Of a stretch of DNA of 64,000 nt, positions 1 to 64,000 are shown one piece after another. The notes under the pieces are model-generated. The model searched no databases, had not been told where the DNA came from, and saw nothing but the letters and a program-made list of their open reading frames with translations. Origin of the DNA: Hypomesus transpacificus (taxonomy: Eukaryota > Chordata > Actinopteri > Osmeriformes > Osmeridae). The translations under genes and the position numbers were made by a program. Location of the stretch: positions 1,841,497 to 1,905,496 of the forward strand of contig NC_061080.1 in assembly GCF_021917145.1 (NCBI RefSeq), written 5' to 3'. The stretch's first letter is position 1. Every line of letters begins with the position of its first letter.

Positions 1-3000
1 AGCGTGGCCTCTTTCGAAATGCTATCTGTGTAACTAGATCTCTGGCTGATTCGAATAAGGGGATTGTTTAAAGAGAAGTTTTAATAACCCCCACAAGGCT
101 GTAGTCTATATATATACCTCCACACACACCCACACCAACCATGAGGTGACCCTGCCCTGAAACTACAAACCCACCCCAAAGCCAGACACACACAAACACG
201 TGAATTCAAGATAATATCAAACAATTTCACCCAGTTCAGTGAATTGTCGTCCATTAAGGACAGCCCTATCAAATCAATATCACTGGTATGCCGTTTCCGA
301 TGTGCACAGCCTATCTGCTGCAATCTTGGTCAGTAAACAACATCCTGAAAAAAGATTACACTTGGTGTGTCTAAACTGTGGTGACACACTGCTGTAAAAG
401 TGCTTACTGTGACTGACGAGACCAGCAAACCCCATCCGCTCTGACGGCAGATGAAGAGCCCAGTATAAACCCTCCAACTCTGGCTTCTCTCCCCTCTAAT
501 TATCCCATGTGGATGATAAGATCCTGCCCCCCCCCCCCCCAGGAAAAAAAGAGAAAGAGGGAGTGGATGGAGGGGAGAATAGGAGGGGGGGGGGGGGTCC
601 AGGGACAGAGCAGCTGGTGCATAGCCTAAAACAGGGAGGGGAGAAGGGGGGGGGGAGACAAGGGGAGTGGGAGGTTCATGGTGGATCACTTTACACAGGA
701 GGGCAACAAACTGTTGGTCTGCCCTGGCCGAGAGCAACAGGACTGGGGGAGTGGGCTGGACCGATGCCCCCCCCCCCCCCCCAGAAGCGCCATTTTAGCA
801 TGGTTCAGCTAGCAATGGTGCTTTGAGTCACGCTGTCAGGGTTGAGTTAGCAGGCTGGCTGAGTCAGAACTACCCAACAAGGCTTAAACCACTTGTGTTT
901 TCAGATTATATCCTATAGGATTTAGAACTTCCATGGAGGTTTATCCAGTTAAGACAGTGGGTTCTGCTTTGTTAATGGGCGTCTTAACCAACCCACCCCG
1001 TTGTGGCTGAACCACTATGAATGTGTAGTATTGTCTGACGACCCCAGATACAGAGACAAAAGAATGGGACTCGAATACCAAGACATCAGAGTGAACCGGA
1101 TCCAAGTGAAGCAAGCTAAAACGAGGCAAAGCGGGGCAACATATCTGAGCATCAATCTGGGCTGAATAACAACATCGTCCGGGAAAATTCCACAACTTCC
1201 ACGCAAACAGTCATTTACATGCCGCTCATAGCAAACAAAAAATCCCTCAATCGCAACTCGTGGAGCTGTTACAGAGCCCTGCTCTTTCCTCCGTACAGTT
1301 TCAACCGCTAGCATGACTGAAACCTTCCCTGGTTGGTAGTGGCGACCCCAGCCACCACTGTGGCAGCGCTCCAGGATCGTATCCAATGCAGTTTCTCCTG
1401 GCTGGTTGGAGTTAGGAGAGTAAACCACTGATGAGAGCACAGTGCTGGCGGTAAACAGAACCGGGGGGCTCCTGATTGGTTGTCAGGCTGGGGTCGATGC
1501 ATGTGGTCCCGCTCCAGGGTGGTGCGGTAACAAGCAGAGGTTAGGGGGTCAAGCTACATCAGGGCCCCGCGTTGGGGAGTGTCGACAGCTAGGGGGAGGG
1601 AGCAGGGCCCAGGGCCCCCCCGAGGTAAGGGGGGGTGAACTCTGGCCACCGCTGGCCCGGGAGCAGGGTGATGTCATTACAGGGTGATGTCATTACAGGG
1701 TGTGAACAAAGTGGGGATTGGAAGGGAAGGGTTAGGGCTGGGGCACAGTTGTCATGAGGTCATGGGAACGATGGGATGTTTGAACAGTGGATGGAAGAGA
1801 GGGAGAAAACAGACCGAGGAAACTAGGACGTCCGTGTGCTTGGAACGCCCTTGGAACAGCTGGCGTAAAATAGGCGTAAAAGGCACCCACACACCCACAC
1901 ACCGTGCCTGAATTAGCCTATGACCACATTAGTACAAATCATAATGACAACTGTAACAGATGCACTCCTTCTCAGCACTTCCACACCTTACGGATCTAAA
2001 TGCACACTGCCCTCCCTGTTCGATATTAGTAGTACGCCGGGGTGTGGCCGACCGGGATAGGGAAACAGTGAACATGATGAATGTGATCTGGCCTATCTGT
2101 CAGACAATAACCCCCATTGTTCTGCACTGGCTGGAGCCCCATCAGCATAATGCCCTTTAGACCCACCCTCCAACCCCACCACCCAACACAGACACACTGG
2201 CCTCAGACACGGGCCTGAGACAGCCAGCCAGCATGGACACCGCATGGAGACACTGGCTCCAGCCAGTTGAGAGCTTTGTTGGACCATCAATTGAGTTTCC
2301 GGGCTCTCGCGAGCCAATAAAGACACAGCACTCTTGAGTCAGTGTCTGTAATTGGACATCAAATGGAGATATTGACAGGGGAACCCGTCATACAGTTGTA
2401 ATGGCATGCAGATGGTGCTGTACAAACAGAATGCCCGCGTAGCCAACAAAGCGTTACCCGATACGACGAGACGGTATTGACTGCTTTAACTGCTGCTTGT
2501 ACTGTGCAGAAAACATCAACACACATCAATATGCCTTCCTAAGAAAACCTTGACAAGCCATAAATCCTTGTGACAACAAAAGATCCCGGAGCTGCCAAAC
2601 AGTGGAAGAGTAGCGGGACTCTCTTTGTCCTCTCTGCTGCATTAGTGTGTGTCTACATGACCGCCGGGGTCTAAGCTGAGAAAAGAGCCTGAGATGCGGT
2701 ATGTGCATAGCTGTCTCATTACGTCATGCCACAGTTTATGGGAAGTATCCCTGTGCATTCCCCTGAGTGTCTGACTTCGGCTGTGCATGCGTAGCGTTAA
2801 CTTGTCCGACTGCGAAGAAGCTTCAGCACTGGATAGCAATACCCAAGACTGGCTTTATTTGACAGAACATCACATGTCCGCTGGCATGTCTCTCCCCAAC
2901 GCTAAAGTTCCCCTTTCCATTCATGCTCCCCTTTGACCTTTAGGAGGAAGTCTGACGCAGTTGGGTTCAGATTTCTATTGGGGTTGTTTTGTGTCTGCCT

Positions 3001-4736
3001 TCCTGTTCAGGGAACAAAAGGCATGCTGTGGAGAAGATACAGAGCCACCAGAGCCACGATTCTGTGAGACTTCGGCAACCGACATTCGCTCGGGCAAGCA
3101 GAGGTCTTCGGTTAAGACCATGAGGAAACAAGTGTCGCTGGTAAAGACATATAAAGTCGTCCCAGTATTTCCAGAACCCGGAAGTGACCACGCGGAGGAG
3201 GAGTGGCCCCCTTTCTGCTTCTTCACCATCTCTGGTCCCACGATTGGCCCGAGTCCCTTGGGCTTCTCTCTCTCTCGCCCTCTTCCTTCCTAGTCATGCT
3301 TCTGTCTGTGATGAGTGCACAGCCCGCTATGGGCTCAGAGAGGTCACAACAGAGATACAGACAGCCCCCCCCCCCCCCCCCGTATGGAAAACATGAACCT
3401 GTCAACATGCTTATGAGGCACCAGGAGGTTTCCCAACGTGGAACGCCGTGTATACCTACAGCTTTCGAGCATTGTGTTCAGTTAGGCAGGGTTCCATCAT
3501 CTAGGCTCCATTTTGTGTCGCTAAGTTCAGACATACGGGCTTGTTTGGGGAGCGGGGGGTACATTTTCAATGAGGTTACAGGCAAGCAATTGGCATGGTG
3601 TCAAATCGAAACCAAACTGTTGAATCAGGAAGGACTGTGGTCTTCCTTGAAGACATCAGAGCTCGATAATGGAAGTAGGTGAGTGAGCTTAGTAACCCAG
3701 CAGAGGTCCTGTTTAAGACAGTCAGCTGAGATGTAGCACTTAAATAGGATGCATAATTTAGCACTGGGATTGCCTGAAGCTACACACAGTTGTACACAGT
3801 ACGGCTCAGCACGGTTTAGTGACACACAAACTGAGGAAACTGGAGACAGAACTGGGTCTAGAGTTTGCTCAAGAGCATGACCAGAACTGTTGCAGTCTAC
3901 TTCCCCATTGGCGATATTCAAATGAATCCCCTTGCATGCAAGTTCCCTTTATGTTATGGCATTTGCAGTGTCAGTGTGAATAACACCTGTGCTGAGCTGT
4001 TATTACCCTGACAGTACAGTGACTGACACTGAATACTGTCACATTGGGCTTAAATGTCAGACACTCTATCGGGATACAGTCTCATGAAACATTAAGCCCT
4101 TTCAAATATCTCAAATCTTGTTACTTTGGATGGGTACATTTCCTTGTGCATAAATGTGTTGTCAGATTGTTCAACAGAACCTTTTTGTAGCTGGCATTTG
4201 GAAACACACACACAAGCTGTAGCAAGTGGCATAATGATGCTATTAGGACATTTGGCACCGACATGAAAATATTGTTTGCTGTTGACACATCATTGTTCAC
4301 ATCTAAATGCAAGTGGCAGACTACTCTTAGTTCCTAGAACTAACAAGGCCCATAGGAAATATAGGCCTAGCTGGGTGATTGTGTGTATGTGTGTGTGTGT
4401 GTTTTCCAAACACCCACCTGTATTATGGCCGGTGCACATACGAAGACCGTGCAGATAACACCCTGCCTGACCATAACTCATACAAAAAGACACCAGGAAA
4501 ACACTATCAAGGTGACCGTCCATAACTGCACTGATCCTCGCGCAGTGGCAGCCACAAGTGTCTAGACAGCGAACAGTGGGCGACTGGCCCTGTAAACCGG
4601 CGAAAATCATTTCGCAGTTAACCATAAATAGTTAATTGTCAACATGTCCACCAAGAGAAGTGCAACCAGTCTAGTCAATGAGTCATAGGAAATAACGGAT
4701 GTTACAATGAACTAGCAAAATGAAACTTCAACTTAC
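1..4736. other. No confident gene; probable intron or intergenic DNA
   Basis: No open frame here resembles a known protein or is flanked by convincing splice sites. The longest frame (141 codons, minus strand, 1015-1440) has no recognisable motif. Visible structure is limited to poly-C/poly-G tracts (around 529-541, 582-598 and 765-782), a 17-base tandem duplication around 1668-1700 and short GT runs. If the exon at 4737-4757 is real, most of this stretch would be its first intron. Confidence 0.4.
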
Positions 4737-4757
4737 TTGTATCGAATCGTTGGCCAT
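4737..4757 (-). CDS. Candidate first coding exon (MANDSIQ) of an unidentified leftward gene
   Basis: On the minus strand an ATG at 4757 in a good Kozak context (ACC before, G after) opens seven codons, MANDSIQ. These run directly into a perfect consensus donor, GTAAGT, at 4736-4731 (phase 0). The upstream sequence (4758 to about 4850) could be a 5' UTR. The rest of the gene would lie to the left, inside or beyond the window; I found no second exon. I do not recognise the protein from seven residues. The start lies about 1.7 kb from the start of C19orf67, which runs the other way, so the two could be a head-to-head pair. A chance ATG plus donor cannot be excluded. Confidence 0.35.
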
Positions 4758-6493
4758 GGTTGATTTTGCTGAAAGATGCTCGCTGGGTAGTCGTTCACAA
4801 GCAATGTCGTTTCACCAACAAACTCGGTAAATATGGAATTGTCCGACTCTTCCGTATTTCAATTTGTAGTATTATTGTCAATTCATCCAACTTCAATGCA
4901 AATATTTGCTCTATATCAGAAGACTCGTCGCATTGTTAATGATATCCGAACTTTTATCAACACCCTATTATTGACTCGGGGAGGTAATCCGCATTGTTTT
5001 GCCTCAACGCGCCACTGCCCAAAGGAGACTGGTCATCACAAAACCTTTTTACTTTGCTTAGTAAACAGCAAATGCGGCACAACATCCAAATTGTTACCAG
5101 TTCGGCGTCTGAAATATTTACAAATTAAAAAGATAAAACAAAACTGCTCCGTTCATTGTTCTTTCCTTGGGTGTCTGGCAATCAACAGCTAGCTTCAGCA
5201 CAAAAAAAAATAAAAAATCGGCACGACTGAATATCAACGTTTTAGGCTCCGAACATCGCTCACATGCCATAAAGAGGCGAACAACTAATGAGCTCTTTTT
5301 CGTTGCAACATCCGTGAAACATGAACACGCGTCAGTCTCCGTATCACATGCTACAAAACCCTCCTTTCAAGCCGCCGTGAGACGTTTTTCGTTAAAAACA
5401 CCGTTTGAAATATCCATCCGGTAAACTGCCGAAATCAAAAAGGAGTGTCAACGGTAAGATCTCCGTTTTTCTGTCGGTTTTGGAGGACAGAATCGCCTCC
5501 TCTATCCACGCATTGCCATTGATGGCTCGGGCGGGAGGGTACTTTTTCAGATGGAGCTGCGCGCGGTTGATGCTCGCGAATGGGTACGATAGGCAGCAGG
5601 AGCGCGCCCGAGTATCATGTGACTGTGCCCAGAACATCCATGGATTAGTAATTTCTCATTTCTTGCCCTAATAAACCAACTGTTGAATGTATTTTCTTAT
5701 TGTTCAACTTCAAACAGTATTCTTTCTTCACGCTGTATAAGCTCCTGACCTTAGAGGGTTAGGGCGGGTAATGGAGTAAAGCAACTGTGCAGTAAAACAA
5801 GGAGAAAAAAAGTTTTATACTGAAACAGTAGGTTTTCTTATTTTAGTTATAAACATTTCTGATTGAAATTACGAATAAGTGTGTGTGTTGCTGCTTGCAC
5901 CACATATGAAATACGATTCATATATGCAAAAGGCACAGCCCATGCAAATCAAAATAGGACGTTTCCTTCCAGATTCGGAATTGATGCGTGGGAAGAACGT
6001 CAGCACCACATTCAACACATTTGGACACAGCACAGTGGACGGTTGAGACGTTAACGACAAACTTGCGGTGTCCAGTTAAGTTGAAAGCAAACTGCACATC
6101 CAACTAAGATGGACATGCTCGACCTGCAGTCCAGGGGAGTTATCAATCTGTAGTTTGTACCCGAAAGTGGAACTTTTCAATGTGGACCTGTAGCCTACAG
6201 AAAGGACTGTAGCCTACAGAAAGGACTTAGGAGGATAGCTAGCTAATTACACGCTGCAGAAATTTAACAGACACGAGTTAAAGGCCCCAAAAGGTTGTTA
6301 CAGTAGCTATAGCTTACTGAATTAACCGTGTATCTGAAGGGTTAATATAATCACATAAAGTCTACTCTCATGTTCCAGATGTTCTATATTTTTTGTTAAC
6401 TTGTTAGCTAGTTTTTAACGGCTACTGTCAAATGTCAAGGTGTCCGAGTTTAAAGTGAAGTCAGAAGAAAGCACGGTGCAAGAGTTAGGGGAG
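4758..6493. other. Intergenic region between two divergently oriented starts
   Basis: This stretch separates the candidate minus-strand exon from the C19orf67 start. It contains no convincing coding exon. It includes a 19-base tandem duplication near 6190-6230 and an ATCATGTGAC E-box near 5613. It presumably holds the promoter and 5' UTR of C19orf67 toward its right end; no TATA box stands out. Confidence 0.4.
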
Positions 6494-8747
6494 ATGGACA
6501 AGAACGATCCAAAACAAGATGTAATAAAAGGTGAAAGAACTTACTCTATAACAATAGTTAATGAGACCCGAGGTAACTTAGCTAATGACCTTAGGTAAAG
6601 TTATCTATAGCTTGCTGACCATGTGCAATTGAACATTTCAGAGCCGGATAAAGACGATAGTGATGTTTTGACGCCCTCTGGTGATATGCAGTCGGATTGC
6701 AGCGCTGTAGAGATTGGGTGTGACGCTTCCAAACAGCCCTGCCAAGACATTAACGTTTTGGATGAGAAACTCCGACCTATAGAACAACAACTTAAATATC
6801 TTCTGAACAAGGCCGAAGAGGTTCAGGCGCACTTAATGCACAGGTAGGTCACTTATGTCTTATTCAGGGAGATTTGATCAACAGTAAAACATGGTGTAGG
6901 ACTAGTGTTTATTTCAACAGGCACTTACAAAGTTAGAAACTGAAGTTAAAGGTCAAATCTAGATTCATTTAACAAAACAAATGAAGTTATGTCTGTGTGT
7001 GTGTTCTTAGCAGGTGCGACCACGTGCAGAATGAGGGCTTTTCTTGTGCGGTGCCTGTGTTCCTGCGTTCCTGTCAGCCGTACTTCAGCTACCTGGAGTC
7101 CACCGCCCGAAGCTCTCAGTCCAAGCGCACCCCTCTACCCATATGTATACGCTCACAGGTCCTCAACACACCCAGAAACACATACACCCTTTGTTGAACC
7201 CCGTGCTCGTAGAAAGCACACTGACAAGAATGTGACTGTTAAATGACAGGGCCAGATTGACCGTGGAACCGAGAAGGTCAGTAATGTGTGTGTGTGTGTC
7301 GCCCACACAGCTGTTAGACTTCTCTCAGCAGCTGTGTACTCGCCTGGAGCAGCTGGTCCTCACTTATGCCCGTTACAACTTCCTGTCCCTGGTTGAGTCT
7401 GAGCCAGACAGGTACACACACATACATTTATACATTTACATTCATGGACATACACACATTCACACACACACACAAACACACAACATCCAAGTTATGTGTC
7501 TCCTACTCTCGCCCGAGGCAGCCATTTTTTGACTACTCCCCTCCATGTTTTGCAGTATCTCCCACTTCTACATAGGCTATTGTCAGATAGACAGAATCAA
7601 ACTCTCCATATTCCGGTACTGCCAGCCGACCCCCTACCTGGCAGGGGTTCATACCGGCCTGTACAAACGCATGCGCTGGAACGTAGTGAGGCCCTGCAAG
7701 GGGAAGGAGGGAGAGAGAAGAGGAGGAGAGGCCAAAGGAGAGAGAGACACAGGAAAGACAGATGGAGACTCGGAGCGAGAGACCGCATCAGTAAAAGAGT
7801 CAGCCGTCACAACAGAGTAGTGAGTACAGCTCAGCATTTATGGGTAGAGGCTGAGTAGTGACAGAGGGGGGGAAAAGAGGAAGCGAAGAAAAGATTTTTG
7901 TAAGACTAGGTCGAGCCGTATTCTGCTTTGAAATGGGAGGATATTGGGTGGTTCCGATGTTGGAATGCGCGACTTCTCTCACCTCCGGTGTGTTGTTTGT
8001 GTGTTTTGCGTGTGAGCAGCTACTTCCTGTGTTACGAGGACATCCCCAAGGAGCACACAGTGGGACGCAGCGAGGGAGAGGAGGAGCCTGTTGCCACTGG
8101 CGATGTAGTTAGGATGTGGTCCATTGGCTATTGGATCCCAACCCACCCTGACCCAGATGATATCTATGACTGGTACTCTATGTCTCTCTTTGTTAAATTG
8201 TATCTTGTTTAACTACATGCTCCTATGGTTCCTCCCTTTGGGACTTATTTAGTTTTCACAATGTGTGCTTTGTGTTTTGGTTACCCGCAATGTTTGTGGC
8301 TATCTCGTTGTTATGATCAGTGACCTATGCACTTTTGTAAAGCTCTCTTTTGGAAGTCGCTTTGGATAAAAGTGTCTGCTAAATGCATAAATGTCAAAAG
8401 TATATAGGTGTTCTTCAATACTGTACCTGCTAAGATGTAGATTACAACTACTCTGTTTAAATGTCACAATGCATCGTACACTCATATTTAGACCTATGTA
8501 TCTATACATCTATGTATGTAGATCTATACATGTCAGTTGCTCATTCAGTGTGTGTGTGTTCTCCAGGATCCTGTGCCGTGTTCCTCAGGGCCAGTATGGC
8601 AAGCTGCTGTGTCTGGGTGGGGAGGAGCCCTCTGCCTGCAGCGCCACAGACTGCCTGCTGGGGGTGCTGTTGTCACAGGAGAGGGTCAGTTTGGAGAAAG
8701 CTTCCCCCTCTGACCACACTGCTGCTGGATCACATGTTGGTATGTGA
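6494..8747 (+). CDS. C19orf67: C19orf67 orthologue (UPF0575 / DUF3314 family), function unknown
   Basis: Seven coding exons fit without frame conflict: 6494-6530, 6642-6843, 7014-7158, 7311-7411, 7556-7819, 8020-8172 and 8567-8747. All have GT-AG borders. Together they encode 360 aa, against about 358 in human. Landmarks shared with human C19orf67, in order, are the [12 protein letters not shown] segment (exon 2), [12 protein letters not shown] (exon 3), [16 protein letters not shown] (exon 4), [10 protein letters not shown] with KRMRW (exon 5), YYFLCYED and MWSIGYWIP (exon 6), and WILC with GGEEP (exon 7). Nothing firm is known of the family's role; no signal peptide or membrane segment is visible. 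Exon 5 has a charged, purine-rich insertion of about 35 residues after RPC that looks like expanded GA repeat. The exon 3 acceptor is a TAGCAG tandem. A GTATGT donor-like site near 8740 leaves a different 3' end possible. AATAAA lies at 9131-9136. Confidence 0.85.
8353..8393 (+). mobile_element. L2-clade LINE/SINE 3' tail fragment
   Basis: The stretch reading GTCGCTTTGGATAAAAGTGT, followed by CTGCTAAATG and an AAATG-type end, is the familiar 3' tail shared by UnaL2-type LINEs and the fish SINEs they mobilise. Only the tail is recognisable. It lies in intron 6 of the C19orf67 gene, in the sense orientation. Confidence 0.6.
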
Positions 8748-8957
8748 CCCGATGGTTCACGTGGGACTGGGGGGGGGATCGGATTGCTGTTGTTCTGAAG
8801 GGTTTCTATTGTGTTATGTAGAAGGTATATTTTAAGGGTTTGTGGTTGACTATTTAGTCTTTAATTTTAAATGTTGTCATGTTCACAAAAGTACTTTTTG
8901 AATTAACGTATTTTATGGTAGTGGATAATTTGTGAAAGCAACAGTGTTTTGGAAAAG

Positions 8958-8963
8958 TTTATT
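8958..8963 (-). terminator. Poly(A) signal for the minus-strand proline-rich gene (long form)
   Basis: TTTATT on the plus strand gives AATAAA on the minus strand. It is the first canonical hexamer I saw downstream of the stop at 11712 and would end a 3' UTR of about 2.75 kb. Confidence 0.5.
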
Positions 8964-11711
8964 TTCATAGAGGTAAATGCATCAAAATAATTACACAAAC
9001 ACATTTACAAATTCAAAACTTCAGGGATTATACGAGCTGCCATGATTTTGAGCCCCACAATGTGTAAAAATGCCTAAATGTCTTCCACAAAACTTTCACA
9101 GAAATTACACAAGTGGTTTTCTTCATTTTAAATAAATTACAAAATTGGTAAATTTCCGTAAATTGCAGTACTAGTATTAGTACACATTACATGTGTGTGT
9201 GTTATGTTAGTAGGTGGGTTTGTGGGTTACAAAAGTATCAGTTGTTTTCAGATATGACCAGGATAGTGTAAGGCAAATTCTGTGATTGATCTCCAAATTA
9301 GACATCAAATATTGTGTGGGGCATGGCAGCCAAAGCACACAGACCCAATTCCCTGTTCAATAGCTGAACACACATCAGAAAGGCAGGCCAAGTTGCAGTT
9401 CAATAAAACTGACAAAATAAAAAGTTATCGTCTCATTTCAATCTGCAGCTCAGATTTCAGTTAACCAATTGTATCCTTCATTTCCTAAAATGATTTGCAT
9501 CTATAAATAAAATCTTAACTCTTCATAGTTTACGATAAATCTAGATATCTCTACAGTACAAAATAAATTCCAGTGATTTCCCTTCATTGCCATGAACAGG
9601 CTCAAATTATCTGCATTTTCAATAATATGCACTACAGAAATACAAAATACTATATAATAATTACACTTAAAAATCACAGAGAATAAAAGGCCAGATTTCA
9701 CTGATACATTTGCTGTCCACCAGCTAGGGCCTAAACATGGCCGACCCCTCAAATTGGAATGTACCCGAGTTCTCTACTGGCAAGTGCCTGCCTCTTGGCT
9801 TTACTGTGAGACAGCTGTAAATTAAGACACTATGGCTAGCCTACCCTAGTTCACCCTCAGTAAAGGACATTTTGCTTGTCAAGTCCCTCGGTTCATGACT
9901 AAGCAGCGTCATCCATCCCAATGTGCTACAAAGAGTGGCTGGTCGTACCCTAGTTTTTCATGTCAAGTCCTGGTGGAACCGCTCTCACAAGATGAACCAT
10001 CATCTTAACAGCTGAAGTCCTTGTACAACCTGTCCTCCTATTTCACCATACAAAGTCTTCTTTGTAAAAACACAAGTCGTTTTCTTCGTAGTCTATGTGC
10101 CTTCATTTTATGACCTGAATGGACATGATAATGACATTAACATACTCATGATTTCATTACCACCAACACAATCCACTGAGGCAGCTCAAATTATTAATAT
10201 TTTGAGGCAAACATTTCCACACAAACGGACAGACAATATACACACAACTTAAAAACAGTGACAAACATACCACCAATTCAATACCACAATATTAGAGTTG
10301 AACAGTGTCATACTTTCCCCTCTTCAATCCTTCGCTACATCCTTACTTCCTCCTTTGGACTGGACGCATTACCCTCACAGCAGAATCGGTCCGACCCAGA
10401 GTTGAAGTGTTGTACTCAATAGAGTCATTGTGCAGCTGGACACTCTGAGCCATTCAAATCTCCCAGCTAATTTCACCCATGACTTCATATCATTCCGGCA
10501 CGCCTGTTACTACACCCATTTTGCATCTGTAACCCACAGAGAGGGGCCACCCTGGGGATACGCTCAGACGGGAAAACATGCTAGCCTTCACCAAACCAAT
10601 TCCTACAACAAATATCATTTGAACGTTATTTCCGCATCACCTTTGACCTTACTTAGAACCACATTATAGCCAATAGTGCTTGAAAACACCACCCAGGAAA
10701 AAAAAGGTCTACATTGTCAATAAATAATCATTTCAAATTCAGATCGAATAATAAATATTGCCAACGAGTGGTTTGAGCTATTAGAAGGCTTCTCCAGTGG
10801 GACACCTCCTCAGGAACAAGCCGGCCCTGTGGAGGGCAGATCGATCAACCGGAGTTCACAGCAGGCATCGAGTGACATATTCGGAGTCCATACAAAGTCA
10901 TGTGCAGTTTGTCAGCGGTATCAAAGAGGAACACAGGTCTAGTGCACACAACACTTCATGCTGAGATCGATAAATTGCAGTCATTCTATGCTGAGTCAGT
11001 AGTGAATCCTCTTCAGTGTTTGTCTATGTAATAAACAGTAGTTGTGTCCCAACGGTCAAATTACCATCACTTTTGGCTTCAGTAAAAAACAAAAAACGAA
11101 CAAGGGAGCATTCATAGCTACTATATCCTAAACACCACAATTAACCAGTGAACTAGTTTAAAGTACATGGAATGCACCGCCTTCTATTTGAACCTAATCG
11201 ATCGACTGACTTTTTGGCGCCGTTGGTGTGTGTAGTTTAGCATGGCACATTGGTTTGGCATGAAACACAGGTCCAGGACAGTAGTCAGTAGTGTGTGTGT
11301 GTGCCAAATGCATATATTAAGCCACCCATCAAACGGCTATCCTGTGTGTGTGCGCATTAGTGATATCAGTGTCGTGTATCAGTGTTGTACTTGTGGTGAT
11401 GCAGTTGTGATGGCACAAATGAGGTAATACAGGTATCGGGTTACAGTGTAAAGGGTCAACGTAGTGTTGTGTTGCAGTAGTCTAGCGTGTGAACAGCAGT
11501 GATGTGACAAACCCTAGGACCATGAAACAGTGCAGGTGTGTGCATATGAATAAAAGAGTCAAAGTTGAATCTTCCGCACGACCTTAGGTACACGTGAAAA
11601 TGTGTGCGTGTGTGTGCCACTTGTGTGTGTCACTTGTGTGTGTGTCCATCCCTGGTACCCCACCAAATAAAAAAGGTGTAACGATGTGCTTCCATGTGTG
11701 CGTAGTGACCT
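8964..11711 (-). other. Long 3' UTR of the proline-rich gene
   Basis: This AT-rich stretch has no plausible coding exon on either strand. It follows the stop codon at 11712-11714 and reaches the AATAAA at 8963-8958, so it reads as one uninterrupted 3' UTR. Its left end overlaps the putative 3' end of C19orf67, which is transcribed toward it. Confidence 0.5.
9131..9136 (+). terminator. Poly(A) signal candidate for C19orf67
   Basis: AATAAA lies about 380 bases after the C19orf67 stop codon at 8745-8747. Use of this site would make the transcript overlap the 3' UTR of the convergent minus-strand gene by roughly 200 bases. Confidence 0.4.
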
Positions 11712-12781
11712 TCAGTGGTGGGTCTCCAACTCCACCACCGTCCACTCTCCCTGTGGCGAGCTCCCCGGAGCCTCTGGGGAGAAGCTGCTGACGGAGGTGA
11801 CAGTGGCCGAGGGCGGGGTGAGGGGGGCCAGATTGGGCCAGAGGCTGCTTTCCAGGGGGCTCAGTGTGCCTCCCCCTCCCCCTGGAAGAAGGAGCAGGGA
11901 AGAGCAGCCGTCGCCGGCCAGCAGAAGGGTCTGGTTGATGAGTTGCTGGACGATGTCCACCTTCTTCCCCCAGTCCAGGTCCGGGGGAGGGGGCCGCTCC
12001 GGCGACTCTGGAGGGGGAGGGGACTCGCCCTCGGGGCTCTCCGTTCCGGGAGAGGGGTGCCGGGGCTCCACCTGAGGGGGGGAGTCCGGCGGGGGCGTGG
12101 TGTGACAGGAGCTGGTGACGGAAGGGTCCGTATCTTCTTGTTCTTCGATGAACGTCCTCCTCTCTCGTTGGCCTTCGCCATCCTTCAGAGTTGGCGTTAG
12201 ATCGCCGTTCTCCTCCATGCTCAGTTCCTTTACTACATGGTCGTCCTCTTCATCATCATCATCCTCCTCCTCGCTATTCTCCAGTGCTTCGTAGATGGTG
12301 CAGAGCCCGGAGGAAGGCGACAGCTGGACGGCAGACTGGGCTTTCTGGCCTGCTGCTGCTGCTGGTTGTTGTTGAGTCTGCTGCTCTAACTCCTGCTGCC
12401 ACTGCATGATCTGCTGCCTCTGCTTCAGCTCCTGCTGCTGCTGCTGCAGCTGCAGCTGGAGCTCCCTCCTCTGCTTGTCCAGCTCCTCCCTCCGTCTCAG
12501 CTCCTCCCCTTCGCTCCTCTTCTCCTCCTCCTCCTCCTCCTCCTCTTGTTGCTGCTGTATCCGCCTCTCCTCCTCAGGCTTGCTTTGCTGCTCCCGGCGT
12601 TGCTGCAGCTCCAGCAGCTGCTGCTGGTGCTGCTCCAGGCGTCGGAGCTGGGGGCTGGCCTGGCGGCAGGGGACCCTGGGGGGCAGGTCTGCGCAGGTCA
12701 GCCTGGGCGGAGTCACAACGTCACAGTGGGATTTGGGGGCGGCAGGGTCACGGCGGTGCTTGTGGGGTAGCGCGTTCAGCC
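11712..12781 (-). CDS. Q/E-rich coiled-coil 3' coding exon, probably the long-isoform terminal exon of the proline-rich gene
   Basis: A 355-codon frame on the minus strand runs from an acceptor (CTCTCGCAG, exon start 12781) to a stop at 11712-11714. The frame entered from the acceptor begins GLNALPHKHRRDP and has no upstream ATG, so this is not a first exon. After about 50 residues comes a predicted coiled coil rich in Q, E, R and L (including seven or more consecutive E), a GLCTIYEALENSEEE segment, a second acidic run, a proline/serine-rich stretch, DWGKKVDIVQQLINQTLLLAG and a C-terminus ending WTVVELETHH. The acceptor phase matches a GTAACG donor at the end of the 15.2-17.8 kb exon (GAA G|GT at 15169/15168). 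The simplest model is therefore an alternative 3' end of that gene, giving about 1531 aa in total. It could instead be a separate gene whose 5' exons I missed. I do not recognise this C-terminal domain. Confidence 0.6.
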
Positions 12782-13177
12782 CTGCGAGAGGAAGGCGAGG
12801 CGGCCCGGTGGAGTGTTATAGAGAGAGAGAGACAGAGACAGACAGAAAGTGAGAGAGCAGTGCAGTGTGGGTGAGAGCAGGGCGAGGAAGGGAATTCAAG
12901 ATGGAGTCTCCCTTTTAGCAGAGACGTTAGTTTGTGAGGCTAAAGCAACAGCATTTACTGTAGCACCAGCTCTGTAGAGGCCGTGCAGATTCCACTAAAC
13001 CGTGTGTCCATGTTAACATGACATCATTAGCGAATAAGTGCAACAGTTACAAACCTGAAAGGCAAAGCATGGAAGGGTGAGGAGAGTGTTGTGAAGCAAA
13101 CGGTGCCAAGTAGAAAATAGTGACAATGTGTGAGAGGGAGAGAACATGGGCTGAGAGGGAGAAAACATGGGCTGGGG

Positions 13178-13178
<1 letters not shown>

Positions 13179-13219
<41 letters not shown>
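13179..13219. repeat. 41-base poly-G run
   Basis: The run is uninterrupted G on the plus strand (C on the transcribed minus strand), preceded by a GGGCTGGGGC lead-in. It lies between the two 3' coding exons of the proline-rich gene. Runs this long are prone to length error in sequencing. Confidence 0.9.
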
Positions 13220-13220
<1 letters not shown>

Positions 13221-14481
13221 GTTAAAGCAAGAGAGCAATAATGCAAATAATGCAACCATTAACCCTTTAAAAAGGTGAACCAGAAAACCCATTTTTTTTG
13301 TGTGTCAATAAAAGCGGCCAACTTCCTGTATACGCAGTAACTACCGACTACAGTGTCGTGAACAACCAGTAACAGAAAAGCTTGTGAGCGCAGTCACAGT
13401 CTGTCCCCGCCGTCCCCTTTTGGGGCAAGTTAGTGATACACATGCAAGACATGTGCGTTGACCGTGCTCACGCAAACAAAGTGCAGACAAGGCACCATGT
13501 GAAAACTGTGCCCTGTAGCTTGGCTTGAAATCTGCATGCATTAAGCCAGTGTTAACTAAAGCACCTACAGACCTAGGCCCAATTCCAATACTTACAAATA
13601 CATTCTTCCCCCCATTCCTTCCTTGAAGTCAATCTCAAATCAACATGATGGGTTCCTAGAAAAGCTAGGTTTTTAACAGCTATTATATTAGGTCATATCA
13701 GATTGGTAATCTCTCCAAGGAATGTAGATAGGGGCAGGATGCAATTGAACAGTATTAAGCTAGGCCTTGGACTCAGGCGACAGGACCAGGCCCTGAATTG
13801 GGCAAATCAAAGCCATCAAAAGGCAAGTCAAGCCACTGTGACATCATGCAAACGGGTGTCAATCACAAAGCCCGGTGATATTAGCCAAGTGAGGTTAGAA
13901 TGGTGCAACATGCAAAATTCCAGAGATATTTGAACACAATACAAGGTTAACAAACATAAGAGAAAGGGCAAAACAAAGAAAGACATACAGGAGAAAAATA
14001 AAAATAAAACACAGCATTAGCGCGGGAAGGGAGAGCCTTCTTTAACTGGACGACAGGAAACTTCTTGTTGCTTCTCAGTTCATATTGGTGTTGGTGGCAC
14101 AGGGAAAGTGGAGGTGAGAGATTTCCATGGTGATGAAGGACGGTTCTCACAAATGTTGGTGAAGGGGAGGAGAAGAGGGTTGGGGAACTGGAGATCACTG
14201 AAGGTCCCTTGGTCTTATTCTGGATGGTAAGAAACATTTGTGTGGGTGTAGATGTGTGTGCGTGTGTGAGTGAGAGAGTGCGTGTGTGACAGAGAGAGTG
14301 TGTGTGTGTGTAAGTGCCTAATGAGTACGTATAACATCCTTACTGACATGTAATTGACGTGCCATGTGGTAGAACCTCATGACAACAAGAGATTTGAGTG
14401 GGTCAACTCAATACATCTCCCCAATACCTATATAAATACAACTGACTGGGAAAAGAGGAGTCATGGTAAATATCTAATCTT

Positions 14482-14487
14482 TATTTA
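14482..14487 (-). terminator. Poly(A) signal candidate for the short isoform
   Basis: TTTATT on the plus strand reads AATAAA on the minus strand, about 670 bases after the stop codon at 15158-15160. Confidence 0.45.
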
Positions 14488-15157
14488 AAGCTGAAATTGT
14501 AAATAATTCAAAATAAGGACAAACATAGGAGGAAGGGGTAAATCTAGCCTCAAAAGTGCAAGAATAAAGGGGGATTGTTCTGGAGGGGGAAAGAATGATG
14601 TATCTCAAGAGTGGTAAACAAAAGAAAAAACGAGAATTACAATCAAAATTCATTTGCATTTTGTTCAGTAAAAAGTGTTTGGATAAATACACAAAGTTAC
14701 AGTCCATTCAACATTTTCTTTTGTTAAGTTTCTATTTTTTTTTGCTTCTTCGTAAACAGACCAGTCAATTCATGCCAGTTGAGGGTGATTGGATATGCAG
14801 TGTTAATTAAAAAAAAAAAACTAAATGAACACAAACATTCTACAATAATTGATAGTAGTAGCTATTGCACATACAGGAGTTTAAGCCATATATTCATAAT
14901 GGTAAATGGGTATATATCGCAGAGGGAAGTGGCACTGCTGTAGTAAGTCTTTTCTTTCTTCCCTTTGTTTTATTAAAAAATGTTTTGCTCTCTTCTTTTA
15001 ACCTTTGAACATGTTATCCACCCCAATCAAAGAGATATTGGACAAACAATGACAAGAACCACAGCAAAGAAAGGATTTGGTGGGGTGGGAGTGGTAAAGG
15101 CGCATTATCTGGTGTAAGGAAGTAAGGAAACGGGCTGGGGGAGGGGGAGGGGGGTCA

Positions 15158-18100
15158 CTATACGTTACCTTCCAGAGAGTTCTCAGTCTTTTCACAGATG
15201 GCAGAGTAGTAGGGCGGCTGAGCATCAGACCCAGGCTCTGGGTGCCGAGAGCCCAGAGACAGGGAGGGGTCCAGGGGCCCCCCCAGGTCCCCAAACTCCC
15301 CCAGCTCCGCTCCCTGCCTCCCACACAGCATATAGAGATGCTCATCGGGGTGAGAACCACCCCCGTCTCCTCCCAGAGGCAGGAGGTCTACGGGTGGCTC
15401 ACCCGAGGAGGGCTGCCGTGGGGAGGTCGGCTCCCCGATGAGGGATGGAGCCTTGTCTTCCTCCGGCAGCTCCTCCAGGGAGAAGATGCCCGGGCTCTTG
15501 GGGCAGCCCTCCCCCGCGGAGTGGGCGTTGGAGCTGGAAGCCGTGGTCGTCATGTCGAAGCCGTAAGATGCAGCCGAGTTGGCTGAATGCGGCGTGTCGC
15601 CGCCCCACTCCTCGCCGATGGCTTCTTCGCCTTCCTCCAAAGCAGACAGGCAGCGCTGGGCGGCGGCGGCGGGCTTGGCTTCGAACGCCGCGTTGACGAT
15701 CCCGCCGTCCTCCAGGGGCTCATCCAGCTGGGCCTCGCCTTCCGTGTCGCTGGCTTCGTCCTCGCTGGTGGATGAGGACGAGGGGTTGGAGGTGGGGGCC
15801 GTGGCAGGACCGCCCAGCACCTCGTCTGCGGGAAGGGTCTCTGCCTCCTCTTCCTCCCCATCACCTTGCTCCAGGTGGATGCCCAAGTCCTGGTCCTCTG
15901 GGTCAGGCTGGAGGGACAGCACCGGAGCAGGGGCCTGCCCACCGTGGAGCTTACCCTCCTTGTTGTAGTTTCGCAGCTCCTCCGGTGTGCTGGTCTCACT
16001 GCTGCTATGGGTAGCCAGGTCGGCACTGCTCAAGGTGCTGGACTGGGACATGCCCGGGCCAGAGATGGGTGCGGGGGCCAGGGTCTGCATGGGGCCCAGG
16101 CCAGGCTGGTGCTCCTCATCCAGGCCTTGAGCAGGACTAAGTTTCGGCAAGCTAGCTGAAGGCATGTGGAGAGCCGGTTCTTGGGGAACAAAGGGGGCTG
16201 AGCCCAGCTCTAGCCAGGCTTGGGCGGGAGACTGGGTTGGGGTTTCAGAGTCCGCCTGCCAGGCGTCTACTGAAGGGCTGGCGGGGGCTAACAGAGGTGC
16301 TGAGGCATTCTGGGCTGGCTGGAATGGCTGGGCCCAGGGGTTGTTTGGTTGGTCCCATTGCGCGGCTGAGGGCAGCAGGGGGGCAGGGTGAAGCAGGGCA
16401 GCACGATTGAGGTTGTCCAACCGCTCATCTTCAGCAAAGTCGTCTTCGTCAGCGTTCCCGTAGCTTTCCAGCCCGCTCTCAGTCACGCCCTCGCTGGCCA
16501 TCTCCACATCTTCATCCTCCTCTTCCTCCTCTTCATGCCTCACCCTCCTCGGGTCCTCCGCTCGCTCCGACCCGACCTCCATGTCACACACTCGATCGTC
16601 ATCGTCCTCGTCTTCCTCCTCGTCCTCCTCAAAATCGTTCGCCGGGATGTCCGGCACCTTCTCGAAGTCGGGGGAGCCAGCAGACGCCCCTTCCATGTCC
16701 ACGATGGCCCCCTTCAGGCTGGCATCTCCCAGGTCGTCCATGCTCTCCGTGCCCTCCAAGACCCCCGGAGCGCTCAGCTCGGACGCCCCCTGTTGGCTGC
16801 AGCTCACTTCCTCGGAGTCGAGCTCCGACAGGAGAGCGCCGCCCCCTCGCCACGCCGACCCTCCGGCGGGCCCTGCCGAGCCGGGCCGGGACTCCTCCGT
16901 GGGCTGGGTACCGCTCATGTCTGACACGGACACCTGCTGGCTGCCCTCCCTCTCCTCTTCATCATCTTCCTCCTCATCCTCATTGAGGTTGGCCTCCGCT
17001 TTGAAAATAACGTCCCCTTGAGGGGCAGAAGCCTCGAGAGCTACCGGCGAGGACGTTTCCGACACCTCGGGCATTAGCAGTGCAGGCTCCTCTGACTGTG
17101 TTGACTCTACAAGTGAGGCCACAGCTGGGGTAGCTTCTGCTAGGAAAGGCCTTGGTTCCTGTTCTGGACTGAGGGGGACAGCAGCAAGTATCGGGTCCTG
17201 CTGCAGACTGGCTGTTGACATGACGGGGCTGAGTGGAGGGGAGGTAAGATCTACTGTTGGGGTGTCGTGGTACCCGGGTGGAGTAACCTCCACGGGGGAA
17301 GGAGAGGGAGGAGACACGGTGATCAGAGCTGGGACAAGGGCTGATGGGACCTCCGGTGATACTTCCTCCGCTTCTGCCTGTGCTGCCACCTCGGGCTCCG
17401 TGGAAGTTGCAGAGACAACGGCCACAACGGCCGCTGTCACGGCCGCCGTCACGGCCACCGTCGCGCCATGAGGCTTCTTGGTGATCGAGAACGGCACAAC
17501 AGACTGGGTGGGCTTGGAGGTGCGTTTGATCGACTGAGCGGTGCCGCCGGCGGCCGGCTTGGTAATGGGAGAGGCAGGTGGGGTCCGGCCCAGGGGCTGT
17601 CGGGTGGCAGGCGGCCGGGCGGTAGGGGGTGCTTTCCGTGTGGCTTGGGGCCTGGCTGTTTTCAGGTCGGCAGTCTTGGAGGGAGGGGGGTGCTTGGAGA
17701 CTGGGTCGGATCTGGGGGCAGCGGTCGGTTTAGGGGCATCTGGCTTGGTAGTTTTGTTAGTGGCCGCCGCCACAGGCTTTTTAGCCGGTGGTTTGGTAAC
17801 ATCTGAAATGGAAAAAGCCAGGGGATTGGCACCAGTTGAGCAACTCGCATTTTGGTATTTGGTCCATTTACAGAGAAACAACATTGCGTCGTAGCCCAGG
17901 CTTACCTTTCTTAGCAGTGGTGGGTTTGGAGGACGGTGCTACTGTAGTCCTGACAGCAGGGGGAGCTGTGGCGCCTAGTCTATGGGCAGGAGGCCTGGCC
18001 GTGGTGGAGGTGCCGGGTGGCTTGGATGTGGCCGTGGAGACGCCCGGGCGAGACGTTGGTGGCTGGGTGGCAGGTCTGGAGGAGCAAACGAGGTGTTAGT

Positions 18101-21100
18101 AACTTAACCACCTTTAGACGGCGTCAACAAGACCGTTGGTCATAATTAAACAACACAGACTGGTTTCGTATTTATCACACCAGCACACAATGATATTCAT
18201 TCCAAGAAGACTTGGAACGCTTCTTGTTCGCGTCAACATTCCAATCCCTTTAACCAAAGGATCATCTCGAATTCTTTTGCGTTTTAGCTTACCGATAGAG
18301 ACCTGGAAATCATGTCTTGAAAACCCTTTCCAGTTGCTCAACATTCCCCAACTACAGTGAGGATCAGACGAAGCACTGCTAAAGCAATTTCAAGAGGCAG
18401 CCGAAAACGCATCAACGGGAGCCATCCATCGTTCCACTGTAATGCACCCCTCAGCCACTCTCTAATCCCACTCTAGTGGATGGGAAGGGAGTGAGAAGGG
18501 ATGGAACTAGCGAAGAACAGAGCAATCGAGGTGGGTAATAGCAGGAGGAGGAAGACGAGGTGGGAGACTGTAGCCAAGGAGGATAGGAGGGGAGGCAGGG
18601 TTGGGGGCAGAAGGAGAGAGAGGGGGGGGGGAGAGAGACTATAATCGATCCTGTACTAAGCTCCCCAATCTGCTCTTCAATCTAAAGGAGTTAGAGAGTA
18701 GACACGTCTAATCCAGTCCATAACTCAAGACGCAGCCTGACGCTCCTAAATCTCTGAGTCTGGTTCGGATCGTCCCCCTTCTCTGATCCTCTTGCACCGT
18801 GTTGCCTCTGGGAGGCAAGTGCGTGACTGGACAGCACTGGATTAAAATCAACCCCTCCCGTCAGTTTCCATTTATGCCCTCGTCTTTTGAGGACGAGTTT
18901 TGAATTTGAGGCTACAAGCTGATCCTAGATTTGCACTGGGAGGGAGGGGCCATGGAAATAGACTTGACCAGTGACAGGGAACTCCTTGATCCTTCAACTT
19001 TGTCACGGTAGTCCCTGTAGAGTGGATACCAAATCGGCACCACAGTAGGAACCGCATACAGCACATGCCTTCGTTTTTACCAACTCTGTTGCGCAACATT
19101 CCATAGCCCATCAACAGTGTAGTGTCAAAGAATATACGGTTCGATGGCTTCTTCAATTTAATTTTACTCTCCACCCGCTGAAGGTTACATATAATGCATT
19201 AGTATGGTACATCTTGAGAAATCAGCAGTCCAATTCCCCACTACAGCAACCTTCCTATAGACAGTGAGGGGCTTTTGTGTCATTAGCTCCAGGCCATGCT
19301 AGCACTTCTGTAACCTCCATACAGCCAGGTGGAGTAGAACAATGCAAACTCTGTGGATGTGGAGGAGAAAGAAAAGAAAAACGTTTCATATTACTGCTCC
19401 CCATCATCGACAAGGATTCATCCGAACATCTTCAGTCTTTGGATGAAAATGCGCCAGACGTCAAAGGGAATAGCGAAACGCCAATGCCACTAGGGCAATT
19501 CACCGTCCATTACCGCAACCCTCATCATGCTTTCCCCTTCACTTCATCCACTTTTGTACAGTGGACAGACAATGCAGTACATGACTTGCCAACGACAATA
19601 ACATGTACATAAGAGGGGGAGCTACTTGCATGCCTGGACACAAATGCCTCTCCCACAATGAGTCCACACAACAACAACAACAATGTTCATTTGTTTCCCA
19701 GGGATCGAACAAAGAGTCTGGGTCATTATCATAATAGGCTGCATCTACTGGGCTCGGGAGGGAAGCTGACTGTATGGTTAAGTCGACCAAAAGAACAGAA
19801 ATCTGTGTTCTTAAATGAGCACTGGAAGAAGAGGAGCGTTTGTGTTTGCCGATAAAGACAACAGGGGGAGAAAGGGATGCATAGAGCCAGGGTTGACAGA
19901 GAGGGGGGGAGAGGAAGTCTACAGTGATGAAATGAGCAGCAACGAGAGATGGAAATAGAGGAGAGGAGGGGAAAGACGTAAAATTGAATGAGGGAGCTAT
20001 ACAGCCTCACATTAAAAACAGATTGCCCTCATTTCTCCCATTTCACAAGCGAACAGGGAATGTGAATTGACAGCCACGCTCAATTACGTCGCGAGAGACA
20101 CTCCGGGGAAGTTGATAAAATGACTGCATCTGGATTGGGAGGGGTTGATGTCGGGAGGGACGGACGAAAGGGGATGGATGGGGTCGCGCTGGGTCACGGT
20201 ACATCAACCTCCCGTAAGAGCGGGGAGAGTTGACTCTCGTGACTAAGCTCTGTCGCAGACAGGGCACAAGACAAGGTTGGGCGGCTCTGGTTTTGTTTAC
20301 GGCGACCGTTTCAAGAATTTCCGGCTCTTTCAGAGACAGCCGGGAAGCAAGATTCTCCTGGCAGCGCTGTTAGCAGATTAAATATTCCATTTTAATCAAT
20401 CCAGAGAGAAAGAGAGAGAGACCTAGGAGGTACAATCTCTATTCCTGAACACCCATCTTTTTCCCCTGCGGCCAAGTCTTGTTTCTCCCCCTCTCCTAGT
20501 CCTCCTACAGGCCCCCCTGTAAGACTTGAACAACCAAACCCCTCCAACAATACACTGTTTGGCTTGTGAGCTGTCCAAAAACAGCTCCTTGCTCTTCTCC
20601 CCTTTTCATTATTAAGAGAGGAGGAGAAATTCCTGGGGCTTGTTCTGGCCCAATAGCAGCCGCAACAACAGTTCACCATAAAATACAAAAGAACCCACGA
20701 CCAAAATCAGCCTTGTACAGGATTTCAAATGAAGGGTAGAGGGGATGCCTAGCAACGGAAAGAGAGGTGGTTGTTTCGGTGAGGCCTAGGGTAGCGTGGA
20801 AGGAACAGTGATGGATGAGACTGTGTTTGCGTTGGACAGTTACACCGTTCCCTGCCAAATGTAGCAGTAAAACGACATGGTTTCATCCCTGAGGGAGAGG
20901 GCAGGATGGGATACGTGGGAGGAGCCATGTACTTCTAGTCTCGTGGTTAATTCATGTTCGTCGTCTTCGACATTTCTGAGGTGTTCTCGTGACCTTGGCG
21001 GCCCTTGTATGGGATAAATAATGGACGACCCATTATTTATGTGGAGTGAATTCCATCATTGAGGGCTCTACAATCTGCGTGCTTACACACTTCTTACACA

Positions 21101-24100
21101 ACACCGGACACTCAATCTCACAGGGAGTCTTAAGGCCGACCAAAATGACAGATGAGAGGGGGGGAGGGAGGGAAGGATTGTGGGGGAAGGAGGGATAGAG
21201 GGAGGGCCCAGGGGGGATGCTGGCCGACTGCCTGGTACTGTACATACACAGGATGAGGGAGGAAGAACAGAGGGAGGAAAGAAGGAGGGAGGGAGGGAGA
21301 ATTGAAGGAGGAGAGATAGAGGGTGGGAGGAGGGGAGAGAGAGGGAGGAAGGGGGTTCGACAGTGACTGACTGCTCCGTCGGTACAGGGACATTCGCTCC
21401 TCTAAATAACATTGAGAGGAGGAAGATGGATACCGGGGCATTACAATTCCCCCGACATCTCCACGGACTCCTCCTCTACTGAGATGAAGCCATCCAGCTG
21501 TCGGTCAGACAGACCTGGTGGTTGATTGGTTGAGCAGCAGGCGGACGGTCCATTACTCCAGGTGATGATGATGACAGTGAAACGCATTTAGGAGACTGAT
21601 TGTCTCGTTCACCAGCTGTGTGCATCCCTGTGACCCATCACGCATGACTGGGTAACTGGAACGCTAGGTCTTGACATATGTTTCATGCAAGTGCTAACGT
21701 GAGACATTTCCATGAGCATTTTCAGTTTGTGATATATCGGAGTCTTGCTCTCTCTCTCTCTTTCTCTAGGACGGTTGGTCTCCCTCTACCTCTCTCAACC
21801 TTGTGCTTTATTCATCCTACCGTGTCACCTTCTCTCCTTACCCTGGGGTACCAGTTAGCCATCACCTTGTTGAGCCCAAAATATAATCCAACTTGTCCTT
21901 GTACTTTCTTTTCCAGTACACTCATTTGCCTTAAATTGTTCAGGAACAGTTTCATGCTCTCCCCTGAAGGCATTGAACATTAATAGTTGATGAGAGCGGG
22001 GACATTACTTGGGGATTGTGCGCCTGTTACATACTTCTGTGGTCGTGGACGAAAGCCTGGGTGGTATGCACCTTTGGCTTCCGGATCAGTCCATGGCAGA
22101 TGGTGTTCTGGTGAACTGCAGTGTAAGGTGAAGCTGTAACGCCCCCTTATGCCGTGTGCTGTTCACAGAGTCCTGACTCATGTGGAGGGAGCCGGAGACA
22201 AGAGGTCTGGCTGCGAAAGGGTCTGTTCTCTTCTCCCAGACAACCCGGCGAGGCCAGGGAATGAAATCGCACACGCGCACGCTGCTGCTGCTAGTGTTCA
22301 AATATAGGCATGATTTCACCCACAGTCGTCAAAACGAGGCTCCAACCGTCGCACACACGCTCCACATTCCTGAACGCGCACACACAGGGAGAGGAGGGTT
22401 TGATGCTACGTACAGTTGCACCTATTCATCCATCTTGCCCCAGGGCATCCTCAACGGTAATAGGAGTTCTTTACCTGAAACCTGCTTTTGCATCATTTAA
22501 AAAGGAGGAGGAGGAGGAGACACACACACCAACGGCTTTAACGCTGGCCATGACAAAGTGAAGCGGTGCCCGGTGTCGAGTACATGGACAAAATGGCCAC
22601 TCGGCTCAAACAACACATAGACCTGTCAAAACACCAGCTGGTGCAGACAACACAAGACAGTGTGATCGTGAGCGTCTGTCTGAGAGCCTAAAGTCTGAGT
22701 CCAAGGCATCCTGTGTGTTCATATTTATACAAAGACGTGCGTGTCCATTTGTTCATGAGGTTTAACGGAGAACGCATTAACCCCGTGTCGAGTCAAATAC
22801 AACATTTCCTAATCTAATAAGAGCAGCATTATGGAGGAGAAGGGAGGTGGTCCAACACGAATCAGGCCTTCTTAAAACCCAACACTACATCCTGTGTGGG
22901 CTGAGGCCGATCTAAAGACTCTGAAGTGGGTTCCCCTCCTCGTGTCTTTGACATAATCGTCTCTACATACTTCATTCATTTCAAAAGCAGTAGTCATGAA
23001 AGACAAGAACACTAGGCTAACTATTGGTAGTCTCAGGCAGACTCCGTTAGGTCAGTGTACAAGCATTTGACAAGAAAAGAAAAAAAAGACTGTGGAAAGA
23101 AGCCACATCTTAATAATTGGGGACCCGTGGGCCCCCCAAATCAATCCCCCGGAGCACAGGGCACCGTCCTAATGACTAACCCCCCTCCCCCCGCCCCCAT
23201 GCCCTGGGGTGGCCTGTGCCCTGTCCCTCCACATGACAAAGACCATGTTATCCAGCCGCTCTGGCAGCACTGGCTTTGGGCATCGATAGGGAGCGAGAAA
23301 GACAGACCGAGGAAGAGTTACAAGAGAGAGAGAGAGGCTTCTCTGTCTCAGGTTATTTCTGTCTGCGTGACTCAGACTCTCGGAGCGAAACCTGACCCAG
23401 TAACGGTTTGGGGGCCACAATGGACACTTTTCATCTGTGAAGTCCTCCAGGGTCCCCACAGCTGAACAACTCCCCCTTTGATCCCCCCCCCCGCCCCTCC
23501 ACCACCTCTGTTGGGGCTCAGAGTCTTGTGTAGAAGCTCCTGATCTCGGGATGTTTGTGTTGCGCAAGTGAGTGGAGACGTCTGTTTAAACATTAGCTGG
23601 CCTTGATGGGGGGGGGGGGGTTAAACTATTCAATGTGCTTCAGTGTTACAACAGTCACAAAGCTACTCTGCTGGTAAATTAGTTTGCATGGCCTTGTTCC
23701 CCTTAGGAAGGCTTGCTATTGGCAGTCTTACCTGGTTGCCTTGGGAACCGTCATCCTGTCTGGTTTGGCTACGGAAGTGCTGGGCTTCGGGGCAGATGTC
23801 GGCCTGGGAGCTGGAGAAAGGGAGGAAGAGAGGACGTTTGGATGGAGATTCCACACTTGAATGGTTATTTAACATTGAACCTGTAGTTACGCCCTTTGTC
23901 TCACCTGTAGTTTTAGGTCTGGTCCCATTAACTGGTCCAGTCGTTGGTCTCTTGCTTAGAGTACCATTCCCTGTGGTTGTCTTGGTACCGTTGGTTGCTG
24001 TGGTAGCAGCAGAGTTGGTCCGGGGCACTCCCACATGCTTCTTGTCAGTCACCTTGGTCTGGGTCCTGACAGAAGAAGCAGCAGCTGTGGCTCCGCCCAC

Positions 24101-24547
24101 TGGCTTTTTAGCTGCGGCGGCCGATGCCGCTCCAGTACTTGTGGTAGTTGTAGTTCTCTTCTTGTCCGGTGCGGTTTTCTTGGTCAGGTCGTTGGTTGAG
24201 GGCTTGACTCCGTTCATCACACGGCCCGGAGCGGTGCCCGGGCGAGAGCTGGGTCTCGTCTGGCTCGTGAGCTTGGTGCCGGCGGTGCCACCCGTGCCAG
24301 GCCGGGCCTTGGTTGTACCTTTGGGTTTGTCTTTGGTCTCTGCTGCCTTGTCATTGCCCTCCTGGGGGGCGGGGGGCGCTGTGGCGCCTTGGGCCTGCTC
24401 CTCAGGTTGCGTTGGGGGGGAGCCTTCTGGCGGCACCACCTCCTCCTCCTCCTCCATCACCACAACGGACGTTACCGGCTGGGAGGGCTCGCCTCCTAGT
24501 GCTTCTGTGGGCTCCATGGTAGCCATGGCAACCCCATCCGGTTTCAT
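15158..24547 (-). CDS. PRR36-like proline/threonine-rich acidic protein (short isoform)
   Basis: Four coding exons on the minus strand join in phase: 24547-23905, 23810-23732, 18075-17906 and 17802-15158, giving about 1178 aa. The ATG at 24547 has an in-frame TAG two codons upstream, which fixes the earliest start; a second ATG seven codons later is also possible. The exon starts with non-coding sequence at an acceptor at 24629. The N-terminal third is basic and built of P, T, A and K (repeated KPT-, TTT- and RPAT-type runs). The middle is acidic, with EEDDEEE clusters. The C-terminal part holds SASYGFD, KSPGIFSLEELPEE, DEHLYMLCGRQG and PYYSAICEKTENSLEG before ending GNV. There is no signal peptide or membrane segment. 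The composition and the human 19p13.2 neighbours (MCOLN1, TRAPPC5) suggest PRR36, but low-complexity sequence makes orthology unsure. The role is unknown; a disordered scaffold is a guess. Isoform choice depends on the GTAACG donor overlapping the last codons. Confidence 0.65.
18076..23731 (-). other. Intron between coding exons 2 and 3 of the proline-rich gene
   Basis: About 5.7 kb without convincing coding sequence on either strand. It contains GGGA-rich stretches (for example 21150-21360), pyrimidine runs and short CT repeats. No recognisable transposon was seen. Confidence 0.55.
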
Positions 24548-25550
24548 CCCCTAAGGCGTGGCTTCGCTCTCCCCAGAATCAGGTGGCACACGAATGAGAG
24601 TTCTGTGTCCTACTGCAAACGGAGCCGACCTGAAAAACAGAACACCACAACACATGAGCATCTTAGCCAGCAGTTGGAGATGGGGGACAATTAGGAATGT
24701 TTTGCTCATGTGGAAACTGCAAAGAACCCCAGATATACTTATCACAATAACCACATATGATGTATGACATGTGCTTATGACCGGTAGCATTTAAAGACTG
24801 TAGATGGGGCTAAAAGGAAATGCCATTTATGGAAAAGAGGCCTCTTAGGAATTCAGGGGGAATCGGAAAAACAGGAAGTAAGCAGCTGGAGAAACGTCCA
24901 TTTACGATGTTTCTGAAGAGAAAAGTCTCCATTTCCACTTAAAGTTGTTGATATACCAATTAAGAAAAGGACTAGTCATCGGAATGACAGAGCCAATATA
25001 ACTAAGAAACCCCACAAACTGAGTGACCACAGTTAATGACTGGTGTTGGGAGTCAATGTATGACATGAACTGAGGTCTACACCAGAACTCTAATGAGCTC
25101 CTGGAGAGAGGAGAGGAAAGGGCTGTGGTCTGGGGGGTGCAGAGAGACTGAGGCCACACAGTTCCCTGTCATGACAAAGCGTAAATGAAGAGAGGAGGAT
25201 GGAAAACCTGAACCACATGTGCCATTTGTTAAATGATCCCGTTTTCCTGTGCAGGCCAGATGCTAAGGATGACATCCAGCGATTACTAATGCAACATTCA
25301 GATTCCTACTCTGGGCCAGGCCTCAATAGACAATAGGGCTGAAGTAGTGGAAACTTGGGGACACAAAGTGAATGTTTGTGGCCCAAGAAGTACTGGGGAA
25401 GGGGAACACTCGTCACTGCTCTTCTAAGTGGGCTAAGTATAGTACTGTATACAGCATTCGGACCAACTGACCTTACGAAAGCTCTTCCAGCCCTACGCAA
25501 GCTCCCTCCCCAAACCAAAACGTGGCTTCAACTCATTTTACACTTTTCTT

Positions 25551-25779
25551 CGAGCCCCCCTTCTGCCCCCCCCCCCCTTCCTCCTCCTCATCCCTTCCTT
25601 TTTTCCAACCGCCCCCCCTCCTTAACCCCTCTGCCCCCTGTACCCGCAGTGGCTTCTCCCCCCCCACACGCTCCTTTCTTTTTTCCCGAAACCACTTGTT
25701 ACCCTTCTCTCCTTCGCCTCTCCTTCGCCCCCCCTTCCCCTTCCCCCTCCCCCTCCCCCCCCCCCCCCCCCCTCCTCCT
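25551..25779 (+). repeat. Polypyrimidine (C/T) tract
   Basis: About 230 bases are made almost entirely of C and T on the plus strand, ending in a long C run near 25757-25772. The minus strand, which is the transcribed sense here, is the matching purine tract. Such mirror-like tracts can form triplex DNA. Confidence 0.8.
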
Positions 25780-25889
25780 ATAAGATCTCTTCCCAGAAGA
25801 CAGTCGCACAGATGGTCTGGGCAGCACAGCCTTTGTATGGTTCCAACAAAACATGCTTGGCCTGAAAGAGTAAGCGGGAGCTAAAGAGA

Positions 25890-25972
25890 GGAAGAAGGGA
25901 GGCTGAGGAAGGGAGGCTGAGGGAGGGAGGCTGAGGGAGGGAGGCTGAGGGAGGGAGGCTGAGGGACGGAGG
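25890..25972. repeat. Short tandem array, 14-base unit GGGAGGCTGAGGGA
   Basis: About six copies of a GGGAGGCTGAGGGA-type unit with one-base variants (GAAG for GAGG in the first copies, GACG in the last). Confidence 0.75.
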
Positions 25973-28900
25973 CAACAAGGAAGGGAGAAAGAAATTGGAG
26001 GGAGAAAGAAGAAAGGACTAAGGGGCCAACGTAATTAATTACAAATAAAAAAAAGGTTGAGAAAAGAAGTTAGGAAACGAGCAAGAGCTATAGAGGACTC
26101 CACAGACTTCAGAGAGAGCAAAAAAGACACACAGAAAGAACAAGGACTAAGGACGAGGACGAGGACAAAGAGCGGAGAGTCCAGATAATACGTTTTTATT
26201 GCATCGGGGCGTCTTTGAAGCAGAAGGTTGTCTGGACGGAGGTCATGCTAAATAGCGTCTGACGGAGACGTCAATCAAACATAGTTTTCTAAAGCATCAA
26301 GTTACACTATTGATCTGTATGAACTCTTACTGACCGAGTTTCAGTCTCTGAAAGGGAGAATGTCTACTTAAGCAGTGCATCGTGGGGGCACGGTTGGTTA
26401 CATATTAACGCTAGAGATACCAAAGAGTTGCACATTCCGTTCCAACTCGCCTTGCCCCTCACTGCACATAATTCACCGTTCCCTAAAAGACTGGTTTACT
26501 AAGGAGACCACGAGTAGGGTGAACTTCAGCAAACAAATCAATGGAAAGAACAAGCCGACAGCCCGTAGACTTTCTGAAGAACTAGTTGGATAGGTTTGGA
26601 CCTGATAGTAGCTTACATCAACGCCCCCCTGCCCCATCCCCCCGCCCTTCCCCCCCCCCACCTTTCCTCCTTTCCTAAACCCACTCATCCTTCACTAATG
26701 AGCAGGTCTGACCTGTAATTCAGAGAGTACAAACAAGCAGCCTTCAGTCCTCTCCGTTCTCCCCTCGTTTTCCACCCTTTTTTCTCCTCCGCCTCCTTTT
26801 ACATTTGGCAGGAACAGGCTTCCTACACTCCCCCCCTCCCCCCTTTTTCCTCACCTCTGCTGTAACGTCTCAATAGCGACACAGCGACAGAAGGGAGAGG
26901 GGGGCGGGGCTGGTTGAGTCCCAACTCCAGACTCTAGGTATAGAGGAGACAGACACCCAGGTTGTCCTTCGCGACACTTGATTGGACACCAGCAGGCTGA
27001 TGAAGGCTGCCTGCCAGTGAGGACGAGCCAGACAGCGGATTCCGTCAACAGCGCCAGAGTGTCAGACTCTCAGGGGTGGGAGACGGATTAACACCCCCCG
27101 CCACACCCCCACCACCCCACCCGCATTTGTGGGCAGGATAAAAGAGAACGTTTAGCCCCCGGGGAAAGGATGGCACCGATATCCACAGCCATGCCCTTGT
27201 CACTAATGCCAGGGGGGCTTACTAAAGTGCAGTGTGAATCACATTCCCTGCAAGTTTGACTGCGGGCAGCGCCCCAACCTTTATGGCTGACGTCTGGTGA
27301 CTGCGCACGGGGAGGTGCAGTCATACCAGGATTTAAAAGATTTTCCCAGACGCACTCATGTTTTCTGTCAGGGTTTCTTAAGATTGTAGGACTTGGCTAG
27401 CGACCAACGTTATTTGACCTATTAAAAAGGTCACTGTAAATCTAGCAGGGATTAGGCCTACTTCAGAGTCAAATATTTGCCCCGGGAACAACGGAGGCAA
27501 CGCCCAACGATTAAATAGATGATGCTTCTCAGACACAAAGAGCGTCATGCATGTTGATGAAATATAAGTGCTACTGTGTAACCCCTCCCTCGGTCCACCA
27601 TTTGCATAACAAATCCCAGTTCAAAGAGGACGAATAACATATTCAGGACACAGCAGGACTCCCTTCCAGCTAGCGAGCGCCGTAGCTAATACCACAATTA
27701 GCTCTATACACTTGCCAACAATTACCAACGTGCTAGAAAATACGCAAATCTGTACGCCGTGTTTGTATTGGCCTCCCTGCAGCTCGACAACAGGGTTTGG
27801 CCCGGTTAGACTTTTAAAGAAGAAATCAAATTCACTCGAAAGTGAGGATTAAATCGAAGTGTTTATAAAACATGGTCCGATAATGTGACAAGCATTTAGG
27901 AGGCTGCCCAGACAGAGCTGGAACCTGTATCGACCTTATCTTCTTCTCAGGTCACCCGGCTGCGTTCCGTCTTCTGATGAACTTGTGCTTTTAATACGGC
28001 TTTATTTGTCTCCGTCTGTGTCGTAGAACATCACCTTCTCCTTCTGGCTCCACTCTCTCCGTCCCTCCCTCCCTCTTCCATCCCGTTCTCTCTCTGAGCA
28101 TTTTAATTACATCTGTCTGCCTTCCTCCAGTCGCCAACACATCAGACATTAGCCATGTGGCGCAGCTAAATGGGTCACTTTTAATACCCCCCCCTTTCCC
28201 TCCGTTTAATACAAACACAGAGAGAGGGATTTAGCTGCCTTTCAGAGCTGGCTCGGAGGGTTTGGGACTGCCGGGACAGGAACAAACAGGGGCGATGCTA
28301 CCGATGCCAGCTGAACGCCACACAGACTGAAAGTGTTGAAAAGAAAAGTGTCTCTCTTTCTCTGTAAGCTCGGCTAACAATGCGAGGCGACAGAGGCTAG
28401 TGAGTGAGGAGTGTGGTTTTATGTGTGTGTGTATGTGTGTGTTAGTCTTTAAAGAGGATCCTGCGCTAGGGGTGGGGGGGGGGGGGGGTCGTTGGGATGA
28501 TGTCAGAGACCCTCCTTGTGAATGCGGCGCAGGAATGCCGGGAGAAAGTCGGGGTGTCCGTGAGAACATGGCCGCCCCTGCAGCATTCCTGCTCTGGCTC
28601 ACTCCTCAAGGCTCTCTCTCTAAACAGCTGCCAGAGGAAAGGGTGTGTGCGTGTTTGACCCATGAGGTATGCAAGAAAAGAAGAGAAGGTGTGTGTGTGT
28701 GCATGTAAGCGTGAGCTTGTCATAAGTTCATACATGTAGCTGCGTAACATACATAAGAGTATATGAGCATGTGTTTGTGCCCGCTGGATTGCGTGTATTT
28801 CTTTCTATGAGTGAGTGTGTGTGTGTGTGTGTTTATGACTATGAATGCATGAGTGTGTTCACAGTGGCCAATCCCCAGCTTCCTGCATTCTTTTCATTCC

Positions 28901-29423
28901 TCTTCGCTACCAAATAGCCTTGCATCATCTCCTCTGCCTGATATCGATGCCAAGAGACACGACAGAGCCCCATTTTAGATGGAGCCAACACTGAACCCTC
29001 TGACTGGCTCCCTTCCTACGCTCCCCCTCCCTCCCTCCCCGTCTCCCCTCCCTGGTCACCGTGGCCAAGGCCAATGGATGGAGCTTTCAGCACAGTGTGC
29101 GCGAGACGGTCGCCTTTATGTTGCAAGTGAGCTCTCTGGTCATCCCTCTCTCCCTCTCTGTGGAGTCATTGATGGGCCGCTGTCTGTCTTAGAGTGAGAG
29201 GGGTGGGGGTTGGGGGGGACAGAGACTCCCTCAGAGGGGCTCTGACCACAGGAACACAGGCCTTATTCTCAGAGTGTGTGTGAAGCCTATTGGTAGAAAA
29301 AGGGGGGGGGGGGCACGCAAAGAGAGGAGAGAAAAAATAAATAAAAGAGTGCGGGAGCTGAGTTTCGGGAAAGGGAGGGGCCAGGGCCGGAGGAGAAGAA
29401 GGGGCTTTCCTTCACGGTGGGAG

Positions 29424-30467
29424 CAGCAACTGGTCGCCTCACCACGCACACTGCAGGCAGGATGTGGACCAGCAGCTGGTCGCCTCACCACGCACACTGC
29501 AGGCAGGATGTGGACCAGCAGCTGGTCGCCTCACCACGCACACTGCAGGCAGGATGTGGACCAGCAGCTGGTCGCCTCACCACGCACACTGCAGGCAGGA
29601 TGTGGACCAGCAGCTGGTCGCCTCACCACGCACACTGCAGGCAGGATGTGGACCAGCAGCTGGTCGCCTCACCACGCACACTGCAGGCAGGATGTGGACC
29701 AGCAGCTGGTCGCCTCACCACGCACACTGCAGGCAGGATGTGGACCAGCAGCTGGTCATCTCACCACGCACACTGCAGGCAGGATGTGGACCAGCAGCTG
29801 GTCGCCTCACCACGCACACTGCAGGCAGGATGTGGACCAGCAGCTGGTCGCCTCACCACGCACACTGCAGGCAGGATGTGGACCAGCAGCTGGTCGCCTC
29901 ACCACGCACACTGCAGGCAGGATGTGGACCAGCAGCTGGTCATCTCACCACGCACACTGCAGGCAGGATGTGGACCAGCAGCTGGTCATCTCACCACGCA
30001 CACTGCAGGCAGGATGTGGACCAGCAGCTGGTTATCTCACCACGCACACTGCAGGCAGGATGTGGACCAGCAGCTGGTTATCTCACCACGCACACTGCAG
30101 GCAGGATGTGGACCAGCAGCTGGTTATCTCACCACGCACACTGCAGGCAGGATGTGGACCAGCAGCTGGTTCTCTCACCACGCACACTGCAGGCAGGATG
30201 TGGACCAGCAGCTGGTTATCTCACCACGCACACTGCAGGCAGGATGTGGACCAGCAGCTGGTCGCCTCACCACGCACACTGCAGGCAGGATGTGGACCAG
30301 CAGCTGGTCGCCTCACCACGCACACTGCAGGCAGGATGTGGACCAGCAGCTGGTTATCTGACCACGCACACTGCAGGCAGGATGTGGACCAGCAGCTGGT
30401 CGCCTCACCACGCACACTGCAGGCAGGATGTGGACCAGCAGCTGGTTATCTCACCACGCACACTGCA
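29424..30467. repeat. 46-bp minisatellite, 22 full copies plus a partial copy
   Basis: The unit starts GTCGCCTCACCACGCACACT and continues GCAGGCAGGATGTGGACCAG then CAGCTG, 46 bases in all. Successive copies start at 29433, 29479, 29525 and so on to 30445, exactly every 46 bases. Copies differ almost only at the GTCGCC hexamer: GTCGCC in most, GTCATC at 29755, 29939 and 29985, GTTATC at 30031-30123, 30215, 30353 and 30445, and GTTCTC at 30169. Each copy holds ACCAGCAGCTGGT, a perfect inverted repeat with a one-base centre. Because 46 is not a multiple of three and the unit lacks plus-strand stops, all three plus-strand frames stay open across the array; those open frames (up to 422 codons) are not genes. 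Confidence 0.97.
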
Positions 30468-31452
30468 CTGGGTCATACGACAGACAAGCTCAACAACCAC
30501 CAACTCATAATAGACATTCCGTTTCATTATTGGCTTCTGTGAACACCCTGGCAGTCATTTGACAGCCAATAAATACCAAACTAGATAAGGGAGCTAATGG
30601 GAACCACTTTCTCATTGCATTCTGGGGGGAAAAAAGTGACTTGGAAGGTCCCGAAAAACTGGCCTATCGACTATCTAGACCAGCTGTGCATGCCTGGCTG
30701 AAGCATTGAACTAAGAGAGAAAGGGAATAGGTGAATTAACTATTGAGGGAAGGAGGGTACTGGTGATGAAAGAAAGGAGGATGGGTAGAGGTGTGTGTGT
30801 TTGGAGACTAGCATGAGCTTGTTGCTCCATCTGACCATACAAGGTAGTGTTATAGTCTCAGCTTCATCACCAGTGAGTGGATAATACATACACGGCCCAG
30901 AGATACAATCTGATGAAATCACACACACACACACACACAAAGACAGGAGAGGTTCACCTGAGTGTGTATAACTAGCAGCGCTCAAGGCCGTGCTCCGTTA
31001 GAACAACCCGACTGAATGTCTGCTTCAGTGTCCGGATGGTTCCAGAAGCTCTCCCACCCCAGCCCTCACTGCAGATCATGAGTCTCCTGCTGTCTCAAAG
31101 AGAAAGACAACAAAGAAAGACCAGTCCCCCTGAGGAACAAAAAGAGATACAATCCAAAGGGGGCTTGGTAGTTTGGGAAACCAACCAGCTGACTAGCATA
31201 AATGCAACACTGTTTAATAAGTAGCCAGTGGGCTCTGCCATCTTCAAATACTTTCTGCACTTTAGGACGCCATTCATCAGCAGCTCTTTGAAATTGTCTG
31301 CCGGTGTGACAGAATAATTGGGGGGGGGGTATTTGCGTGGGTTTCAGGGTGGGCGATAACTCCCAACCGAAGGCAGTTGTTTACATCCCAACACTCTCTA
31401 ATCGCGACGGTCACATTCCTCACCATGCTCTGCACAAGAGCCAGGAAACTGT

Positions 31453-31453
<1 letters not shown>

Positions 31454-31491
<38 letters not shown>

Positions 31492-31493
31492 CA
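31454..31493. repeat. CA microsatellite
   Basis: About 20 CA units with one GC interruption near the right end, in non-coding sequence. Confidence 0.9.
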
Positions 31494-32904
31494 ACAAAAC
31501 ACAGCCCAAGCCCTTATGGGAGGGAGAAAGGACATGCATTCTTTCTCACAGTCGTTGATGTCTGACCATAACAAAAACAGGCCATGGACCTGCCTGCCTG
31601 CCTGACACACACACACGCACAGGGCTCTCCGAGCGCTAAGCCTCAGTGCCCTCTCATACACACCCTATGGTGGCAGGTCTTTGAGGCTGACCCCGAGGGC
31701 GAGGACAGGGTGATGGATCCTCCGGGAGGTTCTGCTCCACCACAGAAGACTGCTCGCTGACCTTCACACCTCAGACTGACCTCTCCAGAACACTGAAGAC
31801 CTGGGAAGAACGGAGCCACTGCGACTAGGAGCCCGCTAAGAAAAGCGGGCTCTGTCGTCTCATTCCACACAGTGAAACTGTGCAGCTCAAGAACTCAAGA
31901 ATTAGGAATAAACAGACCCTTGACTACAAAGCATTTTTGAGCATAATATCACTTTTTGGCATCATATTTTGGGGGTTTTGCCATTCTTTTGTACACAGTA
32001 CAAAAGACATGGCATGCTCTTTTCCCCATCGAGCCCCTCCCCCACGCGGCTCGGCTTGGGAGGGAGGGGTTACCTCGCGTGGCTCCGCCCCCATGGAGAA
32101 TTAGTGCACAGCACGACAGAGCTTGTTAACTCTAGACAAAGACTAGACGTTAATCCACTATGATCTGACCGGTGGTCCACATGTAACCCCCACTCGACCC
32201 CGCACACCCCCAAACACAAACAAACAACATGGATAAACGGTCCAACCTACATAGGACATGTGTCCGTAGATACTACGGCAACTAGAGCAAATGCCAACGG
32301 GAGTGGTACTGGGACTCCCCGTAGACAAGATATGTGCTACGAGGCCAAGCGAAAACCTTAGAAACGCCACGGACGGCCTAGCAAGGGCTTAGCCACGCTA
32401 AACTATTCATCAGGGAGGATTGAAGTGGACGCTTAGCGTGTGTTAAATGCCGGTCAATTCCACTGGGGGGATGTTAAACATGTGCTAAGTGATGCTAAAC
32501 CACTCAATAAAATGAGATGTATGCGCAGGTGCTAAAGGGTGCTACAGACAAGTGGAGACTAGCCAGTTAGCCTAGGGGGTGGGGGGCTCGTCTAGAGAAG
32601 CACACCTGCCTGAACTCTTCAAGTGGAATCAGCATCTTACCAGCACTGTCTAAATGGGACCATATACAACTGAAGGTCAGAGGGACCTGGGAGAATGTGG
32701 TGTGCGTGTTGGTAACAGGGTTATTTGAGGACAATGGGGGGGGGGGGGTTGGCATGGGAGAGGGGGGAGGGGTCCTATTGTCTCCTCCTGTGCCCCCCTG
32801 GGCAGAGGAGAGGGGGGGGGGGGATTAGCTGCAGGAGAGCAGCTGGCATGACTGGCTCTGCCCAAACACACCAGAGGAGCAGCAGGGCAGCAGTGAGTCT
32901 GGTG

Positions 32905-33003
32905 AGGAGGGAGGGAGGGAGGGAGGGAGGGAGGGAGGGAGGGAGGGAGGGAGGGAGGGAGGGAGGGAGGGAGGGAGGGAGGGAGGGAGGGAGGGAGGGA
33001 GGG
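32905..33003. repeat. GGGA tetranucleotide microsatellite
   Basis: About 24 perfect GGGA units, bordered by further G-rich sequence. The purine-rich strand is the plus strand. Confidence 0.95.
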
Positions 33004-33297
33004 GGCGAGTCACCAAAGAGGTCGCTGAAGCAGGGAGAGAGAGGGGGGGGTTTGGTGACAGGAGAGATGGATTGAGGGATAGAGGGAGGAGGGATAGATA
33101 GGGAATGGATTGATGGATGGATGACAAGGCATGCAGTGGACGGAGGAGGAGTGATATCTGACAGTGTGATGGGTGGATCCGGCTAACCATTAGCGCACAT
33201 GCAGAAAGTCAATACTGGAGGAGAGTGCCTCAGGGTCAGATCAGTTACCAGGGATTTTACTGGGCAGGGCGAAGCCAGGCCAGATGGACACTGATCC

Positions 33298-33332
<35 letters not shown>

Positions 33333-34088
33333 AGGATCCATTACAAAGAGCACAGCTCTTACTCATGGATGGCGAGTCAGACCCGATAATGAAAACAGGA
33401 TATGTGTAACCAAGCCAACACAAATACACTCCCTATTGTACCTCTGGGCGCTCAAGTTCACTCTATCAAACCTACGGGTCACCAAGTAGTTCGAAATGAA
33501 TCACACTAAAAGGTACTACTGTCTATTGTACAATAAACAGATTGCTAGAAACAGCTAGAGGAATAACTCGAGAGATCATTAGGAAGTACTGAATGTGGAA
33601 AAACTAAACGCATGAAACAAGGCCCAAAATGCCTTTGGTATGATGCTCACCAACTTCCCAAAACGGCATGACCCAGGAGGGAAAAAACACCAAACGTGCA
33701 GAGTGCCATTTCAAATAATGACAACGTTCGTGGGCTCCTGGTTTAACAGGGACTACCACAGCCAGTCTAATACCAGTGTCCATTGCCTCAGCCCTGAAGC
33801 TAGAGAGAGACTGGGAAAACGCCAACTCCAAAACCACAGTGACGAGAGCGACCCATCAGCCTCCAACACCACGAGCACACGGTCTGAAGGGGAGGCCGAG
33901 CCCATCCAGGAAGGAGGACGAGAAACGCCACACACACACACACACACACACCAATAAGGAAATGATGAAACGGGCTGTAACAGACGTTATTAACGTTGAC
34001 GCGAGGTGATGTCGTTAGGGAGTGGATGTTAGCTGGCGATAGGGTAACTTCATGGTTGCCGAGGTGAAGAAGAATAGCTAGGCAGGCG

Positions 34089-34108
34089 GCATGCCGGGAA
34101 TTGTAGTT
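34089..34108 (-). promoter_or_regulatory. ZNF143/THAP11-type promoter motif
   Basis: Read on the minus strand the site is AACTACAATTCCCGGCATGC. This closely matches the known SBS motif ACTACAATTCCCRGCATGC bound by ZNF143 with THAP11, which normally sits within about 100 bases of a transcription start. No gene start is otherwise evident here, so it may mark an alternative or non-coding promoter inside the proline-rich gene's 5' region. A 22-base G run follows at 34131-34152. Confidence 0.55.
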
Positions 34109-36313
34109 AATGTCGGGCGCATTAACTACTGGGGGGGGGGGGGGGGGGGGGGTGAAGGGGGTGAACCCAGTGGCCTCGACGTCCGCAGTAATCTCCACAG
34201 CTGTTGCTTTTGGGCTTTCACATCACCCACCATCAGCCTACAGTTGTCATTCCACACAGCAGTTTCTTTTGACGAAAAAAAAAAAAAGAGGTCATAATTT
34301 CGGTTTTGTTTGCCTTGCCAATTTGTGGTTCGCCCTGCTATTGAACTCGTTCAATAATAATTCGCGTGAAGGACATTTTCTGGGCTCTTTTAATAAAGTG
34401 ACCCGTTTTGGAGCAGAAAAGAGTCTTTGTGCAGATTTGGTCTTTGGATGGCACAGAGGCTTCGGCAGGTCAGCTGAATGAGCAGTGGGTATTCTGGTGA
34501 ATACCTGAGACCTGGAGAGAAGTCAGGCAAGGAACGTCCACTGACCCAGAACTTTCCCCTCAATGGCGTCCATTTTAAGCTCCAGGGCACGCTCTGCCAA
34601 ACATGCCAACCACCTGCAGTTCCCCTCAGTCACGACTGACACAAAAGGGCCTCAGCTGTTTCTTAACGACGCTCCACACCGCCTGACAAAAGATATCGTT
34701 GAGCAGAAGAAACCTTTGAAGATAATTCAAACACTGCTTTCACATTCCTGGGGCAGAAGCACAGGCCGACACTGATCCCATTCCACCTCTGGTGAACCGA
34801 GGTCAGGTACGCTTTCGATGACTCGATAGGGCGAGCTAGGAAAGAGGGGGAGAGTTCAAAGAACCGATTGAAGACGGAAGAACTCCGGGTGCCTCGGAGG
34901 TGGGCTTCTATTTTAGGGTTCCGTGTTTAGGAAGGGGAAGAGGAAACAGGGGTGTGGACAAGGACAGATGCTGGATCTTATAAACAATGGCACTTGTCAT
35001 AATGGCAGGCCTGTTTGGAACTTCTGTGTGAGGGCTTCAAACCACCAGAGTGATAACAAGCACTGTGACAACTCCCGCCGTGGCTGGGGGGGGAGACGGA
35101 CTCCTTGAAATTGACAGAAACCCTCTTCAATAGGGTGTTACACAGACACACACAGTATCAAAGACAAACATTTACCACTCATGAGTAAATATTGGCTACA
35201 GATCTAACCCAGAATCAATAGTTTGATTAACTGCCCAAGGCATTCATTTGTTAAGTCATTAAAACCAAGGGACTTAGATTTTCCACTTTATTACACTGAC
35301 TTTGGCTTGGTCAGAAGCAGTTTGAAGACGGCGCCCCTCCGGAATCAACTAGTTATGTAATTCGTATTTGGAGCCGAAACCCGGATGACAGATAGCCTGG
35401 TTCCTATCGCTGGGATCTGCAGACGTAGCGGTCTGATGCTAGTACCGAGCACTCCTCACATTCATGCCAATGATATCACTCGGTGTGCAGGCTATGTGCG
35501 AAAAGTGAAAACAGGAGAGCAAGATGCGAATCTTCGTAAACAACATAATCTACCAGACATCTCCAGACCTGGAGGCGCGCAAGACCTGAAAGGGGGCACC
35601 TCCCGTTTCCAAAAGCATGACATCCTAAATCTATGCGAAGTGCCTTAAATAGACAACCAAAGTAGCATGCCATTTTATCATCTATTGCTATTGCTTTTCT
35701 GTGGGCTACAAGAATGATTCCAACAAAGGAACTCATCTGCATGGATGGAGCGTCCCTAATCATACACAATTGATGAATCGATTGCGGATTCGCCACACCC
35801 AGTTTCCATAAAACACTTGCTGATAGGACAGCTCGATCGGACAGCACTTAACAGCCGAAAACTCAGGACAAAATCCCGATTTCGCAGACGCCAACTAGCC
35901 ATTTGGGCATCTTGGTAGCAGAACAATAGGAGTCTGCACGGAGACGAGGCAAGTGGCACGTTGAACCATTTTAAGCGATGTGGTCTGACCTGCCCAAATC
36001 AGAATCCACATTTATATGGTAGCTGTCCTCGAAGCCAGTGCGTTTCGTTGTGCATGTCATAACGAGCTGGAAAGGGAAACCACAGGCTAGATCCACTGTC
36101 CCATTATTTTATGAACAAACCACAAGCATGGCATTCGAATAGGGATAATGGCCTTTTCATATCGCTTATTTCATAGGTCGAATGATACCGGGTCATTCAC
36201 GCAAGAAAAACAAAACGATATAAGAAAAATGCAAATTAAGGAAAACAATGTAACCTATAGTCTACAACAAGCTGGTTAGCAAAGCATTTGCCATATCTGC
36301 ACGACATTCTTAC

Positions 36314-36600
36314 CGTCAGAATCGTTTCTCAGCGTTTCAACAGATTCTTGAAGGACTGTCCTCCTTTTCCCGTCCTGCCAGCGAGTATGCAGGGCCAGAC
36401 GAGTATGAACAACTACAAATCGAGTGGACACAAGCTAGGATTGGCAAAACAGCAACGTTAGTGTAGGAAATTCTCATACAGCTCCCTGCAAAATTTCCGG
36501 ACAGCGGGATGTCTTGAGTCACGTTCTGTGGACAACAGACGTTACTTCTGGAGCTCGGGAATCGAATAGGGGGAGTCACCACATTGTCGCGCGGGGGTGA
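36314..36600 (-). other. Candidate 5' non-coding exon / promoter region of the proline-rich gene
   Basis: On the minus strand a strong donor (GACG|GTAAGAATG) ends a possible exon at 36314. The sequence upstream on that strand becomes richer in CG (a GTCGCGCGGGGG-like stretch near 36575-36590). It is the best candidate for the exon that must precede the acceptor at 24629. The right boundary is approximate. Confidence 0.3.
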
Positions 36601-39600
36601 AATTGAAGGAGAAGCATGGTCAAAGAATAAGTCGCACACAGTCATTAGCCAATCACAAACACGGGCCGTGGTTTATTCAAAGCAGCAATGATGTCAGATT
36701 GAACCACCTCCCTCTTTTCCCTTTCTTTAGTTCGCTGGTCCTCACCCTCTCCCCCCACCCCACCCTCCATCCATACCCTCTGTATGAAGTTCCAAAATCC
36801 AGCTGAATGGTTAATGTTTAAAACCAATGTAAACATGGCTCTGAGTGTCTCCATTGAAACCAGACTACACATTAGACATCAAGACACGCAGAGACGTCTA
36901 ACATGAACGCATTTTAAACAATAGAAATTCCTTAAAACACGGGAAAGCCCATATTCATATAGTCTTATCGTTCAAAACAAGAATGCCTCACATATATTTT
37001 CATGAAGTAAATCTGTACATTGATCTTATGAAGAGAACAGAGTCTCTTTTCTGCATGGGTCTTCTTGATACACCCACAAAGGAAGTGGCAGTCTTTTTCC
37101 CAGCCCTCAGTTGCAGCTGCTGGCCTCACAATAGGACTGTGTAAAAAGACGAAACCATACAAAGACTATGGGATTGACAGAAAGAGAGAAAACGAAAGAG
37201 AGAGAGAGTTTGAATGGGCAAAGAAATCTGACATCAACCATTTTTTTTTTCTGTTATGGAACACAAGGACAAAGAGGGAGCGGGAAGAAGAAGAGGAGGA
37301 TTTGAAAAGAGAGTAAGCCTCGGGCAGAGAAAACTCAATTCAGAGCCAGAGGGGAGAAGGGAAGCGGTCGCCAGAAGACACAAACGCAGGTCTGAGTAAG
37401 AAGACGCTGACAAGGAAATCTCATCCCGTTCCAGAAGTGTGTGTGTGTCTGTGTGTGTGTGTGTGCGTGTCTTTGGCCCTGCCTGTGTGTGTGTGGATGT
37501 CAGAGTGTGTCCGTCCTTCAGCCGCACCTCATTAGAGTCTGTGTGGAAGTGGATGAGTCATCCTGTCTGTCTGACTGACTGACCCGCCTCTCTCTCCCAG
37601 CTGCTCACAGGGCTGTGGTGATAGTGTAATCTTTGGCCTGCCTTTCCAGTCTTCTGGGAGGGGGTGGGGGTCGGGGGTGGGCCTGGGCCTGGGCATGGGC
37701 TGAATGGCCTCACCCTAACCCTAACACTAGCTTAGTATATTCCACGCCGTGCTGGTAAGCTGTCATCGGTTCATTATTGAAGCCATTAAGCTCACACACT
37801 TCCTGCTTTCCTACCTGACGTCCTGTCCTGCCGTCGAAACACGGGCGTGGCTCAGCGTGGGGCGGGGGGGGGGGGGGGGGGGGACTGTGGTACCGAGGAG
37901 GTTGGTTGCAGTCCACCTGGTTGATTGTCTCTGGGTCTTTCCGTGTGGTCTTCTCTCTTGGCCTTTGGAGAAAACAGCATTCCTTTTTTTGGGGGGGGAA
38001 TGACGCGACAGCTGCATGCGCTGCCCACAGCACAAACAAATAAACAAGCCCACACATACCCAGCGGTGGAGAGGGGTGAGACAGAGTCAGACATACTCAC
38101 ACTGACACGTCGCTGAAGTCACAGATATACGACACGAGGGTGCACAAACACACACACACGTACACACACAAACGACAGCTGAAACACAAGGATATTTCCC
38201 CAGAAAAATCCCCCGGTTTTTAATGTCCGATTCCCTGGACATTAAAAACAACACCCTTGACAACAGAACACAACTTTCTTTTGACTTTGTGAAACTTCAG
38301 GTTCATATGACACAGTGTAAACAATGATCTCACACCTTTCATTGTACCACTCTGAGTAATATCTTCACAGTTTCCTCTTCATAGTGCGATCCATTTATCC
38401 CTGTTATATTTAGATGCAGTACAGTACATGCGCCATATGAAAGAAAATAAATGTACTTGCAAAGCCGAGAGTGAGTCAGACATATTCCCAAAGACACCCT
38501 CTCTTTGTCCTCAAATAACCCAGCAACCAACACACACACACACACATATAATCAAACCGCCAACGGAAAGGCATTTAGTCTGTAAGGCATCAAGTTCAAG
38601 TTTATTACCCATTTTTAACAATTCAAATACTTGGTCCTGCTCCATCCACTCCACAAGCCCTAGCAACCTATTTACCCTGAAATAAAACAATTATAAAAAC
38701 ATTATAAAGAGTCCTTACCTACAGGAGCTGCTATACTTATCAACAATATATCTAACAAGGTGAGAATACAAAAAAGAAAGAATAATACTAAATAATTCAC
38801 AGACAACTGAGAACAACCTAAGCTAATAATAACTATGAAAGTAACAATATGTACATGTTGTAGCTGTAAGTAAACTGACTTGGTCTGGCAGTTTGGTGAG
38901 CTGGGGTTTGATGGTGGTCAGTAGCCAACAGCCTGCGAGTGGAGGCCCAGCCAGTACTATAATGTATGATCATATTAGGTTAAGTGGAGTGGAGGCAACG
39001 ATGTACTTTATCAGCTGCCAAACGCTGTCCAGGAAGTTACATCAGCAAGAAGGTCACCATGGAAATGTCTGTTGAGAATTTTCCTGCCTTGAATTTGCTC
39101 CAAGGTTGATCAGACATGCTATTATTCATATTTAAAAGGGATTATTCATATGCTCGCTTATAATGTATGTTTCTGTTGTGTGTCTGGTTATCTATTTCCT
39201 TCTGTTAACCTTGACAGGCTATTTCCTCAAGGATGTTATTGTCTGTGTCTGGAAAGCAGGAGCGATTGGTGAATCATGTGCTCCCTCTTGTGGATGTTGC
39301 AAGTAATTACAGTCAAAGGTAGAAGGAACGGTTGGGCCCTTATCTTAAATTCCAGATGCTTCTACCAGAGACTGCATGCTGGTCGGCAAGGGCCGTCTTA
39401 ACCAATATGGTGAATATTCATGCTTCAAATGAAGTAAATGAATCCAGCTGTGATTATGGAAATTCCACACAGATGGTTGGTGCTTTGCGTCATCCTTACG
39501 ACATATTATTAAATATATCCACATGGCTTTTCAGGCAGGCTTTTTTAATGTGAGGATTAGCATCGTACTGCGAGTGGTAGGCACACATTCATAATCAAGA

Positions 39601-41366
39601 TTAAAACTCAGGCAGATGGTCAACATTTTCAAATGCGGTAGGCTACTGTAAACATGGAGAAGATTTACGAATGACTAAAAACTGCAAATAGGTACATCTA
39701 AGTAGGCAGACATGTAAAAGGCAAGAAGATTTTGAATCAAGATTTACCACATGGTACACTGTTGTTTGTTGGTCAGGTTATTCAATGGTTAAGCTATGAC
39801 CTAATGTTCTTCAGACAAGGTCCTTCCCTAACCTAAGCTTTTAGATTTAACATTAGCCTTATACCCCTTTCAACATATACTAATTAGAACAAGTCTAAAA
39901 TCACCGCAAGGCAGTTTATCCGACACTGAGGAAGAAAATCCAGAGTGCGCACAACACTTGACCACTTATAGAAAAGTCCCTACATGTCAAGTCCTTATCC
40001 CCCCCCTTGTGCGTTTGTTTTTCAAGCTACAGATCAACAACTAAAAACAGACACTGAACTCCCTCTAGCGAGAAAGTCATTGGTTAGAGTTTTTATATCA
40101 GACATAGTTATCAATAAAAAACCAAACAACATAAAAACAACAGAAACAGAAACCAGAAAAATAAAAACACTGAGATGATTCTGGGTCAATAGTTCAGTGC
40201 GCCGTCTATACCGGCCTTGTTTACCTCTCCTCATCCTCTCATTTTCCCCCAGTTCATTCCAGTCTTTGTTGTTCAGACCAGTCTGAACGACAAAGTTCGT
40301 ACATTAACCACGAGCAGAGGAGGTAAAGGGAGATAGACGGAACGTTTGAAACGCCATCCGGCTTTTAAAAGATGCATGAGCTCAGTTTCCCTCCGTCCCT
40401 CGCTTACCTCCTTTAGAGAAGTGACATCCAAGTCATGCAAAATGTGACAAGACGGTTTAGTTTCCTTGGCGTGCAAGAGGAAATTCACACAGCTACTGGT
40501 CCACAATCAAATAACTTTGTTCAATATTTGGATGGTTGACAAGTGTACAGTTGACAAAAAAGTATTTACAAAACTGTGTGAGAAAACTCACCTCATTACT
40601 ACCCTGTGAACCATTTACATAAACCTGGGTGAAGTTCTGGTACTTGAGCTGAGATTGAAATAATCATATATTAAAGGTACTTCAGCTTATTCAGGAGTAT
40701 TCGGTGATCTTTCACCGTGACACACTATTTGGCAAGAGATCTGTTCAGAACCGAAGGCCAGGCAAATAGTAACACATTTTCAAGAGTTTTTGAGAAAGGA
40801 CTGCATAAGTGCTCTCTATAGAGGTAACGAGATCTGTCATTTATCATTTTCTCTAGCCTCGTAAAATACATCTCATCTACTTAAGCATCCGGACAAGATG
40901 CAAAAACCCGCTTTGTCCACGTTTTTTGTGTTGTAGTGGTACCCACTGAAGAAAGGAAGAACAAATTATAATATATACATAAAGAATTAAAATACACTGA
41001 AACTCAGATTTTGTGTCCAGTTCCCAGCATCCCCTCTCCACGGATGTGGACATGATAGTGTTAGCATGGTCCGCTAATCCAGATTTGTTAATATGGGTGG
41101 GGGCCGTGGTGCAAAACACAGGTTGGCTGACCAGCACGCAACTGCACAACATCCTGCACGACATTAACACAGACAAAACACATTCTCCTCTCCAGTTCCT
41201 TTAAGCTCGTGGTGTCGGGCCCCTGTCTGTATGTTGTTGAGCAGAGAACCTCGAAGCTTAAGTATGTGCTCATGTATGGTCCAGAGAGGATGTTGACCAA
41301 GCCAGACTGGAGTGTGCCGTGTGTCGACCACCAGAGGGCGCTGTGGGTTCAGCCACAGGAGGCGAC
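36601..41366. other. Intergenic region and mcoln1 3' UTR
   Basis: No coding exon is seen. The right part downstream of the mcoln1 stop (41366 and below) would be its 3' UTR. The first canonical minus-strand AATAAA I noticed is far off, at 38606-38601, so the real end may use a variant signal. A GT repeat lies at 37437-37467 and a G run near 37861-37882. Confidence 0.4.
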
Positions 41367-42692
41367 TCAGTTGACCAGGAGGGTGTCCTCGTATGTTGTG
41401 GTTCTGAAGAAACAAAACAAATTCAAGATTAGAGAAGAGAAAAAAAATCCTATCTATCGGTCAATATGTCAGAACAGTCACTATTTGTCAACGCATGACC
41501 AGACTCTCTCCCTTACTCCTGTGTTGCAATATATTCACACTTTGTACAGTAAACATCATTCCCGCCACCACCTCTTTGACCTTTCACCCCCAACCCCCCC
41601 ACCCCCCCGCACCTGTCGCAGCAGCAGAAGAAGGAGCAGGGCGAGGTCTCCAGCCCCCGGAACTTCCCCGAGCAGGGGGTGTCGGTGCACTCGGCGATGA
41701 AGGCGTGCAGGTCCGTGATGTGGACGGGCTCCTGGACTTGGTGCTGTGAGGGAGGGAACAGGAGGAACAAGATCGCTGTGGTGTGTGCGGAGGAGGGAAG
41801 GGGGGCGGGATCTAACACACAAGCGTATCACAGGATACGAATAGGAGCCATGAGGTGCGTGCGTGTGGGCGGCGACGCCTCCCGTAAGCCTACGCGACGC
41901 CACCGGGCGACGTGACCTCTTTTCACAACGGGGGGAGGGGGGGGCCCACCTTGATGGTCTCGTAGGCGCCGGTGATGAGCGCGATGAAGAGCGACAGCAC
42001 CATGTAGATGAAGAGGGAGATGAAGGTGTACAGGTACACCTGACTAAACACCCACACCAGCGTGCTGCTCTCCTGCAGGCCGGCGAACGTCACAAACATG
42101 TCGTCGCCGTTGATGAGCGAGAACAGACACTCCGACACCATGGAGAGGGAGCGGAACTGAGGGGGAGGGATGGGGGGGATGAGAGAGAGAGAGAGATGGA
42201 CCGAGAGAGAGAGAGAGAGAGAGATGGAAAGAAAGGAGAGGCACAGAGTGAAAGAGGCATAGAGAAAGAGAGATCGACAAACAGAATTAGAGGGAAAAAG
42301 GGGGCATATTCCTGTTTTTGTTAGCCCGTCACTTCCCTGCCCTCAGTCTGACCCAAATAAACAAACAAACAAAAAAAACGTCCAACATATTCAATTCCAA
42401 GCCTTCTGACGACTTCCGACTCCGTTCAGGTATGGAGCGAGCGTAGCAACGGGGGTGTGGGTGCCCTCGTTTGTGGAGGGGATGTGTGCTGGTCTACCTT
42501 GACGTGGTAGGGCCCCAGCACGATCCAGCCGCAGAAGCAGTAGCCCAGGTAGATGACGGCCACGCAGCAGCAGAAACGGATCACATTGGGGAACGCAGCC
42601 CGGAGGGTGACGATCAGAATCTGGGAGGCAGGGAGGGAGGGAGGGAGGGAGGGAGGCAGGGAGGGAGGGAGGGAGGGAGGGAGGGAGGGAGG

Positions 42693-42745
<53 letters not shown>

Positions 42746-42908
42746 AGGGAGGGAGGGAGGGAGGGAGGGAGGGAGGGAGGGAGGGAGGGAGGGAGGGAGG
42801 GAGGGAGGGAGGGAGGGAGGGAGGGAGGCAGGGAGGGAGGGAGGGAGGGAGGGAGGGAGTGAGGCAGGGAGGGAGGGAGGGAGGGAGGGAGGGAGGGAGG
42901 GAGGGAGG

Positions 42909-42945
<37 letters not shown>

Positions 42946-45900
42946 AGGGAGGGAGGGAGGGAGGCAGGGAGGGAGGCAGGGAGGCAGGGAGGGAGGGGCA
43001 GTCAGTCTCACATACATCAAAGCTGTGTGTGTGCTACCTGTATAAAGGCATTCACACAAGTCTGCAGTGTGCGTGTATAAGAGCGCGTCTTACATTGTAC
43101 TTCTGGAAGAAGCTGAGGTAGCGAATGACTCCAACCCACACCAGTAAGGTGGACGTTCCCAGCAGGATACCACACAGGTCATACGAGGATAAGTTCTGAC
43201 CAGGCCCAAGCAAAAACACAACACACATTTAGAGATTGTAGATGGACCACAAACTATTCAGAGTGTCACAATGAATAGGAGTGCTGACTCAAACGTATGG
43301 GGAATGACCAAGCTCTGCGGGAGCCCGATAACAACTATCAGGTGTGTGGGAGCAGGGAAACATCTAGAAACATAGAGGGCCCTGAGGACCAGGGTTAAGG
43401 ACCGACTCGACCAGGCAAACTCCTGGAGAATGCCAGGCCACACGGGGTCTCCTGGGGGGCAGCGTGGGCCCACCTTGGACTCGATGCCGATCTTGATGAA
43501 GCTGCCGGTGATGGTGAGGACGTCGCTGATGATCAGGAGGATGTACCAGCCGTTGATGAACTCCATCCTGTCCGACCAGCTCACCGGGCGGCTCAGGCTG
43601 TCCTTGAAGAACTTGACGTACTCCTGTGTGTGTGGGGGGGGGTGTGTGTGTGTGGGGGGGGGGGGATGTGAGAAGAGAGTAAGGGACTGGATGAAAATAT
43701 CTCGCTCATCAATGACTCCACACCTGGGTATTGATACAGTCCCTCCCTTCACACGCCCTCCTCCCCCTCCCCCCTCCTCCTCCTCCCCCCTCCTCCCCCT
43801 CCCCCCTCTCCCTCCTCCCCCCCCCCCTGGCCCTGCAGGGCCTCTTACGTGCTGCAGGATGACCCCTCTCAGGATGGAGCGTCCACACAGCAGCAGGGAC
43901 AGCACACACACCACCGCCACCGCCACGTCAAACGTCAGCCGCGTGTAGTTCTCCGCTACGGGGAGGGGGAAAGGACGGCGCGTCTCTTTTCTGTGTGTGT
44001 GTGTGCGTGTGTATCTCTGTGTGTGTTTTTTTGTGTATCTACATGTGTGTGTGTGTGTATCTCTGTGTGTGTGTGTATTGGTGTGTGTGTGTATCTACAT
44101 GTCTGTGTGAGTGTGTCTATATGTGTGTGTATCTGTGTGTATCTACATGGGTGTATGTATTTACATGTGTGTGTGTGTGTGTATCTGTGTGTGTGTATCT
44201 ACATGTGTGTGTACATGTGTGTGTGTATCTGTGTGTGTGTGCGTGTATCTGTGTGTGTGTATCTGTGTGTGTGTGTGCATGGTCCTCTCACCATGTCCGG
44301 ACACACTGGGGTCTTTACACTCCTTTATCGACGCCTGGTTGCCTAGGCTGATCTGCACTTTGCCGCTGTGGGCTTTGTTGTCCAACACGATCTGTTAGGG
44401 GGGAAAAGACAGCACACACGGTCCGTCCTGCTGGAACACACAGAGGCTGTACATGATCGGGGGGGTGATGGTGCGCTGAGGACCGCCGCTCACGGTTATG
44501 AAGAAGGTGTAACAGTCGGGAATCTCGTTGTTGATGATGGTTTGAATGTTGATGGCTTTCAGCTGGAACTCTATTGTCACGTTGATGAGCCTGCCGGGGG
44601 GGGGGGGGGGGGAGGGGGAGGGAGAGAGAGAGAGACAGAGAGACATAGAGAGACAGAGAGAGGGGGAGAGAGAGAGAAGGAAAATTACAAGACAAAACTT
44701 ACATAAAGTGTGTGTAGAAAACAACGTTTACTTCAGTTCATTCCACTGTTAAATTCCAAAGTGTTGTTACCAAACACAGTGGCCAGGAGGCATGGAGGAA
44801 AACATACTTGTGGAACTTGAGGGTAAAGTTCTTGTAATCGCTGGTTAAAGGCATTGGAGGGGCAGCTAGGGGAGTCACACCTATGCAGTCTGGAGACAGG
44901 ACAGACAGGCCTTAGTTTCCAGTAGATGTCTATAACACCATCAGACAGACATGATGCCATTCCCAAGATTAAAGGTAGCTTAAGGATAAAGGATATTCTC
45001 TCTCTTTCCCTCGGAAAAGCACGCTTACACATATACCGTCTTATTTTAAATGTACTCGCGTGTGTATACGCTTAAAAGAGACAGGTGATTCCCTTGTACC
45101 AGCACGTGGGGGGAGGGAGGGGGAGGGGGAGAGTGACACACCCACCGGTGACGACGCGAGGGTCTATGTTGAAGGTGTCGTTGGCCGGGTCGATGCTGCC
45201 CCTCTTGTAGTACTGCTGGCAGAGGGAGAGGGCGCTCCCGTTGTAGCCCACGCCGTACACGTACGCGTAGCGCCCCACGGTGGTCTCCGGTAACACCAAG
45301 TACTGGGGGAGAGGGGGGAGGGAATAGGGGGAAGGGTGAGGACGCGAGGCGGAAGGGTGAAAGAAGCGAAATCCTAATCAAAACACGATTAGTTTTTTTG
45401 TTTCTGGAAAAGAAACAGCCGGATAAAAGAGAAGTGGGAAGGAAATGGATCGTTCGCACGATGCAGTGGACCCTCACTGAGATGTGCAGGGGACTTTGGG
45501 GAACGGATTACACGCGGCGTGAGTTACCTGGTCGATGGCGTAGAATATGTGCTTGTAGACGTCGCCCTGCGTGTAGACGGAAAACGTGTCGTCCGAGCCC
45601 TCGTCGAAGTCCTTCAGGAAGAGGTGTTTGAAGGTCATGGTGTTCTCCTCTTTGAAGGTCACCACCATCTGGTTGCTGAGGCCAAACAGCACCAGCTTGG
45701 CAGAGGAGAAGGGTGGGGGGGGGGGGAGATAGGGGGAAGAGAGAGAGAGCGAGCGAGCGAGAAAGACAGAGTGAAGGGGTAAGAGTGAGTCATTCAACTT
45801 TTAAAGAAAGAATTATCATACATACCCACAAATGTTACATAACTTGTGTACATAATTTGTGACATAATACAGCTTTCCTATCCTACCCAAAGAGACTTCA

Positions 45901-48900
45901 TTGATTGTCAACGTGCCCTTATGGATCGACGGTGTTTGTACAGTTGGAAGGTTAACCACAGGACCGCTTAGTAAGCAACGTTTGCATCGCTTGTTATGCA
46001 TAAAAACGAGCCTGGCTTGACAGTAGTAAATCCCTACGAAAACAAAATGGCCGCCTTCCAAGGTGACCACGTCTCACCTGAACAGTGACGATGATGATCT
46101 TGAGCAGCTGCAGGCCCAGTTTGAAGGGCTTGCGCCCCTTGGCGTGGAACTTGTCGCAGGGGCTCATGAAGAAGTACTTCAGCTTCCTGCGGAGTGCCTC
46201 CTCCTCTTCCTGGTCGGCGCCCAGCCAGCTCCCCGTTGTCGTGGGTAACCGGGGGTTGCCATGGCTGTGTTCGCCCCCGCTGTCGTTGGAGCCGTAGTGA
46301 GCTACAGAGGAGAACAGCCTCTCCTTCTCTGGAGGAGAAACAGAGAGAGAGAGAGAACAGGGTTAGAATGTGAATTTCAGGATGTGAAAGTAAACTATCA
46401 GATTAACAAATGTGGGTTGAGAACGCCAGGGTAATCTGATGACCACCAGACACCACCGCAAAAAAACTCAGTCTCAGCAACTTCCCTTTTCCCTCCATTT
46501 TTCCTTTTGCAGGAGACTGAAAGGCCCGTCTCTACAATGAACACAAGGGTTGCTGCAGCGCTGACCTCTGCCCTTGTGTCACTTCACCACAACTACCCAG
46601 TCTTCCTTGGTACGTGGAAATGTGTTTGACAGAGGAAGTGAGGAGGGTGTGGAGGAGGAAGTGGATGATCTAGCACTATCCTACAGAACGATGACTGACT
46701 TCAATTTGCTTCACACTAGTGTCCTGTCTAGTGTGTCTAGTTTACTGACTAGACAAATTTACTTTTTTGTTTTAGTTGCTAAAGCTGCTCTCTTGGCGTG
46801 TTTGGACCGCGAACCAACGACAAGCTTCCGTCACCGCCCACGTGGCTGCGTGTGACAGTCCTGTACTGTCACCGCCCTGAGCACAGCCTGAAGTCCCCAT
46901 CTCTCCCAAATCCCCCAGGCTGAAAGTGTCACCGTCTGTTCCAGTTTCACTGGCTCTACACACACGCATCTGGGGGGGAAAAAGCCTCTTAAATCAACTT
47001 CTGGAGCTCAGAAGGCAGAGGCATGTCACTCAAAACAGCCTTCCCACAGCGTAAACCTTTGGCCTGGACGCGCGGGGCAGCCTGGCGGCCTTTTACGGAA
47101 GCGGAGATGGGCGGTTCTGGTTACGCATGCGAAGCTCCGCCACGCCAGAACTGAAACCATTGAAGATATTTGGGAGAGTGAGATTCCTGGGATGAGTGAG
47201 ATAGTAGGGCTGAAGCAACACCTTAACCTTCAGGTGACAGGCTCTTCAATGTTTCAGGATCGCTATCCTATACACAATTTGTCTGTGATTGATGACCTGA
47301 GTTTCTAGTAGCTTGCTGGATATGCAATGCATGTGGGTGCTGAGGTTGGCAAATTCCCTCCAGCACAACAAGTTCAACTGGTGGTTATTTTTGCGCTCAA
47401 GAAAAACATTGTCTTGTTGGGTTAGGGTTAGGATATTTTATTGATGCTTGCTGGAGATTATTGCAGCATTTTACTGAAACAGGCTATGGCACATTTGAAA
47501 AAAACCCTGACCCAACGGAATCTTTGCAGCAAATGAGGAAAGAGGAGTTGGACGTGGAAATGAACTGCTGTTCAACACACTTCTGGTGAACTTCTAGCCT
47601 GGAACACACACAAGCATGACACACCCTCCATCAGTAAAACCTTCCGCGAAAAAGTGTGATTTTTATGTGACTGTTTAAAATCCCTCCACAATGAAAAGGT
47701 TCAACTGCTACATCAAAAAAAATCTCTTCCGATTAACAGCACCTGCATTTACCTCTTCCTATTAAAAAGCACCTAGATAACCACTCTGATCTTTAGAGTA
47801 TATATGAGTGGGTAGGCGTAAGAGATAAAAGAATATAACAAATCCATCGGAGGTATACGAAGTCTGTGTCTTGAAAGGCCTCCAAAGAACTCGAGAGGCA
47901 ATAACGTTCTCCTGGCCTGCTTCAAAGGAATGTGTCACTCTCCTTCCAAACACCATTCCATGTCAAGAGACAAGCCAAGACAATAAAAGGGCAGATGTTT
48001 TATCACGGATGGGGACAAGGCGATAAGGATTAAGCAAAACAAACAGTATCAGCAATGCTGCGATACTGTCACTCAACGCAAATCAAATCCGGTGGATCAA
48101 GTTCTGAACAGGGCCAATGGAGACATACCAGCGAGCTATGCCCCGCCCCCCCCCCCACCAGCTATGTTGTCACAGCAGTGAACCTGTCAGTCAGTCACCC
48201 ACCAGATGAGGGAAATGATCTCCGTAAATCAGACAAAATCTCTGTATCAGACGGCTGGATCTGCTGCCATCCGTCTGCACTTGGCCACCCACGATCTCAT
48301 CCTGTAGGTGTTTCATGCTACAGTGCTCGCACCTCGACCACAGCACACTAATCGAGTTCACCTCCATGTCATTTCCCGTTTAACAAGAGGAACTGTTTCT
48401 GTGGTGGCCGAGATTGCGCATCGCCAAAGAAATGTGAATGACTGGACAATAAACAGAACACGTGTTGTTGACTAAAGGAATATTGTTAGTGGGGAATAGG
48501 TCTTGTTATGTAAAAGGATCCTTGATCCACGCTATAGTACCATCAAAAATCCACACGCTTTTGGTAAGCTTACGCTCTCACTTCCTGTCATAAAAGAGAG
48601 TTAAATCGGTAACGAGTTGAGGACGTTGATTTACTTTGGACAAACGTAATAAAACACACAGGTGGTGTGCTAAGCTGAGTGTCAACTGAATCAACATCTC
48701 CTGCCATACAGAAGTGACAGTTTCTAACCGCACATATTGAAAAACGTGATCTCGTGTGGACAGGGTCTGGCTCCACAGAGGGGTTATTAAAGTGCATGGA
48801 ATGGAACAATGCAAACTTTTAATGTCAGTCCGATAGTCAGACATATGGGCGGGGGGTGCAGGGCGGGGGGTGCAGACCATGGGGCAAGATCAATCTGGGA

Positions 48901-49601
48901 GAGGTCTTTGGGATGAGGGGAGGGAGGGAGGGAGGGGGGATAGACAACAATAGATTCTTTCAGCTTCAACCTGCACGGGGCACAATTACTTTTCTCTTTG
49001 GAATTCAGGCCAAATCCCTCAACAGCATTAGGGTACAATAGTATGGTAACTGCACTTACACAAAATGATGATGATCAAGCACGTTCACAAACATGTTGAT
49101 GCACAGCCTGGGTCATAATAGTTGTTTTTCAGACTTCACTTTACATGACCTACAGACTACGGATTACGTGACACACAATGTAATTCATGTGTTAGTAACA
49201 ACATCTGTTGTTGTATTATTGTCACCTCTGATAGTTATTACTTTTCCGTCGCTAAAGCGTTGCAATCACACTGTTAATGCTAACATTTGAACATGTGCAT
49301 AGCATTTTAGGACGTTATCGTCTGGGACGAAAAACTAAACTTGTGGTCTACAACCTGCTGCAGTAACGTTAAGAAACGTTGGCGACACGAGCTTGAATAA
49401 CATGTAGAATCCGTGATCCTCATTTGATAATTAAAAGCTCAGTGATACAACATATGATACATACATTAAAGCTAAAATAATTAACATCAGAAACAGTAAC
49501 ATTAAAGTCGCAACTCCTGGAAAATGCAAAAGCTAGCCAGCTAGCCGGGCAGCGGCATACATACCTCCTGAGACATCGTTGATCACGGTTGAGGAAGCCA
49601 T
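41367..49601 (-). CDS. mcoln1: Mucolipin-1 (TRPML1), lysosomal cation channel
   Basis: Fourteen coding exons on the minus strand fit in phase: 49601-49565, 46328-46078, 45695-45528, 45302-45146, 44889-44808, 44590-44494, 44391-44292, 43955-43849, 43623-43474, 43195-43094, 42620-42498, 42156-41950, 41743-41613 and 41403-41367. They encode 582 aa (human 580). TRPML1 releases Ca2+, Fe2+ and other cations from late endosomes and lysosomes and is opened by PI(3,5)P2. Visible are the N-terminal basic lipid-site segment [17 protein letters not shown], the first membrane helix, the luminal domain with several N-x-S/T sites, the S2-S4 region, and the pore filter NGDD within [11 protein letters not shown]. 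The C-terminus has the CSFFCCC cysteine cluster (palmitoylated in human) and ends TLLVN. Compared with human, the N-terminal lysosome signal ERLL reads ERLF, R57 is His, and the luminal proline loop is shorter. Two CLEAR-like E-boxes precede the start. Confidence 0.95.
42622..42997. repeat. GGGA/GGCA tetranucleotide array in mcoln1 intron 10
   Basis: About 375 bases of GGGA and GGCA units in blocks, with few interruptions. On the transcribed strand it is a CCCT/CCTG pyrimidine-rich array that runs right up to the acceptor AG of the exon starting at 42620. Confidence 0.95.
43991..44279. repeat. Compound GT / ATCT(A) repeat in mcoln1 intron 7
   Basis: About 290 bases of (GT)n blocks broken at intervals by ATCT or ATCTACAT. 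It nearly fills the intron between the exons ending at 44292 and starting at 43955. Confidence 0.9.
46329..49564 (-). other. mcoln1 intron 1
   Basis: About 3.2 kb between the first coding exon (12 full codons) and the second. No coding exon or known element was recognised on either strand. The acceptor region TTTCTCCTCCAGAG has two AGs two bases apart; the second keeps the frame. Confidence 0.7.
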
Positions 49602-49743
49602 GTAAATGTCTTAAAACTATGCATAAATACACATAAAATGTGAACAGTGTCACAATAAATACACATCAATGTTCCAATCAGGATCCAATCAGGTCTATGT
49701 TACTGCCCTAGACTATACTGAAACAGCACTTCCTCCGACCAAA

Positions 49744-49767
49744 GTCATGTGACGCACGCCATGTGAC
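49744..49767 (-). promoter_or_regulatory. Pair of CLEAR/TFEB-type E-boxes upstream of mcoln1
   Basis: GTCATGTGAC at 49744-49753 and CCATGTGAC at 49759-49767 lie about 145-165 bases upstream of the mcoln1 ATG. The CLEAR consensus bound by TFEB/TFE3/MITF is GTCACGTGAC; the first site differs only by T for C in the core and equals the MITF M-box type TCATGTGA. Human MCOLN1 is an established TFEB target, so function is plausible. Confidence 0.55.
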
Positions 49768-50577
49768 AGCGTGAAACCGTTTTTTTTTTTTTAGTTAAGA
49801 CAACAATAAACCAGTTAGGTTGTGGGTATTTCATATAAATGTTCTACTCTGTTCAGTAAACCTCCCCCACGGCACACAATACTTGATTTACTTATTTGAC
49901 AAAGCTTCCTTCATGCCAAAAACAAGCAAACAAATTCGTTTGAGCATTTTATTTTCAGCTTGACAAGCAATATACAAGCTATAAACTATACACTACACAT
50001 GCAAGTCAAAAAACAATAACAGATAACTGTATATCTTATTGTATTTACATTTTTCAATGACGCTTACAGGTTTGAACTGACACTGACATGGTACACCCAC
50101 AAGATGTCAATGCAAATGCATTTTACTTAGTTTAAAGTGCTGCCAGTTAATCAGATGATTCCAAAAAGACTAAAACATACTTGTATGTATGTTGCTAAAC
50201 GTTCATCAGATTAAACAAACGTCATTTCATTTACCCAACCTCACCCAAACTGCCATTACAGTATCTATTCTACTTTCTTTTGAATGAGTATTCTTCTTCT
50301 ACTGTACATATCTTAACTGATCATAACACACAGATGGTTCCTATCTGTGTCCCCATGTTGTTGTCGTTCATCAAAGCAGACTAAATACTGGCTACTGAAG
50401 TGAAACTCATTTTTATTTCAACAAGACAGCTAGTCAGCTTGAACTGCACAAGAATCAAACACCCTTTATGACTCGTCACAATCCTTGAACCTCTACAAAA
50501 AAGAAAATGACCGACAAACACGGACCTAATACGAGTCAATTCACACCGTCCGCTGTTCCTCCTCTCTCACCCTCCCT
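49768..50577. other. trappc5 3' UTR and the gap before mcoln1
   Basis: The AT-rich stretch downstream of the trappc5 stop has minus-strand AATAAA signals near 50417-50412 and 49953-49948. The mcoln1 promoter abuts it, so the two genes are tandem with a very short intergenic gap. No other gene is seen. Confidence 0.5.
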
Positions 50578-51242
50578 CTATCTGCCCTCCAGCGCTTTGT
50601 CTCTGGCGATGACTGCCTCGTCAAACTTGATCATGAGAGTGGTGCCCTTGTGCCAGTGTACGGTCACCTTGGCAGGGAAGCCACTGTGGGTGAGGATGGC
50701 TTCCACGATGCCCCCAGTGAAGGCTGCACAGTTGAGGGTGCTGTTCTCCTTGGGTACCGAGATGAAGGCATTGATGAGGGGCTCTTTCTCAATGATGTAG
50801 TAGGTCTTGTCATCGTCGTTGGCCTGCTCCAGCTTGTCTGCCTCCTTCCCGAACAGGGATCTCCACACAGACACCTGGAGTACGATAGGTCGCGGTGAAA
50901 CTGCGGGTCTAGCTTGGGGCATACTACACAAGCCCCCTGCTAATTTTGCTTTTCATGCAGATCTTAACTTACCTTAATGAAAAGCAGGATGTTCAGTACT
51001 TTTGTCTCTCTTTTACCGTTCTTCTCTCTCAGCACCAGCACATCCAGAAGGCTGGCACCCACGCCCTGACCCATGTCCGCCAGGCGAGCCTGAAGCTCGG
51101 ACACGGAGTAGACTCGACTCTGACAGTACTGTACCATCTCGGAGAAGAGCAACGCAAATGCACTCACGCTGACCTCCGTTTTAGGACGCGTGAGTGATCG
51201 CTCCAAAATAGCCGACTTCCCTCTGGTGAAGCGTGTCTCCAT
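50578..51242 (-). CDS. trappc5: TRAPP complex subunit 5 (TRS31 homologue)
   Basis: Two coding exons, 51242-50973 (90 codons) and 50874-50578 (98 codons plus stop), encode 188 aa, exactly the human length, and the match is close throughout. TRAPPC5 is a core Bet3-family subunit of the TRAPP complexes, which act as the Rab1 (TRAPPII: Rab11) exchange factor and vesicle tether at the ER-Golgi. Recognised blocks are RFTRGKSAILERSL at the start, FGKEADKLEQANDD and ISVPKENSTLNCA in the middle, THSGFPAKVT and HWHKGTTLMIKF, and a C-terminus ending ARDKALEGR. The start is the ATG at 51242, three bases after an acceptor; the ATG at 51251 lies in the intron. A non-coding first exon ends at a GTAAGT donor at 51479. 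The promoter side faces that of the PGLYRP gene about 0.9 kb away. Confidence 0.96.
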
Positions 51243-51478
51243 GTTCTGCACAGAATAGGAAATGCTGTTATGTTGTTTTCTCGAAACATGGTATTAATGC
51301 TTTACAAGCCTTTAGCGGAGTTGGCTAAACTAGCTAGGGCTAACATAGCTTAGCTAACAGCAAAAGCCATTTGTTCAGTCTGAATGAAAAACTGTGATAA
51401 TAGACTCTATAAGCATACATGCAATGAAACTGAATACAATATAGATATTGATTTAGTAAAGGAGTAAAACGTACTTAC

Positions 51479-51560
51479 AAGGGCTAAATGTAGCCAACTT
51501 TACCAAACTGATGTTGTTGTTCTGGATTTGTGCTAAGATCGAATGTTTCCTGTTCCGGGT
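51479..51560 (-). other. trappc5: Probable non-coding first exon of trappc5
   Basis: On the minus strand the sequence ends CCCTT at 51479 and is followed by a GTAAGTAC donor. It pairs with the acceptor just before the ATG at 51242 (TTCTGTGCAG). The 5' boundary is a guess. Confidence 0.45.
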
Positions 51561-52472
51561 AATACGTCATTGGGTCACATGTTAGGTGTAAACCAGAGCA
51601 CTTTAAACATGTTTTACAATGCATGAACATTTGACAACACAAATGGACAGAATAATAAAGACGTCCCACTACTTGAAAAGCAACAAATTATGTCAAAAAA
51701 GAACCAACTAAAACTAATGTTCTTATAATAGGGTGTATACCTCAATATAGGGTTTATCTCAGGATGTCAGTAAGCAGGTGAGCGTGGAATAACTTATACA
51801 GCCTGATTACCATGATATTCTATTTTGTAGGATCATATAGCATGATTGTATAGTGCCCGCCCTCATTAAAACACATGTGATGGTGAACCAGGTGGTCTTA
51901 CACTACCTCTCTGTAAACAGCCACATGTTTTACCCTGTACCTGGCACACATTAACCAGGGTTTACCTTTCCAAAGGCCATGCCTCTGTGTTTTGAATGAG
52001 TACAATGGAGCGATAAGCACATTGTATATGAGAGAGTTGCGTTCTTTGTAAGGGTTCTCCAATAGCTTCAGTCTGACTTAATTTGTGTCAGGGAAACTGA
52101 AGCTATATCTGATCAAAGTAAAACTTAGTAGTTATTTATTTGAACTTTAACTGGACAGGAATCAATCAATACAAAAAGGAATGTGTGTACATAGAGTAGC
52201 CTTGCTTATTGACTCAGCATATGCAAACAAAGACACTCACTTCTACGTCACGGTACTCATTCGAGTTAGAACTATGATTGATTCGGAGAACAAATTGTTT
52301 GGAATCTTGGGTAGACAACCTTTTGAAATACTTTAATACTGGGAACAGACCCAATAGTTCCAAACCCAATTTACAGACTGAAATAACCAGTTTGATTATT
52401 TTGTTATCAGTGTTGCCCTTGTCTGGGAGTTGAATTCATGCACTGTGTCCTCGGTGGTCAACAACTTTCAGA
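51561..52472. other. Shared upstream region of trappc5 and the PGLYRP gene
   Basis: This divergent spacer has no coding exon. Near its right end an ATG at 52438 opens a short frame that runs past the PGLYRP start in another frame (stop at 52483-52485). An acceptor-like AACTTTCAG just before the PGLYRP ATG could remove it if an upstream leader exon exists. Confidence 0.4.
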
Positions 52473-54409
52473 ATGGGTTCTGTGATCATATGGCTTTTCT
52501 CTCTGTCTGGGATATGCTACAGCATAAACAATACAGGTAACGAACACAACCTGATCTTCTGAAAATGTAATATTGTGTTAATATGTCACTTACATCATGT
52601 GCACTGCGTCAAACTAAAAACGACAATGTTCTAGTCTCAGAGCTCCACACGAGGGACATGGACAGTTTCATCAATGCTGTTGAGCTGGTGGAGAAGTCCA
52701 ACCTCCACCTGCCCCCTCTCGCTGTGGTCCGAGGTCTCCGCAAAACCGCAGGGCACGAGGACCAACTGACCCTCCACTTCTTGGGCGCCTCCAACAACCT
52801 CAGCATGTCCGAGTTCAACACCACGCTCTTCAGCTTCTTCGACAAGGCCATCCACCATGTCGTGACGGACCACGGGGAGGAGCGAGGGGTGGTCCTCACC
52901 CAGGATGGGACCACTGTGGCCCTCGCGCCTCTGCTGCTCGGCATCGAAGTGGGGCTGAAAGCGAAGACGGAGGGCACCCCTCCCCTGGGGATGATACCCC
53001 TCACTCTGGCCCAGAACCTCGGACTCTCCTTCCTCCAACTCATGGACTTCCCGGCCTCTCAACGCCTGGGGCCAGACGGCTGCTGGGACAGCGTGGTCCT
53101 CCCTCGGGTCTTCAGGCTATCTCGACTGCCCACGCTGGCCACCGATGCCCTGATCAACGGAGGGATGGACGGCGCGATCTTAGGGATGGAGCTGGCGCAC
53201 CAGCCCTCCGCTGAACGTCCTAACAGGCTCAGTGACATCCTGAGGGGTTACTATATTGATGGTGTCAAGGGGCATGGTTTGGAGGGTGTATCCACCCACA
53301 TTAGCCCCAGGCGCAGGGAAAATTCCAGAGCCCTCCTCGGCCCTTTGGATCCCCAGAGACAAGTCATTGGAGACCCTAGCTATGGTTTGGAAACTGGAGG
53401 GGACTGAATGGATCCATAAGGATACAGGGGTGAAGAAGGCTGTGAGAGATGGGGTACTGGAGTTTGTCCACAGGTACTGGGGTGAGTCTGATCTAAAACT
53501 GAACATTTTTCCCTTTTTGATTTCCGAACTGTTTGAGACGAGCCTCAAACCTTGTCTGGAAAACAATACTTTGGTTATAAATGACAAGATATAGTATGAT
53601 CTTTTCTGTCATTCCTCGAACCCCTCCAGACTGCCCACCGGTCATCCCTCGGTGTCAGTGGGGCGCCGAGCCTCACAAGGCCTCGCCCATCCCACTCTCC
53701 CTGCCCCTCCCCTTCCTCTACATCCACCACACATATGAGCCCAGCCAGCCCTGTCTGACCTTCCAGCAGTGTTCCAGGGACATGAGGGCCATGCAGCTCT
53801 TCCACCAGGACGTCCGCGGGTGGGACGACATTGGAGACAGGTGGGTTGACCTCATCTGTTTGCTGGCAAACGCGTGAACAGCCAAACACAACCACGGGAT
53901 TCAAAGTCGTCATGATTCAAAAAGGACTTCTGTTGACACGCTGGCTTGGGACTGCACCCCCTCCCCTTGCAGCTTCGTGGTAGGCTCCAACGGGTACGTC
54001 TACGAGGGCCGAGGCTGGCTTCACCGTGGCCGCCACACCAGGGGTCACAACTCCATAGGCTATGGGGTGGCCTTCATCGGTGACTACTCTTCCTCTGTGC
54101 CCAGCCGCCACTCCCTGGAGCTGGTGAGACACCATCTGGTCAAGTGTGCTGTGGATAAGGGGCGACTGGCCGCCAACTACACCATCCACGGGCACCGACA
54201 AGTGGTCAACACTACTTGCCCAGGAGACTCCCTCTTCTCAGAGATCAAGAGCTGGGAGAATTTTAGGGTAAGAAACGGGTCTGTTATAATGTAAAATAAA
54301 GTTGAAGGATGCCTATACAATCATTTATGTATTTCAGTTATGATTTACAGACTGTGAATAAAGTTTGCTCACTTATTTTTTTTCCTCACAGGAGCCGAGT
54401 TCCATGTGA
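52473..54409 (+). CDS. pglyrp2: Long peptidoglycan-recognition protein (PGLYRP2 / pglyrp6 type), frameshifted, amidase Tyr replaced
   Basis: Five exons: 52473-52536, 52635-53481, 53630-53840, 53973-54267 and 54392-54409. If one extra G at 53369/53370 is ignored they encode 477 aa; as written the frame breaks there and stops at 53405-53407. Family members are secreted N-acetylmuramoyl-L-alanine amidases that cut the stem peptide from bacterial peptidoglycan. The first exon encodes a signal peptide (IIWLFSLSGICYS). A long N-terminal region shared with human PGLYRP2 follows (GVVLTQDGTTVALAPLL, LAQNLGLSFL, GCWD). The PGRP/amidase_2 domain starts near residue 304 (DCPPVIPRCQWG). Zinc ligands are present: H336 in YIHHTYEP, H448 in HGHRQ and C456 in TTCPGD, with T454 also conserved. 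The catalytic tyrosine (T7 lysozyme Y46; human IGYSF) reads IGDSF, D373. Activity is doubtful; a pseudogene, a receptor-only form or an assembly error are the options. Confidence 0.85.
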
Positions 54410-54414
54410 ATAAA
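54409..54414 (+). terminator. Poly(A) signal overlapping the PGLYRP stop codon
   Basis: AATAAA begins on the last base of the TGA stop. Two more AATAAA hexamers lie inside the last intron (near 54295 and 54356), so intron retention would give an alternative C-terminus, VRNGSVIM, with its own signal. Confidence 0.5.
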
Positions 54415-55410
54415 AAAGAAGGATTATTATTAATTTTTGATCGACGGTGTTGTTGTCAAAACTTGAACTGGAGTCAATGATTCAAGCAGTGCACTTATGT
54501 GTACACCTATGGGATAGGCAATCAATGTCAGTGGAATTGTGAACTTCTAAAAGAGGCCGCAAGGTGGAGCCCAAAGCCATTCCGTTTTGGACTACATTCT
54601 GCAAGAGGTACCTTAACTGTCCCAGTGTCATTCGAAAAGTATATAATGTATAATGAAAGGAAAACATGTGGTCATAATAATGTATTTGGGAATACCAATA
54701 TACATTTATACATTGATAAAGATTCGATGTGGAAAATAAAACATGACAATACTTATGAGTTGATTTGAATAATTTAATTACCAGCTTATAGACTAGATGG
54801 ATGGGTGGAAACCTGCATGCATGGTTGATGGTTGGATGATGGAGAGACTATGGATGGACAAAGTAGTTAAAAAGAATTGATGGCTGGAAGAAAACTTGGG
54901 TAGATTGTGTTTCAGATTGGTGATGTCACAAGTGGGTAGGGTAACTAGCCGTTCAAAATCTCCTCGACTCCTTGAGACCAGGCGGTGGAGCTGCAACAAT
55001 CACCACCAGCAACATAGTAGCGAAACTTCTGCAGCAACATCGAGTTCAAACATAAACTATGCCGGCCCAAATGGGAGATAAAATCAGTTTTCGGTTTTGA
55101 AACCCTGACGGATTTTGATAAGCCTGCGTTTTAGGGGATGAAATACACGTTTATTGGGAATTTCGTAATTTTTTTTGTTCCTGCACCCGAGTATCTGCTC
55201 GAGCCGAGGGAGGGTGTAATCATGGCACTGCTATGCTGATGCAGGCCACTATGCCGTGACTCCATTCTTCTCCATTCACTGTGAGACTAACGTTAGCTAC
55301 CCGCTACAACCATAGGGTTCGTCGGAATTCATTTTGAAAAGTAATAGACACAGACACATGAATGATAAATATTTTCTATAAACTTACGTCAAGCTGGAAC
55401 TCTAAGGGGT
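54415..55410. other. Intergenic region and smurf2 5' UTR
   Basis: About 1 kb between the end of the PGLYRP gene and the smurf2 ATG. The right end presumably holds the smurf2 promoter and leader. No coding exon, TATA box or CpG-dense stretch stands out. Confidence 0.45.
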
Positions 55411-55462
55411 ATGTCTAATCAAGGAGTTCGGAGAAATGGCCCAGTAAAGCTGCGGTTGACAG
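55411..55462 (+). CDS. smurf2: First coding exon of SMURF2 (HECT E3 ubiquitin ligase)
   Basis: The ATG opens 17 codons, MSNQGVRRNGPVKLRLT, plus one base before a GTAAGA donor at 55463. Human SMURF2 begins MSNPGGRRNGPVKLRLT and continues with V (split codon), matching in sequence and phase; SMURF1 has an inserted SSI-type variant here and fits worse. SMURF2 ubiquitinates SMADs and TGF-beta receptors through C2, WW and HECT domains. Only the lead-in to the C2 domain lies in this window; the C2 exon (VLCAKN...DFFRLPDPF) was not found up to 64000, so intron 1 is at least 8.5 kb. Confidence 0.85.
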
Positions 55463-58400
55463 GTAAGAATTTAAAACCCCAGCTAACCATCTACTAGCTA
55501 GCTAACGTTAGCTTAGCCTACTAGCAAGTTCTGTATGTCGTGCATTTTGGCTATAACCACAAATTCAATTCAGTGTTGTTAACTTATTCAGATAAAGTTT
55601 TTGTCTTTTAGCCACGTTAACTCAGTCATATACGCACGTATGTTGTTGAAAGAAACTATAGATAGGTAGCTAGCACACTGACTATAACCAGCGTGCTAGT
55701 ACCATTTGATGGATGGGTTTATAAAGCTGGCTAGCAAACAACAATGCTAGGTAGCTAGGCTAGCTAACCTGATGAATTAGTCTAGCCCCCCGTTGGCTAA
55801 CCCCCATTCTTCCAAAGAGAATATCTGCCCTACGTTCTACCAATTCTGCTTAAATTGTGCGAGCCTCTGTTCAGTTTCAGTGGATGTGTATGTAGTTAGC
55901 TGGTGTTCTTATCTCAAATGTTCTAACCAGCTTGTACACAATATTTTTTTGTTAAAAGAAAAATAGGCTTGATATCATGCTATCAAACAGTATTAGTTCC
56001 TTAACTTAAAAGCTAATAAACTTGCCTGTTTTCCAAATGTCTGCTAAGTGTCTTGCATGTCATATTGGTTGCATAAAATTTGATTGGTTCATCAAGTTCA
56101 GTGTGTATGCACCAAATTGTAACAATGTAGGCTATCCCATTATCATCCCATTATCATTAGGCTACATTAAACAAATGATGTTGCGTTCATAAGACAATAA
56201 CCTTTTGCACGAGCCAGTTTATAACCCCTGCCAAGACTAAGCCATATCAAGGAGGTTATAAATGTGGTGTTAGTTAATTATTGGAATGTTTCTGCACAAT
56301 GAGCCATGCTTTAAAATCCCTTTTAACGTCTCCTATAAGGTCATCCAATCGACATGTTCTATTAGCTTCTCTCTTGTGTTTTACAACCCAAACATTTGCA
56401 GGGTTTACATGAGAGGGCCCTGTTTTGACTGGGAAGAGAGGGAGATGACAGGCGTTGCTTTTCATGTTTCTCCCAGATCAGGTCAAAGCAAATTCCAGAC
56501 CTCTCTATCTTGTGGGACTGGCCAAATTAAATATTTAATCTGCTAATGTGCTAGCTGGAGCTTCCAGAGGGGAAGAAAGGGCTTCTCGGTCTGGCAGTAG
56601 TTATGGTTTCCGATGGGTTTTTCCTTTTCTTAATACTTTACTCGACATGTCATGATATCTTGCTATCGTTTGCTATTGTGGTGCGCTACTGTCAAGGCAT
56701 ACCTGCTAGATAGGCTTCCCTTATGAAATTTTTTGAATGCTGAGATAAGTGGATCTTGGGTCTGTCTGTGTGCGATCCGTAGAAGGCTGGTACGCAACAA
56801 TCAAGAAATTCTGTGTTAGGGAGCAGCATTACCAATGAGCTGCCATTGCAAATGTCTGGGTCTTGTTTTTTCCATATGGGAAATGGTTTTAAATGGGCCA
56901 CAGTGGTCTACATTAGGAATCCCTGGAATGTGAGACCTCAGAGAGGAAATGTGAGTCTCTCCCGATCATAGGAACATCCTCTGTCTCGTTGGTTCACCCA
57001 GGAGGGGGGGGAGGGGGAGGGGGGAGGGGAGGGCCTCCACCTTCCGCTCTGAGGGGAACTGCATTCAAGTTGTTCTTTAGTGTGTGTGTGTGTGTGTGTG
57101 GTTCTGGGTGTGGATGTGTGTAGGTTTCTGACATAGCATGGTCTCATGGTGTCTGCTCTGCGCTCTCCCCCAGTGCTTGGCTTGCAACAAGGTAAAGAGA
57201 GAGAGAGAGATGAGCTTAGAGATGGCCTCAACCACTAGATCACTCGACCAGGCTAGAACTGTACCTTTTCAGTGCCTAGCCAACACACTCCGCTGTCTAA
57301 TCAATAAACTCCTATCTGCTGCCAGTAGGCCTGGGGAGGTTTCCCTGGCAGTGTTTTTCTGTATTTTTTTTTTTTCCTTCTGTGGATTTGCCATTTACCG
57401 AGCATTCAAATTGTCAGTTAGCTTTTTTTTTTGCTTGCCTGCAATTTATTTACCATTTCCTCTCTGTCTCAGATGCAATTTCACTCAAGGAATAAGGGGG
57501 CTAATCAAGACCCAGCGGTTCAGCTACATTCCTCCGACATCTGAGATCAGTCCCCCCCCCCCCCCCCCCCCTCCTCCCCTCCTCCCTCTTTCCCGACTGT
57601 TTTCCACAAACCTTGGCCCCAGAAGCGCTACTCAGGGGGGAATTGATGGATTGTTTAGCACTGGCGGCTCTGTTATTGTTTGCCCACTGGGCATTTCCCC
57701 CCCCTTCACTGATGTCGCCCGTCGGTTTCCGAATGAGATGGGCGCCCCCACCATGTTTACTGCCAAGGTTGTAAATTGGAACAATCTGGGCCACAAGAAA
57801 GCTACTATTTCTAACACTGCAGGGAGGTGACAATCGCTGTTTGTTCTCGCTCTTCTTGTCTTGTCTTTCTGTCTCTTCCTAGCGGGCCATAGCTGCTGCT
57901 GGGAGCCGGCCTGGCCGCATACTCTCACTGCTGTGCCGTGCTGTCGTATCCATGTGGTCCTTCACCTCCAGTTGGCACATTGCTCGCAGTGACAGACTGG
58001 AAGAATTGTCTCAGGATCACACACACACTCACACAGAGCTCTCAGTGGAATAGTATTCCAGATCAACCATCATGAGACTTGAACTCTCCCTTGAGAAGAA
58101 CCCTCTGTACCCCTCATCGCCTTGTCTCCCAACCGCTCTCTCTCGCTCGCTCTCTCTCGCTCTCTCTCGCTCTGTCTCACTCTCTCTCGCTCTCGCTAGC
58201 ATTTTGGAAAGTCTACCCTGGAGCCGTCGTGAGTGTGTGTGAGTGGGGAAAAGCCAGGAAGCTGGTGATTAAGATAAAGGCCCAGCCTCCGTCCTAGGCC
58301 AAACATTAGCGGTGGAGGGGAGTGCATTTTAGGGAAGTTAGACGGGGCCACCGGTCTAGGCATTCTGTCAGCGGCCACAAAATAGAGCTGTTTGTGTGTG

Positions 58401-59811
58401 TGTGTGAGCGCATGTCTCCTCTGTGTCTGTGTGTTTCCTCGAAGGGAACACACACTTCCACAGGATGTATCGTCAGCACGCGATGCTGAACTAATTCGGG
58501 AGCCCTGTTGACTCTCCCAAAACGTTGGAAATGCATTTTGGGATGCAAACCAACAAACGGGAGTAGTCTGTGTCCATACCCTTATTCCTGCCTGCGAGAC
58601 ACCCATCAATCCATCTTCTCCTCCTGCAAACTGCTAGCTGGATTAGCAAGTCTGTTGTATTAGTGCTGGTTCACAGTCCAGCAGGCCTGACCAGATGTTT
58701 TGAATGAAAGCAGATTAAAGGCCCATATTTGCTCTTAATCTATACGTGAAACGTGGGTTGCCCAGCGTTAAGAATCAAGCACGCATTGGGTATTGTCCTG
58801 TCAACTTGGCCGGTCTTTGAGCCTTTTGTTTTATCGCGCTTTCGCCACTGTGGCTTCGCCCGGTCCTTTTTTTCCGCTCCAGACTAGATTCATACAAAAG
58901 AGCACGACGGTCGCAAGTGGCCTGCGATGAGCAAGTCTGAATTTCACAATGGTGTGATTCAGCCGTTTGGCCGGGGCGACGGCAGCATCCAGACAGAAGC
59001 TTCATTTGGACTCCGCCAGGCCCCGCCGAGCGGTTTGACCCACTTAAGGAGCAATCAATAGCCCGGGGCTTTGTCAGGGCTTTGTTGATTGCTGAAAATC
59101 CATTTCAGCAATCTCCTCCTAAGTTTCTCAGCTGAAAAATGAAAAGGCCCTGTGTTGCCTCTCGAGCTGAATATCAATGGACGCCTGGCGCTGCCATTCG
59201 TGTCTGTGTTCTTCTGAGGGCTCGCTGTCCCCGAGTGTAGAGCTTTTGATGCTCTTGTTAAAGAGAAGGAGTGCGTGACCCGACCCTTGGTGATCACAAG
59301 GGTACGGTAGGCTATTCTTTGGTCTTTACCTTGGCCATTTCCATAATGCTTACTTCTGGCTTTCTTGTCTTGTATCAAAGACCTGTTTCTCGCTCTCCTC
59401 TTTGACTTGGCCCCATGTTTCTTCTATAGGGGCTGTCACTGTGCTTTCTGGACACGTCAGCACAATGTTCCACTGAGAGCTCTGTGTGTGTGCTTGTGTG
59501 TGTGTGTGTAGGCAGTGCATGTCTTGTCTGCTCAAACGTTTCACACTTGACGTGCTGTAGCGATGCAGCGGGCCATCTGGGAGTATGCATCTGTTCTTTT
59601 CTCCTTTTCCCTCTCTTCCTCCTCCTGCTCACTCTCTCCCTCTCTTCCTCCTCCTTCTCTCGTTTGAGGCTGTCTTCTCGTGTTTTCCCTTAAAAAACTT
59701 CAAACGTGTGCTATGCTGTCGTATTGTAAGCGAGCGCAGACGCACAGAAAGCAGGCTTCCTCTGTAGAATGCCCTCCAGGCTTCTGAAGGTGAGCTGATA
59801 GCTCAACACAG

Positions 59812-59829
59812 CCTTCTGGGTAATGTAGT
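59812..59829 (-). promoter_or_regulatory. Weaker ZNF143-type motif
   Basis: On the minus strand the site reads ACTACATTACCCAGAAGG, which fits the ACTACAWTYCCCAGAAKGC family with one or two mismatches. It lies in smurf2 intron 1 and is followed on the plus strand by a C run. Confidence 0.35.
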
Positions 59830-62800
59830 CCCCCCCCCCCCCCAGAAGCTACTGGCTCTAAGCTCTTAGTATATATAACCTTGACTGTGTCATTATGTTC
59901 TTGAAGGTAACGATGAGATGACTAGGTAAGTTGATGCAGGAATCAATACCGTCCAGCCATTTTTCCTAACCCCCCCCCCTACGCCCACCACCCTCAGTCT
60001 GAATAGTCTTGTCTGTTTCAGAGTGTAGTCTATGTGCCGCGACGCATAGAGCCCTTGTCAAAGCGGGGCAGTGATATAGGGTGGTCTTGTGTATAATGCA
60101 TGCTCCCCGGCTAAGTGCGAGCCTGCCAGTTCCTGTTTGGAGAGACCTGTGTCATCCACAAGGGCCCCCCCCCCCCCCCCCCCAGTCTCAGGAGCCGGGC
60201 TGCAGGCTGGGCTTGTGTAGTCTGTGTGCAGGGGCCTTGTCAGTGAACTGCGGCAAAGGGGGGGATGTTCCTGAGCGAGAGAGGGGTCCTTGTGTTGTGG
60301 TCCAGGTGCGGGCCCGGCCCCGTCCTGCCTGCCACGCACGTCCATCCAGACTTCCTCCCCCTCTTGTTTAGTCTGCCCCCCAACCCCCACCCCCCACACA
60401 CACACACACACACTCCAGATGACTGGGCCCAGACGCGGAGCTGCGCCAGGGGGCCCCCGGTGTTCACGTGTCAGCGCCTCGCTCGTTTCCCCCCCCCCCC
60501 TCCCTCTCACATGGAAGCCCTTTATGCTTTATGTCCTGCCCGTCAAGGCTGTGTAGACGCGGCCCCTCGCTACAGATGACCCATTCTCCCGTCCCTCCGC
60601 CGCCGAGCCTCAGCTGGCCGGGGCGAGGGGGGGGGGGAGAGAAAGATAACGGGAGCCGTCGTCGTTAACGGGCCCGGGCCATGGTTAGGAGGCTGTTATG
60701 CCCTCCGTTGCCACGGCCGTGCCATGCGCCGGGAGGGGAATATCTGACTAGACGCGTCTCGTGCTTCAGACGTACGACTTCGAAGTGAGAAAGTGGAATC
60801 ATCACCAATTCAGTTTCAGCCAACGCCTCTCTCTCTTCCCCCCCCCCCCACTCCCCTTCTCCAAGCAGATGGTTTTGCCCGCGTAATGGTTTTGTAATGT
60901 AGCCTCACAGCTGCTTAAGCAGCCTCTTTGGCACATTCCGTTCCAATCAAGATGGGCTAGTTCATTTGCCTCACTGCCAAGTGCCCACTGCGTGGTGTGT
61001 CTGTGTGTGTTTTTTGTAGGATGGCACCAGTTCGCCAACAGGTCTGGGGGATTGAAGTGTGAGCTAATCTCAGTTCATCCTAATGTCGGACACGTTGGCA
61101 TAGGAACAAACTCTAAAAGTCTAGGGGCCTGTAATGACTTCGACTTCTTTACCGGGGTTCTGGCGCACGCCTTGCTGTGCGTGCTCTGATTGTAGCAGGT
61201 TCATGTCCCATGTCCTGTCCCATGTGGCTCACCTGCCCAGACAAGACGGGCGGGGGGGGGGCGGGCGGGCGGGCAGCGAAGGGTGGCAGGCAGCTGTCTG
61301 TTTGCAATGTTGACACCACATACAAAGGCCTGTCTTTACTCTGCTCCAGAGCAAGCAGGTGGAGGAGATGTAGACCCGCCTCCTAACCGATGTTCCATGT
61401 TCCCCTTTGTGGTCCGAGGCGTTGAAAAGATGGGGGGGGGAGGTGGGGGGGAGGCTGTCAAAACGTCTGCTGAAATGTGTTTTCTTTCTTTCTTTTTTTG
61501 CCGTGTCATTGGAAGACGTGGTCTAGCCTAATGTGGCTGTCTACGTTCCGCCCGGCTGTACCTGCAACCCTCCACGTCTGGAGGTGCCGGCTTTTTCCAA
61601 GCTGTCTTCGTTTTGATGATTCATGCAAGTTTTGTCCCCCCCACACCTCCTTTTCTGACCCCCCCTCCCTCGGATTTCTTGCAGCCGAGGAATTCTGGCA
61701 GCCACCGAAGTTCTGTCTAGACAACAAGCAAGAATTTTATTGTTATTACAGCTCTCGAATCCGAGGATTTAAAAAGAGCCCCCACCCCCCTCTCCCGACA
61801 GAACGGGCCATTTTGGTATGTTCTCACACTACCGTGTGTGTTTTTGTTTTGGATTCTGGCACGACTCACTCTGATTTATGGGGGTGTAATTCCATAATGC
61901 GGGGCGAGGAATGGCACAGCCTCGCTGTTTGTGGCCATCTTGGTTTCACCTCTTCTGTTTTCATGCTGTGAGGGGGGCGAGCCCCCAAAGCTTGGCGTGT
62001 CACGTTATGGCGTCCGGTTTCATTGATACATTTGTTTTCGGTTTACACGGGCTTCATATTGAGTCTGTCCGCATGACACAGTCGACATGGAAAATCTGTT
62101 TGCCGAGACAAGTTTGCTGGCTGGGGACTTGTCCCTAACAGGCTGGCTAACGTGGTTAGCTCATGATGGATTGCCTTGATACTCAATATGGTTTCTGATG
62201 ATTTAATTTGAGGCGGGCAAAGTCAAAGAGAAAGATTAGGGCGAGAATAAAGAATAGACCTTCTCGGCTTCTCTCTTTCAACCCCTAACAAGCGTGACGC
62301 AGTCTGTCGAAATCCGAAAGCTTGCACTGAAAAGAGAGCGAGAGAGAGCGAGCTCGCTTTATCTGCTATTGAAATTAGACTTGAACTTTGGAAACGGAAA
62401 GACCGCCCTCCTCACGGTTGTATAACGGCAGTGCTGCAGACGTCAAGGTGGGCTCAAAGACCACACTCGGTATGCAGAATACATTAAACCGGCCCAAAGT
62501 GCCGTTTAAAGCCTTGGGTAGGCGCTTGTCGTTGGCAAAGAACTCCTTCACAGCTTCGCAGTTGTAAAGCATTGATGGACTCGGTCAGGCTTGTAGGCTT
62601 CACACTGTACAGTGTCGTGACTTGTGTTCCAGGCAGGGTTTTTTTTTTCTTTCTTTCTATTAAAGACGCAGACTCGCTGCAAGGCGCACTTCACCAATGC
62701 TCCTGCACTTAGACCTGTATCGGTATGGCATTCACGTTGACCCCAACATGACCTCGATTCCCCCTATTTCTCGGTGTCGCCCTCCCCGTTCCCCGTCTGC

Positions 62801-63165
62801 CCCGGATCTGGCTCAGACAGCAGGTGCTGACGGCGTCGCCTCTTGTCGCGGTTTTGAATCTGCCTCGTCTAGCATCTCCTCTTCCTGCCCTTCTCCCTCC
62901 CCCCCCACCACCTTCCGTCCCCGCCGCCGCCACAACAGTACAGATTTGTCGCCGTACCTAGCAACCGCCAGCGTTCACAACCCCTCTAAAGACAGTTTTG
63001 TGCTACATCTCCTGACGTTGTTGAGGGATGTTTGGTGGGTTGTGGCTCGACGCCATGCCTGCTCTGTCTCGGCGCTCCGTCAGTGGAGCTGAACCGCTAT
63101 TTGTGTGTGTGTGTGTGTGCGCGCGTGTGTGCGCGAGTGTGTGAAGTGTGAATGAGAGGCAAAGA

Positions 63166-63200
63166 TGTAAAGCGCTTTGAGTACCATAAAAAGGTACTAA
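63166..63200 (+). mobile_element. Possible retroelement 3' tail
   Basis: TGTAAAGCGCTTTGAGTACC followed by an A-rich stretch resembles a 3' tail common in fish SINE/LINE families. Only this short piece is recognisable, so the family is not assigned. Confidence 0.3.
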
Positions 63201-63616
63201 AGGGAGAAAACGTGGGGCAGTCCATTGACTATTTAGCACGATAGAAGGAGCTGCAGCATTAATGCCTTTGACATTGCATCTCTCTCACTCAGCACCCAGC
63301 CTGAATGGGGTGGGGGGGTTCCACCTGGCTGGTTCACTTACAATGAAGGGCTTTGCTGTCACGCTCATGTCAAGTTTTGGCGCTCAAACCAGCTGGGGTT
63401 AGTCTTTGACTCTAATGTCATGGTGAAGTCTTCTGATATTAGCAGGAGATGGCTAATATCCATTGCCTTGTTGGAGTGAGGGTGGTTCCATGGTTTGGCA
63501 TTCGTATTAGCTTCATCCCTTCTGCCTTATCTGACTCATTATTAGCACCTGTTCTCTGCCTTCACTGTAAGCGATAAGGCTACACAAGCTGTGTTTGAGT
63601 AGGGGTGTCAAGTTCA

Positions 63617-63895
63617 GGCTCTCTGTGCCTGGTCTCTGTGCCTGGTATTACATGCCTGGTCTCTGTGCCTGGTCTCTGTACCTGGTATTACATGCCCTGG
63701 TCTCTGTGCCTGGTCTCTGTGCCTGGTATTACATGCCTTGTCTCTGTGCCTGGTCTCTGTGCCTGGTATTACATGCCTGGTCTCTGTACCTGGTATTACA
63801 TGCCTGGTCTCTGTGCCTGGTATTACATGCCCGGTCTCTGTGCCTGGTCTCTGTGCCTGGTCTCTGTGCTTGGTCTCTGTGCCTGGTATTACATG
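63617..63895. repeat. Two-monomer minisatellite (13- and 14-base units)
   Basis: About 20 monomers alternate irregularly between GGTCTCTGTGCCT (13 bases) and GGTATTACATGCCT (14 bases), with single-base variants such as GTACCT and CTTGG. The order is not fixed: one or two of the first kind usually precede one of the second. Confidence 0.93.
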
Positions 63896-64000
63896 CTTAC
63901 TATGGCGCTCCCAGGCCACAAAAGCCCTGTGCAAGTCTGCCAAGCTCGGCTGAATATTTATGTATACACAGAGAGCTGCTGCTCTCCCTCCCCCATCTCT

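Follow-up and report, generated by a model that had tools for sequence, protein, structure and literature searches.

In the window, the whole stretch of 64,000 nucleotides analysed here, a long peptidoglycan recognition protein (PGRP) gene of a vertebrate, probably a ray-finned fish (pglyrp2/pglyrp6-like, and by ancestry the gene of a secreted zinc amidase), may well be in early decay. Two lesions, one truncating and one catalytic, affect a gene whose domain is otherwise well kept, and they point to decay or to a sequence error. The truncating lesion is a frame shift within exon 2, ahead of the amidase domain, and the catalytic one is the presence of Asp in the column of the catalytic Tyr.

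Organization of the gene and its neighbourhood

The gene spans positions 52473-54409 of the forward strand and consists of five exons (Table 1). Its four introns, of 98, 148, 132 and 124 bases from 5′ to 3′, all have GT-AG ends. In exon 1, the sequence MGSVIIWLFSLSGICYSINNT looks like a signal peptide when judged by eye. Because this exon is followed by the long N-terminal region carried by exon 2, the gene is a long PGRP by its anatomy. The parts of a teleost long PGRP are thus present, the signal peptide being accepted by eye, but they are not carried by a continuous frame, since exon 2 contains a break.

Table 1. Exons of the long PGRP gene and positions of its lesions in the window
Feature	Position	Strand	Remarks
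Exon 1	52473..52536	+	Start codon and MGSVIIWLFSLSGICYSINNT; 64 nt; ends in phase 1; GTAACG donor
Exon 2	52635..53481	+	Long N-terminal region; 847 nt; frame shift inside; weak acceptor
Exon 3	53630..53840	+	First half of the PGRP/Amidase_2 domain; first zinc-ligand His
Exon 4	53973..54267	+	Remaining half of the domain, with the Thr and the zinc ligands His (second) and Cys
Exon 5	54392..54409	+	EPSSM, then TGA stop
Asp codon GAC, at the place of the catalytic Tyr	53836..53838	+	From the sequence and alignments
Likely interval of the net frame shift	53300..53404	+	From codon preference
TGA stop reached by the 5′ frame of exon 2	53405..53407	+	Product as written, 278 residues

The closest known systems are the long PGRPs of teleosts, namely zebrafish PGRP2 and PGRP6, carp PGRP6 and snakehead PGRP-L1 and PGRP-L2. 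These proteins share with the present gene a long N-terminal region, a C-terminal amidase domain and a His/His/Cys zinc site. The nominal product of 477 residues may be compared with the 446 residues of carp PGRP6 (PMC6322232) and with the 478 and 492 residues of snakehead L1 and L2 (PMC12745986).

No other PGRP copy was detected in the window, four right-frame queries having matched only themselves below an E-value of 0.4. On the reverse strand, a TRAPP-domain gene, presumably trappc5, lies at 50581-51293, and pieces of a mucolipin gene are found at about 44400-45800. An open frame of 926 codons at 15161-17938, also on the reverse strand, has no Pfam match; near it, on the same strand, the open frame 11715-12815 matches the BTBD8 C-terminal domain. 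The window further contains a tandem repeat at 29420-30467 (46-base unit, 22.8 copies, 97% matches), whose forward strand offers more than one open frame, and another one close to its end, at 63620-63896, with units of 13, 27 or 40 bases. Nothing was found by Rfam in the 64-kb window at the gathering threshold.

The PGRP domain and its zinc site

Exons 3-5 encode a PGRP domain, which is matched by the Pfam profile Amidase_2 (PF01510) at 55.8 bits for a cut-off of 26. A sequence search of the PDB returned 33 distinct matches up to E = 1 that are named as PGRPs, amidases, endolysin or lysozymes, and one further match bearing only the name CG14704. The best chain was 4z8i, peptidoglycan recognition protein 3 (E 6.3e-40), presumably an amphioxus protein. 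Drosophila PGRP-LB came next; it has the same domain, with 40% identity (the PDB entries of this protein and its Y78F mutant are 1OHT, 7NSX, 7NSZ and 7NT0). The profile match and the matches to solved PGRPs thus place the domain within the PGRP/Amidase_2 family. The NCBIfam search assigned no family.

For comparison, 64 bacterial homologues were drawn from 108 pattern matches in one scan of genome_contigs, and all 64 were aligned by tblastn. Two scans of viral_contigs gave no relatives, and a search of phage records returned 82 records. The zinc ligands His, His and Cys are kept in the window as H33, H145 and C153 of the domain, and the identical residue is observed in 52 of 60, 62 of 64 and 64 of 64 aligned bacterial homologues, respectively. 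The retention of the zinc ligands and of the Thr, announced in the original prediction, is therefore borne out by the alignments to solved PGRPs as well as to bacterial homologues. More generally, agreement among the bacterial homologues is at least 85% in 26 columns, of which the window keeps 24, the two departures being the Tyr column, with Asp, and an Ile column, with Met. Hence, apart from the catalytic residue, the domain is little worn, as would be the case in recent decay. Residue 91 of the domain, in exon 4, is an Arg (GRHT for GAHx); at this position, Ala is found in 53 and Arg in four of the 64 bacterial homologues.

An aspartate in the column of the catalytic tyrosine

Exon 3 ends with GGA GAC AG at 53840, followed by GTGGGT, and exon 4 starts with C TTC at 53973, after GCAG; the joined peptide reads DIGDSF. 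The letters of this junction and the Asp codon are as had been claimed, 53836 being the G of GAC. The assignment of this Asp to the catalytic Tyr column stands as well, since it aligns with the Tyr of two solved PGRPs, 4z8i and PGRP-LB (1oht). The domain therefore has Asp instead of the catalytic Tyr that characterizes an amidase PGRP (T7 Y46, PGRP-LB Y78).

The column is strongly conserved. Among the 64 bacterial homologues, 63 have Tyr and one has Gln. The patterns used in the homologue search stopped just short of this column, at the preceding residue; they thus selected for the neighbouring DIG and not for Tyr. The only homologue of the 64 without Tyr (L020), with its Gln, is from Pseudonocardia. 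In fish, according to three papers, Tyr is present in zebrafish PGRP2, 5 and 6 (PMC11785313), in carp PGRP5 and 6 (PMC6322232) and in snakehead L1, L2 and S (PMC12745986), that is, in all eight proteins. Thus, unlike the window with its Asp, the long PGRPs of zebrafish, carp and snakehead have the Tyr, and their descriptions concern expressed genes or proteins. In the literature searched, at the level of titles and abstract starts, neither a Tyr-to-Asp PGRP nor a decayed fish long PGRP was found.

The possibility that splicing restores the Tyr was also considered. Around exons 3 and 4, ten in-frame and stop-free GT-AG choices were found and none of them brings the Tyr back: DIG survives in six, with Asp as the next residue in each case, and is lost in the other four.

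A frame shift within exon 2

Exons 1 and 2 together make 911 nt and end in phase 2, where exon 3 requires phase 1. Because of this mismatch and of the TGA at 53405, the coding sequence 52473-54409 is not intact, contrary to what had been assumed. Over most of exon 2, the 5′ frame looks like coding sequence; it becomes weaker from about 53207 and then runs into the TGA. The 3′ end of the exon that fits exon 3 (..WKLEGTEWIHKDTGVKKAVRDGVLEFVHRYWG) sits in a different frame from this 5′ part.

Codon preference was used to follow the frame along the exon. The model was trained on 1480 codons, taken from exons 3-4, the TRAPP gene, the 926-codon open frame 15161-17938 and 600 bases of exon 2. The coding preference changes frame within exon 2, with an optimum at 53303 and scores within 2 log units at 53300-53357; the shift is placed only loosely, as no frame scores well at about 53207-53311. 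Over the untrained stretch 53237-53480, the model with a switch scores 4.5, compared with -16.1 for the 5′ frame alone and -3.3 for the other frame alone, and the score of the 3′ piece was matched by none of 2000 base shuffles. Permitting the switch brings a gain of 20.6, part of which is due to the stops of the 5′ frame at 53405 and 53417. As a control, 52 windows from unshifted frames were scored, in each case after removal of the piece concerned from the training set; none reached this gain (control maximum, 7.3). One upstream window of 25 codons, 53057-53131, slightly prefers the other frame (2.6 vs 0.3), which is taken as noise.

As written, the gene encodes 278 residues without the PGRP domain. 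The numbering H336, H448, T454 and C456 put forward originally fits the nominal 477-residue protein, and holds only once the frame shift is absorbed. If the assembly is correct, the coding frame thus bears an inactivating lesion, made of the shift and of the stop at 53405, as in a pseudogene. The truncated product resembles the frame-shifted splice forms of mouse TagL (PGLYRP2), in which the N-terminal region occurs without the PGRP domain; the mouse shift results from alternative splicing, as reported in section 4 of PMC5536018, whereas that of the window lies in the genomic sequence. The 10-mer CATTGGAGAC is present just twice in the window, both times on the forward strand and not at all on the reverse strand, at 53365-53374, in the broad shift interval, and at 53829-53838, where it ends with the Asp codon. 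This paired occurrence is probably due to chance.

Two kinds of splicing within exon 2 were examined as ways to bypass the shift. First, an alternative donor could lead straight to exon 3; seven GT in the right phase occur at 53100-53408, the best of them with 3.4 bits. On the scale used, which is based on consensus frequencies, the four real donors score 7.5-9.8 bits, and all 33 GT at 52640-53469 stay below 5 bits. The alternative donor was therefore rejected. Second, a small intron could be removed from inside the exon. Two weak candidates, of 73 and 82 nt, with donors of 3.4 and 2.3 bits, would rejoin the two frames of exon 2. Such a rescue is unlikely. Nevertheless, since partial deletions of exon 2 by splicing have been described for fish PGRPs (section 4 of PMC5536018), these weak internal introns remain conceivable.

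Decay, sequence error or change of function

The original prediction had offered two outcomes for this gene, conversion into a receptor or early decay. The exon 2 shift, which it had not reported, makes a full-length receptor less likely and favours decay or a sequence error. Early decay is the reading favoured here, with moderate confidence. Translation would be halted by the shift ahead of the amidase domain, and a transcript, if made, would give the truncated N-terminal product or would be destroyed. The Asp change would then be tolerated because the amidase is no longer needed here. Two considerations weigh against decay. With its four GT-AG introns, its stop-free domain exons and its conserved columns, the gene looks functional apart from the two lesions. 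Moreover, the truncated product might still act, as the mouse TagL forms devoid of the PGRP domain are reported to bind bacteria and peptidoglycan (section 4 of PMC5536018).

The gene may also be an ordinary intact long PGRP amidase, one or both lesions existing only in the assembly. This explanation, the main rival, is rather unlikely, without being negligible. Draft fish genomes often retain single-base errors, only two lesions mark an otherwise sound coding sequence, and the shift interval contains four homopolymer runs of four bases each, a context that makes indel errors more likely. On the other hand, two independent errors would have to lie in a stretch of roughly 540 bases, and one would have to fall at the catalytic codon. 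In addition, no frame shift was seen in the neighbouring sequences, which comprise two TRAPP-domain exons, three mucolipin extracytosolic pieces and the 926-codon open frame, although at about 3.8 kb this is a small control.

If the Asp is real and only the shift is an error, the gene would encode a full-length long PGRP of the receptor type, able to bind zinc and peptidoglycan without cutting the latter. A parallel for such a protein is the Y78F mutant of Drosophila PGRP-LB, in which, likewise, the Tyr is gone and the zinc ligands are kept; cleavage is abolished for every compound tested, and binding of zinc and of peptidoglycan is preserved (PMC8124813). On this basis, and also under the decay reading, the domain of the window, if it were made, would keep the zinc and probably the binding of peptidoglycan, with no cutting. 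The mechanism proposed earlier, binding without cutting, is thereby supported for the case in which the domain is made, with the difference that Y78F was made in the laboratory and puts Phe into an intact catalytic protein, so that a natural Asp is not the residue tested there. Regulatory roles of fish long PGRPs are also known, since rainbow trout OmPGRP-L1 is reported to act as a negative regulator of NOD-mediated cytokine production (PMC5171823). However, among the PGRPs aligned in PMC8124813, Y78 is reported to be invariant even in non-catalytic members, and it is the zinc ligands that are conserved only in the catalytic ones. Similarly, the Cys is absent from human and mouse PGRP1, 3 and 4 (PMC11785313). 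Receptor-type PGRPs therefore do not usually arise by loss of the Tyr. As the shift must in addition be an artefact, a full-length receptor is improbable.

Finally, exon 2 might be skipped as a whole, which is a cleaner rescue than the weak internal introns. The acceptor of exon 2 (52617-52634) is the weakest of the four, with 6 pyrimidines out of 15, compared with 12, 13 and 13 out of 15 for exons 3-5. The end of exon 1 and the start of exon 3 are both in phase 1, and the joined frame is open up to the normal stop. Given this phase match and the weak acceptor, skipping would yield a secreted short PGRP of 194 residues with the zinc site and Asp for the catalytic Tyr, possibly a non-cutting binder of peptidoglycan or a decoy. 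A variant of grass carp PGRP6 lacking all of exon 2 has indeed been described (section 4 of PMC5536018). Yet the grass carp variants accompany the normal form and are intracellular despite their signal peptide, according to the same source, and the matching phases of exons 1 and 3 may be inherited from an ancestor without reflecting any adaptation, so that a functional short form appears very doubtful.

Significance

The present case illustrates that a single catalytic substitution should not be interpreted before the rest of the frame has been checked. If the short form were real, it would represent a natural change from enzyme to receptor in which the zinc site is kept and only the catalytic Tyr is dropped, a route that is not described in the passages of PMC8124813 considered here. 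If early decay, the favoured reading, is correct, the gene would add one more case to the birth-and-death evolution proposed for vertebrate PGRPs (PMC3071341), and would be a modest instance of the loss, in a fish, of an enzyme that clears peptidoglycan.
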